Positions 1 through 64,000 of a stretch of 64,000 nt of DNA are shown one piece after another (positions within the stretch are counted from its first letter, which is position 1; each line of letters starts with the position of its first letter). The DNA is from Leptotrichia hongkongensis (GTDB lineage Bacteria > Fusobacteriota > Fusobacteriia > Fusobacteriales > Leptotrichiaceae), in contig NZ_AP019846.1 of the NCBI RefSeq assembly GCF_007990635.1, positions 558,001 to 622,000 of the forward strand. Reading direction: 5' to 3'. The position numbers and the translations under genes were made by a program. The notes beneath the pieces are model-generated. The model did no database searches and was not told the DNA's origin. It saw only the letters and a program-made list of their open reading frames with translations.

Positions 1-591
1 GCAAAACCTAGAAGTCTAAATATTCCTGGAGAAGCCGAATATGTTGGTAAGGGAGTGCATTACTGCTCAACTTGTGACGGACCTTTTTATAAAGGGCTAG
101 ATGTGGCTGTAATTGGTGGGGGAAATTCAGGTGTGGAAGCAGCGCTTGACTTATCTGGAATTGCAAAATCAGTTACACTAATTGAATTTATGCCAGAATT
201 AAAGGCAGATAAAGTTCTACAGGAAAAATTAGCTGAGCAGCCAAATGTAAAAACTATTTTAAATTCTGCAACAGTTAAAGTAAATGGAAATGAATTTGTT
301 GAAAGCATTGTTTATAAAAGCAGAGAAACTGATGAAGAAAAAACATTGAATGTAGAAGGTATGTTTGTGGAAATTGGGTTGTCACCAAGAAGCGAAGTTG
401 TAAAAGACTTGGTTGAAACAAATAAAATTGGAGAAATTGTAATTAATCCTGAAAATAATTCAACTTCTGTGGCTGGAATCTTTGCTGCGGGAGATGTTAC
501 AAACATCAGACAAAAACAAATTATTATTGCAATGGGAGAAGGTGCAAAAGCTGCATTAGGAGCATTTGAGTATTTGATTACAAAATATTAA
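1..591 (+). CDS. ahpF: Alkyl hydroperoxide reductase subunit F, 3' part
   Basis: The reading frame is open from base 1, so the 5' end lies outside the window. The visible part is the C-terminal NAD(P)H/FAD disulfide reductase module. It has the redox pair CSTC in HYCSTCDGP, then the NADH-binding Rossmann motif [15 protein letters not shown], and ends with the FAD motif [10 protein letters not shown]. The segments [20 protein letters not shown] and [22 protein letters not shown] resemble AhpF more than plain thioredoxin reductase; this is my recollection of the families, not a search. AhpF passes electrons from NADH to the peroxiredoxin AhpC. Neither ahpC nor the N-terminal thioredoxin-fold domain is in view, so a TrxB-like protein remains possible. 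A strong terminator follows. Confidence 0.85.
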
Positions 592-597
592 TTATAA

Positions 598-630
598 AAA
601 AATAGGGAGTCAAGGAACTGCCCTATTTTT
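598..630 (+). terminator. Intrinsic terminator after ahpF
   Basis: AAAAATAGGG (598-607) pairs with CCCTATTTTT (621-630), with a 13-nt loop that can close further by AGT/ACT pairing. The run of T ends the stem. It lies 7 nt after the ahpF stop. Confidence 0.85.
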
Positions 631-666
631 ATTTAAAAAGAAGTAAGTATAAAGTTACTAATATAG

Positions 667-1217
667 TTAATTAATAAACATATTTAAAGTAATAATATTA
701 AAAAAATCTTTATTTTTATCATTATCCATTTTCCAATTCTTTCTATCATTTACATATTTAACAGTTATAGTTCTTTCAATATAGTTAAAATGATTATATT
801 CAAGCTTTTTAAAATTATATTTTTAAATCGTCTAAGAGCTTCGATTGTTATTTTTTGATTTTCTTCAGGGCTTAATGAGTTATGTTCTGATATTTTTTTA
901 GCAACAAATTCTTGTGATTCATGCATTTCAGAACTAAAATCGGGAGCCTTAATAAAAACGTTTATAATTGCAATATTTTCTTTTACTTTAATATTATTTA
1001 TTCTATAAGTTATTTTTTTCATACCTTTAGAAAAAGTAGAATCTTTACTAATATCCTTTGTAAAAGTACCCCAAAGTCCGATAGAATCAAAAGTATGTAT
1101 ATTTCCAGTTTGAATTTCTTTCATTTTTTTATCAAAATCTTTTTGTATAGGATAAGTCCTGCTACAACTTACTACAAATAAAAGCATGCCTAGTAAAATT
1201 AAAATTTTTGCCTTCAC
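667..1217 (-). pseudogene. Small lipoprotein, frameshifted near its 3' end
   Basis: A lipoprotein of unknown function. The best start is GTG at 1217 (minus strand), 6 nt after AAGGAG. The N-terminus is a lipoprotein signal with lipobox VVSC. The uninterrupted frame stops at 765-767. Immediately beyond, in the -1 frame, a protein-like stretch continues (reads ...YIERTITVKYVNDRKNWKM...) to a stop at 667-669. The switch fits loss of one A in the A5 tract at 806-810, where the minus strand reads ATT TTA AAA AGC. The restored product would be about 183 residues. It could be a real mutation or a sequencing error. Ribosomal slippage is possible but unsupported. No family was recognised. It lies just downstream of the mgtE pair, on the same strand. 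Confidence 0.7.
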
Positions 1218-1292
1218 AAATTTCTCCTTCAATTTTTTCTACATTGTACTATGTTTATATAATTTTATAGACAGTATTTCATTAGATTTATA

Positions 1293-2639
1293 TTATTGAA
1301 GGTTTTTCAGAAGCATTGTTGCAAATTTAAAATAGATAATAAGTGTTACAGCATCTGAAATAGTAGTTATTAAAGGAGTTGCCATAACAGCTGGATCTGC
1401 TTTTAAAATTTTTGCTCCAAGTGGAAGCAATGCTCCTACTATTTTTGAGATTATTATTGTAAATACAAGAGTTATTGAAACAATAAAGGCGATTGTAGGA
1501 TTTATTTTTTCCAAAGTAATCAGTCTTACAAAATTTAAAACTGATAGGACTATTGAAACCATAATACCTATTGAAAATTCTTTTCTAAGTACTTTGAATG
1601 CATCTTTTGGAGAAATTTCCCCTAGTGCTAGTGAACGGATTACAACAGTTGAAGATTGTGACCCAACATTTCCTCCGCTTGACATTAACATTGGAATAAA
1701 TGCTGTCAAAATAATTGATTTTGCAAGTACTTTTTCATACCCTTGTATTATATTTCCTGAAATTGTGTCAGAAATCATAAGGACTGCAAGCCATCCAATT
1801 CTTTGTCTTGCCATTGTAAACACGTTTGTCTTTAAGTAAGAATCATCAGTAGAAGAAGTAATCCCCGCCATTTTATGAAAATCTTCAGTAACTTCCTGAT
1901 CGACAACATCCATTACATCATCTACTGTGATAATTCCTAAAATTCTGCCTTCATAATCTACAACGGGCATAACGATAAAATCATATTTTTTGAACAAATC
2001 TGCAACAACTTCCTGATCGTCATCTGTGTGAACACTTACAAATTTTTTGTTCATAATATCTTCAATTACTGTATTGTCTTTTTTTGCAATTAATTCTTTT
2101 AGTGAAAGTACTCCCTCGAGTTTTCCATTTTCACTTGTGACATAGCATGTATATATATTTTCTTTATCTTTTCCTGTTTTTCTTAATAATTCAATTGCTT
2201 CTGAAACAGTCATATTTTTTTGAAAATCGACATATTCAGTTGTCATAATGCTTCCTGCTGAATTTTCAGGATACTTTAATAGTTGATTTATCAAATGTCT
2301 GTCTTTTTTATCAGTATTTTTCAATATTTTCTTTACAACATTAGACGGCATTTCTTCAATAATGTCAACAATATCATCAAAGTACAGTTCGTCAAAGATT
2401 TCACGTGTTTCAATATCAGTCGATGCATGAATAATCATTTCTTGACGTTCTGAATCCAAATATGGAAATACATCTGCTGCTTTATCTTTTTTCAACAGTC
2501 TAAAAATCATTATCACAAGTTCAGGCGATTTGAACTGATTTAATATATCAGAAATTTCAACTGTATTTAATTCGTTTAATTGTTTTTTTATTTCGAAGTA
2601 TTTTTTTTCTTTTAAAAGAGCTTCAATTATTTCTTTCAT
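1293..2639 (-). CDS. mgtE: Magnesium transporter MgtE (second gene of tandem pair)
   Basis: A 448-residue MgtE Mg2+ channel. An N-terminal superhelical domain (about residues 1-130) precedes two CBS domains (about 135-260) that carry GSIMTTEYVDF and GIITVDDVMDVVDQEVTEDFHKM. About five membrane helices follow from residue 280. The pore region shows GGNVGSQSSTVVIRSLALGE, and the last helix keeps an Asp in TTISDAVT. In the family, cytosolic Mg2+ bound between the N and CBS domains closes the pore in the inner membrane. It lies 45 nt after a close paralogue on the same strand with only a ribosome site between (AGGAGGAAAAATG), so the two are probably co-transcribed. Confidence 0.95.
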   Translation of the reverse strand: MKEIIEALLKEKKYFEIKKQLNELNTVEISDILNQFKSPELVIMIFRLLKKDKAADVFPYLDSERQEMIIHASTDIETREIFDELYFDDIVDIIEEMPSNVVKKILKNTDKKDRHLINQLLKYPENSAGSIMTTEYVDFQKNMTVSEAIELLRKTGKDKENIYTCYVTSENGKLEGVLSLKELIAKKDNTVIEDIMNKKFVSVHTDDDQEVVADLFKKYDFIVMPVVDYEGRILGIITVDDVMDVVDQEVTEDFHKMAGITSSTDDSYLKTNVFTMARQRIGWLAVLMISDTISGNIIQGYEKVLAKSIILTAFIPMLMSSGGNVGSQSSTVVIRSLALGEISPKDAFKVLRKEFSIGIMVSIVLSVLNFVRLITLEKINPTIAFIVSITLVFTIIISKIVGALLPLGAKILKADPAVMATPLITTISDAVTLIIYFKFATMLLKNLQ

Positions 2640-2684
2640 TTTTCCTCCTTACTTTCCTATTTTTTATTTATAGATACTTAATAT

Positions 2685-4031
2685 TTATTTTATGATGTTG
2701 CTCAAAAATATAGTTGCAAATCTAAAATAGATAGTAAGAGTTAAGGCATCAAGTATTGTAGTTATTAATGGACCTGCCATTATTGCTGGATCCATTTTAA
2801 AGGTTTTGGCAATGATAGGCAAGAAAGCACCTATTATTTTTGAAATTATAACTACAAAGACAAGAGTTACCGAAACTGTTATGGCAACATTCAAAGGGGT
2901 TTTTGTCAAAGATATAATCCTTAGAAAATTAATTGCTGCCAGAACAATGGCGACTATAAATGAAATAAGAAACTCTTTTCTTAGTATTTTAAAAGTATCT
3001 TTTATATTGACTTCTCCTAATGCTAAAGCACGGACTACAATGGTTGAAGATTGTGCTCCTGCATTTCCTCCAGTATCCATAAGCATTGGAATAAATGAGG
3101 AAAGTATAACTACAGACTGCAGTACATCCTCGTAACTTTTTATAATTCTTCCTGTAAATGTGGCAGAAATCATAAGCACAATAAGCCAGCTGATTCTCTG
3201 TCTTGCCATAGTAAAGGCGCTTGTCTTAAGGTAAGACTCCTCAACTGGTGAAATTCCGACCATTTTATGAAAATCTTCTGTTGCTTCCTGTTCCACAACG
3301 TCCATTATGTCATCAATTGTAATTATCCCAAGAAGCCTGTTTTCATCATCTGTAACTGGAAGAACAATAAGATTATATTTTTTTATTATTTCAGCGACTT
3401 TTTCCTGATCGTCGTTTGCGTGTACAGATATTACATTTTTATTCATAATACTTTGGATAGGAACGTCATCTTCGCTCGTAATAAGTTCCTTTAAGGAAAT
3501 TACTCCTTCCAGTTTTCTAACTTCATCAATTACATAACAAGTATAAACATTTTCCATATCTTCAACAGTATTTCTGATTTTTGAAATTGCTTGAGATACA
3601 GTCATATCCTTTTTTAAATCCATGTATTCGGTTGTCATAATACTTCCCGCTGAATTATCAGGATATTTTAACAATTGGTTTATCAAATGTCTATCTTTCG
3701 CATCAGTATTTTTCAAAATCTTTTTTACTACATTTGACGGCATTTCTTCAATAATATCGACAATATCATCAAAATAAAGTTCATCAAATATATTTTTTGT
3801 TTCAACATCGGTCATAGTGTTAATAATCATTTCTTGATGCTCTGTATCCAAATATGAAAACACATCTGCTGCCCTATTTTTAGAAAGTAGCCGAAAAATC
3901 ATTATTAATTCAGAAGATTCAAACTGATTTAACAGTTCTGAAACTTCAACAGTATTTAATTCATTCAAATATTTTCTGATTTCAAAATATTTTTTTTCAT
4001 TTATAAGTGTTTGAATAGTGTTGTTTTCCAT
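2685..4031 (-). CDS. mgtE: Magnesium transporter MgtE (first gene of tandem pair)
   Basis: A 448-residue MgtE, very similar throughout to the downstream copy (shared blocks include DELYFDDIVDIIEEMPSNVVKKI and ATEDFHKMVGI). It has the same N-domain, CBS pair and membrane pore, with GGNAGAQSSTIVVRALALGE. I start at ATG 4031, not the in-frame upstream ATG at 4055, because AAGGAG sits 6 nt before it (minus strand, 4043-4038). Upstream lies a long leader with its own promoter, a short ORF and a segment complementary to this ribosome site, so translation of this gene is probably controlled. Tandem paralogues may differ in Mg2+ affinity or ion preference; the sequence does not say. Confidence 0.95.
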   Translation of the reverse strand: MENNTIQTLINEKKYFEIRKYLNELNTVEVSELLNQFESSELIMIFRLLSKNRAADVFSYLDTEHQEMIINTMTDVETKNIFDELYFDDIVDIIEEMPSNVVKKILKNTDAKDRHLINQLLKYPDNSAGSIMTTEYMDLKKDMTVSQAISKIRNTVEDMENVYTCYVIDEVRKLEGVISLKELITSEDDVPIQSIMNKNVISVHANDDQEKVAEIIKKYNLIVLPVTDDENRLLGIITIDDIMDVVEQEATEDFHKMVGISPVEESYLKTSAFTMARQRISWLIVLMISATFTGRIIKSYEDVLQSVVILSSFIPMLMDTGGNAGAQSSTIVVRALALGEVNIKDTFKILRKEFLISFIVAIVLAAINFLRIISLTKTPLNVAITVSVTLVFVVIISKIIGAFLPIIAKTFKMDPAIMAGPLITTILDALTLTIYFRFATIFLSNIIK

Positions 4032-4032
4032 C

Positions 4033-4103
4033 GTTATCTCCTTTCTTTTTTGCAATTTATTAAATTTTTTACTTCTTATGCAAATTAAAACAAGGAGAAT
4101 AAC
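4033..4103 (-). promoter_or_regulatory. Predicted hairpin sequestering the mgtE ribosome site
   Basis: On the minus strand GTTATTCTCCTT (4103-4092) is complementary to the mgtE ribosome site AAGGAGATAAC (4043-4033). They give 11 pairs with one bulged T. Flanking T-rich and A-rich tracts can extend the helix, and the loop is about 48 nt. The anti-ribosome-site arm begins 18 nt after the stop of the short leader ORF, so a ribosome paused on the leader could affect folding. The complementarity is seen directly; regulation is inferred. Confidence 0.55.
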
Positions 4104-4121
4104 AACACGAAGAGATTCCGT

Positions 4122-4184
4122 TTATTTGCATAGGTTAGTAAATTTTAGATTATTCAGTTTCTCTTCCGGGACTTCTTCGTTCAA
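4122..4184 (-). CDS. Candidate mgtE leader peptide (20 residues, acidic/Pro start)
   Basis: A short ORF in the mgtE 5' leader, too small for ordinary gene calling. A strong ribosome site, GGAGG (4197-4193), is 8 nt before TTG at 4184. A GTG at 4193 would overlap the site, and ATG at 4189 gives only Met-Phe-stop. From the TTG start the peptide begins M-NEEVPEEK and ends FTNLCK. Glu-rich runs broken by Pro at the N-terminus are the kind of nascent chain known to destabilise ribosomes at low Mg2+, as described for E. coli MgtL (MEPDPTPLP...). The match in context (a magnesium gene), size and composition suggests an analogous sensor. Expression is not shown by the sequence. Confidence 0.5.
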   Translation of the reverse strand: MNEEVPEEKLNNLKFTNLCK

Positions 4185-4251
4185 AACATTCACCTCCGTA
4201 AAATATAAAATCAGCATAAATTTCTAAAAAAATGAACTTTATGCCCATAAA

Positions 4252-4280
4252 ATTTTATCAGACAAACCAATGATTGTCAA
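4252..4280 (-). promoter_or_regulatory. Promoter of the mgtE operon
   Basis: Minus strand TTGACA (4280-4275), 17-nt spacer, TAAAAT (4257-4252), with TG one base before the -10 (extended -10). The predicted start is near G4246. The transcript would open with a hairpin (GCATAAA pairing with TTTATGC) and have an approximately 215-nt leader before mgtE. Confidence 0.8.
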
Positions 4281-4306
4281 TAAATTTCTAAGAAATTTCT
4301 TTTAAT

Positions 4307-4339
4307 AAAAAAAGGGACTCAATTTAAGAGTTTCCCTTT
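4307..4339 (-). terminator. Terminator of the flavin reductase gene
   Basis: Minus strand AAAGGGA-ACTC pairs with GAGT-CCCTTT around a TTAAATT loop, then a T7 run. It follows the stop of the 4370-4873 gene and precedes the mgtE promoter. Confidence 0.8.
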
Positions 4340-4369
4340 AATTGTAATTATTTATGCAGATAATAAAAA

Positions 4370-4873
4370 TCAGTCTTTTACGTATATTTTTTTTACCCTT
4401 CCTGTATAAACTATATGAGGCTCTTCCTTTGTGTATAGTTTTTCAGGTATGCTCTTATCTATGAAGTTTTCAGGTTTTATATCATCTATATATAATTTTT
4501 CAGCTACGATAACTAATTTTGCTTCTTCAAATGCAGGAACACCATCTAAGAATATTGGATTAAATCCAACTTCTGCGATTTTGTCTACATCTCTTCCTGA
4601 TTTTAATCCAAGTACATGAAGTTCCTTTTTATAACCATTAAAAAAACTTAAAGAAAAACAATTTTGCTCGTCTACAAATTTTTTAGTATATCTTGTAGGT
4701 CTTATATAAACTGAAATAACAGGACCACGCCAAAGGTATCCCATCATTCCCCACGTGACAGTCATTGTATTTATCCCGTTCTCATCTCCCGCCGTGACAA
4801 GACTCCAGTCTTTACCTGTACTTGTAAAAGGATTTAAATCAAAATCCTGAATTTTTATTTCGTGAAATCCCAT
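4370..4873 (-). CDS. Flavin reductase family protein
   Basis: A 167-residue protein of the flavin reductase-like (FMN-binding split-barrel) family. Typical blocks are DWSLVTAGDENGINTMTVTWG near the N-terminus, then PVISVYIRPTRYTKKFVDE and FSLSFF, which in this family bind FMN and contribute to the dimer. I start at ATG 4873 because GGAGG lies 8 nt upstream. The frame extends about 28 codons further, but that extension has no family resemblance. It is a single-gene unit ended by its own terminator, with no partner monooxygenase nearby, so the electron acceptor is unknown. Confidence 0.85.
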   Translation of the reverse strand: MGFHEIKIQDFDLNPFTSTGKDWSLVTAGDENGINTMTVTWGMMGYLWRGPVISVYIRPTRYTKKFVDEQNCFSLSFFNGYKKELHVLGLKSGRDVDKIAEVGFNPIFLDGVPAFEEAKLVIVAEKLYIDDIKPENFIDKSIPEKLYTKEEPHIVYTGRVKKIYVKD

Positions 4874-4948
4874 TTCTAACACCTCCGTAATTTTTTTATA
4901 GATTTTTAAGGTATTTTTATTATAACATATTTTTTTAAAAAGTAAATA

Positions 4949-4977
4949 TTGACACAAATAATATTTTATAGTAAAAT
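4949..4977 (+). promoter_or_regulatory. Promoter of the TonB-dependent receptor gene
   Basis: TTGACA (4949-4954), 17-nt spacer, TAAAAT (4972-4977). The predicted start is near 4984, giving a leader of about 70 nt. I could not see a convincing Fur box. Confidence 0.75.
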
Positions 4978-5056
4978 ATTTTTATAATCAAAGTATTTTT
5001 GGAGAAAAAATTAACTGAAATTAAAGAATTTAATATTTTAGAATGAGGAGGAAAAC

Positions 5057-7048
5057 ATGTTAAAAAAATTAGCAATTTTAAGTTTTATTGTAGTTGGAAT
5101 GATGGCATTTGGAGATGATAATGACACATTTAATGTAAAATTGGAAGAATCAGTAGTAACAGCCACGGGATTTGATGATGTTCAGAGCAATCAAATTAAG
5201 AATACTACAATTGTAACAGCTCAGGATATACACAATAAAGGATATAACACTATAGAAGAGATATTGAAACGTACACCAGGTGTAAATTTTGTGAATAATG
5301 GATTTGGATATATTGTGGATGTAAGAGGGCAAGGAGTTCAGGGGGCAGCTAAAAATGTAAAAGTTCTCGTAGATGGTTCACCTTTAAACATACTTGATAT
5401 GTCGCATGCAATTTTACCTCTAAATTCAATTTCAGTTGAAGATATTGAAAAAATAGAAATTATTAACGGTGGAGGGACTGTACTTTATGGTGGAGGGACT
5501 GCTGGTGGAGTAATTAACGTAATTACAAAGAAAACTCAGGAAGAGCCTGTAAAAAATAAGGTTTACTACCAAAACAGCTCATTTGATACAAATAAATTAG
5601 GGTTTGGAACAAGCATAAAATTTGCAGATAATTTCTTGTTAGATTTAGCATACGAAAATGTTAATGGAAATGGGTATAGACGTGGGGACAAAAGAGATGG
5701 TGAGAATTTAAGAGGTGGATTTACATATAACATCGCTGATAATCAGACATTAAGATTTAAAGCCACAAGATACAAGGAAGAATCAAAAGAATCTGACGGT
5801 ATAACTAAAACTCAGTTAAATAATGATAGAAAACAGGCAGGAACAACTTTGACAGAATCTGATTTGGATAGAACAGAATACAGCTTGAATTATGAAATCA
5901 AGCCAACCGATAACCTAACTTTCTCATTGTTAGGATATAATCAGAAAACAATTAGAGATTATGATCAGGAAGCTCCAGCTGGAAGAATGACTCATAAGAC
6001 TGATGGACAGTTTAAAGATAGAAAAACTGGAGTTGACTTAAAAGGTAAATATAATTATGGTTCAGGAAATGTAATCTTTGGATATGAATATATAAAAAAT
6101 AGTTCAAACAGAAGTTCTTATGGCGCAATGTATATGAGAAACAGAAGATTATTCCCAACATCTACTGTAGACATTGATTTGCAAAAAAATACTCATTCAG
6201 CATTTATTCAAGGAAGACACTCTCTTACAGACAAGTTTGAGGGAACTTTAGGTTATAGATATGAACATGCTGATTATGATATTCACAGAACAGATGGAAC
6301 AAATGTTATAAATAAAAATACTAAAAAGAGCAATAATGCTTATGAAACGGGATTAAACTTTAAATATTCCGACACAGGGAATGTTTATGCAAAATATGAA
6401 AGAGGATACAGATCTCCAAGTCCAACAGAAATGGTTGATAAATCAATTACAAGAGGATATGTACTAAACAATCTGAAATCTGAAAAATATGATACTTATG
6501 AAATTGGTATAAAAGACATGATTGGACCTTCATTTGTAAGCTTGACAGGATTCTATACTAATAAAAATGATGAAATTTTAATTGATATGCCAAGCGGACA
6601 TGGATTAAACTGGACATATAAAAACTTGCAGAAAACAGAAAGAAAAGGTGTAGAACTATTTGCAGAGCAATATTTTGGAACATTTAGAGTAAATGAATCA
6701 GTTTCTTATGTGGATGCAAAAATTAGCAAAGGTGCAGATAAAAACAAAAAAATACCTTATGTATCAAAAACAAAAGCAACTTTAGGAGCTAATTATGAAG
6801 TATTGACAGGACTAAACCTAACAGCTGACCTCAATTACTTCTCAAATTCTGTAGATGGAAACTATGAAAAAATAAAAGGTTATTCTACAACAGATTTAGG
6901 AGTAAGTTATGCTCATAAAACAGGTTTAGGGGTGCAAGCAGGAGTTAAAAACGTATTTGGTAAAAAATATTACAGATATAAAAACGGAGATTCATATATC
7001 CCAGAAGCTGAAAGAACATACTATGTTGGTGTAAGTTATAACTTCTAA
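5057..7048 (+). CDS. TonB-dependent outer-membrane receptor, probably for heme
   Basis: A 663-residue receptor. A signal peptide (MLKKLAILSFIVVGMMAFG) is followed by a TonB box-like EESVVTATGF, a plug domain (about 45-160, with DVRGQGVQGAAKNVKVLVDG and NGGGTVLYGGGTAGGVINVIT), and a 22-strand-type barrel ending in Phe (YYVGVSYNF). In the family it binds ligand at the outer membrane and imports it using TonB energy. The substrate is inferred from what follows: a FecCD-type ABC importer and two heme-degrading systems. No tonB, exbB or exbD lies in the window. GAGGAGG precedes the ATG, and a terminator follows, so it may be a separate transcription unit from the ABC genes. Confidence 0.9.
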   Translation: MLKKLAILSFIVVGMMAFGDDNDTFNVKLEESVVTATGFDDVQSNQIKNTTIVTAQDIHNKGYNTIEEILKRTPGVNFVNNGFGYIVDVRGQGVQGAAKNVKVLVDGSPLNILDMSHAILPLNSISVEDIEKIEIINGGGTVLYGGGTAGGVINVITKKTQEEPVKNKVYYQNSSFDTNKLGFGTSIKFADNFLLDLAYENVNGNGYRRGDKRDGENLRGGFTYNIADNQTLRFKATRYKEESKESDGITKTQLNNDRKQAGTTLTESDLDRTEYSLNYEIKPTDNLTFSLLGYNQKTIRDYDQEAPAGRMTHKTDGQFKDRKTGVDLKGKYNYGSGNVIFGYEYIKNSSNRSSYGAMYMRNRRLFPTSTVDIDLQKNTHSAFIQGRHSLTDKFEGTLGYRYEHADYDIHRTDGTNVINKNTKKSNNAYETGLNFKYSDTGNVYAKYERGYRSPSPTEMVDKSITRGYVLNNLKSEKYDTYEIGIKDMIGPSFVSLTGFYTNKNDEILIDMPSGHGLNWTYKNLQKTERKGVELFAEQYFGTFRVNESVSYVDAKISKGADKNKKIPYVSKTKATLGANYEVLTGLNLTADLNYFSNSVDGNYEKIKGYSTTDLGVSYAHKTGLGVQAGVKNVFGKKYYRYKNGDSYIPEAERTYYVGVSYNF

Positions 7049-7073
7049 AAATAATTTTAAATATGGAAAGTGG

Positions 7074-7112
7074 CAGTCAAACAATTGTTATAAAGTTGTT
7101 TGGCTGTATTTT
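7074..7112 (+). terminator. Terminator after the TonB receptor gene
   Basis: CAGTCAAACAA (7074-7084) pairs with TTGTTTGGCTG (7096-7106) with one G-T pair, then TATTTT. Confidence 0.75.
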
Positions 7113-7115
7113 ATA

Positions 7116-7514
7116 AACAAACAAAATTATTAATTTTTATAAGGTACAGTTGTTAATAAGTATTTTTTGAAATATTCCCAAATTTTATTTGGGAAAGTAG
7201 TCTAAACATTTATTATTTGGATAAACCTGAATTACTATGAAAACTAAACTCGCTGATGCTCACTTTCGTAAATAAAGATTAGAACAACTCTATAAAATAT
7301 ATTTACTATGAAGGTTCTGGCGAAAGAAACACATAAATGTGTTTAGTCGTTTTCATTTTAAAAAAATCACGACGATTTTAGTTTAATTACAACAGTTATT
7401 TTAATAAAAAATCCTTAAGCAAGATTGTAAAAAAATGGAATTAATAGTCTTAAATAAAAAAAGATTAATGTAAATTAAGAAAAAATATTAATAAATGTAG
7501 ATAAGGAATAAAAG
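7116..7514 (+). other. 400-nt gene-free region with nested inverted repeats
   Basis: No credible ORF. A perfect 9-bp hairpin (TTCCCAAAT/ATTTGGGAA, 7175-7195) comes first. Then there are nested arms: ATGAAAACTAAAC (7237-7249) with GTTTAGTCGTTTTCAT (7341-7356), CTTTCG (7263-7268) with CGAAAG (7321-7326), and AGAAC (7281-7285) with GTTCT (7314-7318). A separate perfect palindrome, AAACACAT-AA-ATGTGTTT (7327-7344), would compete with the outer arm. It could be a structured leader of the ABC genes or a decayed repeat element. I see no clear promoter before 7515. Confidence 0.45.
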
Positions 7515-8543
7515 ATGGAAATTGAAAGTAGAAAAGTAAAATATAAAAAGCGTGATAGTAATATGTGGAAAATGTATTCTGGAATAACAATTTTTATAAT
7601 TATAGTGGCATTTTTGTCTTTGAAAATAGGAACTGTGAATATTTCGATAAAAGATATATTTAGAAGTTTTTTAGGCGGGAAAATGAGAGATGAATCGATG
7701 AAATCAATAATAATTGATGTGAGGTTGCCGAGAATTATTATGGCAGTGCTGATAGGAATGTTGCTGGCTAGTTCAGGGGCAGTTGTGCAGTCGGTTTTTC
7801 AGAATCCGTTGGCAGATCCTTATATAATTGGTATTTCGGCTAGTGCTACGCTTGGAGCGGTTATTGCGTATATCTTTAATTTTCCTGATGTCATGTATGG
7901 AATTTGTGGATTTATTGTATCGGTTATCGTGGCATTGATAATTTTTAGGATTTCGAGAAGCAGGACTAGGACAGATGTGGCGGTGCTTCTGATTGTTGGA
8001 ATTGCGATTTCGTCTTTTTTAGGGGCATTTACGTCGTTCAGTATGTATTTGATTGGGCAGGATTCCTTTAGAATAGTAACGTGGATGATGGGATATATGG
8101 GAAGTGCCTCTTGGCTGAAAATCGGAGTTCTTATGATACCGCTTGTAGTTTCTATTGTTTATTTTTATTTGAAAAGATATGAAATGGATTTGTTGATGAG
8201 TGGGGATGAAGAGGCACATTCGCTTGGAGTAGATGTGGATAGGCTGAAAAGGAATTTATTGATTGTTTCGGCACTGATTGTTGGTTTTTCTGTGGCATTT
8301 ACTGGAATGATAGGATTTGTTGGGCTTATTGCACCGCATACGGTAAGGCTCGTGCTAAAAAGTGGAAGTAATACTAGGTTACTGCCTTTAGCAACATTGG
8401 GTGGAGGGCTGTTTTTGCTGATTTGTGATACGATTGGACGCACAATTTTGGCGCCGACGGAAATTCCGATAGGAGTGGTAACTTCATTTTTTGGAGCACC
8501 ATTTTTTCTATATTTGGCGATAAGAAGGAAAAAAGGTGGATAG
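7515..8543 (+). CDS. FecCD-family ABC permease (HmuU-like, heme)
   Basis: A 342-residue polytopic permease of the iron/heme/cobalamin type. About nine or ten hydrophobic helices are visible from residue 22. Family blocks include RLPRIIMAVLIGMLLASSGAVVQSVFQNPLADPYIIGIS near the N-terminus. The ATPase-coupling region and C-terminal motif are GMIGFVGLIAPHTVRLVLKSG. It would form the inner-membrane channel with the ATPase encoded next, whose ribosome site overlaps this gene's end. FecCD permeases do not reveal their ligand; heme is inferred from the TonB receptor upstream and heme-degrading enzymes downstream. Confidence 0.9.
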   Translation: MEIESRKVKYKKRDSNMWKMYSGITIFIIIVAFLSLKIGTVNISIKDIFRSFLGGKMRDESMKSIIIDVRLPRIIMAVLIGMLLASSGAVVQSVFQNPLADPYIIGISASATLGAVIAYIFNFPDVMYGICGFIVSVIVALIIFRISRSRTRTDVAVLLIVGIAISSFLGAFTSFSMYLIGQDSFRIVTWMMGYMGSASWLKIGVLMIPLVVSIVYFYLKRYEMDLLMSGDEEAHSLGVDVDRLKRNLLIVSALIVGFSVAFTGMIGFVGLIAPHTVRLVLKSGSNTRLLPLATLGGGLFLLICDTIGRTILAPTEIPIGVVTSFFGAPFFLYLAIRRKKGG

Positions 8544-8544
8544 A

Positions 8545-9345
8545 ATGAGTAGTGGAAATAATAATTCAGAAATTTCGATAGAAAATGTAAGTTTTAGCTA
8601 TGATAATTCCCAAAAAAAGATAATAGATGGCTTAAATATAAATATAAAGAAAGGCGAATTTGTTGGGCTTCTTGGTGCAAATGGGAGTGGAAAATCGACG
8701 CTTTTGAAAATGATTATGAAATATTTTCCTATAGAAACTGGGAATATTGAAATTTCTGACAAAAATATCAGTTTGTATAGTCCTAAGGAAATGGCAAAAA
8801 TAATAAGTTTTGTTCCTCAAAAGTCGGCTTTGAATATGCCGATAAATGTAATCGAAATGGTTTATATGGGACGTACACCACATATTAAGAATAAGTGGAC
8901 TGGGTTTGATAAGGAAGATGAGCGGAAGGTAAATGAGATTTTGGAAAAGTTGCGACTTGAAAAATTTAGGGACAGATCGATTTTTTCACTTTCAGGTGGA
9001 GAATTTCAGCGTGTTCTGCTGGCAAGGGCATTGGTGCAGGAAACGAGGATTATTTTACTGGATGAGCCGACTTCTGCATTGGATATGAATTATGCTCTTG
9101 AAATTATGAAGCTTACATCGGATTTTGTGAAGGAGAAAAAGATTACGGCTGTGATGGTTTTACACGATCTGAATCTAGCTTCGATGTATTGTGATAATGT
9201 GATGTTTTTAAAGGATGGAAAAATTGCATATTCAGGGAGTCCAAAGGAGCTTTACAAAAAGGAGATTTTTTCTGAAATTTATGGATTTGAATGTGAAATT
9301 GTGGAAAATAGCGGATTTTTGTATGTAATACCTAAAAAAATTTAA
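8545..9345 (+). CDS. ABC transporter ATPase (HmuV-like, heme)
   Basis: A 266-residue ATPase pairing with the preceding permease. The Walker A motif is GANGSGKST, the signature LSGGEFQRVLLARAL, Walker B IILLDEPTSALD, and the switch His is in VLHDLNLAS. I use ATG 8545, five nt after AAGGTGG. The in-frame GTG at 8536 lies inside that ribosome site. The start is one base after the permease stop, so the two are translationally coupled. The motif order and length fit FepC/BtuD/HmuV ATPases, which energise uptake of iron complexes, heme or B12 across the inner membrane. Confidence 0.9.
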   Translation: MSSGNNNSEISIENVSFSYDNSQKKIIDGLNINIKKGEFVGLLGANGSGKSTLLKMIMKYFPIETGNIEISDKNISLYSPKEMAKIISFVPQKSALNMPINVIEMVYMGRTPHIKNKWTGFDKEDERKVNEILEKLRLEKFRDRSIFSLSGGEFQRVLLARALVQETRIILLDEPTSALDMNYALEIMKLTSDFVKEKKITAVMVLHDLNLASMYCDNVMFLKDGKIAYSGSPKELYKKEIFSEIYGFECEIVENSGFLYVIPKKI

Positions 9346-9363
9346 TAGGAAAGGATTGGAAAA

Positions 9364-10227
9364 ATGAAAAAAATAATAAGAAATTCTTTTTATTTGGCAT
9401 TGCTAATTATTTCAATGTTTATAATTTCTTGTGCAAAGAAAAATGCTGGAAATGGTAAAAAGGAGGAAAATAAAGAATATAATAGGATTGTTGTGCTGGA
9501 TCCTGCGACTGTTGAAATGATTTATATGCTTGGAGCAGAAGATAAAATCGTGGGAGTTGCTAATTTGGAGCGTTCAAAGGTGTGGCCTGAAGAAAAGGTT
9601 GCAAAACTTGAGAGTGTGGGAACTTTTATGAAGCCATCGCTTGAAAAAATAATTGCCCTAAAGCCTGATTTGGTTATAATGTCAGCTCTTACAGATGACA
9701 ACCTTAATAATGGGCTTAAATCAAATAACATTGAAGCAAAAAGAATTCAGGCAAATTCGATAGAAGAAATATTTACCAATTTTATGGAAGTAGCAAAAAT
9801 GCTGGGGAAAGAAAATGAAGCAAATAAAATAATTGCTGAAAAAAGAGCAAAGCTGGAAGAAATTAAAAAGATGGCAGCAATCAATAAAAAAGGGCTGTTT
9901 GTTATGTCAGCTTCACCGCTTATGGTGTTTGGAAACGATAATTTACCAAATGATATAATGAAATTGTTGAATATTAAGAATATCGCAGAAAATCAGAAGG
10001 GGAGAAATCCAATTGTAACACCTGAATTTATAATGAAGGAAAATCCAGACATTATAATTACGTTATTACCAAACCCAGCTCAAATTGTGGCTACAAATCC
10101 ACAGTTAAAAAACGTAAATGCAATAAAAAATAACAAATTTATTGTTGTAAATTCATCACAGATTTTAAGAGGTTCACCAAGAACTATTGATCAGATTGAA
10201 GAAATTACAAAAGCAGTTACAAAGTAA
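9364..10227 (+). CDS. ABC substrate-binding lipoprotein (HmuT-like)
   Basis: A 287-residue periplasmic-binding lipoprotein of the BtuF/FepB/HmuT class. The signal peptide ends in the lipobox FIISC, with the lipidated Cys at about residue 23. The mature part shows RIVVLDPATVEMIYMLGAEDKIVGV and the helical-backbone features of class III binding proteins, with KPDLVI and NPDIIITL at the lobe cores. It would deliver ligand from the TonB receptor to the permease. Eighteen nt separate it from the ATPase gene. Heme as ligand is inferred from context; no axial ligand can be assigned with confidence. Confidence 0.88.
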   Translation: MKKIIRNSFYLALLIISMFIISCAKKNAGNGKKEENKEYNRIVVLDPATVEMIYMLGAEDKIVGVANLERSKVWPEEKVAKLESVGTFMKPSLEKIIALKPDLVIMSALTDDNLNNGLKSNNIEAKRIQANSIEEIFTNFMEVAKMLGKENEANKIIAEKRAKLEEIKKMAAINKKGLFVMSASPLMVFGNDNLPNDIMKLLNIKNIAENQKGRNPIVTPEFIMKENPDIIITLLPNPAQIVATNPQLKNVNAIKNNKFIVVNSSQILRGSPRTIDQIEEITKAVTK

Positions 10228-10272
10228 TATTCTGAGGAAAATTTATTAAATTAAAATAGAAGGAGTAAAGAA

Positions 10273-11052
10273 ATGGATATAAGCATAGAAAGAATTTTGG
10301 ATCATATGAATAACGATCATGGGGATGTTTTGCCTTTGTATGTAAGGCATTTTTGCAAGAGAGAAGATGTGAAGGAAGCAAAACTGATTGATGTGAATGA
10401 AGAGGGGATGACTTTGCTTGTGAACGGCAATGAGAGAGTTCGGATTAAATTTACGAAAAAAATTGATTTTAAAGGAATCCATCTGGAAATGATAAAGATG
10501 GCAAAGATTGCAAGAAGAGCCTTGAATGTTCCTGCACCTGAGCATTATAAGGATAAAGGGCATCAGGAAGAAGAAAAAATGAAAATGGAAATAAGTGATT
10601 TTATTGGAAATTTCAAATCGGTTATAATTGGAACTGTGTCGGAAGAAGGGGAGCCGAATGCAAGTTATGCACCATTTTTTAAATATCATGGGGACAGTTA
10701 TATGTATATTAATGAAACAGAAGTCTATTTTGAAAATTTTAAGAAAAATAGGAAAGCAAGTTTGCTGTTTATTCAGGATGAAGGGCAGGCAATGGTGGCG
10801 TCAATGCGACAAAGAGTTACATACAATACAGAAATTCAATTTTTAGAAAAAAATGATTACTATAACGAAATTTTAGATGAATTTCAAAAAAATGACTTTT
10901 CAATACAAATGACTAGAAATGTGCCAGTTTTTCATTTGGTAAGGGCAAAATTGGCAAGTGGAAGATATGTGAAAGGGCCTAGACAGGCTTTTGACATCAC
11001 AAAGGACAGAAGAATCGTGGGAGTTACGCTGGGAACGTTGGAAAACAGCTGA
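10273..11052 (+). CDS. hugZ: HugZ-family heme oxygenase
   Basis: A 259-residue HugZ-type protein: an N-terminal DUF2470-like section (ERILDHMNNDHGDVLPLYVRHF) followed by a PNPOx-like split barrel. Blocks matching remembered Helicobacter/Campylobacter HugZ are SYAPFFKYHGDSYMYINE, LLFIQDEGQA, RQRVTYNTEIQFLEK and FHLVRAKLASGRYVKGPRQAFDI. HugZ enzymes open the heme ring with oxygen and release iron. The C-terminus here ends VTLGTLENS and lacks the His-containing tail that carries the distal heme ligand in H. pylori HugZ. Heme binding, or even a non-oxygenase role, may therefore differ. It is embedded in the heme operon. Confidence 0.85.
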   Translation: MDISIERILDHMNNDHGDVLPLYVRHFCKREDVKEAKLIDVNEEGMTLLVNGNERVRIKFTKKIDFKGIHLEMIKMAKIARRALNVPAPEHYKDKGHQEEEKMKMEISDFIGNFKSVIIGTVSEEGEPNASYAPFFKYHGDSYMYINETEVYFENFKKNRKASLLFIQDEGQAMVASMRQRVTYNTEIQFLEKNDYYNEILDEFQKNDFSIQMTRNVPVFHLVRAKLASGRYVKGPRQAFDITKDRRIVGVTLGTLENS

Positions 11053-11058
11053 AAAGAA

Positions 11059-12423
11059 ATGCCAAAGGAAATGCGAAAAGGTAAAATTTCAGAGCCAAAT
11101 CTAGAGGAGCAGGGAATTTTTGCAAAGAGATTTAAGTCACATAATGATTCGGCAGGGATTGTGTCAGATTATTTTCGGAAAAATAAGAAATTTGGAACAG
11201 AAGAAGAGTTGCTGGAAAGAATGGAGAAACCTGCGGAAAATGAACTTGGAACAATTTACGTCCATACTCCATACTGCGATAAAATCTGTTCATTTTGCAA
11301 CTTGAATCGAAAGCAGATTGACAATGATTTGGAAGATTACACAAGTTTTCTTGTCTCAGAGTTTGAAAAATACGGAAAGACGCCTTATATGAAAAGTAAA
11401 AAAATAAATGTAATTTTCTTTGGCGGTGGAACGCCAACTATTTATAAGGAGCATCAGCTGGAACGAATTTTAAAGGCTATAAATGATAACTTTACGTTAA
11501 CAGACGACTGTGAATTTACACTTGAAACAACATTGCACAACTTGAATCCAAAGAAAATAAAAATTCTGGAAAAAGGTGGAGTAAATCGGCTAAGTGTTGG
11601 AATTCAGACTTTTTCTGACAGAGGAAGGAAGATTCTGAACAGGACTTTTTTAAAGGAAGAAACTGTAAAAAGGTTGAAAAATCTTAAAGAAAGTTTTAGT
11701 GGAATGGTTTGTACTGATATAATTTACAATTATCCCGATGAAACGGTTGAGGAGGTGCTGGAAGATGCGAGAATTGTTAAGGAGCTTAAAATTGACAGCA
11801 CAAGTTTTTATTCACTTATGATTTATGAAGGCTCTCAAATGTCTAAGGATATACGAAATAACACGCTGGAGCTGAATTATGAACTGGAAAAAGACTTTGA
11901 ACTGCATGACGCTTTTCTTAAAAGTATGCTTGAAAGTGGAGATTATGAAGTGATGGAGCATACAAAGATTGTTAGAAAAGGAAGAGATGAGTATAGGTAT
12001 ATAAGAAACACACATCAGGGAAAGGATATTCTGCCGATTGGAGTGGGTGCAGGCGGTAAAATTGATAATTTTGAAATTTTTAGATTGAGTCAGGACAAGG
12101 CATTTTATGCAATTTCTTCAGATGAAAATGAGAAGAAAATGAAAAGGATAAGCGGAATTTTACAATATCCAGAAGTTTATTTTGACAAATTAAAAGAATA
12201 TGTTTCAGATGAAATGTTTGATGAGATTTATAAGATTTTTGAAAATTTTGAAAAAAAAGGATACTTGAAAATTTATGACACTCACACAGAACTCACTCCA
12301 GAAGGAATTTTCTGGGGAAACAACATAAGTGCGACAATATTAAAAAAATGTTTAGGAGGTGCAAAAGATGTCAAGTCTAGTAGTCTTTTCCACATCAACA
12401 GGAAACACAAAAAAAATAGCTGA
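11059..12423 (+). CDS. hutW: Anaerobic heme-degrading radical SAM methyltransferase (HutW/ChuW/HmuW)
   Basis: A 454-residue radical SAM enzyme. The [4Fe-4S] motif is CDKICSFC (Cys 73, 77, 80) and the SAM-binding segment is FFGGGTPT. An N-terminal extension (FAKRFKSHND) precedes the HemN-like core. In the family (E. coli ChuW, F. nucleatum HmuW) it methylates and opens heme without oxygen, releasing iron and anaerobilin. The start at 11059 has a weak ribosome site and lies 6 nt after hugZ, suggesting coupling. The 3' end overlaps the flavodoxin gene by 56 nt. One A fewer in the A7 tract near 12343-12349 would instead stop it right at the flavodoxin ribosome site. Confidence 0.9.
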   Translation: MPKEMRKGKISEPNLEEQGIFAKRFKSHNDSAGIVSDYFRKNKKFGTEEELLERMEKPAENELGTIYVHTPYCDKICSFCNLNRKQIDNDLEDYTSFLVSEFEKYGKTPYMKSKKINVIFFGGGTPTIYKEHQLERILKAINDNFTLTDDCEFTLETTLHNLNPKKIKILEKGGVNRLSVGIQTFSDRGRKILNRTFLKEETVKRLKNLKESFSGMVCTDIIYNYPDETVEEVLEDARIVKELKIDSTSFYSLMIYEGSQMSKDIRNNTLELNYELEKDFELHDAFLKSMLESGDYEVMEHTKIVRKGRDEYRYIRNTHQGKDILPIGVGAGGKIDNFEIFRLSQDKAFYAISSDENEKKMKRISGILQYPEVYFDKLKEYVSDEMFDEIYKIFENFEKKGYLKIYDTHTELTPEGIFWGNNISATILKKCLGGAKDVKSSSLFHINRKHKKNS

Positions 12424-12883
12424 TGCCATTTTTTCAGCCTTAAAGGATACAAATAAAAAAATAGTGGATGTGAATGAAATAAATAAAGTAAATGTCAATA
12501 AATTTGACAAAATTATTATTGGAGGCTGGATTGATAAAGGAGAAATTGATGAAAAAGCCAAAGAATTTGTGACTAAGCTAAAAAATAAAAAACTTGGACT
12601 TTTTGTAACAATGGGTGGAAATCCAGAAACAGACAGAGCAAAAAACTGCTTTCAGGAAATAAAAAAATCATTGGAAAAAAATGGAAACATTGTAGAAAAA
12701 ACATTTGTATGTCAAGGTGCAATTGATCCTGATCTAATAAATAAATTTCGTAAAATGACAAAACAAGGTATAGCGGGGCCTTTTGCAGCAACTCCAGAAA
12801 GAGAAGCCAGATGGGCAGAAGCGGCAAAACATCCAGACGAAAAGGATATTGAAAATGCTAAGAGAATATTTGGAGGATTGTAA
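12368..12883 (+). CDS. hmuF: Flavodoxin-family protein, HmuF-like (anaerobilin reductase/heme trafficking)
   Basis: A 171-residue flavodoxin fold. The FMN phosphate loop is STSTGNTKKIAD near the N-terminus, followed by IIIGGWIDKG and LFVTMGG at the later FMN loops. The tail GPFAATPEREARWAEAAKHP is unlike housekeeping flavodoxins. In F. nucleatum a flavodoxin of this kind (HmuF), next to the radical SAM enzyme HmuW, traffics heme and reduces anaerobilin. Position and length support the same role here. Start at ATG 12368 is set by AGGAGG at 12354-12359; the GTG at 12359 lies within that site. Its 5' end overlaps hutW, so translation is coupled. Confidence 0.82.
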   Translation: MSSLVVFSTSTGNTKKIADAIFSALKDTNKKIVDVNEINKVNVNKFDKIIIGGWIDKGEIDEKAKEFVTKLKNKKLGLFVTMGGNPETDRAKNCFQEIKKSLEKNGNIVEKTFVCQGAIDPDLINKFRKMTKQGIAGPFAATPEREARWAEAAKHPDEKDIENAKRIFGGL

Positions 12884-12913
12884 AATTAAGAATAAAAATA
12901 AGGGGGGGAAATT

Positions 12914-13273
12914 GTGAAAATAATTTATGTAATTGCAGGATTACTGGCAGTAGCGTTGGGATTTGTAGGAGCTTTTCTGCCAGGGTTGCCGACGACACCA
13001 TTTTTATTATTAGCTAGCTTCTGCTTTGCAAAAGGCTCAAGGCGATTTGACAGATGGTTCAAATCAACAAAGCTGTATAAAAACTATCTGGAAGACTTTG
13101 AAAAAAATAAAAGTATGAGTTTAAAAGCCAAAATAGGAATATTACTTTTTTCAAGCGGAATGATGCTATTTCCAATAATTAAATTTAGTAATCCTTATGT
13201 AAGAAGCGCATTTGTTTTGCTGGAAGTTTTTAAATATTACTATTTTATTTTTAAAATAAAAACAAAATTTTAA
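12914..13273 (+). CDS. DUF454 (YbaN-like) small membrane protein
   Basis: A 119-residue protein of the DUF454/YbaN family. Two or three hydrophobic segments (residues 2-22, 30-45 and about 75-95) surround the signature GFVGAFLPGLPTTPFLLLASFCFAKGS. The start is GTG with a strong AGGGGGG site. It is the last gene of the heme cluster, 30 nt after hmuF. The function of the family is unknown. Its association with heme genes here may be meaningful, but I cannot assign a reaction. Confidence 0.8.
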   Translation: MKIIYVIAGLLAVALGFVGAFLPGLPTTPFLLLASFCFAKGSRRFDRWFKSTKLYKNYLEDFEKNKSMSLKAKIGILLFSSGMMLFPIIKFSNPYVRSAFVLLEVFKYYYFIFKIKTKF

Positions 13274-13584
13274 GACAAGTGAAACAAATGTCTTTCCTTT
13301 GCATCCTTAACTTGTTTGATGCTATTTTTATTATATTTTTCATTTCATAAAGTCATTATAAATTCAAATAAAAGTTGTAGTCTAGTCGTAGGCGCAGGAT
13401 TTGTGGCAATAAGCATTCCTGAGAAAACTAAATAAAGAAAAAATTTAAAAATTATAAAAAATATTTATTAGTAATGATTACTTGATATATTTCAAATAAA
13501 AATAATACTTAAGAATAAATTTTTTTTAAAATATGATATAATAACAAAAAAAATTAGTAAACAAAAATTGGGGAAAATAAAGAG
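13274..13584 (+). other. Gene-free stretch after the heme operon with a short ORF remnant
   Basis: About 310 nt. A 36-codon frame from 13319 ends in VVGAGFVAISIPEKTK and may be the tail of a decayed membrane protein. No ribosome site is seen. The promoter of the next gene lies at the 3' end. Confidence 0.35.
13534..13542 (+). promoter_or_regulatory. Extended -10 promoter of the TPR-like gene
   Basis: TGATATAAT (13534-13542) is a full extended -10. No good -35 is seen. It lies 42 nt before the ATG at 13585. Confidence 0.55.
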
Positions 13585-14853
13585 ATGAAAAATTATTTAA
13601 AAGGTATAAATCAAAGACTTGGAAATATTTTTATAAATGTTCGGACTTTGGAGGAATTGGAAAAAAAGACAAAAAGTGTGGTAAATGAAGAGGAGAATGT
13701 ATTTGAGTACAATCAGAATGTTAAAAAAGTTAATGATTTTATAAAAAAGGGAGAATTTAAAAGGGCGAGAAGTGTTTTGGAAGAGATGAAGGGGCTTCAT
13801 CGGATGGGGTACTATGAGCTTGGGAAGTATTATTATTTTTGTGAGAGGGATTTGAGCAAGGCAGAGAGCAATTTGTATATTGCATTTGAAAATGGGATTA
13901 TAAAGGCTGGATATTGTTTAGGTCTGTTAGAGGAAAAGAGCGGAAATATAAACTTGGCTAGAAACTGGTATGTTACCAGTTTTAATTTTTCTGAGAAGTC
14001 TGTTATGAAGCTGTTTTATTTTGCGATAAGAGAACAAAATTTCTGGGCAATAGATGGATATTTTTATTATTTGTTGCAATACGGCGAGAGTGCTAAAAAT
14101 CTGTATGAATTTGCCAAATATTATTTTTGGAGAAATGATGCTGAAAAAATAAAGGAAATTCAGAATAAACTGCTGAATGAAAGCCAGATTTTGTATTTAA
14201 CAAAAGAAATTTTATATAATGTCGAATGTATGCTCGGAGATGAAAAGAGCAGGGAATACATAAAGTTTGTGGAAAATGCTAAAAATCTTGAAAAATTGGG
14301 TGAAGTTGAGAAAGCGGAGAAATTTTATAAAAAATCCGTTGAATACAACGAATATGGAAATGTAGAAATAGCTAAATTTTATGGAAAATTCGCAGAATCT
14401 GATAAATATAAAAAGTTAAAAGAAATTTTTAAAAATAATTTTTTAAGAGAAATACGTTCAGAAGTATCTTATCAGCTTGGAAAGTACAGTGAACATCAAA
14501 ACAATCTTTACGATGCGATAAACTGGTACGAAATATCTGCAAAAAATGAGAATTATAAATCTTTCTATAAACTTTCAAAATTACAAAATCCAAAATTTTC
14601 TGAAACAGAAACAAATTTACAGGATAACTATTTTAAATATCTAAAAAGCTCTGCAGATTTAGGATATGGACTAGCAATGATTGAAGTGGCACTTGATTCT
14701 CATTTGAACAGTCTGGAAAGTTTTGAGATGGCAGAGAAGATTTTGACACAGAATAATATTTTTGAACTGACAAAGGCAATAATGAATAAGGCAAAAATGA
14801 TTTATTTTGGAAATGAAATTAGGGAAGTTCTAGAAATAAATTACGAAGAGTAG
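13585..14853 (+). CDS. TPR/Sel1-like repeat protein of unknown function
   Basis: A 422-residue soluble protein with no signal peptide. Several 34-40 residue helical repeats are recognisable: LGKYYYFCERDLSKAESNLYIAFENG, LEKLGEVEKAEKFYKKSVEYNEYGNVEIAKFYGKF and LGKYSEHQNNLYDAINWYEISAKNENYKSFYKL. The alternating small, aromatic and acidic positions fit TPR or Sel1-like solenoids, which usually bind other proteins. The first 60 residues may be a coiled coil. No catalytic motif was seen. It appears to be a single-gene unit with its own promoter, followed by a shared bidirectional terminator. Confidence 0.75.
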   Translation: MKNYLKGINQRLGNIFINVRTLEELEKKTKSVVNEEENVFEYNQNVKKVNDFIKKGEFKRARSVLEEMKGLHRMGYYELGKYYYFCERDLSKAESNLYIAFENGIIKAGYCLGLLEEKSGNINLARNWYVTSFNFSEKSVMKLFYFAIREQNFWAIDGYFYYLLQYGESAKNLYEFAKYYFWRNDAEKIKEIQNKLLNESQILYLTKEILYNVECMLGDEKSREYIKFVENAKNLEKLGEVEKAEKFYKKSVEYNEYGNVEIAKFYGKFAESDKYKKLKEIFKNNFLREIRSEVSYQLGKYSEHQNNLYDAINWYEISAKNENYKSFYKLSKLQNPKFSETETNLQDNYFKYLKSSADLGYGLAMIEVALDSHLNSLESFEMAEKILTQNNIFELTKAIMNKAKMIYFGNEIREVLEINYEE

Positions 14854-14897
14854 AATGCAAATACCATAAAAATACTGTTTGAAAATGAGAAAAAAAG

Positions 14898-14929
14898 AAA
14901 ATCTAATATTTTCAAATAATTAAAATATA
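14898..14929 (+). repeat. Dispersed intergenic repeat, type 2, copy 1
   Basis: A 32-nt core (AAAATCTAATATTTT then AAATAATTAAAATATA) is identical at 31 of 32 positions to 20710-20741. It is followed in both places by T-rich DNA and TTTTTAAAC. Here CTGTTTgAAAA (14873-14883) and TTTTtAAACAG (14938-14948) flank it as inverted arms, so the element could fold as a hairpin. Confidence 0.5.
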
Positions 14930-15021
14930 ATTTTCACTTTTTAAACAGAGTCTACCATAAACTAATCCGTCGGAGCATTTGGTATTAAGATTATTTTTAA
15001 AATTATTATTACTTAAAATAG

Positions 15022-15064
15022 AAAAAACCGTTTTAAATGAATTAATCAAATAAGACGGTTTTTT
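15022..15064. terminator. Bidirectional terminator between the TPR gene and fruA
   Basis: AAAAAACCGTTTTA (15022-15035) pairs with TAAGACGGTTTTTT (15051-15064): 14 pairs, one of them G-T. A and T runs on both sides let it end both converging units. Confidence 0.85.
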
Positions 15065-15080
15065 GTTATTTATTATAAAA

Positions 15081-15186
15081 TATACTCAAACCTATTTAAA
15101 ATTAAACTACTAAAAATTATATAAATTTAGTGTTTGAGTAAAATAGTCATAACTTTTGAGTTTAGTTTTAAAGCAGTTTTACTATA
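15081..15186 (+). repeat. Dispersed inverted-repeat element, type 1, copy 1
   Basis: A 106-nt intergenic element about 80 percent identical to 41501-41605. Its ends are imperfect inverted repeats sharing TATA, TTTAAAA and AACT blocks over about 29 nt. The shared interior is GTTTGAGTAAAATAGT then AACTTTTGAGTT. It lies between the terminator and the fruA stop. It encodes nothing and resembles a MITE. Confidence 0.6.
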
Positions 15187-15196
15187 TATTTAAATT

Positions 15197-17152
15197 TTAG
15201 TCTTTTTTTATAACAGGCTTTAATGCTCCTAATATAAGAGCTGAAATGATACTTCCAATAATAACTGCTACTAAGTACAATAAGAAGTTATTGCTTAATA
15301 CCATTACTAAAATTCCACCATGTGGGGCAGGTATTTTTATGTTGAATAAACCTGTTAATCCTCCTGCAATTGCTGAACCTACAACACTTGCTGGAATAAT
15401 TGTTTTCGGATCTGCCGCCGCATAAGGAATTGCACCTTCTGTAATAAATGATAATCCCATTACATAATTTGACAGTCCAGCTTCTCTTTCCTGTTCAGTA
15501 AATTTATTTTTAAATAATGTAGATGCTAATGCAATTGCGATAGGTGGCACCATTCCTCCAGCCATAACTGCCGCCATTGGAATACTTCCACCAGAAGACA
15601 ATGTTGCTGCCAGAGAACCTACACCAAATACATAAGCTGCTTTATTTACAGGACCTCCCATATCTATTGCCATCATTCCGCCTAAAATCAATCCTAGCAA
15701 TGCCGCGCTTGCTCCACTCATTGAAGTAAGCCAGTTATTTAATCCTGTATTTATTATTGAAACTATCGGATTTAATACTAAAACCATACCTAGACCTGTC
15801 ATTAAAACAGATAAAACAGGATAAAACAAGATCATTTTTAATCCATTTAATGATTTTGGCAAGTTTGCTAATGCTTTTACTAAAAATTTAACTACATAAC
15901 CAGCTAAGAAACCTCCAGCTAACGCTCCTAAGAAACCTGAACCTCCAGCTTTTGCCATTGCTCCTGCAACTAATCCTGCTGTAAGCCCTGCTCTTTCACT
16001 TATGCTGTATGCTATATATCCTCCTAGAACAGGTATAAATAAATCAAATGCAACGCCTCCAATTTGAACTTTCAGTATATATGCTAATGTTGTAATTGAA
16101 CCGTAAATCTGTCTAGGGTCATCAGTATTTACAGATTTAGCAAGACTTTCTGCATTTCCTTTTCCTGCCAAGGTATCAACCAAAAATGCCAACGCAATCA
16201 ATATTCCTCCACTTATTACTAATGGAAGCATATAAGAAACTCCGCTTAATAAGTGTTTGTAAAGTCCTTTTTTTTCAGATGAAGATGATTCAGAAGAAGC
16301 TGTAGAAGAACCACTTGCATGGAAAATAGGCGCTTTTCCATCTAAGACTTGCTGAATTAATGCTTTTGCGTTGTTAATACCTTCCTTTGCCTCCACTTGA
16401 ATTAATGGTTTACCATCAAATCTGTTAACTTCAATATTTCTGTTAATTGCTAAAATTACACCAGTTGCTTTTTTTATATCTTCATCAGTTAAGACATTTT
16501 TTCTACCGTCAGCACCATTTGTTTCAACTTTTATGGTTACTCCCATTTCATCAGCAGCTTTTTTTAATGCTTCTGCAGCCATGTAAGTGTGAGCAATTCC
16601 AGTTGGGCAGGCTGTTGCTGCGATTATATAAGGAGCATTTTCATCAGATGAAGTCTGTACAGGTACTTCTTCCTTCTTTTCTTCCTCTGCAAATTTCTCT
16701 GCTTCAGCCTTATTAATAGTATCCAATACTTCATCAGCAGTTTTTGCATTTTCTAGTGCCGCTTTAAAATCATCATCCAGCAATAACTGTGATAATCTTG
16801 CAAGTGTTTCGATATGAGTATTGTTCGCACCATCTGGAGCTGCAATCATAAAGAATAATGTGGCAGGTTCTCCATCCAATGAATCATAGTCGATTCCTTC
16901 AGGTTTTCTTCCCATAGCAAGTGCAGGTTCTTTTACAAACTCTGTTTTTGCATGTGGAATTGCAATTCCTTCCCCAATTCCAGTTGAACTTTGCTCTTCT
17001 CTTGCCATCAACGCTTTGACATAGCCGTCATAGTCATTTAAGACACCTGTTTTTTCATGCAGTTTTGCAAGTTCTTTAATAACATCTACTTTATTTGTAG
17101 ATTGTACATCTAGTTTTATTCTATCTTTAATCAGTAAATCTGATATTTTCAT
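15197..17152 (-). CDS. fruA: PTS fructose transporter EIIABC
   Basis: A 651-residue fused PTS permease. EIIA comes first, with the phosphoacceptor His67 in EGIAIPHAKT. After a charged linker comes EIIB-Fru, with the phosphocysteine Cys182 in AATACPTGIAHTYMAAEAL. EIIC with about nine membrane segments follows from residue 305, including GGMMAIDMGGPVNKAAYVFG and FITEGAIPYAAADP. It imports fructose as fructose-1-phosphate, the substrate of FruK encoded upstream on the same strand. AAGGACGG precedes ATG 17152. The ribosome-site region is duplicated by an insertion sequence now separating this gene from fruK, so operon transcription may be interrupted. Confidence 0.95.
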   Translation of the reverse strand: MKISDLLIKDRIKLDVQSTNKVDVIKELAKLHEKTGVLNDYDGYVKALMAREEQSSTGIGEGIAIPHAKTEFVKEPALAMGRKPEGIDYDSLDGEPATLFFMIAAPDGANNTHIETLARLSQLLLDDDFKAALENAKTADEVLDTINKAEAEKFAEEEKKEEVPVQTSSDENAPYIIAATACPTGIAHTYMAAEALKKAADEMGVTIKVETNGADGRKNVLTDEDIKKATGVILAINRNIEVNRFDGKPLIQVEAKEGINNAKALIQQVLDGKAPIFHASGSSTASSESSSSEKKGLYKHLLSGVSYMLPLVISGGILIALAFLVDTLAGKGNAESLAKSVNTDDPRQIYGSITTLAYILKVQIGGVAFDLFIPVLGGYIAYSISERAGLTAGLVAGAMAKAGGSGFLGALAGGFLAGYVVKFLVKALANLPKSLNGLKMILFYPVLSVLMTGLGMVLVLNPIVSIINTGLNNWLTSMSGASAALLGLILGGMMAIDMGGPVNKAAYVFGVGSLAATLSSGGSIPMAAVMAGGMVPPIAIALASTLFKNKFTEQEREAGLSNYVMGLSFITEGAIPYAAADPKTIIPASVVGSAIAGGLTGLFNIKIPAPHGGILVMVLSNNFLLYLVAVIIGSIISALILGALKPVIKKD

Positions 17153-17153
17153 T

Positions 17154-17180
17154 CTTATACCGTCCTTATGAGTTTATTTT
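17154..17180 (+). repeat. 27-bp direct repeat at the left side of the insertion
   Basis: Identical to 18267-18293. It contains the fruA ribosome site (CCGTCCTT on this strand), which shows that the pre-insertion sequence was one copy between fruK and fruA. Confidence 0.85.
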
Positions 17181-17182
17181 GT

Positions 17183-18266
17183 TGTGAGATAATACATATG
17201 TGACAAGAATATACAAAAAAAGAAAGGTTTCTGATATAATGTAAATCTACCAAACCACATTAAGGAGAAACCTTTCATATGAGTAGTATATCAGAAATAT
17301 ACCGTGTTCGTCAACGGGCAATTGAGTATGCAATAAAACATAATAATAATTCAAAGGCAGCAGTGAAGTATAAGACATCACGTCAGCAGATAAAACGTTG
17401 GAGAGACAGATACGACGGAACAGTCCAGTCTCTTCTGCCAAAAAGCAGAAGACCTAAAAGCCACCCAAACCAGCACACGCAAGAAGAAATAGAGCTGGTT
17501 ATGAAAAAGTACAGGAAATTTGGCTATGAAGGGCTGGCAGAAGTCTATGTTAAAGCAAGAAAGGAAGGCTACAGCCGTACATACGATTCAATGTGCAAGA
17601 TAATAAGGAAAATGAAGGGCAATGCCAAAGAAAAGCCTAAAAAGCAGCATAAAAGAAAAAGAAAGTTGAACAGGCGAAGTACCCTGGGAAAGAGTGCAGA
17701 TAGACATAAAATATGTTCCAGAAGAATGCATACAGTTTGGAACACGTGACCAGAAGTATTATCAAATAACAGCATTAGATGAATATACAAGAAAAAGAGT
17801 GTTAAGGATAGCAGATGAAAAAAGCACCTATCAGACTGCAAAGTTTCTAGAGAACTTGGAAAGGGAGCTGGGATTTGACATAAAGAAAGTTCAGACAGAT
17901 AATGGGAAAGAGTTCACAAATTCTGAAAGTGATAAGAAAACACTGTTTGAGCTGAAACTGGAGGAGAAGGGGATAGAGTACGTGACAACCCGTCCATATT
18001 CGCCATGGGAGAATGGAAAAGTGGAAAGAAGCCACAGGCTTGACAGCAAGTACTATGCAGACAAGAAATTTAAAAGCAAGGAAGAACTGTTAAGGGCAAT
18101 AAGGAAATACAATACAAGATACAACAACATATCAAGAAAAGTACTGGGCTTTAAGAGTCCAAATGAAGTATTAAAAGAGTACAAGGAAAATCAGTAGGTT
18201 AAAGATACATTAGGAAAGAAATATTTTTTTAATATATTTTTGTAACAAATGTTTGACATCTATACA
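17183..18266 (+). mobile_element. Insertion sequence, IS481-like, decayed
   Basis: About 1.08 kb, bounded by imperfect inverted ends. The left end reads TGTGAGATAATACATATGTG. The right end, on the opposite strand, reads TGTATAGATGTCAAACATTT. Both continue into ACAA-AATATA. A 27-bp direct repeat flanks it. It carries a DDE transposase in broken frames, transcribed opposite to the fru genes. 27 bp is long for a target duplication of this family. Confidence 0.8.
17279..18197 (+). pseudogene. DDE transposase, two frameshifts
   Basis: The N-terminal helix-turn-helix part (VKYKTSRQQIKRWRDRYDGT) is in one frame. The integrase core is in another, with Asp in VQIDIKYVPEE, Asp in VQTDNGKEFT and Glu in WENGKVERSH. 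A short third frame between them reads VEQAKYPG, which joins the two halves naturally. Intact relatives would read ...YPGERVQIDIKYVP. Two missing bases explain it: one in the A-rich tract at 17651-17665, one in GGGAAA at 17686-17691. The C-terminus (KVLGFKSPNEVLKEY) is complete. The IS481-like assignment is from memory of the family. As read, it is not a working enzyme. Confidence 0.8.
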
Positions 18267-18293
18267 CTTATACCGTCCTTATGAGTTTATTTT
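18267..18293 (+). repeat. 27-bp direct repeat at the right side of the insertion
   Basis: An exact copy of 17154-17180. This copy keeps the original upstream neighbour (fruK side). Confidence 0.85.
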
Positions 18294-18366
18294 TATTTGA
18301 CATATTTTTTATTCTATCATAGTAAAACCACTTTAAAACTGGATATTTTAGTTTAAGCAGTGTATT

Positions 18367-19284
18367 TTAAAAAGTTTCTTTTGTAATTTCAATTTCGCTG
18401 TATAATTTATTTACTAAATCTTTTTCTGCAAGTCCGTAAGAATAAGCTGTTGCACTTCCTGAAGCGACTGCCAGTTTAAATGAATCTTCTGGAGAAAGCC
18501 CTTTCACAAATCCAGCAATAAATCCTGCAACCATAGAATCTCCAGCACCAATCGAGTTGATTAATTGCCCTTTTGGAACGGATGCCTCTAATACGAAATC
18601 TTTGTTTACAAGCAATGCTCCTTCGCCACCTCTGGAAAGAATAACATTTTTTACGCCTTTGTCCAAAAAGAATTTACATTTTTCGACAATTTCAGCTTTT
18701 GTTTCCAATTTTTCATTAAACATTTCCCTTAGTTCGTGAATATTTGGTTTTACAAAAAGATTGTTGTGAATGTTGTCTTGCAGTAAATTTCCTCTTGTAT
18801 CAAGTACGATTTCTACATTTGCTTTTATGTTTTCAGATAATTCCTTATAAATTTTGCTGCTGATTGAAGATGGGATACTTCCAGATAGTACAAGGATATC
18901 TCCGTCTTTTAAATGGGAAATCTTGTTAGTCAGCTCCTGTAATTTTTCAGATGTAATTTCTGGTGAGACACCGGTAAGTTCTGTTTCTTTGTCATTACCA
19001 TTAACTTTTACATTGATTCTGGTATTTCCTTCAAGTTCCACAAATTCAGATTTTATGTTGTCTTTTTTTAAATCTCTGACAATAAAATCTCCGACAAATC
19101 CAGCCACAAAGCCAATTGCTGTAGATTCTACATCCAGATTTTTCAATACTTTTGAAACATTAATACCTTTTCCTCCAGCCCTATAATTTACTTCGTGAGC
19201 AAGGTTTAAATGTTCAGCCTGTAAATCATCTTTCAGATACATGTCATAGTCCAATGCTGGATTCAATGTCAATGTGTAAATCAT
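18367..19284 (-). CDS. fruK: 1-phosphofructokinase
   Basis: A 305-residue PfkB-family kinase that phosphorylates fructose-1-phosphate to fructose-1,6-bisphosphate. The N-terminus MIYTLTLNPALDYDMYL and RAGGKGINVSKVLKNL are typical of FruK/LacC. The catalytic loop is SIGAGDSMVAGF, with the base Asp in GAGDS. Two adjacent ATG codons follow AGGAGG. I chose the second (19284) for spacing (6 nt) and family fit. It has its own promoter and is followed by fruA about 1.2 kb on, beyond the insertion sequence. No DeoR-type FruR gene is next to it. Confidence 0.93.
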   Translation of the reverse strand: MIYTLTLNPALDYDMYLKDDLQAEHLNLAHEVNYRAGGKGINVSKVLKNLDVESTAIGFVAGFVGDFIVRDLKKDNIKSEFVELEGNTRINVKVNGNDKETELTGVSPEITSEKLQELTNKISHLKDGDILVLSGSIPSSISSKIYKELSENIKANVEIVLDTRGNLLQDNIHNNLFVKPNIHELREMFNEKLETKAEIVEKCKFFLDKGVKNVILSRGGEGALLVNKDFVLEASVPKGQLINSIGAGDSMVAGFIAGFVKGLSPEDSFKLAVASGSATAYSYGLAEKDLVNKLYSEIEITKETF

Positions 19285-19319
19285 CATTTTCCTCCTTAAA
19301 ATTGTATTTGTACTGTATA

Positions 19320-19348
19320 TTTATATCATTTGAGACTAAAAAAGTCAA
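19320..19348 (-). promoter_or_regulatory. Promoter of fruK
   Basis: Minus strand TTGACT (19348-19343), 17-nt spacer, TATAAA (19325-19320), with TG one base before the -10. It ends about 36 nt before the start codon. Confidence 0.75.
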
Positions 19349-19370
19349 ACAATTTAGAAATATACGTAAT

Positions 19371-19408
19371 AAAAAAATGTAACTAACAGTAAAGTTAATT
19401 ACATTTTT
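19371..19408 (-). terminator. Terminator of adhP
   Basis: Minus strand AAAAATGTAA-TTAAC pairs with GTTA-TTACATTTTT around a 6-nt loop and ends in T7. The A/T symmetry would allow function on both strands. Confidence 0.75.
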
Positions 19409-19430
19409 AATTTAAGTAAATTTAAACGAA

Positions 19431-20474
19431 TTAATGCTTATGTCCGCAACCGCAAGAATGTGAGTGCATATCAATAACCATACGTCCCTGAATTTTTCCT
19501 TCTTCCATTTCTTTAAAGATTTCAGGAGCTTCATCAATAGTTCTTGTTTGAACTACTGGAACAACCAATCCTTCTGCTCCAAATTGGAATGCTTCTCTTA
19601 AGTCTTCCCTTGTTCCAACAAGTGATCCGATTACTTCGATACCATCTAATACTGTTTTTACGATTGGCAAGTCCATAGTTTCTGATGGAAGTCCAACTGC
19701 AACAACTTTACCAGCAGCTCTTACTGAATCAATAGCTTGATTAAATGCAACTTTTGATACAGCAGTAACTACAGCAATATGAGCTCCAATTCCACTTAAT
19801 TCTTTAATTTTTGCAACAGGATCTTCTTTTTTACCATTTATAATATAGTCAGCTCCAACTTCTTTTGCAAGTGCCAATTTGTCATCGTTTATGTCAACAG
19901 CGATTACGTGAGTATTAAATACTTTTTTAGCATATTGAACTGCTAAGTTTCCTAATCCTCCAGCACCATAAATTACTACCCATTGTCCTGGTTGAGGTGT
20001 TCCAACTTTTATTGCTTTATAAGTTGTAACTCCTGCACAAGTAATACTGCTTGCTTGAGCTGGATCCAGCCCTTCTGGAACTTTTACTGCATAATCAGCT
20101 GTAACTATACATTGTTCAGCCATTCCTCCGTCAGCAGAATATCCTGCGTTTATTACATCTCTACACAAAGTTTCTTGCCCATTGATACAGTATTCGCATC
20201 TTCCGCATCCTTCAAAAAACCATGCAATACTTACTCTATCTCCAGGTTTTAGTGATGTTACACCATCAGCAACTTCTCTTACAATTCCAATTCCTTCATG
20301 TCCCAAAACTCTTCCAGGAACTTTTCCAAAATCTCCATGAGCCACATGTAAATCAGTATGGCAAACACCGCAATATTCCACGTCAACTAATGCTTCTCCT
20401 GCTTTTAGCCCTCTTAATTCTTTTTCTACAACTTCTATTCCAGTTCCTTCTTGATTAACTACTACTGCTTTCAT
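19431..20474 (-). CDS. adhP: Zinc alcohol dehydrogenase, AdhP type
   Basis: A 347-residue medium-chain dehydrogenase. Catalytic zinc ligands are in CGVCHTDLH (Cys38) and GHE (His59). Structural zinc cysteines are in [16 protein letters not shown]. The NAD-binding loop is [17 protein letters not shown]. It interconverts aldehydes and alcohols with NAD(H), probably ethanol formation in fermentation. Unusually, the protein ends in [11 protein letters not shown], a His/Cys-rich tail beyond the normal end (GRMVIDM). The promoter carries a Rex-like operator, so expression is likely tied to the NADH/NAD+ ratio. It has its own terminator. Confidence 0.93.
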
Positions 20475-20513
20475 TATACTATTTCCTTTCTGTTTTAAAA
20501 ATTCATATTAATA

Positions 20514-20533
20514 TATGTGAATATGTTCACATA
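20514..20533. promoter_or_regulatory. Rex-like operator upstream of adhP
   Basis: TATGTGAA-TATG-TTCACATA is a perfect 8-bp inverted repeat. It contains TGTGAA-N4-TTCACA, the core of the redox repressor Rex site. It covers the predicted adhP start point, where binding would block transcription when NADH is low. No rex gene is in view. Confidence 0.7.
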
Positions 20534-20535
20534 AT

Positions 20536-20565
20536 AATATATACCCTATAAAATTAAAAAGTCAA
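20536..20565 (-). promoter_or_regulatory. Promoter of adhP
   Basis: Minus strand TTGACT (20565-20560), 18-nt spacer, TATATT (20541-20536). Overlapping TATA-rich choices exist. The Rex-like site begins 3 nt after the -10. Confidence 0.6.
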
Positions 20566-20604
20566 ATATTTTTTTAATAATTTTTTATTTCAAAAATAAT
20601 ACAT

Positions 20605-20650
20605 AAAAAAGAATTATTTCTAATACTATAAAAATTTAGAAATAATTCTT
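20605..20650 (-). terminator. Terminator of the FMN reductase gene
   Basis: AAGAATTATTTCTAA (20609-20623) pairs perfectly with TTAGAAATAATTCTT (20636-20650). The minus strand then has T6. Confidence 0.8.
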
Positions 20651-20709
20651 ATATTATATTAACTTCTATTTAAACAGCAAACTTATGACAATATCTTATA
20701 ACAAAAGAT

Positions 20710-20741
20710 AAAATCTAATATTTTAAAATAATTAAAATATA
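20710..20741 (+). repeat. Dispersed intergenic repeat, type 2, copy 2
   Basis: Matches 14898-14929 at 31 of 32 positions. The flank to 20777 reads, on the minus strand, TATACTAAATCCCGTTTAAAA. That resembles the end of the type 1 element (TATAGTCAATCCCATTTAAA at 41501), so types 1 and 2 share a terminal motif. Confidence 0.5.
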
Positions 20742-20782
20742 GTTTATAGTTTTTATTTTTAAACGGGATTTAGTATATTTTT

Positions 20783-21340
20783 TTATTTAATAAATTCCAA
20801 AAATTCTTTTACTTGTTTTTTTAAGGCCTCTTTATGTTCATCAGTAAGAGTTAAAACTCCTGTTTGCCATGCTTCTGCTGGTACAACTAAACCTGTTCCA
20901 ATTTCCTCCATTGGATTCATACGGATATAAGCAAATAATGTTGAAAGATTCTGTCTTACAAATTTTCCTTCTGTAGAACCTGCAATACTGCTTACAGTTA
21001 CTGGTTTTCCTGCGATAACTGTTGGTGTCTCTCTATCGAAAGCTACTAATGGACGAGATAACCAGTCTAGTACATTTTTAAGTATGGCAGGGTAAGAGCC
21101 GTTGTATTCTGGTGAGACAACCCATAATGCATCTGCTTTTTCAGCTTGGCTACGAATATTTTTGACTGCCTGTGGTGCTGGAAATTCTGTATCTTGTTCT
21201 AATAAAGGAACATCTCTGTAATTTAAAAATTCCACATTTACTTCTTTTTTTAATTCTTCTGCAATATAATCTGCAACTGTTTGGTTAAATGAATTTTTTC
21301 TAAAAGATCCTACGATTAATAATACTGTTTTTTTTGACAT
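20783..21340 (-). CDS. NADPH-dependent FMN reductase (flavodoxin-like)
   Basis: A 185-residue NADPH:FMN/quinone reductase of the ChrR/YieF type. The FMN phosphate loop is VGSFRKNSFNQTVAD at residues 11-25. The family motif is WVVSPEYNGSYPAILKNVLDWLSRP. TVSSIAGSTEGKF lies near the flavin ring. Such enzymes reduce quinones, azo or nitro compounds in the cytosol, often as stress defence. GGAGG precedes the ATG. The promoter contains a palindrome related to that of the MarR gene immediately upstream on the same strand, suggesting MarR control. It ends at a strong terminator. Confidence 0.88.
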   Translation of the reverse strand: MSKKTVLLIVGSFRKNSFNQTVADYIAEELKKEVNVEFLNYRDVPLLEQDTEFPAPQAVKNIRSQAEKADALWVVSPEYNGSYPAILKNVLDWLSRPLVAFDRETPTVIAGKPVTVSSIAGSTEGKFVRQNLSTLFAYIRMNPMEEIGTGLVVPAEAWQTGVLTLTDEHKEALKKQVKEFLEFIK

Positions 21341-21375
21341 TTTGTTTCCTCCATTTTTTATTGTTCTAAAATTAT

Positions 21376-21403
21376 ATTTTAATAACTAAATTTAGTATGT
21401 TAA
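21376..21403 (-). promoter_or_regulatory. Promoter with palindrome for the FMN reductase gene
   Basis: Minus strand TTAACA (21403-21398), 16-nt spacer, TAAAAT (21381-21376). The spacer holds the perfect palindrome ACTAAATTTAGT (21385-21396). It is similar in sequence and position to the palindrome of the marR promoter and is probably a MarR operator. Confidence 0.55.
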
Positions 21404-21462
21404 GTAAAAATTTTTGAAAGTCAGGAAAAATGAGTTTATTAAGTATAATTCTAAAATAGATT

Positions 21463-21894
21463 TTATATGTTTTTAAATTTTCTTAAAATTCTTATTAATT
21501 CCTGTTTTTCTTCGGATGAAAGGATACTATAGGTATTTTTTATTTCATTACGGTGTTCAGGTAAAAGAGTTTCAAATAGTTTTTTTCCCTCATCTGTCAA
21601 ACCTACTAGAAACGCACGCTTATCTGTTGGGCAAGTCTTTTTGTATAACCAGCCTTTCTGTTCCATATTTTTTATAACAACCGTAATATTTCCCGAAGTT
21701 GACAGTGCTTTTTCAATAAGTTCACAAACACGCATTTCACCTTTTGTATAAAGCACATCTAGAACACTAAATTGTGAAACAGTAATCCCTTTCTCCCTAA
21801 AATCTTTTCCAATTTTATTATTAATACTCTTAACAGCCTTTTGCAATATAATCTGCAAATGAATATCCGAATTTTTTTCCCAGCTTGTATCCAT
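21463..21894 (-). CDS. MarR-family transcriptional regulator
   Basis: A 143-residue winged-helix regulator. The HTH runs through ITVSQFSVLDVLYTKGEMRVCELIEKALSTSGNITVVIKNMEQKGW. The wing is KKTCPTDKRAFLVGLTDEGKKLF (about residues 80-105). MarR dimers usually repress their own gene and a neighbouring defence gene until an aromatic or oxidising ligand binds. AAGGAG lies 9 nt before ATG 21894. Its own promoter carries two ACTA-TAGT palindromes, and the downstream FMN reductase carries a third, so a small autoregulated regulon is likely. The inducer is unknown. Confidence 0.92.
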   Translation of the reverse strand: MDTSWEKNSDIHLQIILQKAVKSINNKIGKDFREKGITVSQFSVLDVLYTKGEMRVCELIEKALSTSGNITVVIKNMEQKGWLYKKTCPTDKRAFLVGLTDEGKKLFETLLPEHRNEIKNTYSILSSEEKQELIRILRKFKNI

Positions 21895-21915
21895 AAACCA
21901 TATCTCCTTAACAAT

Positions 21916-21966
21916 TTCACTAATTAGTAATTAATTTATTTTATCACTAGTTAGTGATTTTGTCAA
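21916..21966 (-). promoter_or_regulatory. marR promoter with two palindromic operators
   Basis: Minus strand TTGACA (21966-21961), 17-nt spacer, TAAAAT (21943-21938). The spacer is filled by ATCACTA-GT-TAGTGAT (21943-21958), a perfect 7-bp inverted repeat. A second, weaker copy, TTCACTAATTAGTAA (21916-21930), lies downstream of the -10. This layout fits autorepression. Confidence 0.7.
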
Positions 21967-21970
21967 TATC

Positions 21971-21999
21971 TTTTTGTATATCCAAATAAAAAGAAAAAT
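21971..21999 (+). repeat. 29-nt sequence repeated at 29448
   Basis: An exact 29-nt match to 29448-29476 (TTTTTGTATATCC followed by AAATAAAAAGAAAAAT). The surrounding DNA is also similar. The rest of the gene-free stretch 22000-22299 is AT-rich, with no ORF and only weak hairpins (for example GACAGTA/TACTTGTC near 22160). Confidence 0.6.
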
Positions 22000-22299
22000 A
22001 AGTAATGGAATATAATGAAAATAAACTATTAAAAGTAGATAGAAAAATAAAAGTTTAATTATTGGGAAATTCTGAATAATTAAAGATAGTGGTAAAGAGA
22101 GAACTAAGTATATTAAGTGCTTAAATTATTGTAAATCAGATTTTAGTGTTTGATCGAAGACAGTAATAAATACTTGTCTAGTTATAATTTTGTTAAAATT
22201 AAAATTTTAAATAATAAAATTATGTTCGTCGAAAAAATTATTAGTAAAAAAGATAAAAAAATTGAATAAAATTTTTGTTATAATTTTATTTTTTGAATC

Positions 22300-22327
22300 T
22301 TGACAAAAATAGAAAACAAGCTATACT
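22300..22327 (+). promoter_or_regulatory. Promoter of the sugar-acid-type operon
   Basis: TTGACA (22300-22305), 16-nt spacer, TATACT (22322-22327). The start would be near 22334, about 48 nt before the first ATG. Confidence 0.65.
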
Positions 22328-22381
22328 TTTAGTAGTGTAATAGAGAATAGTAGATAAAAGAGAAATATCTTGGAGGTCAAA

Positions 22382-22843
22382 ATGATATATACGAATTTAA
22401 AAGATACTTTGCAAAATAAAAATATTGCTAAAAAAGTTCAGGAATGTATTGAATATACAAATAAAAATTTAGAGGAACTAAAAAAACTTGATGGTGGAGC
22501 GTATGATATTGAATTAGACATAAAAATGCATGTAAATACCTACGAAACAGGTACAGCGGAAGATAAAATTATGGAAACTCATCTAAAAAATCTAGATGTA
22601 CAAATAATGCTTTGTGGAGAGGAATATGTGGCATTTAATACTTCGGATAATATGAAAATTGAGAAAACAGATAAAGAAAAAGATTTAGTTATTTATTCGG
22701 GCGATGTTTTATTTAACATTTTGTTAAAAGATGAAGATGTATTAGTGTTGTATCCGAATGATGTACATATGCCAGGATTAAAAGTGAAGGAATCAAAGAA
22801 AATAAAAAAACTTGTTTTTAAAGTACCGTTAAATGAACTTTAA
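22382..22843 (+). CDS. YhcH/YjgK/YiaL family protein
   Basis: A 153-residue cupin-like protein of the YhcH/YjgK/YiaL family. Family blocks are METHLKNLDVQIMLCGEEYVAF in the middle and VLYPNDVHMPGL near the C-terminus, where conserved Glu and His residues bind a metal in known structures. Members occur in sialate, ascorbate/diketogulonate and other sugar-acid operons, possibly as sugar isomerases or anomerases. Start at ATG 22382 follows GGAGG by 4 nt; the frame opens earlier with a TTG. It is separated from the following genes by a 250-nt gap with an inverted-repeat element, but lies in the same direction and context. Confidence 0.85.
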   Translation: MIYTNLKDTLQNKNIAKKVQECIEYTNKNLEELKKLDGGAYDIELDIKMHVNTYETGTAEDKIMETHLKNLDVQIMLCGEEYVAFNTSDNMKIEKTDKEKDLVIYSGDVLFNILLKDEDVLVLYPNDVHMPGLKVKESKKIKKLVFKVPLNEL

Positions 22844-22886
22844 TTTTTATTTTTAATTAAAACAAATGAAGTTCAGTCTTTATTAG

Positions 22887-22995
22887 ACCTGTTCGATAAT
22901 TATATTAAATTTGAAATTACAATTAGATAGATATCGCTCTGAAAAGAGTGAGATATCTTAGTTAGAGATAAAAATACAATGTTACCGAACAAGTC
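22887..22995 (+). repeat. TA-flanked inverted-repeat element (MITE-like)
   Basis: 109 nt with ends GACCTGTTCGATAA and, inverted, GACTTGTTCGGTAA, flanked on both sides by TA. The centre is a further palindrome (AGATATC...GATATCT, 22932-22963). It encodes nothing. The TA duplication and GACYTGTTCG ends suggest mobilisation by an IS5/Tc-like transposase, which is inference. It sits between the YiaL-like gene and the next gene of the operon. Confidence 0.65.
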
Positions 22996-23095
22996 TATTA
23001 TTATTTTCAAATTCTATTTAGATATATCTAACTTATTATCAAATTAAAAAAACTTTTGTTTTAAAGTAATTATTTTTTGGAAAGGAGGGAAAAAA

Positions 23096-24118
23096 GTGAA
23101 TGTAAAAAAAATTTTTTCAGATGAGTTACCATCGTGTTATGCAGTTAATCGTATTCAAAAAGATGATAAAGATTATTTGATGGTAGCTTCGGAAGTTGAA
23201 AATTCTTGTTTTGCTTATGATGTAAATGATAATTTTTCAAAAAAAGTTGTCTGGGATACTGTAGGTGGAACAATGAGTATTATTCAAGTTCCAGGTACGT
23301 TGGATTTCTTGGCAACTCAAAAATTTTATCCAGGTTTCAATTCAAAAGAATGTCAAATTGTTTATGGAAAATATAAAGATGAAAACTGGAAAGTAAAAAA
23401 AATCATGGATTTTCCGTATTTGCATAGGTTTGACCTGATAAAACAAAAAGATGGAAAAATATTATTTGTTGGTTGTACGATTGCAAATTCTAAAAAATTT
23501 GTTGAAGATTGGTCTGATAAAGGAAAAATTTTTGTTGGCGAATTTGATTTAGATAACGCAAAATTAAAAAATTTGAAAGAATTACCGCTAAGATTGTTAA
23601 AAAATCATGGATATTATGAAGTTCAAAAAGAAGGATACTCACTTATTACAGCTGTGGAAGGAATTGTGAAATTAACTTATCCTGAGTATTCTGACACAGA
23701 AGACTGGAGACTTGATGTAATTTTTGGCGAAGAAACGAGTGATATTGTTCAAGTTGATTTGGATGGCGACTCTCAAAAGGAAAATGTTATAATTCAAGGA
23801 TTTCATGGAGATACGCTTAGAGTTTTTAATGAAGATTTTTCAAAGGAATTATATAAATATCCAGAGCCAACAGAATTTGGACATGGTATCTGGGGCGGAA
23901 AATTATTCGGGAAAAATGTATTTTTGTATGGTTTTAGAAGTGGAAAAGCTGATTTGTCGCTATTTAGTTATGAAAATGGAAAATTTGTTCAAAATATAAT
24001 TGAAGAAAAATGTGCATCAAGTAATGCAATAGCCTTTGAAAAAAATGGAAAAGCGTATGTATTTTCGGCAAATAATGGAAATCATAAAGTGACGCTTTAT
24101 GAGATTTCAGAAATTTAA
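23096..24118 (+). CDS. Predicted beta-propeller-like protein, unknown function
   Basis: A 340-residue cytosolic protein starting with GTG after GGAGGG. Repeated short beta-type segments such as IVQVDLDGDSQKENVIIQGFHGDTLRVFNED and NAIAFEKNGKAYVFSANNGNHKVTLYEI resemble FG-GAP/VCBS-like blades, and HRFDLIKQKDGKILFVGCTI suggests another blade. No signal peptide. No catalytic motif could be named. Its place ahead of a dehydrogenase, transporter, hydrolase and kinase suggests a role in the same sugar or sugar-acid pathway, possibly as a lactonase or epimerase of propeller fold. That is speculation from context. Confidence 0.65.
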   Translation: MNVKKIFSDELPSCYAVNRIQKDDKDYLMVASEVENSCFAYDVNDNFSKKVVWDTVGGTMSIIQVPGTLDFLATQKFYPGFNSKECQIVYGKYKDENWKVKKIMDFPYLHRFDLIKQKDGKILFVGCTIANSKKFVEDWSDKGKIFVGEFDLDNAKLKNLKELPLRLLKNHGYYEVQKEGYSLITAVEGIVKLTYPEYSDTEDWRLDVIFGEETSDIVQVDLDGDSQKENVIIQGFHGDTLRVFNEDFSKELYKYPEPTEFGHGIWGGKLFGKNVFLYGFRSGKADLSLFSYENGKFVQNIIEEKCASSNAIAFEKNGKAYVFSANNGNHKVTLYEISEI

Positions 24119-24154
24119 AATTTTAGTCATAAATAAAAATACAGGAGGTATCAA

Positions 24155-25108
24155 ATGGCAAAAGAAAAAGTATTAGTAACAGGGATTGTACCAAAAGAAG
24201 GACTTACAGAATTAATGGAAAAATTTGATGTGACTTATTCAGAAGAACCTTTTACTAGAGAATATGTGCTAGAAAATCTGCATAAGTATGATGCACTTTT
24301 ACTGATGGGGCAAAAAGCGGATAAAGAGCTTATAGAAGCAGGAAAAAATTTAAAACTGATTTCACTGAATGCAGTAGGATTTGACCATGTTGACATTGAA
24401 TTTGCAAAGAGTAAAGGAATCGTAGTTGAAAACTCACCACAAGCAGTAAGAGTTCCTACAGCGGAAATGACTTTTGCGTTATTATTGGCTGCAACAAAAA
24501 GATTAGCATTTTATGACAAAATTGTTAGAGCGGGAAATTGGATTGATCCAAGTGAAAGAAAATATCAGGGATTAACATTGGAAGGAGCAACTTTAGGAGT
24601 TTATGGATTTGGTAGAATTGGTCAAACGGTTGCAAAATTAGCTCAAAGTTTTGGAATGAAAGTTTTGTATCATGATACATTTAGACTTAGTGAAGAAAAA
24701 GAAAAGGAATTAAATGTAAAATATGTTGAATTTGATGAATTGTTGAAAAATTCAGATGTAATAACAATTCATGCACCGGGATTACCTACAACAAAAGGTA
24801 AATTTAATAAAGAAGCCTTCAAAAAAATGAAAAATAGAAGTTACCTTATAAATGCAGCTCGTGGTCCAATTATAGTGGAAGCTGATTTGGTTGAAGCATT
24901 GAAAACAGGAGAAATTGCTGGAGCAGGACTTGATGTATTTGAGTTTGAACCTAAAGTTTCAGAGAAATTAAGAGCTTTAGATAGTGTGATTATGGCACCT
25001 CATGCTGGAACGGGAACTGTTGAGGGAAGAATAACTTTGGCAAAAGAAGCTGCTGAAAATATCATTGAGTTTTTTGCAGGAAATTTAAGAAATGTGGTAA
25101 ATCCATAA
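24155..25108 (+). CDS. D-isomer-specific 2-hydroxyacid dehydrogenase
   Basis: A 317-residue NAD(P)-dependent dehydrogenase. The cofactor fold is GVYGFGRIGQTVAKLA (about residue 150). Catalytic Arg lies in NAARGPIIVEADLVEAL, Glu in the EFEP region, and His in APHAGTG. The family reduces 2-keto acids, or oxidises D-2-hydroxy acids such as glyoxylate, 2-ketogluconate, hydroxypyruvate and phosphoglycerate. Next to a sugar transporter, an amidohydrolase and a FGGY kinase it most plausibly acts on a keto sugar acid. GGAGG lies 6 nt before the ATG, and the gene is 36 nt after its neighbour, so it is in the operon. Confidence 0.88.
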   Translation: MAKEKVLVTGIVPKEGLTELMEKFDVTYSEEPFTREYVLENLHKYDALLLMGQKADKELIEAGKNLKLISLNAVGFDHVDIEFAKSKGIVVENSPQAVRVPTAEMTFALLLAATKRLAFYDKIVRAGNWIDPSERKYQGLTLEGATLGVYGFGRIGQTVAKLAQSFGMKVLYHDTFRLSEEKEKELNVKYVEFDELLKNSDVITIHAPGLPTTKGKFNKEAFKKMKNRSYLINAARGPIIVEADLVEALKTGEIAGAGLDVFEFEPKVSEKLRALDSVIMAPHAGTGTVEGRITLAKEAAENIIEFFAGNLRNVVNP

Positions 25109-25140
25109 AAAATTAAAATAAAAATTTTAAGGAGAAAATT

Positions 25141-26586
25141 ATGTTAAAAGTGTTTAGTGATATATTTAATACACTGGGACCAGCAGTAGTTGTACCGATA
25201 ATGATTTTTGTAGTAAGCGTAGCACTTGGAGTGCAAGTTAAAAAATCAATTATGAGCGGACTTTATGCAGGAATTGGTCTTACAGGATTTGGATGGGTAA
25301 TAGGAAGTTTTGCGCCAGCAGTAACTCAGTTAGTTGATCAAATGGTAAAAGCTACAGGATTGAAGTTGGCGGTAGTGGATATGGGATGGCAAATGGGTTC
25401 TAAAATGTCATTTTCAACAACTATCGGACTTTCATTTTTTGTATTTGGGTTGCTGATTGAAATTTTATTATTTGTAATTGGAGTAACTCGTGTATTTGTT
25501 CCATCAAATTTATGGAATAATTTTGGATATATGATTTGGGGAGCAATGGCTTATCAATTTACTCAGAATTTTGCATTATCATTTGCATTTATGATTTTTA
25601 TGTTACTCTATTCACTACTTTTATCAGAAACAGTTGCTGATAGATGGTCTGAATATTATGGAGTTAAAAATGCAACAATCAATTCGATTCATAATGTAGA
25701 ATCATTAGTTCCAGCGATTATTCTTGATCCTCTTTGGAATTTACTAGGACTTCACAAATCAAAATTAAATCCAGAAACATTAAAGACAAAATTGGGAGTT
25801 TTTGGAGAACCGACAATGCTTGGAGCAATTTTAGGACTTATTATGGGAATTTTTGGGAATATTAAATCATTAGGAACTTTGACTGCCTGGGGACAAATTT
25901 TAGGATTTGCCGTTTCGCTATCTGCTGTTATGACAATATTTCCATTAATTACAGGAGTATTTGCAAGAGCATTTGGACCGCTTGCAGAAGCAGTTGAAAA
26001 AAATAAAAAGCAAGATGCTTCAAATGAACGTGAAACTGATAAAAAAAGATGGTTTATTGCTGTTGATGATGGAGTGGGATTTGGAGAGCCTGCAACAATT
26101 ATCGCAGGAGTACTATTAATTCCTGTTATGGCAATACTGTCATTTGTTTTGCCAGGAAACAAAACATTACCAATGGTTGATTTAATTGCAATTCCTTTTA
26201 TAATTGAAGCAATGATAGCTGTTACTAAAGGAAATATTTTAAAAACAATATTAAACGGAATAATTTGGCTAAGTTTAGGACTTTATGCAAGCAGTTTTAT
26301 AGCACCATATTATACAAGTGCGGCAATTGCAACAAAAGCTTTACCTGCAGGGGCAGCATTAATAGCAAGTTTTAATTTGACAGCTAGACCGCTGAATGCA
26401 CTGATTTTCTTCGCTTGGATTTCAGGAAATCCTATATTAATAGGAATTACAATAGTTGTATATCTAGTAGGATTATTCTTCTTAAGAACAAAACGAGAAA
26501 GCATCTATGCTTATTTGAAAAAAATGGCTGATAAAAATAGTGGATTTGAAGGAAGTAAAGAAAAAATATTTATGGGACAAGATTAA
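25141..26586 (+). CDS. PTS galactitol-type EIIC component, without EIIA/EIIB
   Basis: A 481-residue polytopic membrane protein of the EIIC-Gat family. About eleven hydrophobic segments are seen; the family-like blocks are FNTLGPAVVVPIMIFVVSVALGVQVKKSI at the start and DDGVGFGEPATIIAGVLLIPVMAI in the second half. In a complete GatABC system EIIB phosphorylates the sugar during import. No EIIA or EIIB gene lies in this operon, and a cytosolic FGGY kinase does. The protein may therefore use distant subunits or transport without phosphorylation. The ligand is unknown. AAGGAG precedes ATG. Confidence 0.85.
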   Translation: MLKVFSDIFNTLGPAVVVPIMIFVVSVALGVQVKKSIMSGLYAGIGLTGFGWVIGSFAPAVTQLVDQMVKATGLKLAVVDMGWQMGSKMSFSTTIGLSFFVFGLLIEILLFVIGVTRVFVPSNLWNNFGYMIWGAMAYQFTQNFALSFAFMIFMLLYSLLLSETVADRWSEYYGVKNATINSIHNVESLVPAIILDPLWNLLGLHKSKLNPETLKTKLGVFGEPTMLGAILGLIMGIFGNIKSLGTLTAWGQILGFAVSLSAVMTIFPLITGVFARAFGPLAEAVEKNKKQDASNERETDKKRWFIAVDDGVGFGEPATIIAGVLLIPVMAILSFVLPGNKTLPMVDLIAIPFIIEAMIAVTKGNILKTILNGIIWLSLGLYASSFIAPYYTSAAIATKALPAGAALIASFNLTARPLNALIFFAWISGNPILIGITIVVYLVGLFFLRTKRESIYAYLKKMADKNSGFEGSKEKIFMGQD

Positions 26587-26631
26587 ATTAGAAAAATTGA
26601 ATTATAATTATGTAATTAAAGGAGAAAAAAT

Positions 26632-27621
26632 ATGAAAAAAATAGATGCACATGCACATATTGTAAAAGCAGTTGCTGGATTCAATAAAAAAGGGAGAATG
26701 ACTCCGCTTGGAAATGGAAAAGTAATATGGGATGATGGAGATGTAACTCGGTTATTTCCTGAAGGTTATGGAGATACAGAATTTACAGCAGAATCATTTT
26801 TAAAGTTGCTGGATGAAAATGGTATTGAAAAATCTGTACTTTTACAAGGACATTTACATGGATATCAAAATTATTACACTTATCTCACAATAAAAAAATA
26901 TCCAGAAAGATTTATAGGAGCCTTTTCAGTAGATCCTTATGCTAAGGAAGCGCTTGAAATTACTAAAAGATATGTAGAAGTTTTAGGATTTAGGGCAATA
27001 AAATTTGAAATAAGTGAAGATGGAGGGATTCATGGATATAGAAATACAAATCCATTTAGACTAGATACAGATCCGTTTGTAACAAGATTATTTAACTATT
27101 TGGCAGATTATCCTGGATTTGTTGTTACAGTAGATTATGGTAATTGGGATCAAATAAGCCATCAGCCACAAGCGATTGCAAATCTGGCAAAACTTTATCC
27201 TAATATTGATTTTGTAGTTTGTCATTTATCATTTCCGCATGCAGCAACTCCTGAAAGAGTGAGAGCGGATCTTAATATGTGGAAGGAATATCCTAATATT
27301 TATACTGATTTATCAGCTATTCAAGATATAGATAGCCCTGAAGATTATCCATTTCCAAATTCGTACAAAAATGTAACTATTGCAAAAGAAATTTTGGGAG
27401 CAAAACGACTTATTTGGGGAACAGATTCTCCTTGGTCTGCAACATTTAACACTTATAATGAATTAGCAACTTGGCTTGAAAATGTAGATATTTTTACAAA
27501 AGAAGAATTAGAGGATGTTTTCTATAATAATGCTCAGAGAGTGTATTTTAAACCTGAAGCAGTAAAAGCTATAAAAGAATCTGTTGATCCTGCAACAGAA
27601 GGAATAGATATAGATATTTAA
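26632..27621 (+). CDS. Amidohydrolase-family (TIM-barrel) hydrolase
   Basis: A 329-residue member of the amidohydrolase_2 class. The metal motif HxH is DAHAHI (His7, His9). Further ligands are likely His in CHLSFPH and Asp in IWGTDSPW, the usual end-of-barrel acid. Family enzymes hydrolyse lactones or amides or decarboxylate aromatic acids. Insertion of about 80 residues between strands one and two (HGYQNYYTYLTIKKYPERF) is normal. Together with the kinase and 2-hydroxyacid dehydrogenase I infer a lactonase for a sugar lactone. Spacing of 45 nt to the EIIC gene supports one operon. Confidence 0.85.
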   Translation: MKKIDAHAHIVKAVAGFNKKGRMTPLGNGKVIWDDGDVTRLFPEGYGDTEFTAESFLKLLDENGIEKSVLLQGHLHGYQNYYTYLTIKKYPERFIGAFSVDPYAKEALEITKRYVEVLGFRAIKFEISEDGGIHGYRNTNPFRLDTDPFVTRLFNYLADYPGFVVTVDYGNWDQISHQPQAIANLAKLYPNIDFVVCHLSFPHAATPERVRADLNMWKEYPNIYTDLSAIQDIDSPEDYPFPNSYKNVTIAKEILGAKRLIWGTDSPWSATFNTYNELATWLENVDIFTKEELEDVFYNNAQRVYFKPEAVKAIKESVDPATEGIDIDI

Positions 27622-27642
27622 GAATTTTAAAATATTTAATTT

Positions 27643-27674
27643 GAAATACAAGGAGCTTTTGTTTCTTGTATTTC
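27643..27674 (+). other. Intergenic hairpin within the operon
   Basis: GAAATACAAG pairs perfectly with CTTGTATTTC over a 12-nt loop. No T run follows, so it is not a normal terminator. It may stabilise or process the mRNA between the hydrolase and kinase genes. Confidence 0.5.
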
Positions 27675-27708
27675 TTAATATTGACTTTTTGTAAAAGGAG
27701 AATAGTTT

Positions 27709-29226
27709 ATGAAATATTTTTTGAGTATAGATTATGGGGGAACAAACACAAAAGCTATTATTTTTGATGAGAATGGAAATGAAATTGGTGTATCTTCTTT
27801 TCATACGATGAGAAAAGAAGTAAAACCAGATTACAGGGAAGTTGACTTAAAAGAAACTTCAGAAGCTATTTATGATTCGGTAAAAAAAGTTCTAAAAAAA
27901 TCAAATCTAACTGGAAGAGACATCAGTGCAGTCGCTTGTGTTGGTCACGGAAAAGGACTTTACGTACTAGATAAAAATCACAAGGAATTTATAAACGGAA
28001 TTTTATCAACAGATGGAAGAGCGGGAGAATTAGCTAATAAATTTGAAAATAAAATAAAAAAAATATGGAATAAGACAAGACAGCATGTTTTTGGCGTTCA
28101 AAATCCGGTATTGTTACGTTGGTTAAAAGAAAACGAACTTAAAGCTTATAATAATATAGGAGCAATTTTATCTGCAAAGGATTATGTTCGTTTTAAACTA
28201 ACTGGAAAAGTAAATCAGGAATATGGAGATGCTTCGGGAAATCATTGGATTAATTTTGAAAAAGGATCCTATGATGATGAAATTTTAGAATTTTTTGAAA
28301 TTCCTGAAATGAAAGAAGCACTGCCGCCATTAGTTGATTATAATGAAATTGTCGGAGGAGTTACAAAAGAGGTTGCTGAAATTACAGGGCTTTTAGAAGG
28401 AACTCCTGTTGTAGGTGGATTGTTTGATATTGATGCTTGTGCAATAGGTTCTGGGGTTTTAGACAGCTCTACATTTAGTGTTATTGCAGGAACTTGGAAT
28501 ATAAATACTTATCCATCGAAAACACCTGCATCATATGAAAGCGGTCAAATGAACTCGTATTTTCCAAATCGAGATTTTTTAGTAGAAGAATCGAGTCCAA
28601 CTTCTGCTGGAAATCTAGATATTATTTTAAATATGCTGATGTCTGAAGAAATGTCCAGCCTAAAAGAAACAGAAAGTATTTATATTGGACTTGAAGCATT
28701 TTTAAAAGATACCACGGCTTCTTATAGCAAAGTTATATTTTTGCCATTCTTGTATGGAAGTAACACCCGTACTGAGGCACCATCATGTTTCTTGGGACTT
28801 ACAGCGACAACTACAAAATTAGAAATGGTTCGTTCTGTTTATGAAGGAATTGTATTTTCTCATAAACAGCACTTGGATAAACTGGAAAAAAATTTAGGTA
28901 AAAGGCCAGATGTAATTCGTATTTCAGGAGGTGGAACTAATTCAAAACAATGGTGTCAAATTTTTTCTGATATTTTAAATATTCCTGTTGAAACTTTAGA
29001 AGGAAGTGAGTTAGGTGGACTTGGCGGAGCGATTGCAAGTCAGCAGGCAATAGAAAAAACTTCGTTAGAAGACACTATAAAAAAGATGGTTAGAATAAAA
29101 GACAGATACGAGCCTGTTGAAGAAGAACATAAAAAATATATAAAAAAATATGAAGTATATCAGGAAATCCTAAAAAGTATGGATACAACTTTTCATAGTT
29201 TAAAAAAATTAAATGAAGAATTATAA
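27709..29226 (+). CDS. FGGY-family carbohydrate kinase
   Basis: A 505-residue sugar kinase. The N-terminal phosphate-1 motif is SIDYGGTNTKAIIFDENG. The catalytic base Asp is in FDIDACAIGSG. The C-terminal FGGY signature region is RISGGGTNSKQWCQIFSDILNIPVE with GGLGGAIA after it. It resembles the L-xylulose kinase/YgcE branch more than glycerol kinase, by pattern only. It would phosphorylate a free ketose or sugar acid. This fits the lack of PTS EIIA and EIIB genes for the neighbouring transporter. AAAAGGAG precedes ATG, and a strong terminator closes the operon. Confidence 0.88.
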   Translation: MKYFLSIDYGGTNTKAIIFDENGNEIGVSSFHTMRKEVKPDYREVDLKETSEAIYDSVKKVLKKSNLTGRDISAVACVGHGKGLYVLDKNHKEFINGILSTDGRAGELANKFENKIKKIWNKTRQHVFGVQNPVLLRWLKENELKAYNNIGAILSAKDYVRFKLTGKVNQEYGDASGNHWINFEKGSYDDEILEFFEIPEMKEALPPLVDYNEIVGGVTKEVAEITGLLEGTPVVGGLFDIDACAIGSGVLDSSTFSVIAGTWNINTYPSKTPASYESGQMNSYFPNRDFLVEESSPTSAGNLDIILNMLMSEEMSSLKETESIYIGLEAFLKDTTASYSKVIFLPFLYGSNTRTEAPSCFLGLTATTTKLEMVRSVYEGIVFSHKQHLDKLEKNLGKRPDVIRISGGGTNSKQWCQIFSDILNIPVETLEGSELGGLGGAIASQQAIEKTSLEDTIKKMVRIKDRYEPVEEEHKKYIKKYEVYQEILKSMDTTFHSLKKLNEEL

Positions 29227-29231
29227 AAATT

Positions 29232-29279
29232 AAAAATATTATCCATTTAAAAAAGATAAAATAAGTGGGTAATATTTTT
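29232..29279 (+). terminator. Terminator of the sugar-acid-type operon
   Basis: AAAAATATTATCCA (29232-29245) pairs with TGGGTAATATTTTT (29266-29279), 14 pairs including one G-T, ending in T5. Confidence 0.85.
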
Positions 29280-29411
29280 ATTAGTTATAGAAATATTTAT
29301 CTTAACTTGCATATTGAGTATTGAAAAAATATTTATGTTTATAGTAGAAGTATTTTATTACAATTAGTATTTCATTTCATATTATCTTAATTTATATTCA
29401 TAAAATTTCAA

Positions 29412-29515
29412 TTTAACAATTTCATTAATTATTAGCTTTATCAATAATTTTTGTATATCCAAATAAAAAGAAAAATTGATTTTTATTAATTCATAAGGTA
29501 TAATTAAAAAATAGA
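29412..29515 (+). repeat. Decayed copy of the marR upstream region
   Basis: TTAACAATTTCATTAATTATTA followed by a 29-nt exact match (29448-29476) parallels 21908-22045 in order and spacing. The operator palindrome is largely lost. The whole gene-free interval 29280-29640 is otherwise AT-rich with no ORF. Confidence 0.5.
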
Positions 29516-29647
29516 TAGTGAATAAAGATAAAAAATAAATAGAGTGTAAGATTACTTAAAATTCTAAGTAGTCTTTTTTGGAATAAAATATTTGTGATAA
29601 TTGTTTTATTTACTAAAAGAAAAATTATTTATATTTATTAAGAGATA

Positions 29648-29656
29648 TGCTATAAT
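29648..29656 (+). promoter_or_regulatory. Extended -10 promoter of rapZ
   Basis: TGCTATAAT (29648-29656). No strong -35. The start of rapZ is 51 nt downstream. Confidence 0.6.
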
Positions 29657-29706
29657 AATTTTAAGTGAAATGAAAAATAAATTTATTTTGTAAAGAGGGC
29701 TGTTTT

Positions 29707-30582
29707 ATGGATAAAGCAAAAAAAGAGCTGGTTATAATAACTGGAATGAGTGGGGCTGGAAAATCTGAGGCAATGAATTTTTTTGAGGACAGGGAATACT
29801 TTTGCATTGACAATTTTCCTATTAATTTATTTCAGTATTTGAATGAGATATTTATTAGCAGCGAGAAGAGAAATCGGGTGGCAATAGCGATAGATGTTAG
29901 AAATCAGGAGTTTATAGAACAATTGACAAAACAGCTCGAAATACTGGATAAAGAGGAAATTTTGCATACTATGATTTATTTGGATGCAAGAACAGATGTT
30001 CTTTTGAGCAGATATGAACTTTCCAGAAGAAAACATCCTCTAAATCTATATGATACATTACTTGCAAATATAAAGGCGGAGCGTAAAATTATAAAAGATT
30101 TTATGGTAAAAGCCGATTTAGTGATTGATACAAGTACATTATCGGTAAAGGAACTTCAAGAAATTTTAGAAAAGGAATTTTCAGGTCAAAGAAAAAAAAT
30201 AAATATTAATTTAACATCTTTTGGCTTTAAATATGGAATTCCACTAGATTTGCATTTAATGTTCGATTTACGATTTTTACCAAATCCTTACTACATTGAT
30301 AACTTAAAAAATAAAACTGGAAATCATAAGCAAGTTCAGGATTATGTAATGGGACTGCCAGAAAGCCAAGAATTTTACAAAAAGCTGTTAGATATGCTTT
30401 TGTATCTGATTCCAAAATATGAAAAAGAAGGGAAATCACATTTGCGTATAGGAATTGGATGTTCAGGAGGACAACACCGTTCAGCTACTTTCGTGAATAA
30501 ACTTTATGATGACCTTTCGCAAAAGATGGACTATCATATTGGAAAATTTCACAGGGAAGTGGGAGAGAAAAAAGAAATTTAA
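29707..30582 (+). CDS. rapZ: RNase adapter protein RapZ/YvcJ
   Basis: A 291-residue nucleotide-binding protein. The Walker A motif is GMSGAGKS (residues 13-20), then DREYFCIDNFPINLF. Later family blocks are FKYGIPLDLHLMFDLRFLPNPYY and IGIGCSGGQHRSATFVNKL near the C-terminus. In E. coli RapZ binds GlmZ/GlmY RNA and glucosamine-6-phosphate to tune GlmS. In Firmicutes the homologue YvcJ is an NTPase linked to competence. Which role applies here is not visible. The gene is 53 nt before uvrC in the same direction, so they probably share a transcript. Confidence 0.95.
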   Translation: MDKAKKELVIITGMSGAGKSEAMNFFEDREYFCIDNFPINLFQYLNEIFISSEKRNRVAIAIDVRNQEFIEQLTKQLEILDKEEILHTMIYLDARTDVLLSRYELSRRKHPLNLYDTLLANIKAERKIIKDFMVKADLVIDTSTLSVKELQEILEKEFSGQRKKININLTSFGFKYGIPLDLHLMFDLRFLPNPYYIDNLKNKTGNHKQVQDYVMGLPESQEFYKKLLDMLLYLIPKYEKEGKSHLRIGIGCSGGQHRSATFVNKLYDDLSQKMDYHIGKFHREVGEKKEI

Positions 30583-30635
30583 TTTATTCAAAAATGTGAA
30601 TGCAAATTATAAAATAATATAGAAAAAGAAGAAAT

Positions 30636-32444
30636 ATGGAAAAATTAAAAAATTTGAAAATTGAAGAAGAAATAAAATCACCAATTAAATATAAAGATAT
30701 TCCGACACATCCAGGAGTTTATCTAATGAAAAATGCTCGAGGAAAGATTATTTACGTTGGGAAAGCGAAAAATTTGCAAAATAGGGTGAAATCTTACTTT
30801 ATGAATGTAAATTCGCATAATCAGAAAACGCTGGAATTAGTCAAAAATATTAGGGATATTGAGTTTTTTATCTGTAAATCAGAAGTTGAAGCACTTATTC
30901 TAGAAAATAACTTGATAAAGAAGAATAAGCCAAAATACAATATTTTATTAAAAGATGAAAAAACTTACCCATATATAAAGTTTACAAAAGAAAAATTTCC
31001 TAAAGTGGAAATTGTAAGAAGTACAAAAAAATTAAATGAAAATGCAGAATATTTTGGACCATATCCAATGGGAATATTTTTTGCAATGAAGTCGCTTATT
31101 AAAATATTTCCAGTAAGGGACTGCAATCGAAGTATGGATAAAATAACAAAACCTTGTTTAAAATATTATATGAAAACTTGTCCTGCACCTTGTAAATACA
31201 AAGATATCGAAGATGAGTACAGTACAAATGTCAAAAATTTCAAGAATTTTTTGAAGGGACATTCTGACAAAGTTATTGAAATGCTTGAAAGCCGAATGAA
31301 AAAGTTTAGTGATGAAATGGAATTTGAGCGTGCAATTAGTGAACGTGAAAAGTTGAGCGTATTGAAAAAAATGCTTGAAACACAGATTATTGAATACAGC
31401 AAGGAAATTGACGAAGATGTGTTTGTGTTCGAGGAAAAAAGAGAAAATGTGTTTTTGTGTGTGCTGAATATTCGGGAAGGGAAGGTTATTAATAAAAACC
31501 ATACAATAATTTCGATGGAGAGAAGTCAGGAAGAAAACCTGTTCGAGCGGTTAATTACTTCGTACTATGAAAAAAGGAATATTCCAAAGCATATTATTTG
31601 TGATGAGAGATTTATGTCAAGCGAACTTTTAATAAAAGAATGGGCAAAAATTGAAAAACATAGGGAAATAAAATTTCATTTTCCAAAAATAAATAGCCGA
31701 AGATTGCAACTGTTAGAAATGGGATATTTAAATCTGCGTGAAGAAGTCGATAAATACTACAGAAAACGTCGTATGGTTCAGGAAGGACTGCGTAATTTGA
31801 AAAAAGAGCTACGATTAAAAAGTTTGCCTTATCGAATTGAATGTTTTGATATTTCAAATATTCAGGGAAAAGATGCAGTTGCAGCAATGACGGTAGCACT
31901 GGATGGGGAAACTACGCCAAAGGAATACAGACATTTTAAGATTACCGTAAAAGACACACCTGATGACTTCTTAATGATGAGAGAAGCATTGACACGAAGA
32001 TATTCCAAAATAGAAAATGACCAAATGCCCAATTTAATTTTAATAGATGGTGGAAAAGGACAGCTAGGTGTAGCTGTAGATGTGCTGGAAAAACTTGGAA
32101 AAATAGAGTATACCGATGTGATTGGAATTGCAAAAAGGGAAGAGGAAATTTTTAAAAGTTATGAAAGTGAGCCATATTTATTTGAAAAAACAGATGAAAC
32201 ATTGAAAATTTTGCAAAGATTGCGTGATGAAGCACACAGATTTGGAATTACACATCATAGAAAATTAAGAAGTAAACGAAATGTAAAAAGTGCATTAGAT
32301 GATATTGCCGGAATTGGTCCAAAACGTAAAAAAGAATTAATAAAAAAATTTGGATTGATAAAAAATATACGAAATGCGACATTGGAAGAATTGATGGAAG
32401 TCGTGCCAGAAAATATTGCGATTTCTATAAAAGAAAATTTATAA
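30636..32444 (+). CDS. uvrC: Excinuclease ABC subunit C
   Basis: A 602-residue UvrC. The GIY-YIG nuclease domain is at the start (HPGVYLMKNARGKIIYVGKAKNL), making the 3' incision. A UVR-like helical pair (about residues 205-240, FSDEMEFERAISEREKLSVL) binds UvrB. The RNase H-like 5' nuclease domain has IECFDISNIQGKDAVAAM and LILIDGGKGQLG. Two helix-hairpin-helix motifs end the protein (IAGIGPKRKKELIKKFG). It works with UvrA and UvrB in nucleotide excision repair; uvrA is 6 kb downstream. An exported protein gene follows 18 nt later. Confidence 0.97.
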   Translation: MEKLKNLKIEEEIKSPIKYKDIPTHPGVYLMKNARGKIIYVGKAKNLQNRVKSYFMNVNSHNQKTLELVKNIRDIEFFICKSEVEALILENNLIKKNKPKYNILLKDEKTYPYIKFTKEKFPKVEIVRSTKKLNENAEYFGPYPMGIFFAMKSLIKIFPVRDCNRSMDKITKPCLKYYMKTCPAPCKYKDIEDEYSTNVKNFKNFLKGHSDKVIEMLESRMKKFSDEMEFERAISEREKLSVLKKMLETQIIEYSKEIDEDVFVFEEKRENVFLCVLNIREGKVINKNHTIISMERSQEENLFERLITSYYEKRNIPKHIICDERFMSSELLIKEWAKIEKHREIKFHFPKINSRRLQLLEMGYLNLREEVDKYYRKRRMVQEGLRNLKKELRLKSLPYRIECFDISNIQGKDAVAAMTVALDGETTPKEYRHFKITVKDTPDDFLMMREALTRRYSKIENDQMPNLILIDGGKGQLGVAVDVLEKLGKIEYTDVIGIAKREEEIFKSYESEPYLFEKTDETLKILQRLRDEAHRFGITHHRKLRSKRNVKSALDDIAGIGPKRKKELIKKFGLIKNIRNATLEELMEVVPENIAISIKENL

Positions 32445-32462
32445 AATATTAGGAGGAAAAAC

Positions 32463-33398
32463 TTGAAAAAATTAATAGTTTTGATGTTGCTTGGATGCAG
32501 CATGACGAGTTTTGCTCTTTTTGATAAAATAAAAAAGGAGATAAAATGGAAGGAAGAAGAACAGCCACGATTTAATCAGGTAAAAGTGACTATTAATGGA
32601 GAAGAGAAAATGCGAAAGGTTATACCGGGGCGTTATGAGATAAAGTTGTTCGAAATTACTTATCCGACAGATTTGTTTGGAAAGAACAGATTTTACAATG
32701 AATTTAATACTTTTCTGAAAAATATAAAAAAAGGAAAGAAATATTCTTTGCTTCTGGAAAATAGATTTTATCAGGAAATGCAGGATATAAAAGTTGATCA
32801 GCTTTCAGAAGAGGAAAAAATATTGGAATTACCAGCTTCTTCTTTGGATGAATATTATAGACAGCAGATGGTTGCAATGTCAAGTGGTGCTAATTTGACA
32901 GAATACCTTGGGACAGATCAGGAATATTTGAATAGACAGATTTATGTACTTTATGAACTTTTAAATAAAACTGATTTTAATCCCAAAAACGTTTATTCAG
33001 AACTGGATAAGGAGTTCTTGATTGAAGAGTTGAGAAACAATCGGAAAGAAGTTGTAGAAAATTTTGAAAAATCAAATGTTGAATTTTTTATAAAAGAAAC
33101 TTATGAAAATTCAGGATTAAACAAGTTTAAAGATGATTCTGTGTACAAATTTGACAAAGATATTCTAATTTCTGATAAGCTAGAAGATCAGGCAGTATTG
33201 CCGGAACTTCAAAGAAATGTTTATCTAACAGGTTTTCCTAACGAAATCATAGAAGAACTTGCAAAAAATCAGCTAAAATTAAAAAGAACACCATTACTAC
33301 TTGAAAATAGTGAATATCATGGCTATACTTATAATGAAAACAATACAGTTGTTTCGCATCTACCACTCTTTTTTATTATTACAAAGATTATAAGATAA
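32463..33398 (+). CDS. Exported protein of unknown function, frameshifted at the end
   Basis: A 311-residue protein as read, with a signal peptide (KKLIVLMLLGCSMTSFAL) and TTG start 7 nt after AGGAGG. No known domain; the body is charged and mostly helical by composition, with two stretches containing NRFYQEMQDIKV and FIKETYENSGLNKF. The last eight residues (FFIITKIIR) look out of frame. If the T6 tract at 33369-33374 had seven T, the frame would continue as FFYYYKDYKINVVKKPIGVLSLLKT... to a stop at 33475, giving about 337 residues. It is probably envelope-located and co-transcribed with uvrC. Confidence 0.7.
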   Translation: MKKLIVLMLLGCSMTSFALFDKIKKEIKWKEEEQPRFNQVKVTINGEEKMRKVIPGRYEIKLFEITYPTDLFGKNRFYNEFNTFLKNIKKGKKYSLLLENRFYQEMQDIKVDQLSEEEKILELPASSLDEYYRQQMVAMSSGANLTEYLGTDQEYLNRQIYVLYELLNKTDFNPKNVYSELDKEFLIEELRNNRKEVVENFEKSNVEFFIKETYENSGLNKFKDDSVYKFDKDILISDKLEDQAVLPELQRNVYLTGFPNEIIEELAKNQLKLKRTPLLLENSEYHGYTYNENNTVVSHLPLFFIITKIIR

Positions 33399-33640
33399 AT
33401 GTCGTGAAAAAGCCAATAGGAGTACTTAGTTTGTTAAAAACAAGTTCAAACTACTATATATCAGACTTTTTTTAAAATTATATTTTTTATAGAAATAATA
33501 AATTTGTTTAATATAAAATCTTAAATCGTTTGTTTAAAAATTTCTGTTAATTTAAGAATAATTAAAAAAGTTTTTGGATGAATGATTTATGGATGAAAAA
33601 ATATTGAATAAGGATAAATCTTAGAGAAGTAGGAGGAAAA

Positions 33641-35158
33641 ATGAGCGGATATATTTTGGAAATGAAAAATATACGTAAAGAATTTTTGGGCGGAAAAATT
33701 GTCGCAAATGATGATATTACGCTAAAAGTAAAAAAAGGGGAGATTCATGCAATTGTTGGGGAAAATGGAGCAGGTAAGTCTACGCTTATGAAGATTTTGA
33801 ATGGATTGTATTCTCCGACTTCTGGTGAGATTTTTTATAAAGGGGAAAAAATTGATATTGAAAGTCCTACGACTGCGGCAAACTTGGGAATTGGAATGGT
33901 TTATCAGCATTTTATGCTAGTTGATACATTGACAGTTGCTGAAAATATGGTTTTAGGATTTGAACCTAAAAAGGGTGGAGTATTTTTTGATTTGAATACT
34001 GCAAGAAAGAAGGTTAGGGAAGTTTCTGAAAGATATGGACTGAATATTGATCCAGATGCAAAAGTGTCAGATTTATCAGTTGGAATTCATCAGAGAATTG
34101 AGATTTTGAAGGTGCTATTTAAAGGAGCGGAGCTATTGGTGTTTGATGAGCCGAGTGCAGTGCTTACACCTCAGGAAGTAAAAGAACTTTATGAAATTAT
34201 GAGAAATCTTGTAAAAGAAGGGAAAACAATAATTTTTATTTCTCATAAATTACAGGAAGTACTTGATTTATCAGATAATATAACAGTTATTAGACGTGGA
34301 AGCGATGTTGGAGAACTCAAGACCGAGGAAGCAACGAAAGAAAAAATTGCAAATCTTATGGTCGGACGTGTTGTACTGTTTGAAGTGAAACGTCCAGATG
34401 TCAAACTGGGAGATGTAGTTGTAAAAGTTGATAATTTAACTGTGAAAAGTGGAAATATTGAAAAATTAAAAGGTGTTTCATTTGAAATAAGAGAAGGAGA
34501 AATTCTTGGAATTGCTGGTGTAGAAGGTAATGGACAAACTGAACTGATAGAAGCTCTTGCAGGACTTATAAAAGTTGATAGCGGAACATATTTTATAGAT
34601 AACGATGAGTTGGAAAATAAATCACCAAAACTTATTAAGGAAAAAGGACTTTCCCATATACCTGAAGACAGACATAAAAGAGCAACTATTGATGATTTTA
34701 CTATAGAGGAGAATATGGCTTTAGGACTTCAGGATCAATATTCTAAAGGAATATTGCTAGATTATAGTGAAATTGAGAAAAAAACTAACGAATACATAGA
34801 AAAGTATGATATTAGACCTACAGATGGAAAAATAAAATTTGGCGGACTGTCTGGAGGAAATCAGCAAAAAGTCGTTGTAGCAAGAGAGCTGGAACGTGAA
34901 AATAAATTTATTATTGCGGCACAGCCTACAAGAGGAGTCGATATTGGTGCAATTGAGATGATTCATAATACGATTTTGAATGAAAAAACTCAGAAAAAGG
35001 CCATAATGCTTGTTTCGGCAGAGTTATCAGAAATAATGGCATTAAGTGACAGAATTGCAGTAATGTATTCGGGAAGAATTGTAGGGGTTTTGGATAGAAA
35101 AGATGCAACAACAGAAAAAATAGGAATATTAATGGCAGGAGGGAAAATAGATGATTAA
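33641..35158 (+). CDS. Nucleoside-type ABC transporter ATPase (NupO/YufO-like)
   Basis: A 505-residue protein with two ABC domains, like RbsA/YufO. The first Walker A motif is GENGAGKST with Walker B LLVFDEPSAVL. The second domain has the altered Walker A GVEGNGQTEL typical of this class and the signature LSGGNQQKVVVAREL. It would power import of nucleosides or purines with the two permeases that follow. The ATG follows AGGAGG by 5 nt. The end overlaps the first permease gene by 8 nt, so translation is coupled. The usual BMP-type binding lipoprotein gene is not adjacent. Confidence 0.92.
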   Translation: MSGYILEMKNIRKEFLGGKIVANDDITLKVKKGEIHAIVGENGAGKSTLMKILNGLYSPTSGEIFYKGEKIDIESPTTAANLGIGMVYQHFMLVDTLTVAENMVLGFEPKKGGVFFDLNTARKKVREVSERYGLNIDPDAKVSDLSVGIHQRIEILKVLFKGAELLVFDEPSAVLTPQEVKELYEIMRNLVKEGKTIIFISHKLQEVLDLSDNITVIRRGSDVGELKTEEATKEKIANLMVGRVVLFEVKRPDVKLGDVVVKVDNLTVKSGNIEKLKGVSFEIREGEILGIAGVEGNGQTELIEALAGLIKVDSGTYFIDNDELENKSPKLIKEKGLSHIPEDRHKRATIDDFTIEENMALGLQDQYSKGILLDYSEIEKKTNEYIEKYDIRPTDGKIKFGGLSGGNQQKVVVARELERENKFIIAAQPTRGVDIGAIEMIHNTILNEKTQKKAIMLVSAELSEIMALSDRIAVMYSGRIVGVLDRKDATTEKIGILMAGGKIDD

Positions 35159-36218
35159 AAATAAGATAAAGGATTTTCTACCATCTATAATTGCAGTATT
35201 AATCGCATTAATTATTGGTGGAATGATAATGATAACAAAAGGTGTAAATCCATTTACAGCCTATACCGATATGATGCGAGCAGCTTTTTATCAAACTTCG
35301 CCAAGATCTCCATTATTTAGTGGACTTGCAAAGACATTATTTATTGCAACACCATTAATATTTTCAGCACTTGCCACAATGGTAGCCTTTAAAGCGGGAT
35401 TATTTAATATAGGAATGCAAGGACAAATGATTGCAGGAGGACTTGCGGCTACTTTCTGGGCAATCACATTTAGAAATTATGTTTTTGGAAATGTGATTGT
35501 TGTAATAATCGTGGCTATAATTGTTGGATTTCTTTGGGCTGGAATAGCTGGACTGTTGCGTGCAAAATTTGGAGTAAGTGAAGTAATCAGTACGATTATG
35601 TTAAACTATATTATGATTGAAGTGCAAAATTTCTTGTTAAATGGGCCTTTAAAAGATCCTGCTTCCCAAAATACACAATCTCCACGTATCTTTGAAGGAG
35701 CAAGATTACCGCTACTTTTTGCAAAAATTACAAAACAAAACTTAAATTTTGGTTTTATAATCGCAATTCTTCTGACAATAGGAATATTTTTCTTTTTCAA
35801 ATATTTTAAAAAAGGATATGAAATAAAAGCAGTCGGACAAAGTGATACAGTTGCTGAAAATGCAGGAATCAATCCAAGACATATTATGTTTTTGGCAATG
35901 GGAATCGCTGGAGCATGTGCTGGACTTGGAGGAGCTGAACGTGTTTTAGGTGGAGCATCACAGTACACATACACTGAGTTAATAATGGGAGATTATGGAT
36001 TTACAGGACTTGCAGTAGCACTTCTTGGAAAAAATAACCCATTTGGAATATTAGTTGCAGCGATATTTTATGCGGCACTTGAAGTTGGGGGACAAATGTT
36101 GCAGCAAAGATACCAGATTGATAAAGATATTGTATTTATTATACAAGCATTAATAATTATTTTCGTAGCGTCAGAAAATTTATTTAAATTTATGCTTAAT
36201 AAAAAGAAAATGGTATAA
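35151..36218 (+). CDS. Nucleoside-type ABC permease 1 (NupP/YufP-like)
   Basis: A 355-residue BPD_transp_2-type permease with about nine hydrophobic segments. The block AALATMVAFKAGLFNIGMQGQMIAGG is replaced here by SALATMVAFKAGLFNIGMQG, a strong family signature near residue 75. FKKGYEIKAVGQSDTVAENAGI marks the cytosolic coupling loop. It forms the channel as a heterodimer with the next gene's product. It overlaps the ATPase gene by 8 nt, and a 46-nt gap separates it from the second permease. Confidence 0.92.
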   Translation: MIKNKIKDFLPSIIAVLIALIIGGMIMITKGVNPFTAYTDMMRAAFYQTSPRSPLFSGLAKTLFIATPLIFSALATMVAFKAGLFNIGMQGQMIAGGLAATFWAITFRNYVFGNVIVVIIVAIIVGFLWAGIAGLLRAKFGVSEVISTIMLNYIMIEVQNFLLNGPLKDPASQNTQSPRIFEGARLPLLFAKITKQNLNFGFIIAILLTIGIFFFFKYFKKGYEIKAVGQSDTVAENAGINPRHIMFLAMGIAGACAGLGGAERVLGGASQYTYTELIMGDYGFTGLAVALLGKNNPFGILVAAIFYAALEVGGQMLQQRYQIDKDIVFIIQALIIIFVASENLFKFMLNKKKMV

Positions 36219-36264
36219 ATTTAATTATCAAATAAAAAATATTGAGTCAGAAAGGAAAAATAAA

Positions 36265-37134
36265 ATGATTGTATTAAAACAAATATTTAATTTATTGCAA
36301 CAAACAATAATAATAGCACCTCCAATTTTAATAACAGCTGTAGGAGCGTGTATTTCTGAAAAAAGTGGAGTTGTTAATATTGGACTTGAAGGAATTATGC
36401 TAAGTTCAGCATTTGCAACAGCAGTTGTCAATATTGCTACAGGAAATCCATATTTAGGAATAATTTTTGGAGTGATAGTGGGGGTCTTAATCTCACTAAT
36501 TCACGCAGTAATAAGCATTAATCTTAAAGGAAATCAAATTATAAGTGGAGTTGCAATAAATTTATTTGCAGCTGCAATCACTTCGTATTCTATAAAAGCC
36601 ATCTATAAAACTGCTGGAAGTACTCCATTGGCAAAGTCATTGGCAAATCGTCCATTAATGATAATTATAATCTATGCAATCGCTATAGCAATGTATTTTT
36701 TCTTATATAAAACAGTTTTAGGATTGAGAATTCGTTCAGTGGGAGAACATCCGTTAGCGGCCGATACAGTTGGAATAAGTGTTTATAAGACAAGATACAT
36801 CGCTGTGCTTATATCAGGTGCATTAGGAGGGCTTGGAGGGGCTTATCTTACAGCAGTATTGCTTCCATCTTTTTCAAACAATATGTCAGCAGGACGTGGA
36901 TATATTGCCATGGCTGCAATGATTTTTGGAAAATGGAATCCATTAGGAGCAATTTTGGCAAGTTTATTATTTGCTTTTGGACAAGCATTTGCAGATGTCT
37001 CAAAAACAATCGGGTTACCAATATCTCAGCAATTTTTGACAATGATACCATACGTTTTGACTTTATTGGCATTAGTTGGATTTGTAGGGAAATCGAAAGC
37101 ACCGAAAGCATCAGGATTGCCGTATGAAAAATAA
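36265..37134 (+). CDS. Nucleoside-type ABC permease 2 (NupQ/YufQ-like)
   Basis: A 289-residue permease partner. The family signature is GACISEKSGVVNIGLEGIMLSSAFATAV near the start; the coupling loop is VLGLRIRSVGEHPLAADTVGI. About eight hydrophobic segments. Together with the preceding two gene products it makes a complete translocation unit for nucleosides or a related ligand. What is missing is the binding lipoprotein, which must be elsewhere. A methyltransferase gene follows 27 nt later and may be co-transcribed. Confidence 0.92.
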   Translation: MIVLKQIFNLLQQTIIIAPPILITAVGACISEKSGVVNIGLEGIMLSSAFATAVVNIATGNPYLGIIFGVIVGVLISLIHAVISINLKGNQIISGVAINLFAAAITSYSIKAIYKTAGSTPLAKSLANRPLMIIIIYAIAIAMYFFLYKTVLGLRIRSVGEHPLAADTVGISVYKTRYIAVLISGALGGLGGAYLTAVLLPSFSNNMSAGRGYIAMAAMIFGKWNPLGAILASLLFAFGQAFADVSKTIGLPISQQFLTMIPYVLTLLALVGFVGKSKAPKASGLPYEK

Positions 37135-37161
37135 AATTTGATAATTAAAAAAGGAATAAAA

Positions 37162-37917
37162 ATGTCAAAATCTTATCAGGAAATAAATGCAGAAACAATT
37201 GACCGTTGGATTGAAGAAGGCTGGGAATGGGGACAGCCAATTAGCCATGAAACTTATTTAAACGCTAAAAATGGTAATTGGAATGTCCTCTTAACACCAA
37301 CAAATCCTGTACCTCATGAATGGTTTGGAAACTTAAAAGATAAAAAAATATTAGGACTGGCTTCTGGTGGTGGACAGCAAATGCCTATATTTAACGCTTT
37401 GGGAGGAAACTGCACTGTTTTGGATTACTCAGATAAACAGCTGGAAGCTGAAAAAATGGTTGCAGAACGTGAAAAATATGAAATAGAAGTTATCAAAGCC
37501 GATATGACAAAAAAATTGCCATTTGCAGATAACAGTTTTGACATAATTTTTCATCCAGTAAGCAACTGCTACATCGAAAAAGTTGAACCAGTTTTTAAAG
37601 AATGTTACCGAATCCTGAAAAAAGGTGGAATTTTATTGTGTGGTCTTGATATTGGAACAAATTATACTGTAGATGAAAAGGAAGAAAAAATCATTAATAG
37701 TCTTCCATTCAATCCATTAGTCAACGAAGAGCAAAGAAAACAGTTGGAAGAACAGGACTGTGGAATTCAATTTTCCCACACAATATCAGAACAGATAGGT
37801 GGACAATTGAAAGCTGGATTTAGACTAACAGATATTTATGATGATACAAATGGATTTGGAAGGCTGCATGAACTTAATATTGCAAGTTTTGTGGCAACAA
37901 GAGCAATAAAAGAATAA
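37162..37917 (+). CDS. Class I SAM-dependent methyltransferase
   Basis: A 251-residue methyltransferase. Motif I is KILGLASGGGQQMPIFNALG (the usual GxGxG is GLASGGG). The acidic residue of motif II is in TVLDYSDKQLEAE. Motif post-I/III is DMTKKLPFADNSFDIIFHPVSNCYIE. The substrate is unknown; it is the type often annotated near UbiE-like enzymes. I start at ATG 37162, preceded by AAGGAAT, rather than an upstream TTG at 37138 (MIIKKGIK...). It is the last gene before a terminator and probably belongs with the ABC transporter genes. Confidence 0.85.
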   Translation: MSKSYQEINAETIDRWIEEGWEWGQPISHETYLNAKNGNWNVLLTPTNPVPHEWFGNLKDKKILGLASGGGQQMPIFNALGGNCTVLDYSDKQLEAEKMVAEREKYEIEVIKADMTKKLPFADNSFDIIFHPVSNCYIEKVEPVFKECYRILKKGGILLCGLDIGTNYTVDEKEEKIINSLPFNPLVNEEQRKQLEEQDCGIQFSHTISEQIGGQLKAGFRLTDIYDDTNGFGRLHELNIASFVATRAIKE

Positions 37918-37922
37918 AAATG

Positions 37923-37979
37923 AAAAAGCTGTTTTGTAAGTTTTTCAAAAATAACTTACTTATGAAGCAGTCTTTTTTT
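37923..37979 (+). terminator. Terminator after the methyltransferase gene
   Basis: AAAAAGCTG pairs with CAG-CTTTTT, with an inner helix GTAAGT/ACTTAC, then T7. Confidence 0.75.
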
Positions 37980-38014
37980 GTGTAAAAAATTTTTATGGAC
38001 TGGAGTATAAAAAA

Positions 38015-38554
38015 ATGGTAATATTAGATGATGAAGAATATGATAAAGTTTGGGATATAGTTTATGATAGATTTAATTTTAATCCTAGTGTTGATCAAAA
38101 AGAAATAGCGTTTGAATTTAAAGAGCCGTATATAGTTTATGATATTAGTTATCATTATGAAAATTTAGAAGAAATTAAAGGGTTTGTAAATTGGGGATTT
38201 AAAAAAGAAGTTCGAGATAAAATAACGGAAATCTTTTTGAAATGTACTAAGGAAAATGAGGAATTGTATGCATTAGATTGGCAACATTCTTGCTTTAGGT
38301 ATAATCCTCGTGTCAAAGATGAACCTAAATTTATAGAAGTTAAAGATGAACGTTACTGGGGTGGCGGGTATACTGCGTATTTTCCAACATATTGTCCAAA
38401 TGGGGATTATTATTTTTTTATTGATGTTAATTTTCGTTTTGGATATTTAGGACACCCATGGCAACAAAAAGTTTGGATATATGGAAAAAAATTGATTGAA
38501 GAATTTAAAAAAGCTGATTTAGAGGGATTTAAATTAATTGAGGAAAAAAATTAG
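38015..38554 (+). CDS. Small cytosolic protein, possibly DUF2716
   Basis: A 179-residue protein without signal peptide. Segments such as YALDWQHSCFRYNP and the C-terminal FFIDVNFRFGYLGHPWQQKVWIYGKKLIEEF recall the DUF2716 family, which I know only as a domain of unknown function. Aromatic content is high. There is only a weak ribosome site before the ATG. It lies 18 nt upstream of uvrA in the same direction and may be co-transcribed. Some families of this style are immunity proteins to polymorphic toxins, but no toxin is adjacent and I do not claim that role. Confidence 0.6.
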   Translation: MVILDDEEYDKVWDIVYDRFNFNPSVDQKEIAFEFKEPYIVYDISYHYENLEEIKGFVNWGFKKEVRDKITEIFLKCTKENEELYALDWQHSCFRYNPRVKDEPKFIEVKDERYWGGGYTAYFPTYCPNGDYYFFIDVNFRFGYLGHPWQQKVWIYGKKLIEEFKKADLEGFKLIEEKN

Positions 38555-38572
38555 AGAGGAACATCAAAAAGA

Positions 38573-41401
38573 ATGAAAGACAACAAGATAAAAATTATTG
38601 GAGCAAGAGAGCATAATTTGAAGAATATTGATATTGAGATTCCTAAGAATGAACTTGTGGTAATTACAGGAGTTTCAGGGAGTGGGAAATCTTCGCTTGC
38701 ATTTGATACGATTTATTCGGAAGGGCAAAGAAGGTATGTGGAGAGTTTGTCTGCTTATGCGAGAATGTTTATTGGTCAAATGCAGAAGCCTGAACTGGAT
38801 AGTATTGAGGGGCTTTCGCCTGCGATTTCGATTGAGCAGAAAAGTGTTTCTAAGAATCCACGTTCAACTGTTGGGACAACTACGGAAATTTATGATTATA
38901 TGAGGCTTTTATGGGCACATATTGGAGAGGCACATTGTCCAATTTGTCATCAGAAGGTGGAAAAACAGTCGATTCAGGAAATTGTAGATAATCTTGTGAA
39001 TGGGCGGAATGAAAAGGATAAATTGATAGTGTTATCGCCTGTTGTTATTGATAAAAAAGGGACTCATAAAAATTTGTTCTTGAATTTGCAGAAAAAAGGA
39101 TTTCAGAGAGTTCGGGTAAATGGAGATATTTTGGATTTAAATGACATAATTGACTTAGATAAGAATAAAAGACATAATATTGAAGTTGTTGTAGATAGAC
39201 TTGTTGTAAAAAAAGATGACAAGGAATTTTTAAGTAGAATTACAGAAGCTATTGAAACAGCGAGTGAGCTTTCTAATGGAAAAATTATTGCAAATGTGAA
39301 TGGAGAAGATAACAAATATAGTGAAAATTTTTCTTGTCCAAATCATCCTGATGTGATTTTTCCAGATGTTGTGCCAAGACTGTTTTCGTTTAATGCACCT
39401 TATGGGGCTTGTGAAGTTTGTAATGGGCTTGGTTCAAGATTGGAAGTGGATGAAAATAAATTAATTGTAGATGAAAATTTATCAATTAATGAAGGTGGAA
39501 TTGTTTTTCCAGGAGCAACTACGAAAAAGGGTTGGAACTGGGATTTATTCACGGCAATGGCAAAAGCTCATAAAATCGACTTGGATAAAAAGGTGTCTGA
39601 ATTGACTCGGAAAGAGAAAGATATAATTTTTTATGGAAGTAATAAGAAGTTTAAGTTTTCTTGGAGCGGAGATAGTTTTAGTTATAATGGAAATAGAGAA
39701 TTTGAAGGAATTGTGAATAGTATTGAACGTCGATATAGAGAAACTGCTTCGGAATCGGCAAAGGAAGAAATGGAAGCAAAATATATGACGGAGAAAACTT
39801 GTAAAACTTGTAAAGGGAAAAGATTGAAAGATGTTGTTCTAGCGATAACTATAAATGATAAGAGCATTATTGATCTGACAGAAGTAAGTGTTGTTGATGC
39901 ACTGAAATTTTATGAAAATATTACACTTACTGAAAAGCAAATGCAAATTGCAGCTGAAATATTGAAAGAAATAAAAGAGCGGCTAAAATTTATGATAAAT
40001 GTAGGACTTGACTATTTGAGTCTTTCCAGAATGACAAAAACTCTATCTGGTGGGGAATCGCAGAGAATAAGACTGGCAACTCAGATTGGAAGCAGGCTTA
40101 CAGGTGTGATTTATGTGCTGGATGAGCCAAGCATTGGACTTCACCAGAGAGATAATGATAAATTGCTTGCAACTTTGAAGGATTTACGTGATATTGGAAA
40201 TAGCCTGATTGTCGTTGAGCATGATGAGGATACAATGAGAGAAGCTGATTATCTAATTGATATAGGACCAGGAGCTGGAATTAATGGTGGAGAAGTCGTT
40301 GCAGAAGGGACTCCGAAGCAAGTTATGAAAAATAAAAAATCATTGACTGCACAATATTTGAATGGAAAAATAAAAATAGAAGTACCTGAAAATAGAAGAA
40401 AAGCCACTAAAGAAATTATTTTGAAAAATGCGAAGGGAAATAATCTGAAAAATGTTACAGTACACATTCCGCTAGAAGTATTTACAGTAGTTACAGGAGT
40501 TTCTGGAAGTGGAAAATCTACATTGATAAATCAGACACTTTATCCAGAACTTCATAATAGACTTAATAAAGGAAAATTATACCCGCTGGAAAATGGTGGA
40601 ATAGAAGGACTTGAGCATTTAGAAAAGGTAATTGACATAAATCAATCGCCGATTGGAAGAACTCCTCGTTCAAATACTGCAACTTATACGAAAATATTTG
40701 ATGATATAAGAGATTTATTTGCTCAGACAAACGATGCGAAAGTAAGAGGATACAGTAAAGGAAGATTTTCATTTAATGTAAAAGGTGGACGATGTGAAGC
40801 CTGTGGTGGTGCTGGAATTAATAAAATTGAGATGAATTTCTTGCCTGATGTTTATGTGGAATGCGAAGTTTGTAAAGGAAAACGTTATAATAGAGAAACA
40901 TTGGAAGTACATTATAAAGGAAAAAGCATTTCGGATGTTTTAGATATGACGGTTGAGGAAGCATACGAATTTTTTAAGAATATTCCAACTCTTGAGAGAA
41001 AATTGCAGACATTAATTGATGTAGGAATGAATTATATTCAACTTGGACAGCCTGCAACTACCCTTTCTGGAGGAGAAGCTCAAAGAATAAAACTTGCCAC
41101 AGAACTTTCTAAAATTTCACGTGGTAACACAATTTATGTACTTGATGAGCCTACAACAGGACTTCATTTTGAAGATATCAGAAAATTGCTGGAAGTATTA
41201 AATCGACTTGTAGAAAAAGGGAATACAGTGCTTGTAATTGAACATAACCTTGATGTTATAAAATATGCTGACTATATAATAGATATAGGTCCTGAAGGAG
41301 GGCATAAAGGCGGACAAATTATTGCACAAGGGACTCCAGAGGAAATAATAAAATCTCGAAAATCACATACAGCAAAATTTTTGAAAAAATATTTGAAGTA
41401 A
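38573..41401 (+). CDS. uvrA: Excinuclease ABC subunit A
   Basis: A 942-residue UvrA with two ABC ATPase halves. The first Walker A motif is GVSGSGKSSLAFDT, the second GVSGSGKSTLINQT. Signature sequences are TLSGGESQRIRLATQ and TLSGGEAQRIKLATE. Zinc modules are seen at CEVCNGLG/CKTCKGKR and CEACGGAGINKIEMNFLPDVYVECEVCKGKR. ENPRSTVG-type loops (KNPRSTVGTTTEIYDY) bind DNA. It recognises bulky DNA damage and loads UvrB. Length and domain order are normal. The ribosome site is weak (GAGAGGAAC, distant). No uvrB is in the window. Confidence 0.98.
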   Translation: MKDNKIKIIGAREHNLKNIDIEIPKNELVVITGVSGSGKSSLAFDTIYSEGQRRYVESLSAYARMFIGQMQKPELDSIEGLSPAISIEQKSVSKNPRSTVGTTTEIYDYMRLLWAHIGEAHCPICHQKVEKQSIQEIVDNLVNGRNEKDKLIVLSPVVIDKKGTHKNLFLNLQKKGFQRVRVNGDILDLNDIIDLDKNKRHNIEVVVDRLVVKKDDKEFLSRITEAIETASELSNGKIIANVNGEDNKYSENFSCPNHPDVIFPDVVPRLFSFNAPYGACEVCNGLGSRLEVDENKLIVDENLSINEGGIVFPGATTKKGWNWDLFTAMAKAHKIDLDKKVSELTRKEKDIIFYGSNKKFKFSWSGDSFSYNGNREFEGIVNSIERRYRETASESAKEEMEAKYMTEKTCKTCKGKRLKDVVLAITINDKSIIDLTEVSVVDALKFYENITLTEKQMQIAAEILKEIKERLKFMINVGLDYLSLSRMTKTLSGGESQRIRLATQIGSRLTGVIYVLDEPSIGLHQRDNDKLLATLKDLRDIGNSLIVVEHDEDTMREADYLIDIGPGAGINGGEVVAEGTPKQVMKNKKSLTAQYLNGKIKIEVPENRRKATKEIILKNAKGNNLKNVTVHIPLEVFTVVTGVSGSGKSTLINQTLYPELHNRLNKGKLYPLENGGIEGLEHLEKVIDINQSPIGRTPRSNTATYTKIFDDIRDLFAQTNDAKVRGYSKGRFSFNVKGGRCEACGGAGINKIEMNFLPDVYVECEVCKGKRYNRETLEVHYKGKSISDVLDMTVEEAYEFFKNIPTLERKLQTLIDVGMNYIQLGQPATTLSGGEAQRIKLATELSKISRGNTIYVLDEPTTGLHFEDIRKLLEVLNRLVEKGNTVLVIEHNLDVIKYADYIIDIGPEGGHKGGQIIAQGTPEEIIKSRKSHTAKFLKKYLK

Positions 41402-41500
41402 AATTTTGTAATAAAAGATAAAACTAATTTTAAAAATATGAAATAATAAATAATATTTTGTATTATTAGGTCAAGCAAATACTTGAAAATTATTTTAAAA

Positions 41501-41605
41501 TATAGTCAATCCCATTTAAAATTGAACTGCGAGAAATTATATAATTTAGGGTTTGAGTAAAATAGTTGTAACTTTTGAGTTCTGTTTTAAACTAGTTTTA
41601 CTATA
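41501..41605 (+). repeat. Dispersed inverted-repeat element, type 1, copy 2
   Basis: 105 nt, about 80 percent identical to 15081-15186 with one gap. The two ends are inverted: TATAGTCAATCCCATTTAAA at the start and, on the other strand from the end, TATAGTAAAACTAGTTTAAA; matches continue at GAACT. It lies between uvrA and the next lipoprotein gene. A half copy of the end motif (TAGTAAAACCACTTTAAAAC) lies at 18320-18339. Confidence 0.6.
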
Positions 41606-41643
41606 AGTTCAAGTAAATTGCAACAAAGAAAAGGAGAAAAAGA

Positions 41644-42171
41644 TTGGTTATGAAAAGTAAAAGTTCATTTTTAAAAACGGCATTATTAATGTTGATAATG
41701 ATGTTTGGAGTAATTTCCTGCGATTTTTTGGAAAATAAGACGCTTCGTGTGCCAAATTCAATAATTGAGTCAAAGGCTAAGGAAAAATTTCCAATTACAA
41801 AAAATTTCCTGGTAGGAAAAATTACTGTAAAAAATCCTAAGATTTCATTTAAGGATAACAGAATTTATGTTGTGACAGATTACGATGCCTCACTTTTGGC
41901 AGATAGGTCAGAAGGAGTTATTGAAATAAATAGCGAAATCAAGTTTGATGAAAAAACAAGCCAACTTTATCTAGTGGATATGCAAGTGGAGAAAATACTG
42001 GATAAAAATGGGAAAGATATGGTTTCGACGCCTGTCGCAAGATCAATGAAGTCATTAATAGCAAATTATTTAGAAACAAACCCAGTTTATAAATATGAGC
42101 CAGACGGTAAGAAAAAAATTAAGGTAAAAAATATGTTTATAAAAAATGGGAAGTTATTTGTACAAACTTAA
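41644..42171 (+). CDS. Lipoprotein, DUF1439/YceB-like
   Basis: A 175-residue lipoprotein. The signal has lipobox VISC (MMFGVISCDFL), then a beta-rich body with KFPITKNFLVGKITVKNPKISFKDNRIYVVTDYDASLL, which resembles the DUF1439/YceB fold that binds lipids. TTG at 41644 is 7 nt after AAGGAG and is the better spaced start; the ATG at 41650 is the alternative and changes nothing but two residues. The function is unknown; periplasmic face of a membrane is likely. It is a single gene followed by the SRP RNA promoter. Confidence 0.75.
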   Translation: MVMKSKSSFLKTALLMLIMMFGVISCDFLENKTLRVPNSIIESKAKEKFPITKNFLVGKITVKNPKISFKDNRIYVVTDYDASLLADRSEGVIEINSEIKFDEKTSQLYLVDMQVEKILDKNGKDMVSTPVARSMKSLIANYLETNPVYKYEPDGKKKIKVKNMFIKNGKLFVQT

Positions 42172-42188
42172 AAAGAAATTTTATAACA

Positions 42189-42217
42189 TTGACAATATTT
42201 AAAAAAAATGATATACT
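42189..42217 (+). promoter_or_regulatory. Promoter of the SRP RNA
   Basis: TTGACA (42189-42194), 17-nt spacer, TATACT (42212-42217), preceded by TGA (extended -10). The start is predicted at 42224-42226. Confidence 0.8.
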
Positions 42218-42225
42218 GATTTAGT

Positions 42226-42434
42226 CATACTAGCTGGGGAGTTAGCGGTGCCCTGTATCTACAACCCGCTTTAGTAGAGGTGATGTCAAATTTGAGGAAA
42301 GTTTTAGTGTCAACGCCTTATTTCAAAAGTGTTGAGAAAATAGTCCTGTATTGTAGAGAGTTAGCGAAACGTGTCAGGTCGGGAACGAAGCAGCACTAAG
42401 TTAGTTTCTCTAGGTTTATAGGGTAGCTGTTTTT
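42226..42434 (+). ncRNA. ffs: Signal recognition particle RNA, large form with Alu domain
   Basis: The apical domain reads GTGTCAGGTCGGGAACGAAG followed by CAGCACTAAG, the conserved Ffh-binding helix 8 with GGAA tetraloop. The usual closing pairs TCC/GGA are replaced by TCG/CGA, which keeps pairing. The 5' part (GGGGAGTTAGCGGTGCCCTGTA) looks like an Alu domain, so this is the long bacterial form, not 4.5S. CCTGTA and TATAGG pair across the long helix 5. It ends in GTAGCTGTTTTT. Ends are approximate. Confidence 0.88.
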
Positions 42435-42620
42435 GAGCTTTTGGATTTAAGAAACAGACGGTAAAATATTTTCGAGAATTTGATGTATGACTTTTTATTT
42501 AGATAATTACAATAATATTTTAAAATTAGATTTATTTAGCTTAATTTTAAAAAGTTGAGAGTGTTTTAATAAAAGTTCTTTTAAGTTATAGTTTCTTTTG
42601 CTATGAATGGAGGTTTCATA

Positions 42621-43868
42621 ATGAAGGTAGTCGAATGGGATAAAAATGAGACTATCAGTAAAGTTTTAATAGATTTATTAGAGATAGATCAGAAATTTTC
42701 TTTTGACAAGGAAAAGGAGGATATATTTTTTTTATATAACGATGAAGAATTGTATGGTTATGCAATTATAGCTTTGAATGATATTGCAGAACTGAAAAAA
42801 ATATTTATTTTGCCAAAATTGAGAAATAACGGATATGGAACATTTTTTTTAAAATATATAATTAATTGGCTTACAAATAAAAATTTTGACTCACTAATCA
42901 TGACTAATCATAAAAAAATGAACAATTTTCTTGAAAAACAGCGATTTGTAAAAACAGAAGATGGATATATATTGAATAATCTGGCAGAAACTAAAAGACA
43001 GAAAAAAAATATGTTATTTATTTCCAAGTTTGCTATTTGTATAAATATTGTTTTGGCTTTATTAAAAATTATAGCTGGAAAAATTTTTTACAGTATGTCG
43101 TTGCTTTCTGATGGATTAAATTCACTTTCTGACTTGATTACCAATGTATTGGTTATAGTGGGATTAAAGGTTGGAAGCAATCCTGAAGATAAGGAGCATC
43201 CATTTGGGCATGGAAAGATAGAGTCTGTTTTTAGTGTAATAATTGGTACATTTATAATGATAACAGCTTTTGAGCTTATAAAAGATAATTTTTCAAAATT
43301 AATTTCCTTTAACAGCGAAAATAATGTAAATACCACATTTATTCCAATAATTATAACCGTTCTAGCAATACTGATAAAAATTTTTCAATTGGTTTTTATG
43401 CAAAAAAAAGCAAAAAAATATAATAATGCTTTGATAAATTCACTTCTTGAAGATTACAAGACAGATATTGTAATATCAACTTCTGTTTTGATTGGGCTTA
43501 CTCTATCAAAGATTCATCCTGTATTTGATACAGTGGTAGGATTTATTGTATCACTTTATATTATAAAGAGCGGTTATGAACTGATAAAGGAAAATTCTTT
43601 GATATTACTGGATTCACAAGATGATGCTCTGATTGAAAAAATTCGTTCAGAAATATTACAATTTGAAGAAATTGAAAATGCACACGATTTTCGCATGACT
43701 ACTTCTGGAAAGGACATTTATATGTTTGTGGATGTACGAATGGATAAAAATAAGACGATTGAAGAAGCACATGATATTACAAATAAAATTTCAAAAAAAA
43801 TTAAACACAAATATAAAAATATAAAAAGACTTTTGATTCATATTGAGCCTGTTTATGAAGATGATTAA
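42621..43868 (+). CDS. Cation diffusion facilitator with N-terminal GNAT-like domain
   Basis: A 415-residue fusion. Residues 1 to about 125 resemble a small GNAT acetyltransferase: FFLYNDEELYGYAIIALND, then IAELKKIFILPKLRNNGYGTFFLKYIINWL, where RNNGYG stands for the acetyl-CoA loop. From about 135 a CDF transporter follows with SLLSDGLNSLSDLITN (metal site A), HPFGHGKIESVFS, six membrane segments and a cytosolic tail ending in HIEPVYED. CDF proteins export Zn, Mn or Fe by proton exchange. Start at ATG 42621 follows GGAGG by 7 nt. The GNAT part may sense or be inactive; Lys/CoA residues could not be verified. Confidence 0.82.
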   Translation: MKVVEWDKNETISKVLIDLLEIDQKFSFDKEKEDIFFLYNDEELYGYAIIALNDIAELKKIFILPKLRNNGYGTFFLKYIINWLTNKNFDSLIMTNHKKMNNFLEKQRFVKTEDGYILNNLAETKRQKKNMLFISKFAICINIVLALLKIIAGKIFYSMSLLSDGLNSLSDLITNVLVIVGLKVGSNPEDKEHPFGHGKIESVFSVIIGTFIMITAFELIKDNFSKLISFNSENNVNTTFIPIIITVLAILIKIFQLVFMQKKAKKYNNALINSLLEDYKTDIVISTSVLIGLTLSKIHPVFDTVVGFIVSLYIIKSGYELIKENSLILLDSQDDALIEKIRSEILQFEEIENAHDFRMTTSGKDIYMFVDVRMDKNKTIEEAHDITNKISKKIKHKYKNIKRLLIHIEPVYEDD

Positions 43869-43931
43869 ATTTTTTGAAATAGAAATTAAATAAGTTACTA
43901 ATTTATAAAAATATAAAGGAGATATAGTAAA

Positions 43932-45245
43932 ATGATAGAAAAAATAAAACATGAGAAATACAAGATTTTAAAAAGAAATATTATTGAAGATTCTGATTTT
44001 ACAAAGGAAACAATGTTTATTCTGATTTGTGCAATGATTATAGCTTCAATAGGATTAAATACAAATTCTGTTGCAGTAATTATTGGAGCAATGTTGATTT
44101 CGCCACTAATGTCGCCAATTCAGTCGCTAGGATTGGGATTATCAAATGGAAATTTAAAAAGAGTTTATGTATCACTTTTTAGATTGGGAATTTTTATATT
44201 AATAAGTGTAGTAAGTTCCACTTTTTATTTTTTAGTAAGCCCTATAAATGATGCAACACCACAGATACTAGCAAGAACTTATCCTACTTTATGGGATGTT
44301 TTAATCGCAATTTTTGGTGGAACTGCAGGAGTAATTGCAAAAACTGAAGAAGATGGTGGAAATGTAGTTCCTGGAGTAGCTATTGCAACAGCATTAATGC
44401 CTCCTTTGTGTGTAGTAGGATTTGGGATTGCTCATGGGAATCCGAAAATTTTTCTTGGAGCAGGATATTTGTTTATAATAAATGTATTTTTTATAATGAT
44501 AGCAACATTAGTTGGTTTGATAGTTTATTCTGGAAATATTTTTGAAGCAAGAAATAAAATTTCAATAAAAAAACAAATAATATTTTATATAGTAAGTTTA
44601 ATCATAATTATTCCAAGTATATATACAGCAACAACTTTAGTTCAAGATACAGCCAGAGAAAATTCATTAAAAAAATTTATTTCAGGGGAATTAAAAAATC
44701 ATTATGTTTTTGATAATTCTATTAATAAAAAAGATAAAACTGTTACTTTAAAAATTGTAGGAGATGCCTTTAAAAAACAGGATATTGAGAAATTAGAAAA
44801 AAAACTGGAAAAATATAAATTGAAAAACTATAAATTAAAAATACAGCAGTTATCCAATGAAAAGTATTTAACAGCACAGGACTTATCAAAATATCTGAAC
44901 GAAGAAAAAATAAAAGAAAATGCTGAAGATGTTTCATTACCGATTGAAAATAAAAATCAAGAAATTTTGGAAAATGATTTAAAAACTGTTGAAAATATTT
45001 TATATAAAAATTTTTCAAATAATATTAGCGAAGTTAAAATTGGAAAATTGATAGATGCAAATAATAATGAGAACTTTGTTGTTTTAGTTGTTGGGAATGA
45101 AACAATGACAGATGAAATTTCTGAAAAAATAAAAAATCTTGAATTTGATACTGAGAAAAATATCAAATTATTATTGAAAAAAATAAGCAAGAAAAAGTTA
45201 ATACATTATCTGAAGAGAATCAAAAATAAATTTTTGAAAAATTAA
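43932..45245 (+). CDS. DUF389 membrane protein
   Basis: A 437-residue protein of the DUF389 family. About six membrane segments occupy residues 25-235, with the family signature NSVAVIIGAMLISPLMSPIQSLGLGLSNGN and PGVAIATALMPPLCVVGFGIAHGN. A C-terminal region (about 240-437) is soluble and charged, ending in a Lys-rich tail. The function is unknown; transport is suspected for the family. It lies 63 nt after the CDF gene in the same direction, with GGAGATATAGTAAA before the ATG, so the two may be co-transcribed. Confidence 0.85.
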   Translation: MIEKIKHEKYKILKRNIIEDSDFTKETMFILICAMIIASIGLNTNSVAVIIGAMLISPLMSPIQSLGLGLSNGNLKRVYVSLFRLGIFILISVVSSTFYFLVSPINDATPQILARTYPTLWDVLIAIFGGTAGVIAKTEEDGGNVVPGVAIATALMPPLCVVGFGIAHGNPKIFLGAGYLFIINVFFIMIATLVGLIVYSGNIFEARNKISIKKQIIFYIVSLIIIIPSIYTATTLVQDTARENSLKKFISGELKNHYVFDNSINKKDKTVTLKIVGDAFKKQDIEKLEKKLEKYKLKNYKLKIQQLSNEKYLTAQDLSKYLNEEKIKENAEDVSLPIENKNQEILENDLKTVENILYKNFSNNISEVKIGKLIDANNNENFVVLVVGNETMTDEISEKIKNLEFDTEKNIKLLLKKISKKKLIHYLKRIKNKFLKN

Positions 45246-45319
45246 AGTAACAGAAATTCAATAAAAGTTAGAAAAAAATAAAAAATCTTGTGAATAAATG
45301 GAAAAAATAGATTAAAGCC

Positions 45320-45348
45320 TTGACAAATGGCTTTATATTTATTATAAT
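45320..45348 (+). promoter_or_regulatory. Promoter of rpmF
   Basis: A full consensus promoter: TTGACA (45320-45325), 17-nt spacer, TATAAT (45343-45348). A leader of about 95 nt precedes rpmF. Confidence 0.9.
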
Positions 45349-45449
45349 AGTTTGTATAAATGTGAAAAAATTATGATTTTTTATAATTATTTTTACAATA
45401 TTAAATTAAAATATTAATGATATAAAAATTAGAAAGGAGTCGATAAATA

Positions 45450-45641
45450 ATGGCAGTACCTAAGAAAAGAACTTCTAAAGCAAAAAGAAATATGAGAAGA
45501 TCACATGATTCTATCAAAGCTCCAAACATTGTTGTAGAAGCTGATGGATCAATAAGAAGACCACACAGATTAAACTTAGAAACAGGAGTCTACAGAGGTA
45601 GACAAGTGTTAGCAGGTAATGAAGCAGCTGATGCTGAATAG
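45450..45641 (+). CDS. rpmF: 50S ribosomal protein L32
   Basis: A 63-residue L32. The start is the usual [20 protein letters not shown], then [17 protein letters not shown]. It has no Cys pair, so it is the zinc-free form (C-minus); many bacteria keep four Cys here. AAAGGAG precedes ATG. It sits under a consensus promoter and is closed by a terminator 8 nt after the stop, so fabH downstream depends on read-through or another promoter. The gene pair rpmF-fabH is common, but the usual plsX between them is absent. Confidence 0.96.
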
Positions 45642-45648
45642 TTTGTTG

Positions 45649-45676
45649 AAGCAGGATTTATGTCTTGCTTTTTTTT
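45649..45676 (+). terminator. Terminator after rpmF
   Basis: AAGCAGGA (45649-45656) pairs with TCTTGCTT (45663-45670), one G-T pair, followed by T6. Partial read-through into fabH is possible. Confidence 0.75.
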
Positions 45677-45824
45677 GATTTTATTATTTTTCAATTTGAA
45701 TGTTTTTAGTTGTATTTTTAATAGAATTATGATAGACTTTAGTAGATAATTTTTAAACTGAGAATTGGTATAAAATTATAAAGAAATAAAAAAGATAGAG
45801 AAAAAATAAAATCTGAGGTGAGAT

Positions 45825-46802
45825 ATGAAAGTTGGAATTTTAGGAACAGGATCTTATGTGCCTGAAAAGATAATGACAAACGATGATTTGGCAAAAATTG
45901 TGGATACAAATGATGAGTGGATAACAGTTAGAACTGGTATCAAAGAAAGAAGAATTATAGATGAGAATGAAGGAACATCAGATTTGGCGTTTAGGGCTGC
46001 ACAAAAAGCAATTGAGGATGCAGGAATTGATAAAAATGAAATTGACTTAATTATTGTTGCAACTATGACATCTGATTATGGAACTCCATCAACTGCCGCA
46101 CTTGTTCAGGATAAATTGGGAATAAATGCAGCAGCGTTTGACTTGAGTGCAGCTTGTACTGGGTTTGTTTACGCTTACTCTGCTGGACATAGTTTTGTTA
46201 AAGCTGGGATTTATAAGAAAGTGTTAGTTATCGGTGCAGAAGCAATGTCAAGAGTAATTGACTGGACTGACAGGGGAACTTGTATTTTATTTGGAGATGG
46301 TGCAGGAGCTGTTGTACTTGGAGAAGTGGAAAATGGAGGATATTTAGCGAGCCATCTTGTAGCTGATGGTTCTGGAGCATGTGAATTATTAGTGCCTGCA
46401 GGAGGTACTAAAGAGCCTGTATCTAAAGAAAAAATTGATAATAAAGATATTTATCTGAAAATGAATGGAAGAGAAATATTTAAATTTGCAGTAAGGGTTT
46501 TCCCAGAAACTGTAGAAGATGTATTGGATCAGGCTGGAATAACTGCTGATGATGTTGATTTATTTATTCCACATCAGGCAAATATCAGAATTATTGAGTC
46601 AATTGCAAAAAGATTTAAGCAGCCACTTGATAAATTTTTTGTAAATTTGGACAAATATGGAAATACCTCGGCTGGATCAATTCCGATAGCACTTGATGAG
46701 GCAATAAAGGAAGGAAAACTTAAGAAGGGTGATAAGTTTGTTGCTACTGGATTTGGTGGTGGACTGACTTATGGTTCGATTTTGGTAGAAATTTCAAAAT
46801 AG
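45825..46802 (+). CDS. fabH: 3-oxoacyl-ACP synthase III
   Basis: A 325-residue KAS III, which condenses acetyl-CoA with malonyl-ACP to start fatty acid synthesis. The catalytic triad is visible: Cys111 in DLSAACTGF, His in IPHQANIRI and Asn in GNTSAGSIP. The N-terminus VGILGTGSYVPEKIMTNDDL and WITVRTGIKERRI are standard. The ribosome site is GAGGTG, 4 nt before ATG. It lies between rpmF and fabD in the same direction; a small membrane protein gene intervenes before fabD. Confidence 0.97.
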   Translation: MKVGILGTGSYVPEKIMTNDDLAKIVDTNDEWITVRTGIKERRIIDENEGTSDLAFRAAQKAIEDAGIDKNEIDLIIVATMTSDYGTPSTAALVQDKLGINAAAFDLSAACTGFVYAYSAGHSFVKAGIYKKVLVIGAEAMSRVIDWTDRGTCILFGDGAGAVVLGEVENGGYLASHLVADGSGACELLVPAGGTKEPVSKEKIDNKDIYLKMNGREIFKFAVRVFPETVEDVLDQAGITADDVDLFIPHQANIRIIESIAKRFKQPLDKFFVNLDKYGNTSAGSIPIALDEAIKEGKLKKGDKFVATGFGGGLTYGSILVEISK

Positions 46803-46940
46803 TTATAAAATAATTAGAAATTAAGTTTTTTGTAGCCAAAGTTAGAATAATACGGAAAGATAAAATTAAAAAATTAATTGATGTGATTTTGTGGACTTTG
46901 TTAGAAATGAATAAAAATAAAAAATTATAGGAGGAAAATT

Positions 46941-47306
46941 ATGAATTCAAAAATATTTTGGGGATTGGTAATAATTGTTTTAAGTTTATTTAAATTTATA
47001 CCTGAGGATATTATGAAATATATTGTAAACTATCAGGTTGTAATGATTCTTGTGGGAGGTTATTTTCTTATTAAGAAGAAAAAACATGGTTGGATTTTCT
47101 TGATTGTAGGAATATATTTATATGTTACTCAATATGTATGGGAAGACTTGCCATTATTTATAGTTCCATTAATTTTAGGGCTACTTGTCTTTGGACTTGG
47201 TATAAAAGAAATTACTGATAAAAATAAACTAACTAAATTTAGCAGCAAAGACATTAAAGAATCAAAAAATGAAGAAATAGTAGATGCAGAAGAAGTAAAA
47301 AAATAA
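46941..47306 (+). CDS. Small membrane protein, LiaI/LiaF-TM-like
   Basis: A 121-residue protein with four hydrophobic segments (about residues 3-18, 28-45, 48-66 and 70-90) separated by short charged loops (KKKKHG), then an acidic and Lys-rich cytosolic tail (NEEIVDAEEVKK). The layout resembles the membrane part of LiaI/LiaF-type or DUF5668 proteins. AGGAGG lies 6 nt before ATG. It sits between fabH and fabD in the same direction; a role in membrane stress sensing is only a guess from fold and place. Confidence 0.65.
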   Translation: MNSKIFWGLVIIVLSLFKFIPEDIMKYIVNYQVVMILVGGYFLIKKKKHGWIFLIVGIYLYVTQYVWEDLPLFIVPLILGLLVFGLGIKEITDKNKLTKFSSKDIKESKNEEIVDAEEVKK

Positions 47307-47440
47307 ATACAATGAATATTTATTTAAAATCACTTGAATTTTTTCAAAATTAAAATAATAAATTAGTGAATTTTAAGATTTAAGTAAAATTAAAATGAAT
47401 AATTTTATTATAAAAAATATGAAAATAAGAGGAGAACTTT

Positions 47441-48352
47441 ATGTCAAAAATTGCTTTTGTATTCCCAGGACAAGGGACTCAGTATGCTGGGATGGGAAAA
47501 AAGTTGTATGATGAAGTGAATGATGATAATAAAAAATTAATTGATGAGATTTTTAAAAATAATGAAGATATAAAAAGAGTTATTTTTGAGGGAACAGATG
47601 AGGAGTTAAAAAATACAAAATATGCACAGCCTGCAATCGCACTATTTTCGGTTGTTTTAACAAAATTATTGAAAGAAAAAGGTATAAACGCTGATTTTGT
47701 GGCTGGACATAGTTTGGGAGAATACAGTTCCTTATATGCGGCTGGAGTTTTAAATGAAATTGATACATTAAAATTGATTTCAAAAAGAGGGGAAATAATG
47801 AGCGGTGCCAATATTGACGGTGGAATGGCTGCAATATTGGGGCTTAGTGCAGAAGATGTAGAAAATATATGTGGTGAAATTGATGGAATTGTGGAGGCAG
47901 TAAACTATAACGAGCCAAAACAGACAGTTATTGCTGGAGAGAAAGAAGTAATTGAAAAAAATCTTGAACTGTTTAAGGAAAAAGGAGCAAGAAGAGCATT
48001 GCCACTAGCAGTTTCAGGACCTTTCCATTCATCATTAATGAAACCTGTTGCAGAAATTTTGAAAAAAGAATTTGAAAATTACACTTGGAATAATCCAGCG
48101 ACTCCGATTATTGCAAATACTACAGCAAATATTTTAAATTCTGCTGATGAAATACAAAATGAACTATATAATCAAACATTCGGACCAGTAAAATGGGTAG
48201 ACACAATAAATAAACTCGCTGAAAATGGGGTTACAAAAATTTATGAAATTGGACCTGGAAAGGTATTGGCAGGACTAATTAAGAAAATTAATAAAGAAAT
48301 TGAAGTTATTAATATTGAAAATGTTGAAAATTTATCAGATTTAATAGATTAA
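47441..48352 (+). CDS. fabD: Malonyl-CoA:ACP transacylase
   Basis: A 303-residue FabD, which loads malonyl onto acyl carrier protein. The N-terminal VFPGQGTQYAGMGKKLY and active-site Ser91 in GHSLGEYSSLYAAG are seen. His in SGPFHSSLMKP completes the dyad. Arg of the malonyl site lies in LISKRGEIM. GAGGAG lies 7 nt before ATG. It follows fabH by 0.6 kb. The acyl carrier protein and other fab genes are not in the window. A terminator follows. Confidence 0.96.
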   Translation: MSKIAFVFPGQGTQYAGMGKKLYDEVNDDNKKLIDEIFKNNEDIKRVIFEGTDEELKNTKYAQPAIALFSVVLTKLLKEKGINADFVAGHSLGEYSSLYAAGVLNEIDTLKLISKRGEIMSGANIDGGMAAILGLSAEDVENICGEIDGIVEAVNYNEPKQTVIAGEKEVIEKNLELFKEKGARRALPLAVSGPFHSSLMKPVAEILKKEFENYTWNNPATPIIANTTANILNSADEIQNELYNQTFGPVKWVDTINKLAENGVTKIYEIGPGKVLAGLIKKINKEIEVINIENVENLSDLID

Positions 48353-48428
48353 TAAATACTTTTTCTTTTAGAAAAACTTTGTTTTGTAAATATAAAAAAA
48401 TTAAAATTTTAAAAATAAGAAAAGGGTT

Positions 48429-48472
48429 AAAAAGACTGACTTGGAAGTAAATTTCTAGGTACAGTCTTTTTT
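48429..48472 (+). terminator. Terminator after fabD
   Basis: AAAAAGACTG pairs with CAGTCTTTTTT; an inner TTCTAGGTA segment is shared with the next terminator at 49029. Confidence 0.85.
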
Positions 48473-48489
48473 ATAATGAACTTCTAATC

Positions 48490-48505
48490 AAAAAAAAAAA
48501 AAAAA
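48490..48505 (+). repeat. Poly(A)16 tract upstream of a lipoprotein gene
   Basis: Sixteen A in a row. A TATAAT at 48547-48552 lies 41 nt downstream and is probably the -10 of the lipoprotein gene at 48597, with no good -35. The tract may act as an UP-like element and could vary in length. Confidence 0.5.
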
Positions 48506-48596
48506 TAAGGAAATTAAAATCAGAATATCAAAAATATAAGTTACACTATAATAAAAGAAAAATATAAAAATTTTATAAACTTTAGGAGGAATTGGT

Positions 48597-48824
48597 ATGA
48601 AAAATGTACTCAGAGCGTTGTTCTTAGGTTCTTTAATGTTGAGTGTGGCTTCGTGTGAACTTTTTAGTCCAAAGGAATGGGCAAAATACAATAGAGGTAG
48701 AGAATTGAGAGGGCGTACTTGTGATTATGACAGATATGGTAATTATAAATGCTATGATAAAAGACCACATTGTATAAGAGATTCAAGTGGAGAAATTGTA
48801 GAATGTAGTGAAAAACCTTATTAA
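48597..48824 (+). CDS. Small Cys-containing lipoprotein 1
   Basis: A 75-residue lipoprotein. The signal MKNVLRALFLGSLMLSVASC ends in the lipobox VASC. The mature part has four further Cys and many Arg, Tyr and Asp (GRTCDYDRYGNYKCYDKRPHC). The paired CxxxxxxxxxC pattern suggests one or two disulfides outside the cytoplasm. AGGAGG lies 8 nt before ATG. No family recognised. A second tiny lipoprotein with a similar YxYKCxxRxxC style follows 30 nt later, so both may be diverged duplicates. Confidence 0.75.
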   Translation: MKNVLRALFLGSLMLSVASCELFSPKEWAKYNRGRELRGRTCDYDRYGNYKCYDKRPHCIRDSSGEIVECSEKPY

Positions 48825-48854
48825 TTATATTATAAATAAAAAAGGAGAATTTTT

Positions 48855-49004
48855 ATGAAAAATATTATTAAATTTTTAATTATGACGTTAATATTTGTAT
48901 TATTTATTGTTGGATGTGTTGAGCTACCAAATACTGTAGGGAATAGAAAAATTTGCGATGAAAGAAATCATTGTGAATATTCAGGATATCAGTATAATAG
49001 GTAG
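48855..49004 (+). CDS. Small Cys-containing lipoprotein 2
   Basis: A 49-residue lipoprotein, start ATG 48855 seven nt after AAGGAG. The signal is MKNIIKFLIMTLIFVLFIVGC with lipobox IVGC. The mature peptide has a Cys pair (KICDERNHCEYSGYQY). It is spaced 30 nt from the preceding lipoprotein gene and is followed by a terminator, so it forms an operon with it. The short length leaves function open; it may be a bacteriocin-immunity- or entericidin-like membrane peptide, but I have no evidence for that. Confidence 0.7.
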   Translation: MKNIIKFLIMTLIFVLFIVGCVELPNTVGNRKICDERNHCEYSGYQYNR

Positions 49005-49028
49005 AGATTAGTGTAATATATGAATGTT

Positions 49029-49073
49029 AAAAGACTGGCTTAGAAAATGAATTCTAGGTACAGTCTTTTTTTT
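49029..49073 (+). terminator. Terminator after the small lipoproteins
   Basis: AAAAGACTG (49029-49037) pairs with CAGTCTTTT (49061-49069), with inner pairing TTAGAA/TTCTA, then more T. It is nearly the same sequence as the terminator after fabD. Confidence 0.85.
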
Positions 49074-49130
49074 GTAAAAACTATAATTTATAAAAAATTA
49101 ATTAATTTTTAAAATAATTTAATTTATATA

Positions 49131-49159
49131 TTGACTTTTATTTAAAAATATAGTATAAA
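49131..49159 (+). promoter_or_regulatory. Promoter of the pilus-like locus
   Basis: TTGACT (49131-49136), 17-nt spacer, TATAAA (49154-49159). The start is near 49166, about 31 nt before the first prepilin gene. Confidence 0.7.
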
Positions 49160-49196
49160 TTATTAAATAAAAATTAATAAAAAGAGGTGGGTAATT

Positions 49197-49646
49197 ATGG
49201 ATAAGGTTTTAAAAAAAGAAAAGAGTAAAATTGAAAAAATGAAAAGAAGGGAGAAAATCAAAGAATTAAAGGATAGGGAAAAAGGGTTTACACTCGTAGA
49301 GGTGATACTGGTAGTAGCGATTATTACGATAATATCGGCAATTGCAGTGCCACAAGTTGGGAAATATTTAAATAAGGCTAATAGAAGTAAGGTAATTGGA
49401 GCAGTTGCAGAGCTTAATAATACAACAACTTCTTGGAGCATTGATCATGGTGGAGATGCACCTAAGAACTTACAAGATATTTTAACAGAGCATGGAAATC
49501 TCAATAAACTTGGAATTGGGCTGGACAGCAACGGAAAATTTAAGATTGGTAATATTGAAGGAAATGTAGTTTATCAGAATGGAGAGGTTTTTGCCAAAGT
49601 ATCTGCAGGAAGTAAGGCTTTTGCGGGGGAAGAAATTAGGAAATAA
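49197..49646 (+). CDS. Type IV/type II major prepilin-like protein
   Basis: A 149-residue prepilin. The cleavage site is DREKG-FTLVEVILVVAIITIISAIAVPQ, with Gly at -1, Phe at +1 and Glu at +5. The leader is 29 residues, unusually long and highly charged (KKEKSKIEKMKRREKIKELK), compared with the normal 6-10. Met15 is a possible alternative start that would shorten it. The rest, SVIGAVAELNNTTTSWSIDHGG-like, resembles GspG/PilE pseudopilins. AGAGGTGG lies 8 nt before ATG. The gene overlaps the prepilin peptidase gene by one base. Confidence 0.85.
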   Translation: MDKVLKKEKSKIEKMKRREKIKELKDREKGFTLVEVILVVAIITIISAIAVPQVGKYLNKANRSKVIGAVAELNNTTTSWSIDHGGDAPKNLQDILTEHGNLNKLGIGLDSNGKFKIGNIEGNVVYQNGEVFAKVSAGSKAFAGEEIRK

Positions 49647-50098
49647 TGAATATTGTGCTTGAAATTGTGAAATATTGTATTTTTTTTAGAATTATCTGGA
49701 TTGATTTGAAAAAAAGGATTATTCCTGAAGAAAGTTTTGTTATTTTGCTTGCATTAGGATTTATATCAGCAATTCAAAATACCAATTTAGAAGGTTATTA
49801 TTTGGGAATTTGTGCTTATTCAATGCCGATGATAGTGCTTTATATTTTAGAAGATTATTTTGGAAAAACGCTGATAGGCTTTGGGGATGTGAAACTTATG
49901 ATGGGGATTGGCGGTATTTTGGGATATTTTGGAATGGAGAAGATTGTAAATTTTTATATGATTTTGTATATTTTTTCTGGAATAGTTGCTTTTTTATTTT
50001 TATTTCTAAAAAAGTGGAAAAAGTATGAATATATTCCATTTGCACCGTTTATAATCATAAGTTATGTTATTTTTATGATTTTGGAAAATAAAAGATAG
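49646..50098 (+). CDS. Prepilin peptidase (A24 family), short form
   Basis: A 150-residue aspartyl peptidase core. Catalytic Asp residues are in RIIWIDLKKRIIPEES and in GFGDVKLMMGIGG. About six membrane segments. The N-terminal zinc/methylase domain of full-length PilD is missing, so it may cleave but not methylate prepilins; other A24 proteases of this short type exist. ATG overlaps the stop of the pilin gene by one base. It would cleave the prepilins encoded around it at the inner membrane. Confidence 0.87.
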   Translation: MNIVLEIVKYCIFFRIIWIDLKKRIIPEESFVILLALGFISAIQNTNLEGYYLGICAYSMPMIVLYILEDYFGKTLIGFGDVKLMMGIGGILGYFGMEKIVNFYMILYIFSGIVAFLFLFLKKWKKYEYIPFAPFIIISYVIFMILENKR

Positions 50099-50105
50099 GG
50101 AAAAT

Positions 50106-50561
50106 ATGAGAAAGAATAGCGGAGAAACGTTAATTGAGAGTTTAATTTCGATGTTTTTTGTAACAGTTATCATTGTACCATTTGCAAATTTATTTTTACA
50201 GACATTTAAAACGGATATCAAAGTCGATAATTTAAATGAAAAAATGTAAATATTGAAAATATGGCTGAAATATTAAAGGCAAAAAAATATAATGAAATTG
50301 TAAATTTTATTGGAAAATATGAGATTTCAAAAGTAGAGGATTTTTATAATAGATTTGCAATTGAGAAAATATCAATTTTTGAAAAAATTGGAACAAAAAC
50401 GAGATAAAAAAGGAAAGTCTCAGGAAGATAAAATAAATGTGGAAATAAAGAGGACGGAAGGGTATTTTATGAATGAGTTTGGACAGAAAGAATATATTTT
50501 TGAAATAAATATCGATAAAATAAAGGATTATTATTTTCCAAATATTGATGAAAGCAGTTAA
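50106..50561 (+). pseudogene. Minor prepilin (GspI/J-like), two compensating frameshifts
   Basis: Starts MRKNSG-ETLIESLISMFFVTVIIVPFA, a typical short leader with Glu at +5 of the cut. The first frame stops at 50249. One missing A in the A6 tract (50239-50244) would continue it through ENMAEILKAKKYNEIVNFIGKYEISKVEDFYNRFAIEKISIF. One extra base near 50386-50402 then returns it to the original frame, which runs to 50561 (EGYFMNEFGQKEYIFEINIDKIKDYYFP). The joined product would be about 151 residues. Sequencing error or decay cannot be told apart here. Confidence 0.72.
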
Positions 50562-51045
50562 AAAATTAGTTTGTAGGAGGAAAATAAATGAAAAAAGAGA
50601 AGGATATTTATTAGTCGAAATATTAATAAGTATATTTATATTTTCTGTTCTTGTATTCGTAATTTCTGTGTTCTTAAAACGTGTAGTTATTGTAGAAAAG
50701 GCAAAGAAGGATAATCAGAAAATGTATGAGAAAATGTATTTTTCGATGGATAAAATTGTTTTAGATATAAAGAATAGAGATATTCAGGGATTTTCTTATG
50801 AGGGAGAGAATAATAATATTTTTGTCAAAGAAAATCAAATAGTTTTTAAATTGAATGAGCTATTTTACAAAATTGAATTTGATAAAGGAAAATTGTATAT
50901 TTCTGATGCAGAAAATTTAAAAAAGTTTGGAAGTAGAGCAGAAATTGGAAAATTTCGTGAGGCAAAGTTTGAGAAAGTGGGAGAATTACTCATTATTAAG
51001 TTAAAAGGCAATAAAAATGAGAGTATTAGAACTGTGAGAATTTAA
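50545..51045 (+). CDS. Minor prepilin (GspJ-like), start region possibly frameshifted
   Basis: A prepilin with EG-YLLVEILISIFIFSVLVFVISVFL. As read, the frame begins at ATG 50545 inside the end of the previous gene and gives a leader of about 19 residues. A good ribosome site, AGGAGG, stands before ATG 50588, which is out of frame. One more A in the A6 tract (50591-50596) would give MKKREG-YLLVEI, an ideal prepilin leader. The C-terminal part is hydrophilic and beta-rich. It overlaps the upstream gene by 17 nt. Confidence 0.78.
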   Translation: MMKAVKKLVCRRKINEKREGYLLVEILISIFIFSVLVFVISVFLKRVVIVEKAKKDNQKMYEKMYFSMDKIVLDIKNRDIQGFSYEGENNNIFVKENQIVFKLNELFYKIEFDKGKLYISDAENLKKFGSRAEIGKFREAKFEKVGELLIIKLKGNKNESIRTVRI

Positions 51046-51061
51046 ATTGAGGTTTTGGATA

Positions 51062-51661
51062 ATGAGAAATAGATATTTTAGGTTATTGAAAAATATAAAT
51101 CTTGGGGGAAAAAATAAGAATATAAAAAAAAGAAATGAGGGGGCTAGCCTTGTTTATGTTTTGGTAATTTTGTCAATAATTTCAGCATTTTCAATTAATT
51201 TTGCTTACTATGTGCGACAGAAAAAGGAAATGGTGTTTTTGAAAAGCCAAAAGGAAAATAATGTCGAGAAGAAATATTTGATACATAAGGAAAATCAGAA
51301 TGTAGAACGAATTTTGAATAAAGGGATTTTATTTGATGGGAATACAGTTCTGTTAGATAGGAGAGAGCGATATTTTGATAGTGCTTTAAAAAAAGATGGG
51401 CAAGCTGTTGAGATAAAAAATTTGATTTTTTTAGCAAAAGATACTGAAAGTGTTGGGAATTACAAGGTTAAGTCAATAAGGGACAGCAATGATAATGAAT
51501 ATTCATTACCACTTGAAGAAAATAAGGTTTATAGTGAATTGAAAGTTGTTTTTGCAAGGAAAATTTTGAATGAAGAGATATTGTTTCAGGAAAAAGTAGA
51601 GTTTAGGAGATTAAGTTCGCTGGAAGTGGAGATGAGGGTTTTGGAATCAGGTTTTTTATAG
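51062..51661 (+). CDS. PilX/GspK-like minor pseudopilin candidate
   Basis: A 199-residue protein with a charged N-terminal segment, then EG-ASLVYVLVILSIISAFSINFAYYVRQKK, which resembles a prepilin transmembrane helix without Glu at +5, as in GspK. Start at ATG 51062, 9 nt after GAGG; TTG 51047 is an upstream alternative. The following part is hydrophilic with YLIHKENQNVERILNKGILFDGNTVLL. It lies 16 nt after the previous pilin gene. Assignment as GspK/PilX-like rests on the helix and gene order only. Confidence 0.6.
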   Translation: MRNRYFRLLKNINLGGKNKNIKKRNEGASLVYVLVILSIISAFSINFAYYVRQKKEMVFLKSQKENNVEKKYLIHKENQNVERILNKGILFDGNTVLLDRRERYFDSALKKDGQAVEIKNLIFLAKDTESVGNYKVKSIRDSNDNEYSLPLEENKVYSELKVVFARKILNEEILFQEKVEFRRLSSLEVEMRVLESGFL

Positions 51662-51714
51662 AACTGTTCAAAATGGAATACTTAGAAATAAGATAAAATA
51701 TTAAAGGGGGAATG

Positions 51715-53124
51715 ATGGAAGAAAAAATAAAAATATATATAAGAAGTAAAAATAAAATTTATATATATTTTAACGAAGAAATATATTTTTTTGAAAATCA
51801 GGAGCTTGAAATGGCTTTAGAATCGTTTTTTGAGGAAAATCAGATTGAAAAAAATACGAAAGCGACTGTAATTTTACATTTTTCATATTTCTTATTTAGT
51901 AATTTTGGAGAAAATGTGGAAAAATCTCATAAAAAAGAAAATAATGTTGAAAAGTTAGAGAAAAAGTCTGTAAATTTAGAAGATATTTCAGAAATTTTTA
52001 AGAAAAAGATTAGTTTTGTGAGTAGAAAATTGGTTATAAATCATTTTGAAAATCAATTTTTAGATATTTATTTGGATAAAAGGGAGATTAATAAAGTAAA
52101 AAATTGCCTGAAAAAATCTTCTGTGGTGATTTCGGAGCTGAAAATAGATTTTGAGGCTGTTTATAATTACTATAGGGACGGAAATTTTAAAATAAATCAG
52201 AATGAAAATTTTGAAAATGAAAATAATTTTTTTGGAAATGAAGAAAATTTTCATAATGTAATAGGAAATTTTGAAAGTGTCCATGAAACAGGAGTTATTG
52301 AAAAATTAGATATCGATAGGAATTTTGGTGAAATAGAGGAAATTGATATAAATGAAGAGAGTAGCGATAATCGAGGAATTTTTGTCAATGATGTAAAGTC
52401 AGGGAATAAAAGTGATAGAATAGAGATTTTGCAGATTGGGGAAGAAAATAGCCTTAGAATTTTAATTGTGGATGAGAAAATTGTTGAAGTGGAAAAAATT
52501 GAGTTGAAAACTGAGGATGTGGATGATGTTGAAAACTTTGATTTTGGAGATATGATAGTTGTTGGAAGTGGAGAAAATGATGTAAAAGTTATATTTACAG
52601 GGGCTGAACTTTCGGATAGTCCTGATTTTGTGAATAAAACGGCAATTTTTGATAAAGAGAGTGTAAAAAATATAAAATTTTCTGATATTGTTATTGGTGG
52701 AATTTGTATCATTGCATATTTTTGGATTTATAATTCAATTCCACTTGAGAAAAAAACTGTTGAAAATGAGATTATTCAGAAGGAGATAAAATCGCTAGAA
52801 AAGGATTATTTGAAGAAAAAGGCTGAGGAAATTCCAGATTATTCAAAGGAGCTTGCTACACTTCGTGAAATTGATGGAGCGATAAAAAGGAGAGAATATT
52901 ATTCGGTTATAAAATTTTTGGTTGAAAATAGTAAAAATGGTATTGGTTATACGAAAATTAATTATGAGAATACAAAGTGGACTGTACAGGGGGAGATGGA
53001 GAATTTTAGTAATTTTGAAAAATTTGAGAATAATATTTTGAGAAAATATCCAAGCTCTGAATTGGGGTATTTGAAGGATAATGATACTGCAACGGTTTTT
53101 GAGTATGTACTTGAACCATTTTAA
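51715..53124 (+). CDS. PilM/PilN- or GspL-like assembly protein
   Basis: A 469-residue protein: a long acidic cytosolic part, one membrane segment (SDIVIGGICIIAYFWIYNSI, about residue 325-345), then a periplasmic tail with a coiled coil (ENEIIQKEIKSLEKDYLKKKAEEI) and a ferredoxin-like fold. This order matches GspL or a PilM-PilN fusion, which links the ATPase to the periplasmic platform. Residues 160-300 are extremely Asn/Glu/Asp-rich and probably disordered. Two ATG codons follow AAAGGGGG; I took the second. No sequence motif of the ATPase-binding site could be verified. Confidence 0.6.
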   Translation: MEEKIKIYIRSKNKIYIYFNEEIYFFENQELEMALESFFEENQIEKNTKATVILHFSYFLFSNFGENVEKSHKKENNVEKLEKKSVNLEDISEIFKKKISFVSRKLVINHFENQFLDIYLDKREINKVKNCLKKSSVVISELKIDFEAVYNYYRDGNFKINQNENFENENNFFGNEENFHNVIGNFESVHETGVIEKLDIDRNFGEIEEIDINEESSDNRGIFVNDVKSGNKSDRIEILQIGEENSLRILIVDEKIVEVEKIELKTEDVDDVENFDFGDMIVVGSGENDVKVIFTGAELSDSPDFVNKTAIFDKESVKNIKFSDIVIGGICIIAYFWIYNSIPLEKKTVENEIIQKEIKSLEKDYLKKKAEEIPDYSKELATLREIDGAIKRREYYSVIKFLVENSKNGIGYTKINYENTKWTVQGEMENFSNFEKFENNILRKYPSSELGYLKDNDTATVFEYVLEPF

Positions 53125-53227
53125 ATTGATAAATATTAAATAGTTTAAGCCAAATAGTCAGAAATTTTTAAGTTTTAGTGCGTAATTAAACTTTTTAATA
53201 GAATAAAGATATATAGGAAGAAATAAG

Positions 53228-53794
53228 ATGATAAAATTAAATTTGAAGATATTGATACTTGTGGCTGGAGTTGTTTTTATGCTGATAAGTATTAACAAAA
53301 AGTATGGGAAATATAAAGAGGTTTTGAATAATAGAAAGATTTTGATTGAGAATAAAAGGAATCTGGAAAGTAAGATTGTAGATGTAGTGGAGGAGAAAAA
53401 GTCAGAACGTGAAAGAATTATGGGAGAATACAATCAAATATTGGCATTGACTCAAAGATTGTCATTTTTGTCAATAAAAAATGAATCTGAATTTAAAAAG
53501 ATGATTTATGTGTTTTCACATGACAGCGGGCTTAAAATGAAGGAAATCTCAAAATCGGAAAATGTGTGGGAACGCAATGGATATAGGCTCAAATATATTC
53601 ATTTTACGATGTATGGAAGTCTTAATGATTTTGGGAAGTTTATTTATTTTGTGAATAAAAGCAGAAAATATATTGATACTTCCAAAATGTTTATGGAACT
53701 TACGAGCGATGGATTTAAAATTTCGCTTGGCTTTATCGAGAAAGTTACGGATAAAAAGAAGATTAATGTTGAAAATAAAGGAAAAATTGCATAA
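53228..53794 (+). CDS. PilO/GspM-like assembly protein
   Basis: A 188-residue protein with an N-terminal membrane segment (LNLKILILVAGVVFMLISI), a coiled coil (EVLNNRKILIENKRNLESKIVDVVEEKKSERERI) and a C-terminal ferredoxin-like part (IHFTMYGSLNDFGKFIYFVNKS). The pattern, and its place between the GspL/PilN-like gene and the secretin, suggest PilO/GspM. GGAAG precedes ATG. In the family it forms a dimer with PilN in the periplasm and connects the inner-membrane platform to the secretin. Confidence 0.68.
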   Translation: MIKLNLKILILVAGVVFMLISINKKYGKYKEVLNNRKILIENKRNLESKIVDVVEEKKSERERIMGEYNQILALTQRLSFLSIKNESEFKKMIYVFSHDSGLKMKEISKSENVWERNGYRLKYIHFTMYGSLNDFGKFIYFVNKSRKYIDTSKMFMELTSDGFKISLGFIEKVTDKKKINVENKGKIA

Positions 53795-53824
53795 ATCACA
53801 TATTTGAAAGTGGGGATTAGAATT

Positions 53825-55009
53825 TTGAAAAAAAAGAGAAGTTACAGATTGTTAATTGTTTGCTTTTTGGCTTTTTTGCTTGCTTTGAGTAATGTTTTTG
53901 GAGCAAAAACAGCTGATTACGTAAATAAGAGTGATGTGGAAAATGCTAAAAAAATATTTATTTATGAAGTTCCGAAGAAAGTACAGGCTGAAAAAAAAGA
54001 AAATAGTGATAATAAGAAGAAAAATAGTAATAAAAAGGATAATAAAGATAATAATCCTGTAACTAAAAAAGAGGAAAATAAGAGTCAGGGACAGAATCAG
54101 AATAATGTACAGCAGACTGTAAAGGAAGTTAAAAAGAAAACTGGAGAAGTTGACTTGGAATACAGAAATGTAAAGGATATTACCGAGGCACTTAATGGAT
54201 TTTTTGGATTTGAAGTTATTGGAATTGACAATAAAGTAATTTTTAGTGGAGATGAGAGTAAAGTTGAGGAGATGAAAAGGATTATAAAGTCGCTGGATAA
54301 GGAAAAGGAGCAGATTATAATAAAGGGAACTATAATTGATACAAGTTCAAATCTGTTTGAGCGGCTTGGAATTGACTGGAGCATAAATAGTAATAATTCT
54401 AATGCGACTAAAGATAATCTGGTGGCAAAATTTTTAAATGGAGAAGTTTCGATTGCGTCAATTTTTTCAAAAGGAGGACGATTTTTAGGAATAGATTTTA
54501 ATTTGCTGAAGGAAAATGGAGATATACGGATTGAGGCTATGCCGACACTTATGATTATGGAAAATGAGGAAGGAGAATTAAAGGTTACGGAGGAAGTGCT
54601 TGTTGGAGAAAAAAAGACTACAAAGAAAGATACGGAATATGTAGAGCCGATTTTTTCTGAAGCAGGTATAGTCTTTAGAATAAATCCTGAAATTAGAAAA
54701 ATTAACGGAATAAAAAAAATTCTGCTTAAAATTGATACAGAAATAAGCAACTTCAAGCTAACTTCAAGCTATAACGCATCTTCTGGAGCTAAACAGAAGA
54801 ATCAGACTAAAACAACAATTACGTTGAATAATGGTGGCTCGACTTTCATCGGAGGATTAAAGCAGGATGTGAGCAAGGAAACAATAAGAAGAGTGCCAGT
54901 GTTATCAAAAATTCCTATAATTGGTCCATTGTTTAAGTATCGACGTACTAATAGGGAAATGCGGGATATTTATATTGAAATTGAGGCAGTAATTCAAGAT
55001 AAAACTTAA
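53825..55009 (+). CDS. Secretin (PilQ/GspD family), short
   Basis: A 394-residue secretin. TTG at 53825 gives a good signal peptide (KKKRSYRLLIVCFLAFLLALSNVFG) and is 8 nt from GTGGGG; the frame opens earlier at 53804. A Lys/Asn-rich linker precedes an N-domain (VDLEYRNVKDITEALNGFFGFEVIG), then the beta-barrel region FSEAGIVFRINPEI, TTITLNNGGSTFIGGL and the closing VPVLSKIPIIGPLFKYR. It makes the outer-membrane ring for pilus or pseudopilus export. It is shorter than PilQ (about 700), with one N-domain visible. It is the last gene of this block before a promoter. Confidence 0.9.
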   Translation: MKKKRSYRLLIVCFLAFLLALSNVFGAKTADYVNKSDVENAKKIFIYEVPKKVQAEKKENSDNKKKNSNKKDNKDNNPVTKKEENKSQGQNQNNVQQTVKEVKKKTGEVDLEYRNVKDITEALNGFFGFEVIGIDNKVIFSGDESKVEEMKRIIKSLDKEKEQIIIKGTIIDTSSNLFERLGIDWSINSNNSNATKDNLVAKFLNGEVSIASIFSKGGRFLGIDFNLLKENGDIRIEAMPTLMIMENEEGELKVTEEVLVGEKKTTKKDTEYVEPIFSEAGIVFRINPEIRKINGIKKILLKIDTEISNFKLTSSYNASSGAKQKNQTKTTITLNNGGSTFIGGLKQDVSKETIRRVPVLSKIPIIGPLFKYRRTNREMRDIYIEIEAVIQDKT

Positions 55010-55090
55010 TTAAAAAATAATCATTTTAAACTTTTTTCAGTTCAAATGAAAAACTTTACAAATTATACTGAAAATTTCCAAAATATGTAG

Positions 55091-55096
55091 TATAAT
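55091..55096 (+). promoter_or_regulatory. Promoter -10 of the heptose kinase gene
   Basis: TATAAT, with TAG upstream and a weak -35-like CTGAAA 17 nt before. It ends 77 nt before the ATG. Confidence 0.5.
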
Positions 55097-55172
55097 ATTA
55101 AATAAAGACTAAAATTAAAATTATAATTTAAAACAGTAAATTAATGAATTTGAATTTAAGGAAAGGATAAAG

Positions 55173-56174
55173 ATGATTTCAATTCAAAGGCTTGAAGAAA
55201 TAATAAAAAAATTTAACAGTGTTAGGATTGCTGTAATTGGTGATATGATGCTGGATGAGTACCTAATTGGGAAAGTTAACAGGATTTCTCCAGAGGCACC
55301 TGTTCCGATTGTGAATATTGAAGAGGAAAGATTTGTATTGGGAGGAGCTTCAAATGTAGCAAATAACTTAACTTCGCTTGAAGCAAAAGTTTTTGTTTAC
55401 GGAGTAATTGGTAATGATGCAAATGGAGAAAAATTTATAAAGGAACTTGAAGATAAAAACGTTAATCCTGCTGGAATTGTGAAGGATGAAACCCGTCCAA
55501 CAATTATTAAAAGCAGAGTTTTGTCACAAGGTCAACAGCTGCTTAGATTGGATTGGGAAAAAGATACTGATATTTCAGAAGATATTCAAAATCAACTTTT
55601 GGAAAACTTTGAAAAAAATATTGAAAATATTGATGCAGTACTGATTTCTGATTATAATAAAGGGCTTCTTACAAAATATTTATCAGAAAAAGTAATTGAG
55701 ATAGCAAAGAAACATAATAAAAAAGTAATGGTTGATCCAAAGCCGCAAAATTTTAAAAATTATGTTGGAGCAACTTCAATGACTCCGAACAGAAAAGAAA
55801 TTTTGGATTATTTTGGAATGAAAAAATTTACGAGTGAGAAAGAAATTGCTGAAAAAATGGCTCAGTTAAAGGATGATTTAAAACTGGACAGCGTTGTGCT
55901 TACTCGAAGTGAAGAGGGAGTTTCGCTGTTTAGAACAAAACATAAGAGGATACCGACTGTGGCAAGGGAAGTTTATGATGTTACAGGGGCTGGAGATACC
56001 TTCATATCGACATTTTTACTTTCAATATGTGCTGGAGCGGATTTGTATGAGGCTGGGGTAATTGCAAATATGGCATCTGGAATTGTAGTGGCAAAAATAG
56101 GAACTGCTACTGCAACGCAAGATGAAATAATAGAATTTTACAAGGATAATGATAGTATATTAAAAAATATATAA
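55173..56174 (+). CDS. rfaE1: D-glycero-beta-D-manno-heptose-7-phosphate kinase (RfaE1/HldE kinase domain)
   Basis: A 333-residue PfkB-type kinase. IAVIGDMMLDEYLIGKVNRISPEAPVPIV at the start is the hallmark of RfaE1/HldE. The catalytic base loop is VYDVTGAGDTFISTFLL. The nucleotidyltransferase domain of the bifunctional HldE is absent, so an RfaE2 should exist elsewhere. The product makes heptose-1,7-bisphosphate in ADP-heptose synthesis for LPS, in line with an outer membrane. AAGGATAAAG precedes ATG. It stands between two parts of the pilus-like locus, unrelated to it. Confidence 0.93.
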   Translation: MISIQRLEEIIKKFNSVRIAVIGDMMLDEYLIGKVNRISPEAPVPIVNIEEERFVLGGASNVANNLTSLEAKVFVYGVIGNDANGEKFIKELEDKNVNPAGIVKDETRPTIIKSRVLSQGQQLLRLDWEKDTDISEDIQNQLLENFEKNIENIDAVLISDYNKGLLTKYLSEKVIEIAKKHNKKVMVDPKPQNFKNYVGATSMTPNRKEILDYFGMKKFTSEKEIAEKMAQLKDDLKLDSVVLTRSEEGVSLFRTKHKRIPTVAREVYDVTGAGDTFISTFLLSICAGADLYEAGVIANMASGIVVAKIGTATATQDEIIEFYKDNDSILKNI

Positions 56175-56185
56175 AAATGAAATGT

Positions 56186-56206
56186 CCTTTATTTTAAAGG
56201 TTTTTT
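56186..56206 (+). terminator. Terminator after the heptose kinase gene
   Basis: CCTTTA (56186-56191) pairs with TAAAGG (56195-56200) with a 3-nt loop, then T6. Confidence 0.6.
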
Positions 56207-56255
56207 AAAATAAAAAAATACAAATAAAAATTTAAAAAGAAAAGGAAGTGAAATT

Positions 56256-57143
56256 ATGGCAATTATTGCAGCAGTTGAAGCTGGGGGAACAAAATTTATC
56301 TGTGGATTGGGAACTGAAGACGGAAAAATCATTGACAGGGTAAGTATCCCAACTACAACTCCTGAAGAAACAATGGCACAAGTTATCGAATACTTTAAAG
56401 ACAAGGAATTTGATGTAATGGGAGTTGGAAGCTTTGGACCGATTGATCCTGTAAAAGGCTCTAAAACTTACGGATATATTACAAAAACTCCAAAACCTTA
56501 CTGGAGTGATTACAATTTAATTGGAGAGTTGAAAAAACATTATGATGTTCCAATGGAATTTGATACAGATGTAAATGGAGCGGCGCTTGCGGAAAGCTGG
56601 TGGGGTGCTGGAGAAAATCTTAAAAATGTTATGTATATTACTGTTGGAACTGGAATTGGGGCTGGAGCAGTTGTTGATGGGAAAATGCTTCAAGGTTTGA
56701 CTCACCCTGAAATGGGACACATATTCTTGAAAAGACATAAAGATGATAAATTCGAAGGAAGATGCCCTTTCCATAAGGACTGTATGGAAGGAATGGCAGC
56801 AGGGCCTGCAATAGAAGAAAGATGGGGTAAAAAGGGATTTGAACTTGCTGATAGAGATGAAGTTTGGGACATGGAAGCATATTACTTGGCTCAGGCTGTT
56901 GTGAATTATACTTTAATTTTATCGCCACAAAAAATAATTATGGGTGGAGGAGTTATGAAACAGCAGCAATTGTTCCCATTAATTAGAAAATATGTACTGG
57001 AATTTTTAAACGGTTATGTTCAAAAAGAGGAAATTTTAGAAAAAATTGAAGATTATGTCGTTTATCCAGGGCTTGGGGATGAAGCTGGATTTATCGGATC
57101 GATTGCATTGGGAAAAATTGCGTTGGAAAACAGTAAAAAATAA
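56256..57143 (+). CDS. ROK-family fructokinase
   Basis: A 295-residue ROK kinase. The ATP phosphate motif is AAVEAGGTKFICGLG. The Asp base lies in DTDVNGAALAESWWGAG. The zinc motif typical of ROK fructokinases is HPEMGHIFLKRHKDDKFEGRCPFHKDCMEG (His and three Cys). It would phosphorylate fructose (or mannose) at C6 from sucrose or free fructose uptake. AAGGAAG precedes ATG. It lies between the heptose kinase and the GspF-like gene, 38 nt before the latter, and has no transporter next to it. Confidence 0.9.
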   Translation: MAIIAAVEAGGTKFICGLGTEDGKIIDRVSIPTTTPEETMAQVIEYFKDKEFDVMGVGSFGPIDPVKGSKTYGYITKTPKPYWSDYNLIGELKKHYDVPMEFDTDVNGAALAESWWGAGENLKNVMYITVGTGIGAGAVVDGKMLQGLTHPEMGHIFLKRHKDDKFEGRCPFHKDCMEGMAAGPAIEERWGKKGFELADRDEVWDMEAYYLAQAVVNYTLILSPQKIIMGGGVMKQQQLFPLIRKYVLEFLNGYVQKEEILEKIEDYVVYPGLGDEAGFIGSIALGKIALENSKK

Positions 57144-57181
57144 TGATTGATTTGTAATTAATCAAGGGGGGATTAATTAAA

Positions 57182-58224
57182 ATGATAAATATTGTAAAGA
57201 ATAATAAAAGTGGAATTAATGAAAAGGAATTGTTATCATTTACCAAAAGTGTGTATTATTTATTAAATGGTAAAATTTCACTAATTGATACACTTGGAAT
57301 TGTTGCACAGAATTATAGTGGAGATTTGAAAAGTAAGATAATTGGTACAAAACAGCAGATTGAAAAGGGAGTTTCTCTTCATAGGGCTTTTTCAAAGATT
57401 ACTGCAAATAAGGAATTTATGGAAATGATTAAAATTGGGGAAGAAACTGGAAATTTGGAAATAGTTTTTAAGAATCTGTATGAAAAGTACGAGTTTAATC
57501 AGAAAATAAAAAAAGATGTGAAAAATTTGAGCATTTATCCAGTAACAGTTATAGTTACAGCATTAGTAATTGTGTTTATATTGTTAAAGTTTGTTGTACC
57601 TAAATTTGTCCTAATTTATTCTGACATTGGGCAGGAATTGCCAAAAGTTACGCAAATTGTGATAAATGTTAGTAAAATAACTGATAAATATGGTATCTTT
57701 ATTTTAATTGCCATAATTTTTTTAATTTTTGGATTAAAGAATTGGAAAGAAAAAAATGAAAAGAATTTTGAAAAATTTTTTTTAAAAACAAAAATGATTG
57801 GACAAATGTATAAAAATATTTGCATATTGAATTTTACTAGAAATATGTATTCTTTGACAGATGCCAATGTTCCATTGATTCAATCTTTAAAAATGTGTAC
57901 AAATTCCAAAAGTCATATATTGAATGAAGAAGTAAAAAAGATTATTTTGAAAATAGAAAAAGGAGAAAGTATCCAAAAATCTTTTAAAAATACAACTTTT
58001 TTTGATAATGAATATATTAGTTTTCTCACTATTGGGGAAAAGACTGGAGAAATGAAAATTTCTTTTTTAATTTAAATGAAATTTATTATGAAAAAGTGAG
58101 TGAAAAGATAAAATGGTTCTTGAAAATGTTTGAGCCACTTTCTATAATTTTTATTGGAGTAATTATCGGAATTATTGTATTTTCAGTTATGCTGCCTATT
58201 TTTAAAATGGGGGAAATGCTCTAA
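57182..58224 (+). pseudogene. Type II/IV secretion inner-membrane protein GspF/PilC, frameshifted
   Basis: A GspF platform protein with two repeats. FTKSVYYLLNGKISLIDTLGIV and EMIKIGEETGNLEIVFKNLYEKYE form the first; NFTRNMYSLTDANVPLIQSLKM and FLTIGEKTGEM the second. Three membrane helices are expected. The read frame stops at 58075 after ISFLI. One missing T in the T6 tract (58063-58068) restores the C-terminus: NLNEIYYEKVSEKIKWFLKMFEPLSIIFIGVIIGIIVFSVMLPIFKMGEML, with stop at 58224 and about 347 residues, the normal length. GGGGGG precedes ATG. Error, decay or phase variation are all possible. Confidence 0.8.
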
Positions 58225-58523
58225 ATATTAAATTAAAAATATAAAAAATTAAAGTTAGAAATGAAAATTTTGGATTTAACACAAATAATGTAAATGTAGG
58301 ATTTGTTATTAACCATTCTTAATATAAGGAGAAGGTAAAATTCTTTATAAAAGAAATATAATATATGTTTTATAAAATGGAATAAATTGCTGATTTATCT
58401 AAAATAATTTGGATTAAAGCAAAGTTTAAAGTTGAAATTAAAAGTTATGAGTATACTGTTCAAACTTTATAGATTCAATTTTAAAGGAATGTTAGTATAC
58501 AATAAAAGAAAAAAGGAAAATTT
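58225..58523 (+). other. Gene-free stretch after GspF
   Basis: About 300 nt of AT-rich DNA. I see no ORF with a ribosome site, no RNA gene and no good terminator. Short repeats of AGTATAC (58449-58455 and 58493-58499) are the only regularity. Confidence 0.5.
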
Positions 58524-59168
58524 ATGATAGAAAATTTTATAGAATCATCGAAATACGCACAGAATTTATTTAAAATAAAGAATAAAATTATACAGGAGAT
58601 AAAAAACGAAAGTTTAGATAAAAATGTGCCGATTATTACGGATGAAGTACTAAAGTATATGATTTTTACAGCTAGAAATATTAAAGCTGAAAATATTTTG
58701 GAAATTGGAACTGCAACAGGATACTCGGGGCTATTTTTGGCACAAATTGCTAATGAAAATGGCGGGTTTTTGACAACAATGGAAATTGATGAAATTCGTT
58801 ATGGAAAAGCTGTGGAAAATTTCAAGAAACTTGGATTATTCGAAAAGAATAAGATGATTTTGGGAGATGCTTTGGAAGAAATTCCAAAACTTAATAAGAA
58901 TGTGAAATATGATTTTATTTTTATTGATGCTTCAAAAGGGCAGTATTTGAAGTTTTTTGAAATGAGTTATGAACTTCTCAATGAAAATGGAATTATTTTT
59001 ATTGATAATCTAATGTTTCGTGGACTGGTTGCAACAGATAAGGAAGAAATTCCAAAAAGATATAAGACAATTGTAAAAAGGCTTAAAGAGTTTATAGAAA
59101 AATTGAATGAAGAGTATAATTTTGTACTGCTTCCGTTTGGAGATGGAGTTGGGATAGTAAAAAAATAA
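58524..59168 (+). CDS. trmR: tRNA 5-hydroxyuridine methyltransferase TrmR-like (O-methyltransferase)
   Basis: A 214-residue class I methyltransferase of the COMT-like family. Motif I is NILEIGTATGYSGLFLAQI, the metal/acid region FIFIDASKGQYLKFF, and then IIFIDNLMFRGLV. The last, with KKFEMSYELL-type context, matches TrmR (YrrM), which converts tRNA 5-hydroxyuridine to 5-methoxyuridine. Other small-molecule O-methyltransferases share the fold, so the tRNA role is likely rather than certain. AAAAGGAAAA precedes ATG. It is a single gene by spacing. Confidence 0.85.
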   Translation: MIENFIESSKYAQNLFKIKNKIIQEIKNESLDKNVPIITDEVLKYMIFTARNIKAENILEIGTATGYSGLFLAQIANENGGFLTTMEIDEIRYGKAVENFKKLGLFEKNKMILGDALEEIPKLNKNVKYDFIFIDASKGQYLKFFEMSYELLNENGIIFIDNLMFRGLVATDKEEIPKRYKTIVKRLKEFIEKLNEEYNFVLLPFGDGVGIVKK

Positions 59169-59310
59169 ATGTTTATTATTTTATAAATTAAAATAAAAAT
59201 GTGTAAAAAGTAGTGGAGTATTTATAGCTGCATATAACTTACCGCTTTTATTTTAAGCTGGAATTGTTATAAAGAATTTTATAAATATGGGGAAAGAGAA
59301 GTGAGAGGAA

Positions 59311-60045
59311 ATGAAATTTCTTTTGTATAATATTCGATATGGAACAGGAAAGTATCTGAATCAGCCATTTAAGCATATACGGGGATATTTGGGGCATTCA
59401 GTAAAACACATTTATCGGATTGGGAAATTTATAAATAAGTATAAGCCTGATATTGTGGGACTTGTAGAAGTTGATCTTGGTTCATTTAGAATGTATAGTA
59501 GAAATCAGGCTACACTTCTTGGAAGAATTACTAGAAATAATAATGTTTATCAGTACAAATATGAGGAAGATTCCAACTATATGAAATTTCCAATGGTAAG
59601 AAAGCAAGGAAATGCGTTACTTTCTAAAAAACCTGTTTTACGGGAAGAATTTCATTATCTGGATATTGGAATGAAAAAATTGATTATTGAGGTGGAAACA
59701 AAAGATGTAGTAGTGTTTCTAGTTCATTTGGCACTTGGTGGAAAAACAAGACAGAAACAGATTGTGCAGCTTTACAATTTTGTGAAAAACTGCAAAAAGC
59801 CAGTTATAGTTGCTGGAGATTTTAATGTGTTCTGGGGAGAAGAGGAAATTGAGATGTTTTTACAGGCTTCTAATTTAAAAAATATAAATACAAGAAAAGA
59901 TCCGACTTTTCCAAGCTGGAATCCCAAACGTGAACTTGATTTTATACTTTGTTCAAAGGAAATAAAAGTAAAAAGTTATGAAGTTATACAAACTCAGCTT
60001 TCAGATCATTTGCCAATATTAGTTGATTTTGAAATTATGCATTGA
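59311..60045 (+). CDS. Endonuclease/exonuclease/phosphatase family hydrolase
   Basis: A 244-residue EEP-fold protein. The N-terminal LLYNIRYGTG supplies the metal Asn, IVGLVEVDLGS the metal Glu. Later come VVFLVHLALGG (His), VIVAGDFNVFWG (Asp, Asn), and ELDFILCSKE with QLSDHLPILVDFE (Asp-His). All catalytic positions of the family are present. Substrates range from phospholipids to nucleic acids; no membrane signal is seen, so it acts in the cytosol. The ribosome site is GAGAGGAA. It appears unlinked to the neighbouring genes. Confidence 0.87.
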   Translation: MKFLLYNIRYGTGKYLNQPFKHIRGYLGHSVKHIYRIGKFINKYKPDIVGLVEVDLGSFRMYSRNQATLLGRITRNNNVYQYKYEEDSNYMKFPMVRKQGNALLSKKPVLREEFHYLDIGMKKLIIEVETKDVVVFLVHLALGGKTRQKQIVQLYNFVKNCKKPVIVAGDFNVFWGEEEIEMFLQASNLKNINTRKDPTFPSWNPKRELDFILCSKEIKVKSYEVIQTQLSDHLPILVDFEIMH

Positions 60046-60184
60046 TTATTGGTCTTTTACTTTTTGTAAAAAATGTAGAAGATATAAAAGAACGTACATC
60101 CACAGATGATTATTACAAATTATAAGTTAGTTAGACAGAATTATATAGAAAGAATAAAAAAATCATAGTTAAAGAGGGGGATTT

Positions 60185-60733
60185 ATGAAAATTTTTAGAA
60201 AAATTGTAATATCAGCTATTTTAATTAGCTGTATAATTTTCGGTGAATCAAATATTGAAAATAAAATTGCTCAGATTAGAAAAGACTATACAAGTACGAA
60301 TGCTGTAAAAAATTATGTAGTAAAGGAGATTGAGGATAGTGAAAAGAGTACAGACGGTGGTACTATAAAATATTATTTTCAAAATGGAACTATTAAAAAA
60401 ATTATAACGGAATATTATAGTGAAAGCTGGAATAGTTTAATAGAATACTATATAAAAAATGGAAAAGTTTATTTTATTTATGATAGAACTCAAAAATATA
60501 ATGTTCCGTATTATATAAATGCGAATTGGTATAAAGAAAACAATCTGAAAGTTGGAGAGGTTTTCAATAGTAAAAAATCAAAAATTACTGAAAAAAGATA
60601 CTATTTTGATGAGAATGAAAAACTGATTCAATATATTATAGGGAATAAAAGAATTGATGAAAATATTCAAAAATTGAAGGAAATTGAAAAAAATGTGTTA
60701 AGTGAGTATTTTAAAATAAAAAATAAAAATTAA
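60185..60733 (+). CDS. Exported protein of unknown function
   Basis: A 182-residue protein with a signal peptide (FRKIVISAILISCIIFGES; a Cys is present but the lipobox is poor). The mature part has repeated beta-type motifs GGTIKYYFQNGTIKKIITEYYSES and KRYYFDENEKLIQYIIGNKR, like the MORN/YwqK-type or Tox-REase-immunity style tyrosine-rich repeats. A Lys-rich tail closes it. GAGGGGG lies 4 nt before the ATG. It is probably periplasmic or surface-bound; no function can be given. Confidence 0.65.
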   Translation: MKIFRKIVISAILISCIIFGESNIENKIAQIRKDYTSTNAVKNYVVKEIEDSEKSTDGGTIKYYFQNGTIKKIITEYYSESWNSLIEYYIKNGKVYFIYDRTQKYNVPYYINANWYKENNLKVGEVFNSKKSKITEKRYYFDENEKLIQYIIGNKRIDENIQKLKEIEKNVLSEYFKIKNKN

Positions 60734-60912
60734 ACAGATACATTATAAATTTTCAATCTTTTTAGATTCATAGATTTTATAATTGAGAAATTGTTATATT
60801 ATTTGAATTTATCAAAAAAATTTAAAGCATAAAATAAGAAATATTTTTATAACATAGATTGTATAATATATTACGACAAACTAAAAAAATATAAAAAAAT
60901 AAGAATAATATG

Positions 60913-60941
60913 TTGAAAATTTGGAAAAAATGTACTAAAAT
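60913..60941 (+). promoter_or_regulatory. Promoter of the GHL10-type gene
   Basis: TTGAAA (60913-60918), 17-nt spacer, TAAAAT (60936-60941). The leader is about 30 nt. Confidence 0.65.
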
Positions 60942-60977
60942 GATATTGAAGATTTGACATTCAGAAAGGAGATATTG

Positions 60978-62222
60978 GTGAAATCAATTATAAAAAAAAT
61001 ATCAGTATTAGCAATTACGGTTTTAATGGCAACTACATTAAATGCCTCTAATATTATTATGGGAAATAATCATAATGCATCAAAAATTGATAATCAAAAA
61101 GTAACAAAGAGCAAAGAATTAAGAGGAGTGTGGGTAGCCAGTGTAAGTAATATTGATTGGCCGTCAAAAAAAGGACTTAGTGTTGAGCAGCAAAAAAGAG
61201 AATTTTTGACAATTCTTGATAATGTGAAAAAATGGAATATGAATGCAGTATTTGTGCAAATTAAGCCATCAGGGGATGCTTTTTATCCATCTAAATATGG
61301 ACCTTGGTCTGAGTACTTAACAGGGACTCAAGGAATAAATCCAGGATACGACCCACTAAAATTCATGGTAGAAGAAGCACATAAGAGAGGAATTGAATTT
61401 CATGCGTGGTTTAATCCATACAGACTTTCAGTATCCAGTTCAAGAGATAAATTATCAAAAGATAACATTGGACGAAAAAAACCAGAATGGACAGTAGCTT
61501 ATGGAGGACAATTGTACTTAAATCCAGGTATTCCTGAAGTTAATGATTATGTTGTGAACAGTATCGTTGAAGTTGTAAAAAATTATGATGTTGATGGTGT
61601 TCATATGGATGACTATTTTTATCCATATAAAGTTAAAAATCAAGAATATCCTGATTCTGCACAGTATCAGAAATATGGACACAAATTTTCATCAGTTGGT
61701 GACTGGAGAAGAAACAATGTAAATAAATTAGTTGAGAAATTGCATTCTTCTATAAAAAAAGAAAATGAAAATGTAGAATTTGGAATAAGTCCTTTTGGAG
61801 TATGGAGAAATGCATCTACTGATCCATCTAGAGGTTCTGAAACAAAAGCTGGAGTTCAAAACTACGATGATTTATATGCAGATATTTTATTGTGGATGAA
61901 TAAAGGGTGGATAGATTATGTAGCACCGCAAATTTACTGGAATCAGGGGCATAAAGCTGCTGAGTACAATACACTTGTAAAATGGTGGAGTAAATATGCA
62001 GGTCAAACAAAAACAAATCTATATATAGGACAAGCTGCATACAAAGTTAATGATTGGCAAAATGCAAAAGAATTAATAAATCAGGTAAATTTCAACAGAA
62101 ATTATCCAGAAGTAAAAGGAAGCATATTCTTTAGCTATAAATCATTATTAACTAATCCTAAAAATGCAACAAGCAGTTTAGCACAAGGGCCTTATGCTAA
62201 TAGAGAAAATCAAGGATTCTAA
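60978..62222 (+). CDS. GHL10/DUF187-type glycosyl hydrolase-like exported protein
   Basis: A 414-residue exported protein. The signal peptide is VKSIIKKISVLAITVLMATTLNAS. The TIM-barrel domain opens with ELRGVWVASVSNIDWPSKKG and includes AHKRGIEFHAWFNPYRLS. The acidic catalytic region is YDVDGVHMDDYFYP; WIDYVAPQIYWNQG follows. Families of this type (GHL10, DUF187) are thought to cleave peptidoglycan glycan strands. GTG at 60978 is 6 nt after AAGGAG; the frame opens earlier at 60954. It is a single gene with promoter and terminator. Confidence 0.88.
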   Translation: MKSIIKKISVLAITVLMATTLNASNIIMGNNHNASKIDNQKVTKSKELRGVWVASVSNIDWPSKKGLSVEQQKREFLTILDNVKKWNMNAVFVQIKPSGDAFYPSKYGPWSEYLTGTQGINPGYDPLKFMVEEAHKRGIEFHAWFNPYRLSVSSSRDKLSKDNIGRKKPEWTVAYGGQLYLNPGIPEVNDYVVNSIVEVVKNYDVDGVHMDDYFYPYKVKNQEYPDSAQYQKYGHKFSSVGDWRRNNVNKLVEKLHSSIKKENENVEFGISPFGVWRNASTDPSRGSETKAGVQNYDDLYADILLWMNKGWIDYVAPQIYWNQGHKAAEYNTLVKWWSKYAGQTKTNLYIGQAAYKVNDWQNAKELINQVNFNRNYPEVKGSIFFSYKSLLTNPKNATSSLAQGPYANRENQGF

Positions 62223-62251
62223 TTACAGAAAAAAAGATTAAAGAAAAGGAG

Positions 62252-62300
62252 AAATCAGTAATATTGAAGTTGTTATGACTTCAGTAGTGCTGATTTTTTT
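62252..62300 (+). terminator. Terminator after the GHL10-type gene
   Basis: AAATCAG (62252-62258) pairs with CTGATTT (62290-62296), with an inner helix TTGAAGT/ACTTCA, then T run. Confidence 0.8.
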
Positions 62301-62327
62301 ATAATTTATAAAAAATTTGAATAAAAT

Positions 62328-62355
62328 TTGAAAAATATAAAAAATTGGATATAAT
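62328..62355 (+). promoter_or_regulatory. Promoter upstream of the channel gene
   Basis: TTGAAA (62328-62333), 16-nt spacer, TATAAT (62350-62355). About 190 nt of AT-rich leader without other features separates it from the start codon. Confidence 0.55.
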
Positions 62356-62553
62356 ATAGAGTCTAAATATAAAAATAAGTTTGTGTTTTTTGTAAGCCAG
62401 TTTTTCAAATTGAATAGAAAAATTTAATTATAAACTCAAAAAATATCAAAATCTTGTTTGAAAAAATATTTATTTTATCTTATAGTTTGTTATTAAATAA
62501 ATTTATATATAGCTTAAAATATTTGAAATTGATTAAAAACAGGAGGAAAGTAC

Positions 62554-64000
62554 TATGAAAAAAGAATCTGATTCTTTTAACAGAATTAAACTGAAAAACA
62601 AAATACAGGGAATGTTAGAAGACACACTATCCAAAGGAACTGTATCAATAATAGCATGGCTTGCTGTAACAATGATTCTTACAGTTGTTGTATTTTCATT
62701 TGTATTAGTTTTGATGAATTTGAGGCCTGATAATGAAACTGGAAGTTTAAGTTTAATTGAAGCGATTTGGCAAAATTTCTTGCGTGTAATAGATCCAGGT
62801 GGTTTGCAAAATGACAGATTATGGGGATATAGAATTGTGTCAGCTGTAGTTACGTTACTTGGAGTATTAATCTTTGGTGCATTAGTTGGAGTTTTGACAA
62901 CAGGGCTTGATAATTTATTTATTGAAATTCGTAAAGGAAAAACAGAGATTGTAAAAAAAGATTTTACGCTTATTTTGGGATGGAATCCGACAATATTTAA
63001 GGTAATAAGTGAACTGGTGATTTCAAATGCAAATCATAAAAATAAAAAAATAGTGATACTTTCTAAAAATGATAAAATAAAAATGGAAGACGAAATAAAT
63101 TTAAGAATAAATCAAAAAGAACTTTTGAAAAATTTTCATAATTCTCTAGATGGAAAAAGTCATAAAACTTATCAAACTAAGATATATTGCCGTTCAGGAA
63201 GTATAATAGATATAGATGACTTAAATATTGTTCATCCTGAGAACGCAGAATCAATAATTATACTTTCCTCAGAAGAAGATAGAGAAGATATAAATACTAT
63301 AAAATGTATTTTAGCGTTAAGAAAAAAAGCTAAAAAGATAATTACAGAAATAAAAGATGAACATAATAAAGAACTGATGGATTTTTGCTTCCAAAATGAA
63401 AAAAATCAGAATATACTTTATATTCCAAGTGAAAAGTGGTTATCACGGATTACAGCGCAAGCAAGTAGACAGCCAGGATTTAGTGTTATTGCAACAGAAA
63501 TTTTAAATTATGATAATGATGAAATTTATTTTTCTAAAGTTGGTAAGGAGCTAATAGGAAAAACATTTAAGGAAATTTCGTTAAATTGCGTTACAAGTAT
63601 TGTATTAGGAATATGTAAGAAAAATTTGGATAAAAATAACTTGAAAGAAATTTATCAAAAAGAAATGGCAGAGGGTAAGTTATCAGGAATACAAAAAAAT
63701 ATAATTTTAAATCCTTACGAAAAATTTAATAATAATATAATAGATGGTGAAAATATAGGATGTGTAATAGAGGAAGGAGATGAGCTTATTCTTTTTCAGT
63801 CTGACGATGGTTATCCTGAATTCCATTTTGAAGAGTTAAAAATAGAAAAATTTCAATGGAAAAGTGGTACGGAAGATGTAATTTTGCCTAAAAGCAAGAC
63901 ATTAATTTTAGGCTATAATAAAAGAATATATAAAATAATTGACGAACTTTACGAATATGTGAGTGTAGATTCAGAAGTTCATATAATTGCAAAGATGGAT
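62554..64000 (+). CDS. CASTOR/POLLUX-type ion channel, 5' part
   Basis: The frame is open to the end of the window, so the 3' part is missing (482 codons seen). ATG 62554 follows AGGAGG by 9 nt. Membrane segments lie at SIIAWLAVTMILTVVVFSFVLVLM and RIVSAVVTLLGVLIFGALVGVLTTGL, with a pore-like stretch IWQNFLRVIDPGGLQ between. A first nucleotide-binding (RCK-like) domain begins DFTLILGWNPTIFKVISEL; a second begins TLILGYNKRIYKIIDEL. This arrangement matches bacterial relatives of plant CASTOR/POLLUX channels. Ion (K or Ca) is not decidable from sequence. Confidence 0.87.

Follow-up and report, generated by a model that had tools for sequence, protein, structure and literature searches.

The stretch of DNA analyzed here (hereafter the window) comprises 64,000 nt of the genome of Leptotrichia hongkongensis, whose genus lives in the mouth (contig NZ_AP019846.1), and carries, on the minus strand, two tandem genes for MgtE paralogs that are 67% identical to each other. 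The first of the pair (2685–4031), a Mg2+ channel gene with MgtE, MgtE_N, and two CBS domains in Pfam searches, is the gene predicted to be regulated, and its product is 77–99% identical to its orthologs, with the closest named relative being Leptotrichia sp. oral taxon 879 (99% identity). The second mgtE (1293–2639), also identified with Pfam, lies 45 nt downstream and is probably cotranscribed with the first. Across Leptotrichia, the tandem pair behind a single leader (1293–4031, minus strand) is retained. The first mgtE is preceded by a leader of ~215 nt on the same strand, starting from a near-consensus promoter (TTGACA-17-TAAAAT, 4252–4280, minus strand; 11/12 in a consensus scan) that all 15 orthologous leaders share. 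A hairpin formed by GGCATAAA and TTTATGCT (4213–4245, minus strand) was present in the fold of the window sequence and lies at what is likely the 5′ end of the transcript. By eye, this hairpin was found in most Leptotrichia, was absent from four genomes (G005, G007, G012, and G040), and in G010 its end pair had apparently changed from G-C to A-U. Elsewhere in the window, a large bacterial SRP RNA was located at 42225–42490 on the plus strand (RF01854, 145.6 bits).

Within the leader, a 20-codon open reading frame (the uORF), encoding MNEEVPEEKLNNLKFTNLCK, extends from a TTG start at 4184 to a TAA stop at 4122 (4122–4184, minus strand) and follows a GGAGG ribosome site (4193–4197, minus strand) that is kept in the alignment. 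The promoter, leader length, ORF, and GGAGG, as well as the 11-pair helix over the mgtE ribosome site described below, had been reported in a first-pass annotation of this DNA, and all were found in place. A covariance-model search of 98 Fusobacteriota genomes recovered the leader in all 13 Leptotrichia species examined, one of which has a leader nearly identical to that of the window, plus a further two genomes of Leptotrichiaceae (G022 and G040). There was one copy per genome, always before the orthologous mgtE, and no copy was found before any other gene in the 98 genomes. The expectation of the first-pass annotation that a short ORF with an acidic start would be conserved in orthologous leaders was borne out in 15/15 cases: the promoter, GGAGGT, TTG start, and the invariant residues MNEE were present in every one of these leaders, which represent three genera, and [VI]P followed in 14 of them.

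The uORF was 20–25 codons long in all leaders except that of G040. Its frame was open in 15/15, while the other two frames contained stops in nearly all species, and pS/pN was 1.85 in the uORF frame versus 1.34 and 1.07 in the other two, which together lend modest support to the uORF being coding. At codons 2–6, constraint on the peptide is inseparable from constraint on the RNA, because these codons also build one of the helices described below (P1). The acidic residues after NEE differed among clades, and in one clade (NEEVPSK) the start of the peptide had just two of them. In G040 (L046), the uORF begins MNEETG, such that the proline is lost, and the frame extends to 41 codons, past the anti-SD; the switch logic may therefore differ in this genome. 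The stop of the G040 uORF is located 14 nt before mgtE. No acidic uORFs were seen on more distantly related members of the mgtE family or on G019. The uORF contained no run of a single codon of the kind used by trp/his-type amino-acid attenuators, and the leader strand had no intrinsic terminator.

RNAalifold, applied to the alignment alone, returned two helices, P1 and P4. P1 joins AACGAAGAAGTCCCG (codons 2–6; 4167–4181, minus strand) to CGGAATCTCTTCGT, situated just past the uORF stop (4107–4120, minus strand), and both arms were also recovered in pair counts. P4 joins the anti-SD GTTATTCTCCTT (4092–4103, minus strand) to the mgtE ribosome site AAGGAGATAAC (4033–4043, minus strand) through 11 pairs with one bulged T, and the corresponding duplex was present in all species. 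For the window, the duplex formed by the 16-nt anti-SD stretch had an energy of −13.6 kcal/mol, which was reached by 20 of 2,000 shuffled anti-SD strings. A third helix, P3, absent from the first-pass annotation, was found between TATGCAAAT at the end of the uORF (4124–4132, minus strand) and ATTTGCATA beyond the anti-SD (4077–4085, minus strand). P3 had 8–11 pairs in every Leptotrichia leader, crosses both P1 and P4, and exhibited compensatory changes, with G-C, G-U, and A-U pairs at one position and A-U, U-A, and G-U pairs at another. Across the 14 distinct leaders, 96.7% of the P1, P3, and P4 cells were paired, versus 44–58% when the partners were slid by one to three columns. The window sequence itself folded only mildly better than its shuffles (z −1.9), so it is the comparative evidence that carries the case, and the compensatory changes anticipated in the first-pass annotation were indeed seen in the alignment of leaders. 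That annotation had also proposed exclusive folds, in which ACGAAGA (4180–4174) and GAAGAGA would each pair with the same stretch after the ORF. Here, the ACGAAGA arm, which pairs with TCTTCGT, proved to be conserved as part of P1, while the GAAGAGA arm was not conserved and the competing helix was instead P3. As a second exclusive arm, GAAGAGA was absent from the MNEEVPS clade (which has CCGAGTAAG or CCGAGTCAG), from G022, and from G040.

Two features of P1 bear on whether the RNA itself could be the sensor: it retains a conserved mismatch and bulge, and its 3′ strand, outside the ORF, is invariant. Moreover, in G040 the V-P codons have become T-G and P1 is still pairable (CCGGTC with GATCGG, in a hand alignment), while an altered SD is still matched by an altered anti-SD. 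Because G040 has lost the proline yet can form P1, the role of the proline codon may be in the RNA stem, as shown for mgtQ, in which this codon acts through an RNA stem and not through the amino acid (PMC8092293). The conserved irregularities of P1, and pairing that stayed while the G040 peptide changed, are what one would expect of an unclassified riboswitch that senses Mg2+ or another ligand, with the ORF being incidental or only opening P1. However, Rfam searches of the leader at both gathering and permissive thresholds gave no riboswitch match, the structure consists of three simple helices with no conserved junction or loop, and the reading frame and MNEE were kept in all species, such that we regard this alternative as improbable.

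We evaluated the choice of fold as a function of ribosome position using a truncated window RNA that ends just after P3, with the ribosome placed as a mask at given codons. Ribosome position determined in silico whether P1 or P3 formed. With no ribosome, the probabilities were 0.67 for P1 and 0.05 for P3; with a ribosome at codons 0–8, P3 rose to 0.83–0.85 and P1 was gone; and with a ribosome from codon 12 on, P3 fell to 0.00 and P1 returned, reaching up to 0.71. In most other species, P3 formed by default in the truncated RNA, and a ribosome near the uORF end abolished it in 13/13 Leptotrichia. The masked folding of the truncated RNA thus suggests that ribosomes that dwell or are lost early favor the open state, while completed translation favors the closed state and, for the window, so does the absence of translation. 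Since the ribosome-free window folds into P1 plus P4, the OFF state, simple departure of the ribosome would not free the mgtE site, contrary to the first-pass annotation, in which a ribosome leaving the leader, or else stalling on it, would do so.

At equilibrium, the full-length window RNA always favored P4: wherever the ribosome was placed, the free fraction of the SD was 0.02. In all species, P3 was the weaker of the two helices (−7.5 kcal/mol, versus −17.6 kcal/mol for P4, in the window). Because equilibrium folding of the full-length window RNA never switches, we infer that the switch must be kinetic, with P3 acting while the RNA is being transcribed. No base belongs to both P3 and P4, which makes their mutual exclusion topological and not certain, and they might coexist as a pseudoknot. 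The dominance of P4 at equilibrium would also suit a constitutive brake, where the uORF merely tunes basal expression and there is no regulated switch, but P3 would then lack a role despite its compensatory changes, and the acidic start is invariant; this reading appears highly improbable. We likewise consider it very unlikely that the uORF governs Rho-dependent termination in the leader, with the SD helix being secondary. While MgtL, the best studied acidic/proline Mg2+ leader, acts in this manner via Rho (PMC11282234), a transcription-only mechanism has no need of the helix over the mgtE SD that is kept in all species, and a scan of the minus strand of the leader turned up no intrinsic terminator from the uORF to mgtE.

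We therefore favor, with a probability of roughly 60%, the interpretation that this region is a translational attenuator of mgtE run by a leader peptide. The strong ribosome site would load ribosomes that translate the 20–25 codon uORF with its acidic start, and those that reach the uORF end would cover the 5′ arm of P3, leaving the anti-SD to pair with the mgtE site in P4 and turning mgtE OFF. If ribosomes were instead lost early, the incoming ribosome would hold P1 open while the uORF end stayed free, and P3 could then form around the anti-SD, such that the mgtE site would be open and the gene ON. This model would require continued initiation together with early abortion. The likeliest trigger would be low Mg2+, predicted to destabilize ribosomes carrying an acidic nascent chain, as with MgtL and as proposed for mgtQ; hence, the acidic start of the uORF probably makes ribosomes fall off when Mg2+ is scarce, which would unmask mgtE. 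In E. coli and Salmonella, ribosomal protein L31 counters the destabilization of ribosomes by acidic chains, and an L31 gene is present.

Beyond the Fusobacteriota, we analyzed 75 clostridial loci with mgtE genes that encode 46–57% identical proteins, using 227 other genes from the same loci as controls; these loci are not phylogenetically independent, which applies to all of the enrichment counts that follow. At 29/75 mgtE loci, there was a uORF whose first residues included an acidic one and, after it, a proline; once two matches evidently due to chance (L079 and L112) were set aside, the count was 27/75, versus 5/227 control genes (p = 6e-14). When the pattern was reduced to an acidic second residue, its plainest form, the counts were 42/75 and 23/227 (p = 4e-15), while in the same clostridial loci there was no enrichment of uORFs in which the second residue is basic or an amide. 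The clostridial uORFs had the consensus MDSGPLP, with variants including MDPIPLP, MEPVPKP, MEPHPEP, and MDDIPL, and 17 of the 27 had a proline at position 7, outside the search pattern, encoded by CCT, CCC, or CCG. These uORFs (L063–L107) were mostly 90–145 nt upstream of mgtE. A second class of uORF, beginning MDAGSS, MDAGDS, or MDAGST, was seen before ruminococcal/oscillospiral mgtE genes (L104, L115, L124, L129, L130, L135, and L139), and the motif MDAG[SDP] occurred at 9/75 mgtE loci versus 0/227 controls.

In 13 of 25 clostridial leaders, one segment could pair with both the mgtE SD and a segment at the uORF end, each time better than in all 100 shuffles of the given leader. Examples include L074 (AGAGCCA/TGGCTCT/GGGCCA) and L067 (GAGAACCAT/ATGGTTCTC/GAGAAC). 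Competition would be strict in these leaders, because the bases of the anti-SD are shared. Ribosome-masked folding of the clostridial leaders gave no clear trend, with early positions having no advantage over late ones (Wilcoxon p = 0.89). Many of the clostridial uORF stops sit 11–16 nt before mgtE, such that the anti-SD is overlapped by a ribosome in a late position.

The M-box (RF00380) is a riboswitch in the leaders of the Mg2+ transporter genes that it controls, mgtE among them, and, to our knowledge, includes no uORF. Neither the window nor any of the Leptotrichia genomes examined had a match to its covariance model. The premise of the first-pass annotation that MgtE genes are usually under M-box control did not hold among relatives: M-boxes were present in 18/98 Fusobacteriota genomes, none of them Leptotrichia, and near mgtE in 7/57 clostridial loci scanned. 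At three clostridial loci (L063, L098, and L103), a single mgtE was preceded by both an M-box and an acidic/proline uORF, arranged in tandem, so that two different Mg2+ sensors, one of them putative, could be compared in one leader.

The anatomy of the uORF attenuator might also respond to a signal other than Mg2+, be it a charged tRNA, a drug, a different cation, or general stress on translation, with early slowing or loss of ribosomes favoring P3. Indeed, the RNA logic requires just early dwelling or loss, and the acidic residues past NEE are those that differ among clades. Nevertheless, the gene behind the leader is a Mg2+ channel gene, the uORF has no single-codon run with which to read a tRNA, and acidic or acidic/proline starts recur on clostridial mgtE and match known low-Mg2+ abort motifs (PMC11282234), so that we view a different signal as rather unlikely. 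Returning to Mg2+ as the signal, we consider the chances about even that mgtE is widely regulated in Clostridia and Leptotrichiaceae, in a manner so far undescribed, by acidic or acidic/proline leader peptides that abort translation when Mg2+ is low. Such regulation would be coupled to a switch of the ribosome site where the uORF ends, and would replace the M-box or add to it. The clostridial acidic uORFs were detected separately from those of Leptotrichiaceae and are apparently undescribed; the literature searched, with most subscription papers beyond reach, contained no account of a uORF before a bacterial mgtE, such that priority is not proven.

The leaders known to sense Mg2+ via the stability of translating ribosomes are few and enterobacterial (MgtL and mgtQ). 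If our interpretation is true, this strategy would be a general one that extends to other phyla, and the leaders would provide a natural sequence panel for establishing which nascent chains destabilize ribosomes. With respect to the M-box, both it and the Leptotrichia element belong to leaders of Mg2+ transporter genes, while the Leptotrichia leader is without an M-box. The mgtE motif, a riboswitch candidate reported only in Thioalkalivibrio, resembles it in being a structured element that reaches the mgtE ribosome site, but is set apart by its description as a riboswitch candidate and not a uORF (PMC11109978).

The closest parallels were with enterobacterial leader ORFs. In mgtQ, the 8-codon uORF of Salmonella mgtCBRU, Asp2 and Glu5 lower translation of the uORF itself and raise that of mgtB via alternative stems (PMC8092293). 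The Leptotrichia leader shares with mgtQ a short ORF with a strong SD before a Mg2+ transporter gene (in 15/15 leaders, with translation predicted), acidic residues and a proline codon near the start, the latter within an RNA stem, a stem that hides the ribosome site of the transporter gene, and the lack of a terminator; alternative stems compete with the hiding stem in mgtQ and may do so in Leptotrichia (PMC8092293). In contrast to mgtQ, its uORF is in a 5′ leader and not between genes, has 20–25 codons and a TTG start, and is not linked to mgtB, the transporter being MgtE and not the P-type ATPase MgtB; moreover, the putative competing helix brackets the anti-SD, whereas in mgtQ it pairs with the anti-SD. 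Given the other transporter family, the other phylum (the hosts being Leptotrichiaceae and not enterobacteria), and no visible sequence homology, we did not file the Leptotrichia leader as a member of mgtQ.

MgtL of mgtA in E. coli and Salmonella likewise has an acidic/proline start before a Mg2+ importer gene, and in E. coli its EPDP destabilizes ribosomes at low Mg2+, leading to Rho-controlled readthrough (PMC11282234). The comparison with MgtL, drawn already in the first-pass annotation, is strengthened by the acidic/proline uORFs on clostridial mgtE, among which MDPIPLP and MEPVPKP resemble EPDP (PMC11282234). The Leptotrichia peptides have NEEVP and not EPDP, EPDP-like motifs being found in clostridial leaders only, and while MgtL works by Rho-dependent termination, the Leptotrichia leader masks the mgtE ribosome site. 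The earlier reading was thus partly supported, being right in outline with the corrections given above, and the Leptotrichia leader is best read as a putative translational attenuator like mgtQ and MgtL that acts on another transporter in other phyla.

Follow-up and report, generated by a model that had tools for sequence, protein, structure and literature searches.

The window, i.e. the whole stretch of 64,000 nucleotides of Leptotrichia hongkongensis that was analysed, contains a cluster of six genes that are open on the plus strand at the positions given in an earlier note on this DNA. A purine-rich stretch resembling a ribosome-binding site precedes each of the six starts, and the successive gaps between the genes are 252, 36, 32, 45 and 87 bases. 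The features are:

21971..21999, + strand: left one of two identical 29-bp direct repeats on either side of the cluster; the window contains these two copies, against 0 expected
22382..22843, + strand: YiaL-like protein (YhcH/YjgK/YiaL family), 153 aa from ATG; PF04074 98.7 bits, TIGR00022 89.8 bits, over the cut-off
22844..23060, + strand: intergenic stretch, long hairpin possible; RNA fold -36 kcal/mol, z -1.93; conserved in G070
23096..24118, + strand: seven-bladed beta-propeller, predicted enzyme, 340 aa, GTG start; model pLDDT 85; structural neighbour aldos-2-ulose dehydratase
24155..25108, + strand: D-2-hydroxyacid dehydrogenase (2HADH); PF02826 205 bits, PF00389 91 bits; GFGRIG nucleotide-binding motif
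25141..26586, + strand: GatC-type EIIC permease without EIIA/EIIB; PF03611 218 bits (cut-off 24.2)
26632..27621, + strand: Amidohydro_2 hydrolase; PF04909 127 bits; HAH at 7, CHL at 197, GTD at 263
27709..29226, + strand: FGGY sugar kinase, xylulokinase-like; FGGY_N/FGGY_C
29448..29476, + strand: right one of these two 29-bp repeats

The open reading frames and the Pfam and NCBIfam matches bear out the gene identities that the earlier note had assigned. The YiaL-like protein is proposed to be a mutarotase or ring-opening helper; its gene also occurs in G070, and none was seen in the clusters of streptococci that were examined. The hairpin stretch behind it may be a regulatory element; an Rfam search of 21800-29800 gave one sub-threshold chance match alone, and none at the hairpin. 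For the 2HADH protein we propose a function as 2-ketoacid reductase that converts 2,3-diketo-L-gulonate to 3-keto-L-gulonate, and for the amidohydrolase, which weakly matches 4-sulfomuconolactone hydrolase, a function as lactonase. The best NCBIfam model of the FGGY kinase is XylB (255.8 bits, below that model's cut-off of 380), its nearest PDB chain is the xylulose kinase 2itm, and its proposed substrate is L-xylulose or 3-keto-L-gulonate. For the 340-aa propeller, neither Pfam nor NCBIfam gave a match at E <= 0.001.

A search for the six-gene set in other genomes, as suggested by the earlier note, was successful: another genome of this genus (L047) contains the same genes in the same order with protein identities of 91-98%, and a five-gene core (propeller, 2HADH, EIIC, amidohydrolase, FGGY kinase) recurs in another phylum. 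As the arrangement is kept in both cases, a chance grouping is excluded.

Linkage to the ula genes and a natural loss of ulaD

The five-gene core was found in 16 of 335 Streptococcaceae genomes, always in one gene order (G672, with a match of E 5.5e-4, is not counted). At 13 of the 16 loci, the neighbouring genes include ulaE or a larger part of the ula (L-ascorbate) operon, and 12 loci begin with ulaA. Any ula gene adjoins the core in 14 loci, which includes one in which ulaG alone is visible because the contig ends there, while in two streptococci the cluster stands by itself and ulaDEF are encoded elsewhere in the genome. UlaD is encoded in 15 of the 16. The assignments are supported by the scores in S. 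sanguinis (bits/NCBIfam cut-off: UlaA 415.8/380, UlaD 331.9/250, UlaE 496/200, UlaF 475/369, UlaG 672/306). The window's own genome contains a complete ula operon, ulaG-A-B-C-D-E-F (L032), whose UlaD passes its cut-off (335.8/250) and whose UlaA lies just below (365.8/380), but unlike in most streptococci this operon is apart from the cluster, at a distance of 1.4 Mb. Together, this is strong evidence for a genetic tie of the cluster to the ula pathway, and it is because of the adjacency in 13 of 16 streptococci and the ula operon of the own genome that we regard the cluster as a branch of vitamin C catabolism. The earlier note had seen a resemblance to the yia-lyx (diketogulonate) region, and this hint is supported, but the tie to ula and the recurrence in streptococci had been missed. 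In streptococci, the kinase gene is followed by a further gene, c5 (245-264 aa), whose S. sanguinis product has no Pfam or NCBIfam match; it is absent from the window's genome, and none was seen in the G730 locus.

The streptococcus G102 (L017) has a broken ulaG and lacks the stretch that corresponds to 1910-5051 of L018, which extends from ulaA through almost the whole of ulaD. In contrast to these losses, ulaE, ulaF, the LacI gene, the genes for propeller, 2HADH, EIIC, amidohydrolase and FGGY kinase, and the next gene are all stop-free, with dN/dS values of 0.02-0.30. G102 is a single genome, and its genome-wide test, made at the DNA level, was limited to ulaDEF; ulaD DNA was detected in 18 of 21 genomes searched and was absent from G102, G065 and G092. 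This is fairly strong evidence that the route encoded by the cluster is UlaD-independent.

The propeller and its relation to UlaD

The propeller model has seven blades (pLDDT 85), and the propeller fills the whole protein. After re-ranking with VIA-align, aldos-2-ulose dehydratase (AUDH) came first with two models (model one: Z 30.5, 328 aligned residues, rmsd 3.0; model two: Z 35.8, 335 aligned residues, rmsd 2.5; next neighbour 28.2 in either case). The similarity is seen only after this re-ranking; Foldseek alone placed human LGI1 and WD40 propellers on top, with no AUDH among the best 50 matches listed. The AUDH entries 4a7k, 4a7y and 4a7z, the titles of which refer to a metal in the active site and to a keto-sugar intermediate, share the same seven-bladed propeller over 328-335 residues, but the cluster protein is propeller-only, the alignment stops near residue 435 of an AUDH chain of about 880, and the identity is 10-16%. 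Sequence searches against the AUDH sequence of the PDB gave chance matches only, and PF22301 (AUDH_beta_propeller) is matched by 3 of 14 members (best 20.1 bits, cut-off 27), with the window protein not among them. His110, His171, His237 and His263 are invariant in all 14 operon-borne propellers. The propeller is a likely candidate for a metal-dependent 3-keto-L-gulonate decarboxylase. Of the earlier description as a propeller-like protein of no known family, the lack of a Pfam or NCBIfam match thus stands, but the protein can now be described as seven-bladed, related to AUDH, and replacing UlaD in sister operons.

This replacement is seen in the window's phylum, where 29 of 98 genomes encode a true UlaG. 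In seven of the 29, no UlaD reaches 42% identity, and every one of the seven has a propeller inside the ula operon, whereas among the remaining 22 a propeller was found in only two, both with a window-type cluster (Fisher p 2.3e-5 by genomes; 4/4 versus 1/11, p 0.004, by genus; both uncorrected for kinship). UlaD matches of less than 42% identity were dropped (G083, G059; extra weak ones in G081, G088, G090), as were propeller matches of less than 53% identity (G051, G097, G088, G016, G041, G089; extra weak ones in G090, G047). One of the seven genomes, G083, has a divergent UlaD-like protein in another operon (32% identity, 183.7 bits, cut-off 250). As the seven genomes represent four genera and two operon types, there may have been just two independent events.

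The UlaD-less operons encode the propeller and UlaG but no amidohydrolase of the cluster type, and therefore decarboxylation must be the step that would otherwise be missing. This bears on a possible swap of roles, with the amidohydrolase as decarboxylase and the propeller as lactonase of the SMP-30/gluconolactonase type. The amidohydrolase superfamily includes metal-dependent decarboxylases, SMP-30/gluconolactonase-type propellers include lactonases, so both chemistries are known in these folds, and the amidohydrolase retains HxH, His and Asp; as the propeller accompanies UlaG in operons without such an amidohydrolase, we nevertheless consider the swap very improbable.

By gene complementarity, the propeller holds the same pathway position as UlaD, the 3-keto-L-gulonate-6-phosphate decarboxylase of the OMP decarboxylase suprafamily. 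UlaD, however, is a TIM barrel, and the propeller has no match to the TIM barrel family PF00215, so that the folds are unrelated and the two are analogous at most. Gene for gene, the ula operon of the window's genome corresponds to the propeller-type operon of genus g11 (UlaG 82%, UlaF 77%, UlaA 63%, same extra regulator), relative to which ulaD is an addition; this UlaD is 93% identical to that of streptococci, whereas the neighbouring ula genes are at 46-68%. From these sequences it looks as if one decarboxylase had been exchanged for the other. The propeller thus seems able to replace the usual vitamin C decarboxylase. It may even represent a second class of keto-gulonate decarboxylase with an unrelated structure, which took over from UlaD in the ascorbate operons of several genera within the window's family and here would act on an unphosphorylated substrate, with the EIIC as plain carrier feeding dehydroascorbate into fermentation; to this possibility we assign somewhat less than an even chance.

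The family is not confined to the ula role, as two streptococcal genomes have a second, stand-alone propeller away from ula and one more has a stand-alone one only; two aligned stand-alone propellers (L062, L063) have lost the invariant histidines. In Bacilli the propeller is rare, with 2 convincing matches in 398 evenly drawn genomes, including one in the centre genome; a further two of E ~5e-4, weak and FG-GAP-like by eye, were dropped.

A candidate route for oxidised vitamin C

The loss in G102 and the complementarity of UlaD and propeller in the window's phylum determine where we place the entry point: with about an even chance, the cluster encodes a branch of vitamin C catabolism that does without UlaD and feeds into the ula pathway at L-xylulose 5-phosphate. 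The substrate that we infer is most likely dehydroascorbate or else a close relative; the sole reason for choosing dehydroascorbate is that with it every gene has a use. The EIIC would import the unphosphorylated ascorbate oxidation product, the amidohydrolase would open the lactone to 2,3-diketo-L-gulonate, and YiaL may assist the opening of the cyclic hemiketal. The dehydrogenase would then reduce C2 to give 3-keto-L-gulonate, which the propeller, as a metal enzyme of the AUDH type, would decarboxylate to L-xylulose, and the FGGY kinase would form L-xylulose 5-phosphate; the latter two steps could possibly occur in reverse order. The route to D-xylulose 5-phosphate would be completed by UlaE and UlaF, whose genes are at another place in the window's genome. 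With the ula operon ulaABCDEF-ulaG, the cluster has in common this lower pathway, the location in or beside ula in most streptococci, and propeller relatives within ula operons; the differences are its own carrier, lactonase-like enzyme, reductase and kinase, the lack of PTS phosphorylation genes, and a propeller where ula has UlaD.

The E. coli genes yiaKLMNO-lyxK-sgbHUE constitute a 2,3-diketo-L-gulonate pathway in which LyxK phosphorylates 3-keto-L-gulonate. In an analogous branch, the FGGY kinase would phosphorylate 3-keto-L-gulonate, UlaD would decarboxylate the product as in yia-sgb, and the propeller would catalyze something else, for instance the rearrangement of 2,3-diketo-L-gulonate or the opening of its ring. 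YiaL, reductase, kinase and UlaD/E/F indeed parallel the E. coli set, also in the end product, and both the window's genome and 15 of the 16 streptococci encode UlaD; in such genomes, the kinase could act on 3-keto-L-gulonate, and the propeller might then have some other role. The cluster differs in that its reductase belongs to the D-2-hydroxyacid dehydrogenase family and is not YiaK, in the extra amidohydrolase and propeller, and in having an EIIC and not the TRAP transporter YiaMNO, to which one report ascribes a role in diketogulonate uptake (PMC4324149). Such a branch is rather unlikely in our view, as G102 keeps the cluster with ulaE/F and no ulaD, and as in the seven UlaD-less ula operons, with their phosphorylated substrate and UlaG as lactonase, the propeller is the sole added gene that fits the missing enzyme. 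That other role of the propeller would be favored by an enzyme of WD40 fold that uses 2,3-diketo-L-gulonate and is reportedly part of the Ralstonia L-ascorbate pathway attributed to Stack et al. 2020, together with an amidohydrolase-superfamily lactonase, reminiscent of the propeller and amidohydrolase of the cluster. That pathway, however, is said to run oxidatively via L-lyxonate, with an enzyme of the PdxA type and no kinase, whereas the cluster has a kinase, and a Pfam search of its six genes found no PdxA-type decarboxylase. Three neighbourhoods of amidohydrolase matches in plasmid records, pursued as a lead to this WD40-type enzyme, were dropped: the two annotated ones have no PdxA/gluconolactonase context, and the third is unannotated.

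The cluster might also convert another sugar acid or lactone to L-xylulose or L-ribulose and share with ula the lower pathway alone. This would agree with the retention of just ulaE/F with the cluster in G102, with the separation from ula in two streptococci, with the GatC-like character of the EIIC as judged by solved relatives, and with the many sugar acids accepted by 2HADH, FGGY and Amidohydro_2 proteins. We regard it as somewhat unlikely, since a propeller that takes several beta-keto acids would have to be assumed to explain why its relatives occur in precisely those ula operons that lack UlaD.

In line with the earlier note, whose author had not seen this exact combination described, a literature search in open-licence papers found no operon of the same composition with an assigned substrate. 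The cluster seems to give an oral-type anaerobe a side entrance into the fermentation of vitamin C, with the substrate entering unphosphorylated. If the UlaD-independent route is true, the unnamed propeller family would gain a function, and decarboxylase chemistry an unexpected fold; the use of oxidised vitamin C by host-associated anaerobes and streptococci would be explained, and annotations of UlaD-less ula operons would be corrected.

The EIIC permease

The EIIC-GAT membrane domain is clearly present, and the galactitol EIIC 9u82 is the only solved relative that was found (E 7.8e-52 with the family profile). Galactitol use was set aside, as the cluster contains no GatA-, GatB- or GatD-type genes and the plasmid EIICs listed, four Lactobacillaceae records excepted, are only about 25-30% identical to the cluster EIIC. 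A genome-wide census of EIIB (PF02302, 5 matches) and EIIA_2 (PF00359, 4 matches) found no cognate partners in the cluster or close by: one EIIB and one EIIA_2 match share a 658-aa frame of the window (16.3-17.1 kb), another pair is UlaB/UlaC, and the remaining ones are three EIIB in other PTS loci and two EIIA alone. The EIIC is thus an orphan without dedicated EIIA/EIIB, as the earlier note had supposed.

In principle, UlaB/UlaC could serve the EIIC in this genome, which would make it an ordinary phosphorylating PTS permease with borrowed partners; they are encoded in the genome, and in most streptococci their genes adjoin the cluster. The FGGY kinase that accompanies the EIIC in the clusters argues against this, as does G102, which retains the EIIC without cluster-adjacent ulaABC, and we consider such borrowing unlikely. 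The proposal of the earlier note that the EIIC may work as a non-phosphorylating carrier gains support from the same streptococcus, in which EIIC and kinase are intact at a locus without ulaABC. If so, this would be a natural use of a PTS permease without phosphorylation, for which G102 offers a ready-made test strain. Seven Limosilactobacillus/Lactobacillus loci likewise argue against borrowed partners, as their EIICs are 57-59% identical to that of the cluster and no EIIA/EIIB was recognised close by.

Gene cluster and its linkage to the ula operon

Within the window (C1:558001-622000 of a 2.28-Mb genome in two contigs, probably of a Leptotrichia to judge by its genes and relatives), the cluster genes follow one another closely, and only the first, YiaL-like gene is set apart from the next by a wider gap of 252 bases:

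22382-29226, + strand: six-gene cluster (YiaL-like protein, propeller-like protein, 2-hydroxyacid dehydrogenase, EIIC, amidohydrolase, FGGY kinase), reading frames all intact

Pfam and NCBIfam bear out the gene names of the earlier note for all but the propeller-like protein (340 aa), which matched nothing in either collection at E <= 0.001 and is modelled as a seven-bladed propeller. The six-gene set, for which a search in other genomes had been suggested, is found again, in conserved order, in G070, another genome of the genus; 11 further congeneric genomes were searched and lack the propeller. A literature search, mostly without subscription journals, found neither an account of the cluster nor a report of a propeller replacing UlaD, the 3-keto-L-gulonate-6-phosphate decarboxylase.

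A scan with the EIIC gave 16 loci, nine streptococcal and seven from Limosilactobacillus/Lactobacillus. The nine streptococcal loci contain the five-gene core (the cluster without the YiaL-like gene) in the same order as the window, usually with a 245-264-aa gene behind it and a LacI-type regulator alongside, and the core mostly lies within the ula (L-ascorbate, vitamin C) operon, with ulaA-B-C-D-E-F upstream and a PRD regulator and ulaG downstream. In a family-wide search, strong propeller matches were obtained in 17 of 335 Streptococcaceae genomes (one weak match was left out of this count), and inspection of all 17 neighbourhoods revealed the core in 16 and a propeller on its own in G154. 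Thirteen of the 16 core loci adjoin ulaE or more, one adjoins ulaG only (contig end), and two are stand-alone; ulaDEF are located elsewhere in G154 and in both genomes with stand-alone clusters, and in the window's own genome ulaG-A-B-C-D-E-F lie at about 1.98 Mb. There is thus little doubt that the cluster is linked to the ula pathway. It can decay by itself: in G701 (L085 6378-9867) the EIIC is broken into two frames and the FGGY frame is shortened to 279 aa, beside ula genes that are intact.

Between the YiaL-like and propeller genes, a long hairpin-forming stretch (22844-23060, z -1.93) is conserved in G070; Rfam gave no match to it, and it may be a regulatory leader. The cluster is flanked by a 29-bp exact direct repeat (21971-21999 and 29448-29476), possibly a scar left by cluster insertion. 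The right copy resembles a shortened duplicate of the sequence upstream of marR, and 21908-21926 is also similar to 29413-29431.

Carrier, substrate and point of entry

The EIIC belongs to the GatC type, and with its family profile (E <= 0.001) the galactitol EIIC 9u82 was the only solved relative matched, UlaA not being among the matches. The absence of dedicated EIIA and EIIB genes, first noticed in the window, holds genome-wide: all five EIIB and four EIIA_2 profile matches are accounted for at other loci (labels partly assigned by eye), one of each in a single 658-aa frame at 16.3-17.1 kb of the window, and a further pair as UlaB and UlaC; the remaining three EIIB belong to other PTS loci, and the remaining two EIIA stand alone. 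In the seven Limosilactobacillus/Lactobacillus loci (L021-L027), the EIIC (57-59% identical, at about 10000-11413) is the sole recognised cluster gene, save for a distant 2-hydroxyacid dehydrogenase in three, and no EIIA or EIIB was recognised. The cluster EIIC is probably a non-phosphorylating carrier.

On a Levilactobacillus brevis plasmid (pBRV522, L030 2801-13482), the neighbours of a 56% identical EIIC are UlaG, UlaD, UlaE/UlaF-type epimerases, a HAD hydrolase and two FGGY kinases. The stretch has no annotated EIIA or EIIB, and this EIIC is a candidate for another non-phosphorylating EIIC.

A route from dehydroascorbate would employ each cluster gene, as carrier, lactonase, 2-ketoacid reductase, decarboxylase and kinase. 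The C6 hydroxyl of dehydroascorbate is engaged in a hemiketal ring, which would explain why import is uncoupled from phosphorylation and the kinase acts later. Dehydroascorbate is put forward tentatively, at slightly less than even chances, and possible alternatives are 2,3-diketo-L-gulonate itself and a different lactone that would be converted to L-xylulose. The E. coli yia-sgb system, which includes LyxK and a UlaD homologue, carries out analogous steps of reduction, phosphorylation and decarboxylation.

A natural loss bears on the point of entry. Streptococcus sp. LQJ-218 (G102, L017) and S. sanguinis SK49 are 97% identical across 10 kb, but the locus of G102 lacks positions 1910-5051 of L018, a span from ulaA through almost the whole of ulaD, and its ulaG is broken by an internal stop and frame breaks. 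No stops interrupt ulaE, ulaF, the regulator gene, the core five or the gene that follows them (dN/dS 0.02-0.30); ulaE looks recombined (dS 0.56). When 21 genomes were searched at the DNA level, 18 gave a match to the ulaD portion of the query, and G102, G065 and G092 gave none. As G102 lost the ascorbate 6-phosphate route but kept the cluster and ulaE/F, the junction would lie after UlaD, and retention of the cluster after loss of ulaABC argues for an EIIC independent of UlaB/UlaC, in a single genome and for a loss of ulaABC seen at this locus. An entry into the ula pathway that is independent of UlaD is likely.

Propeller and UlaD within the phylum

The propeller occurs in 9 of 98 genomes of the phylum, namely the window's genome, G070 and seven genomes from four other genera, and in all seven it lies inside a ula operon without ulaD. 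In g2, g7 and g10 the order is C-A-B-propeller-PRD-G-E-F, of which the 4.2-kb contig of G083 shows only C-A-B-propeller and the beginning of the PRD gene; in g11 it is G-A-B-C-E-F-HTH-propeller. The propellers of these two operon types and the window-type propeller share about 28-36% identity with one another. True UlaG is found in 29 of the 98 genomes and UlaD (>= 42% identity) in 23, and the UlaG-positive genomes without such UlaD are exactly the seven with the propeller in the ula operon, although these counts and tests take no account of kinship among the genomes. Against a swap counts a 32% UlaD-like protein, below the UlaD cut-offs, in another operon of G083.

This operon (L103, G083:C21, 1304-7556) is a distinct PTS-type operon with EIIB- and EIIC-like genes, a 310-aa hydrolase-like protein, the divergent UlaD-like protein, transketolase-like genes and an aldolase/UlaF-like gene (names partly by eye), and its substrate is probably another lactone.

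The ula operon of the window's genome matches that of g11 gene by gene (UlaG 82%, UlaF 77%, HTH 66%, UlaB 64%, UlaA 63%, UlaE 63%, UlaC 50%), apart from an additional ulaD between C and E. This UlaD (L032 9330-9992) shares 93% identity with streptococcal UlaD, against 46-68% between the remaining Ula proteins and their S. sanguinis counterparts; UlaD at 90-92% is present in 11 genomes of the family. Judged from these sequences, ulaD looks like a single-gene acquisition, the pattern expected from swapping one decarboxylase for the other.

Fold and putative site of the propeller

The window propeller model has seven blades and 28 strands (pLDDT 85), and the g11-type model is better (pLDDT 89). 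After re-ranking of the 1000 best Foldseek chains for each model, aldos-2-ulose dehydratase (AUDH) was the top structure for both, with Z 30.5, rmsd 3.0 and 328 aligned residues for the window type (next chain Z 28.2) and Z 35.8, rmsd 2.5, 335 aligned residues and 16% identity for the g11 type (next 28.2). PF22301 (AUDH propeller) was matched by 3 of 14 members, with scores below its cut-off. PMC8023676 places AUDH among VCBS-like propellers. Titles of AUDH PDB entries refer to a metal in the active site and to a keto-sugar intermediate of the reaction.

In the AUDH propeller, a bound zinc polarises the substrate's C2 ketone, and UlaD catalysis runs via a metal-bound enediolate, which makes decarboxylation of a beta-keto acid by a putative metal-bearing propeller chemically plausible by analogy. 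His110, His171, His237 and His263 are invariant in the alignment of all 14 operon-borne propellers. That the propeller is a decarboxylase we consider an evenly balanced proposition.

Two stand-alone streptococcal paralogues were also aligned; some of the invariant histidines are lost:

L062 8885-9910: stand-alone propeller paralogue
L063 10756-11778: stand-alone propeller paralogue

His237 is lost in both and His263 also in one, and by their residues these paralogues are possibly non-catalytic.
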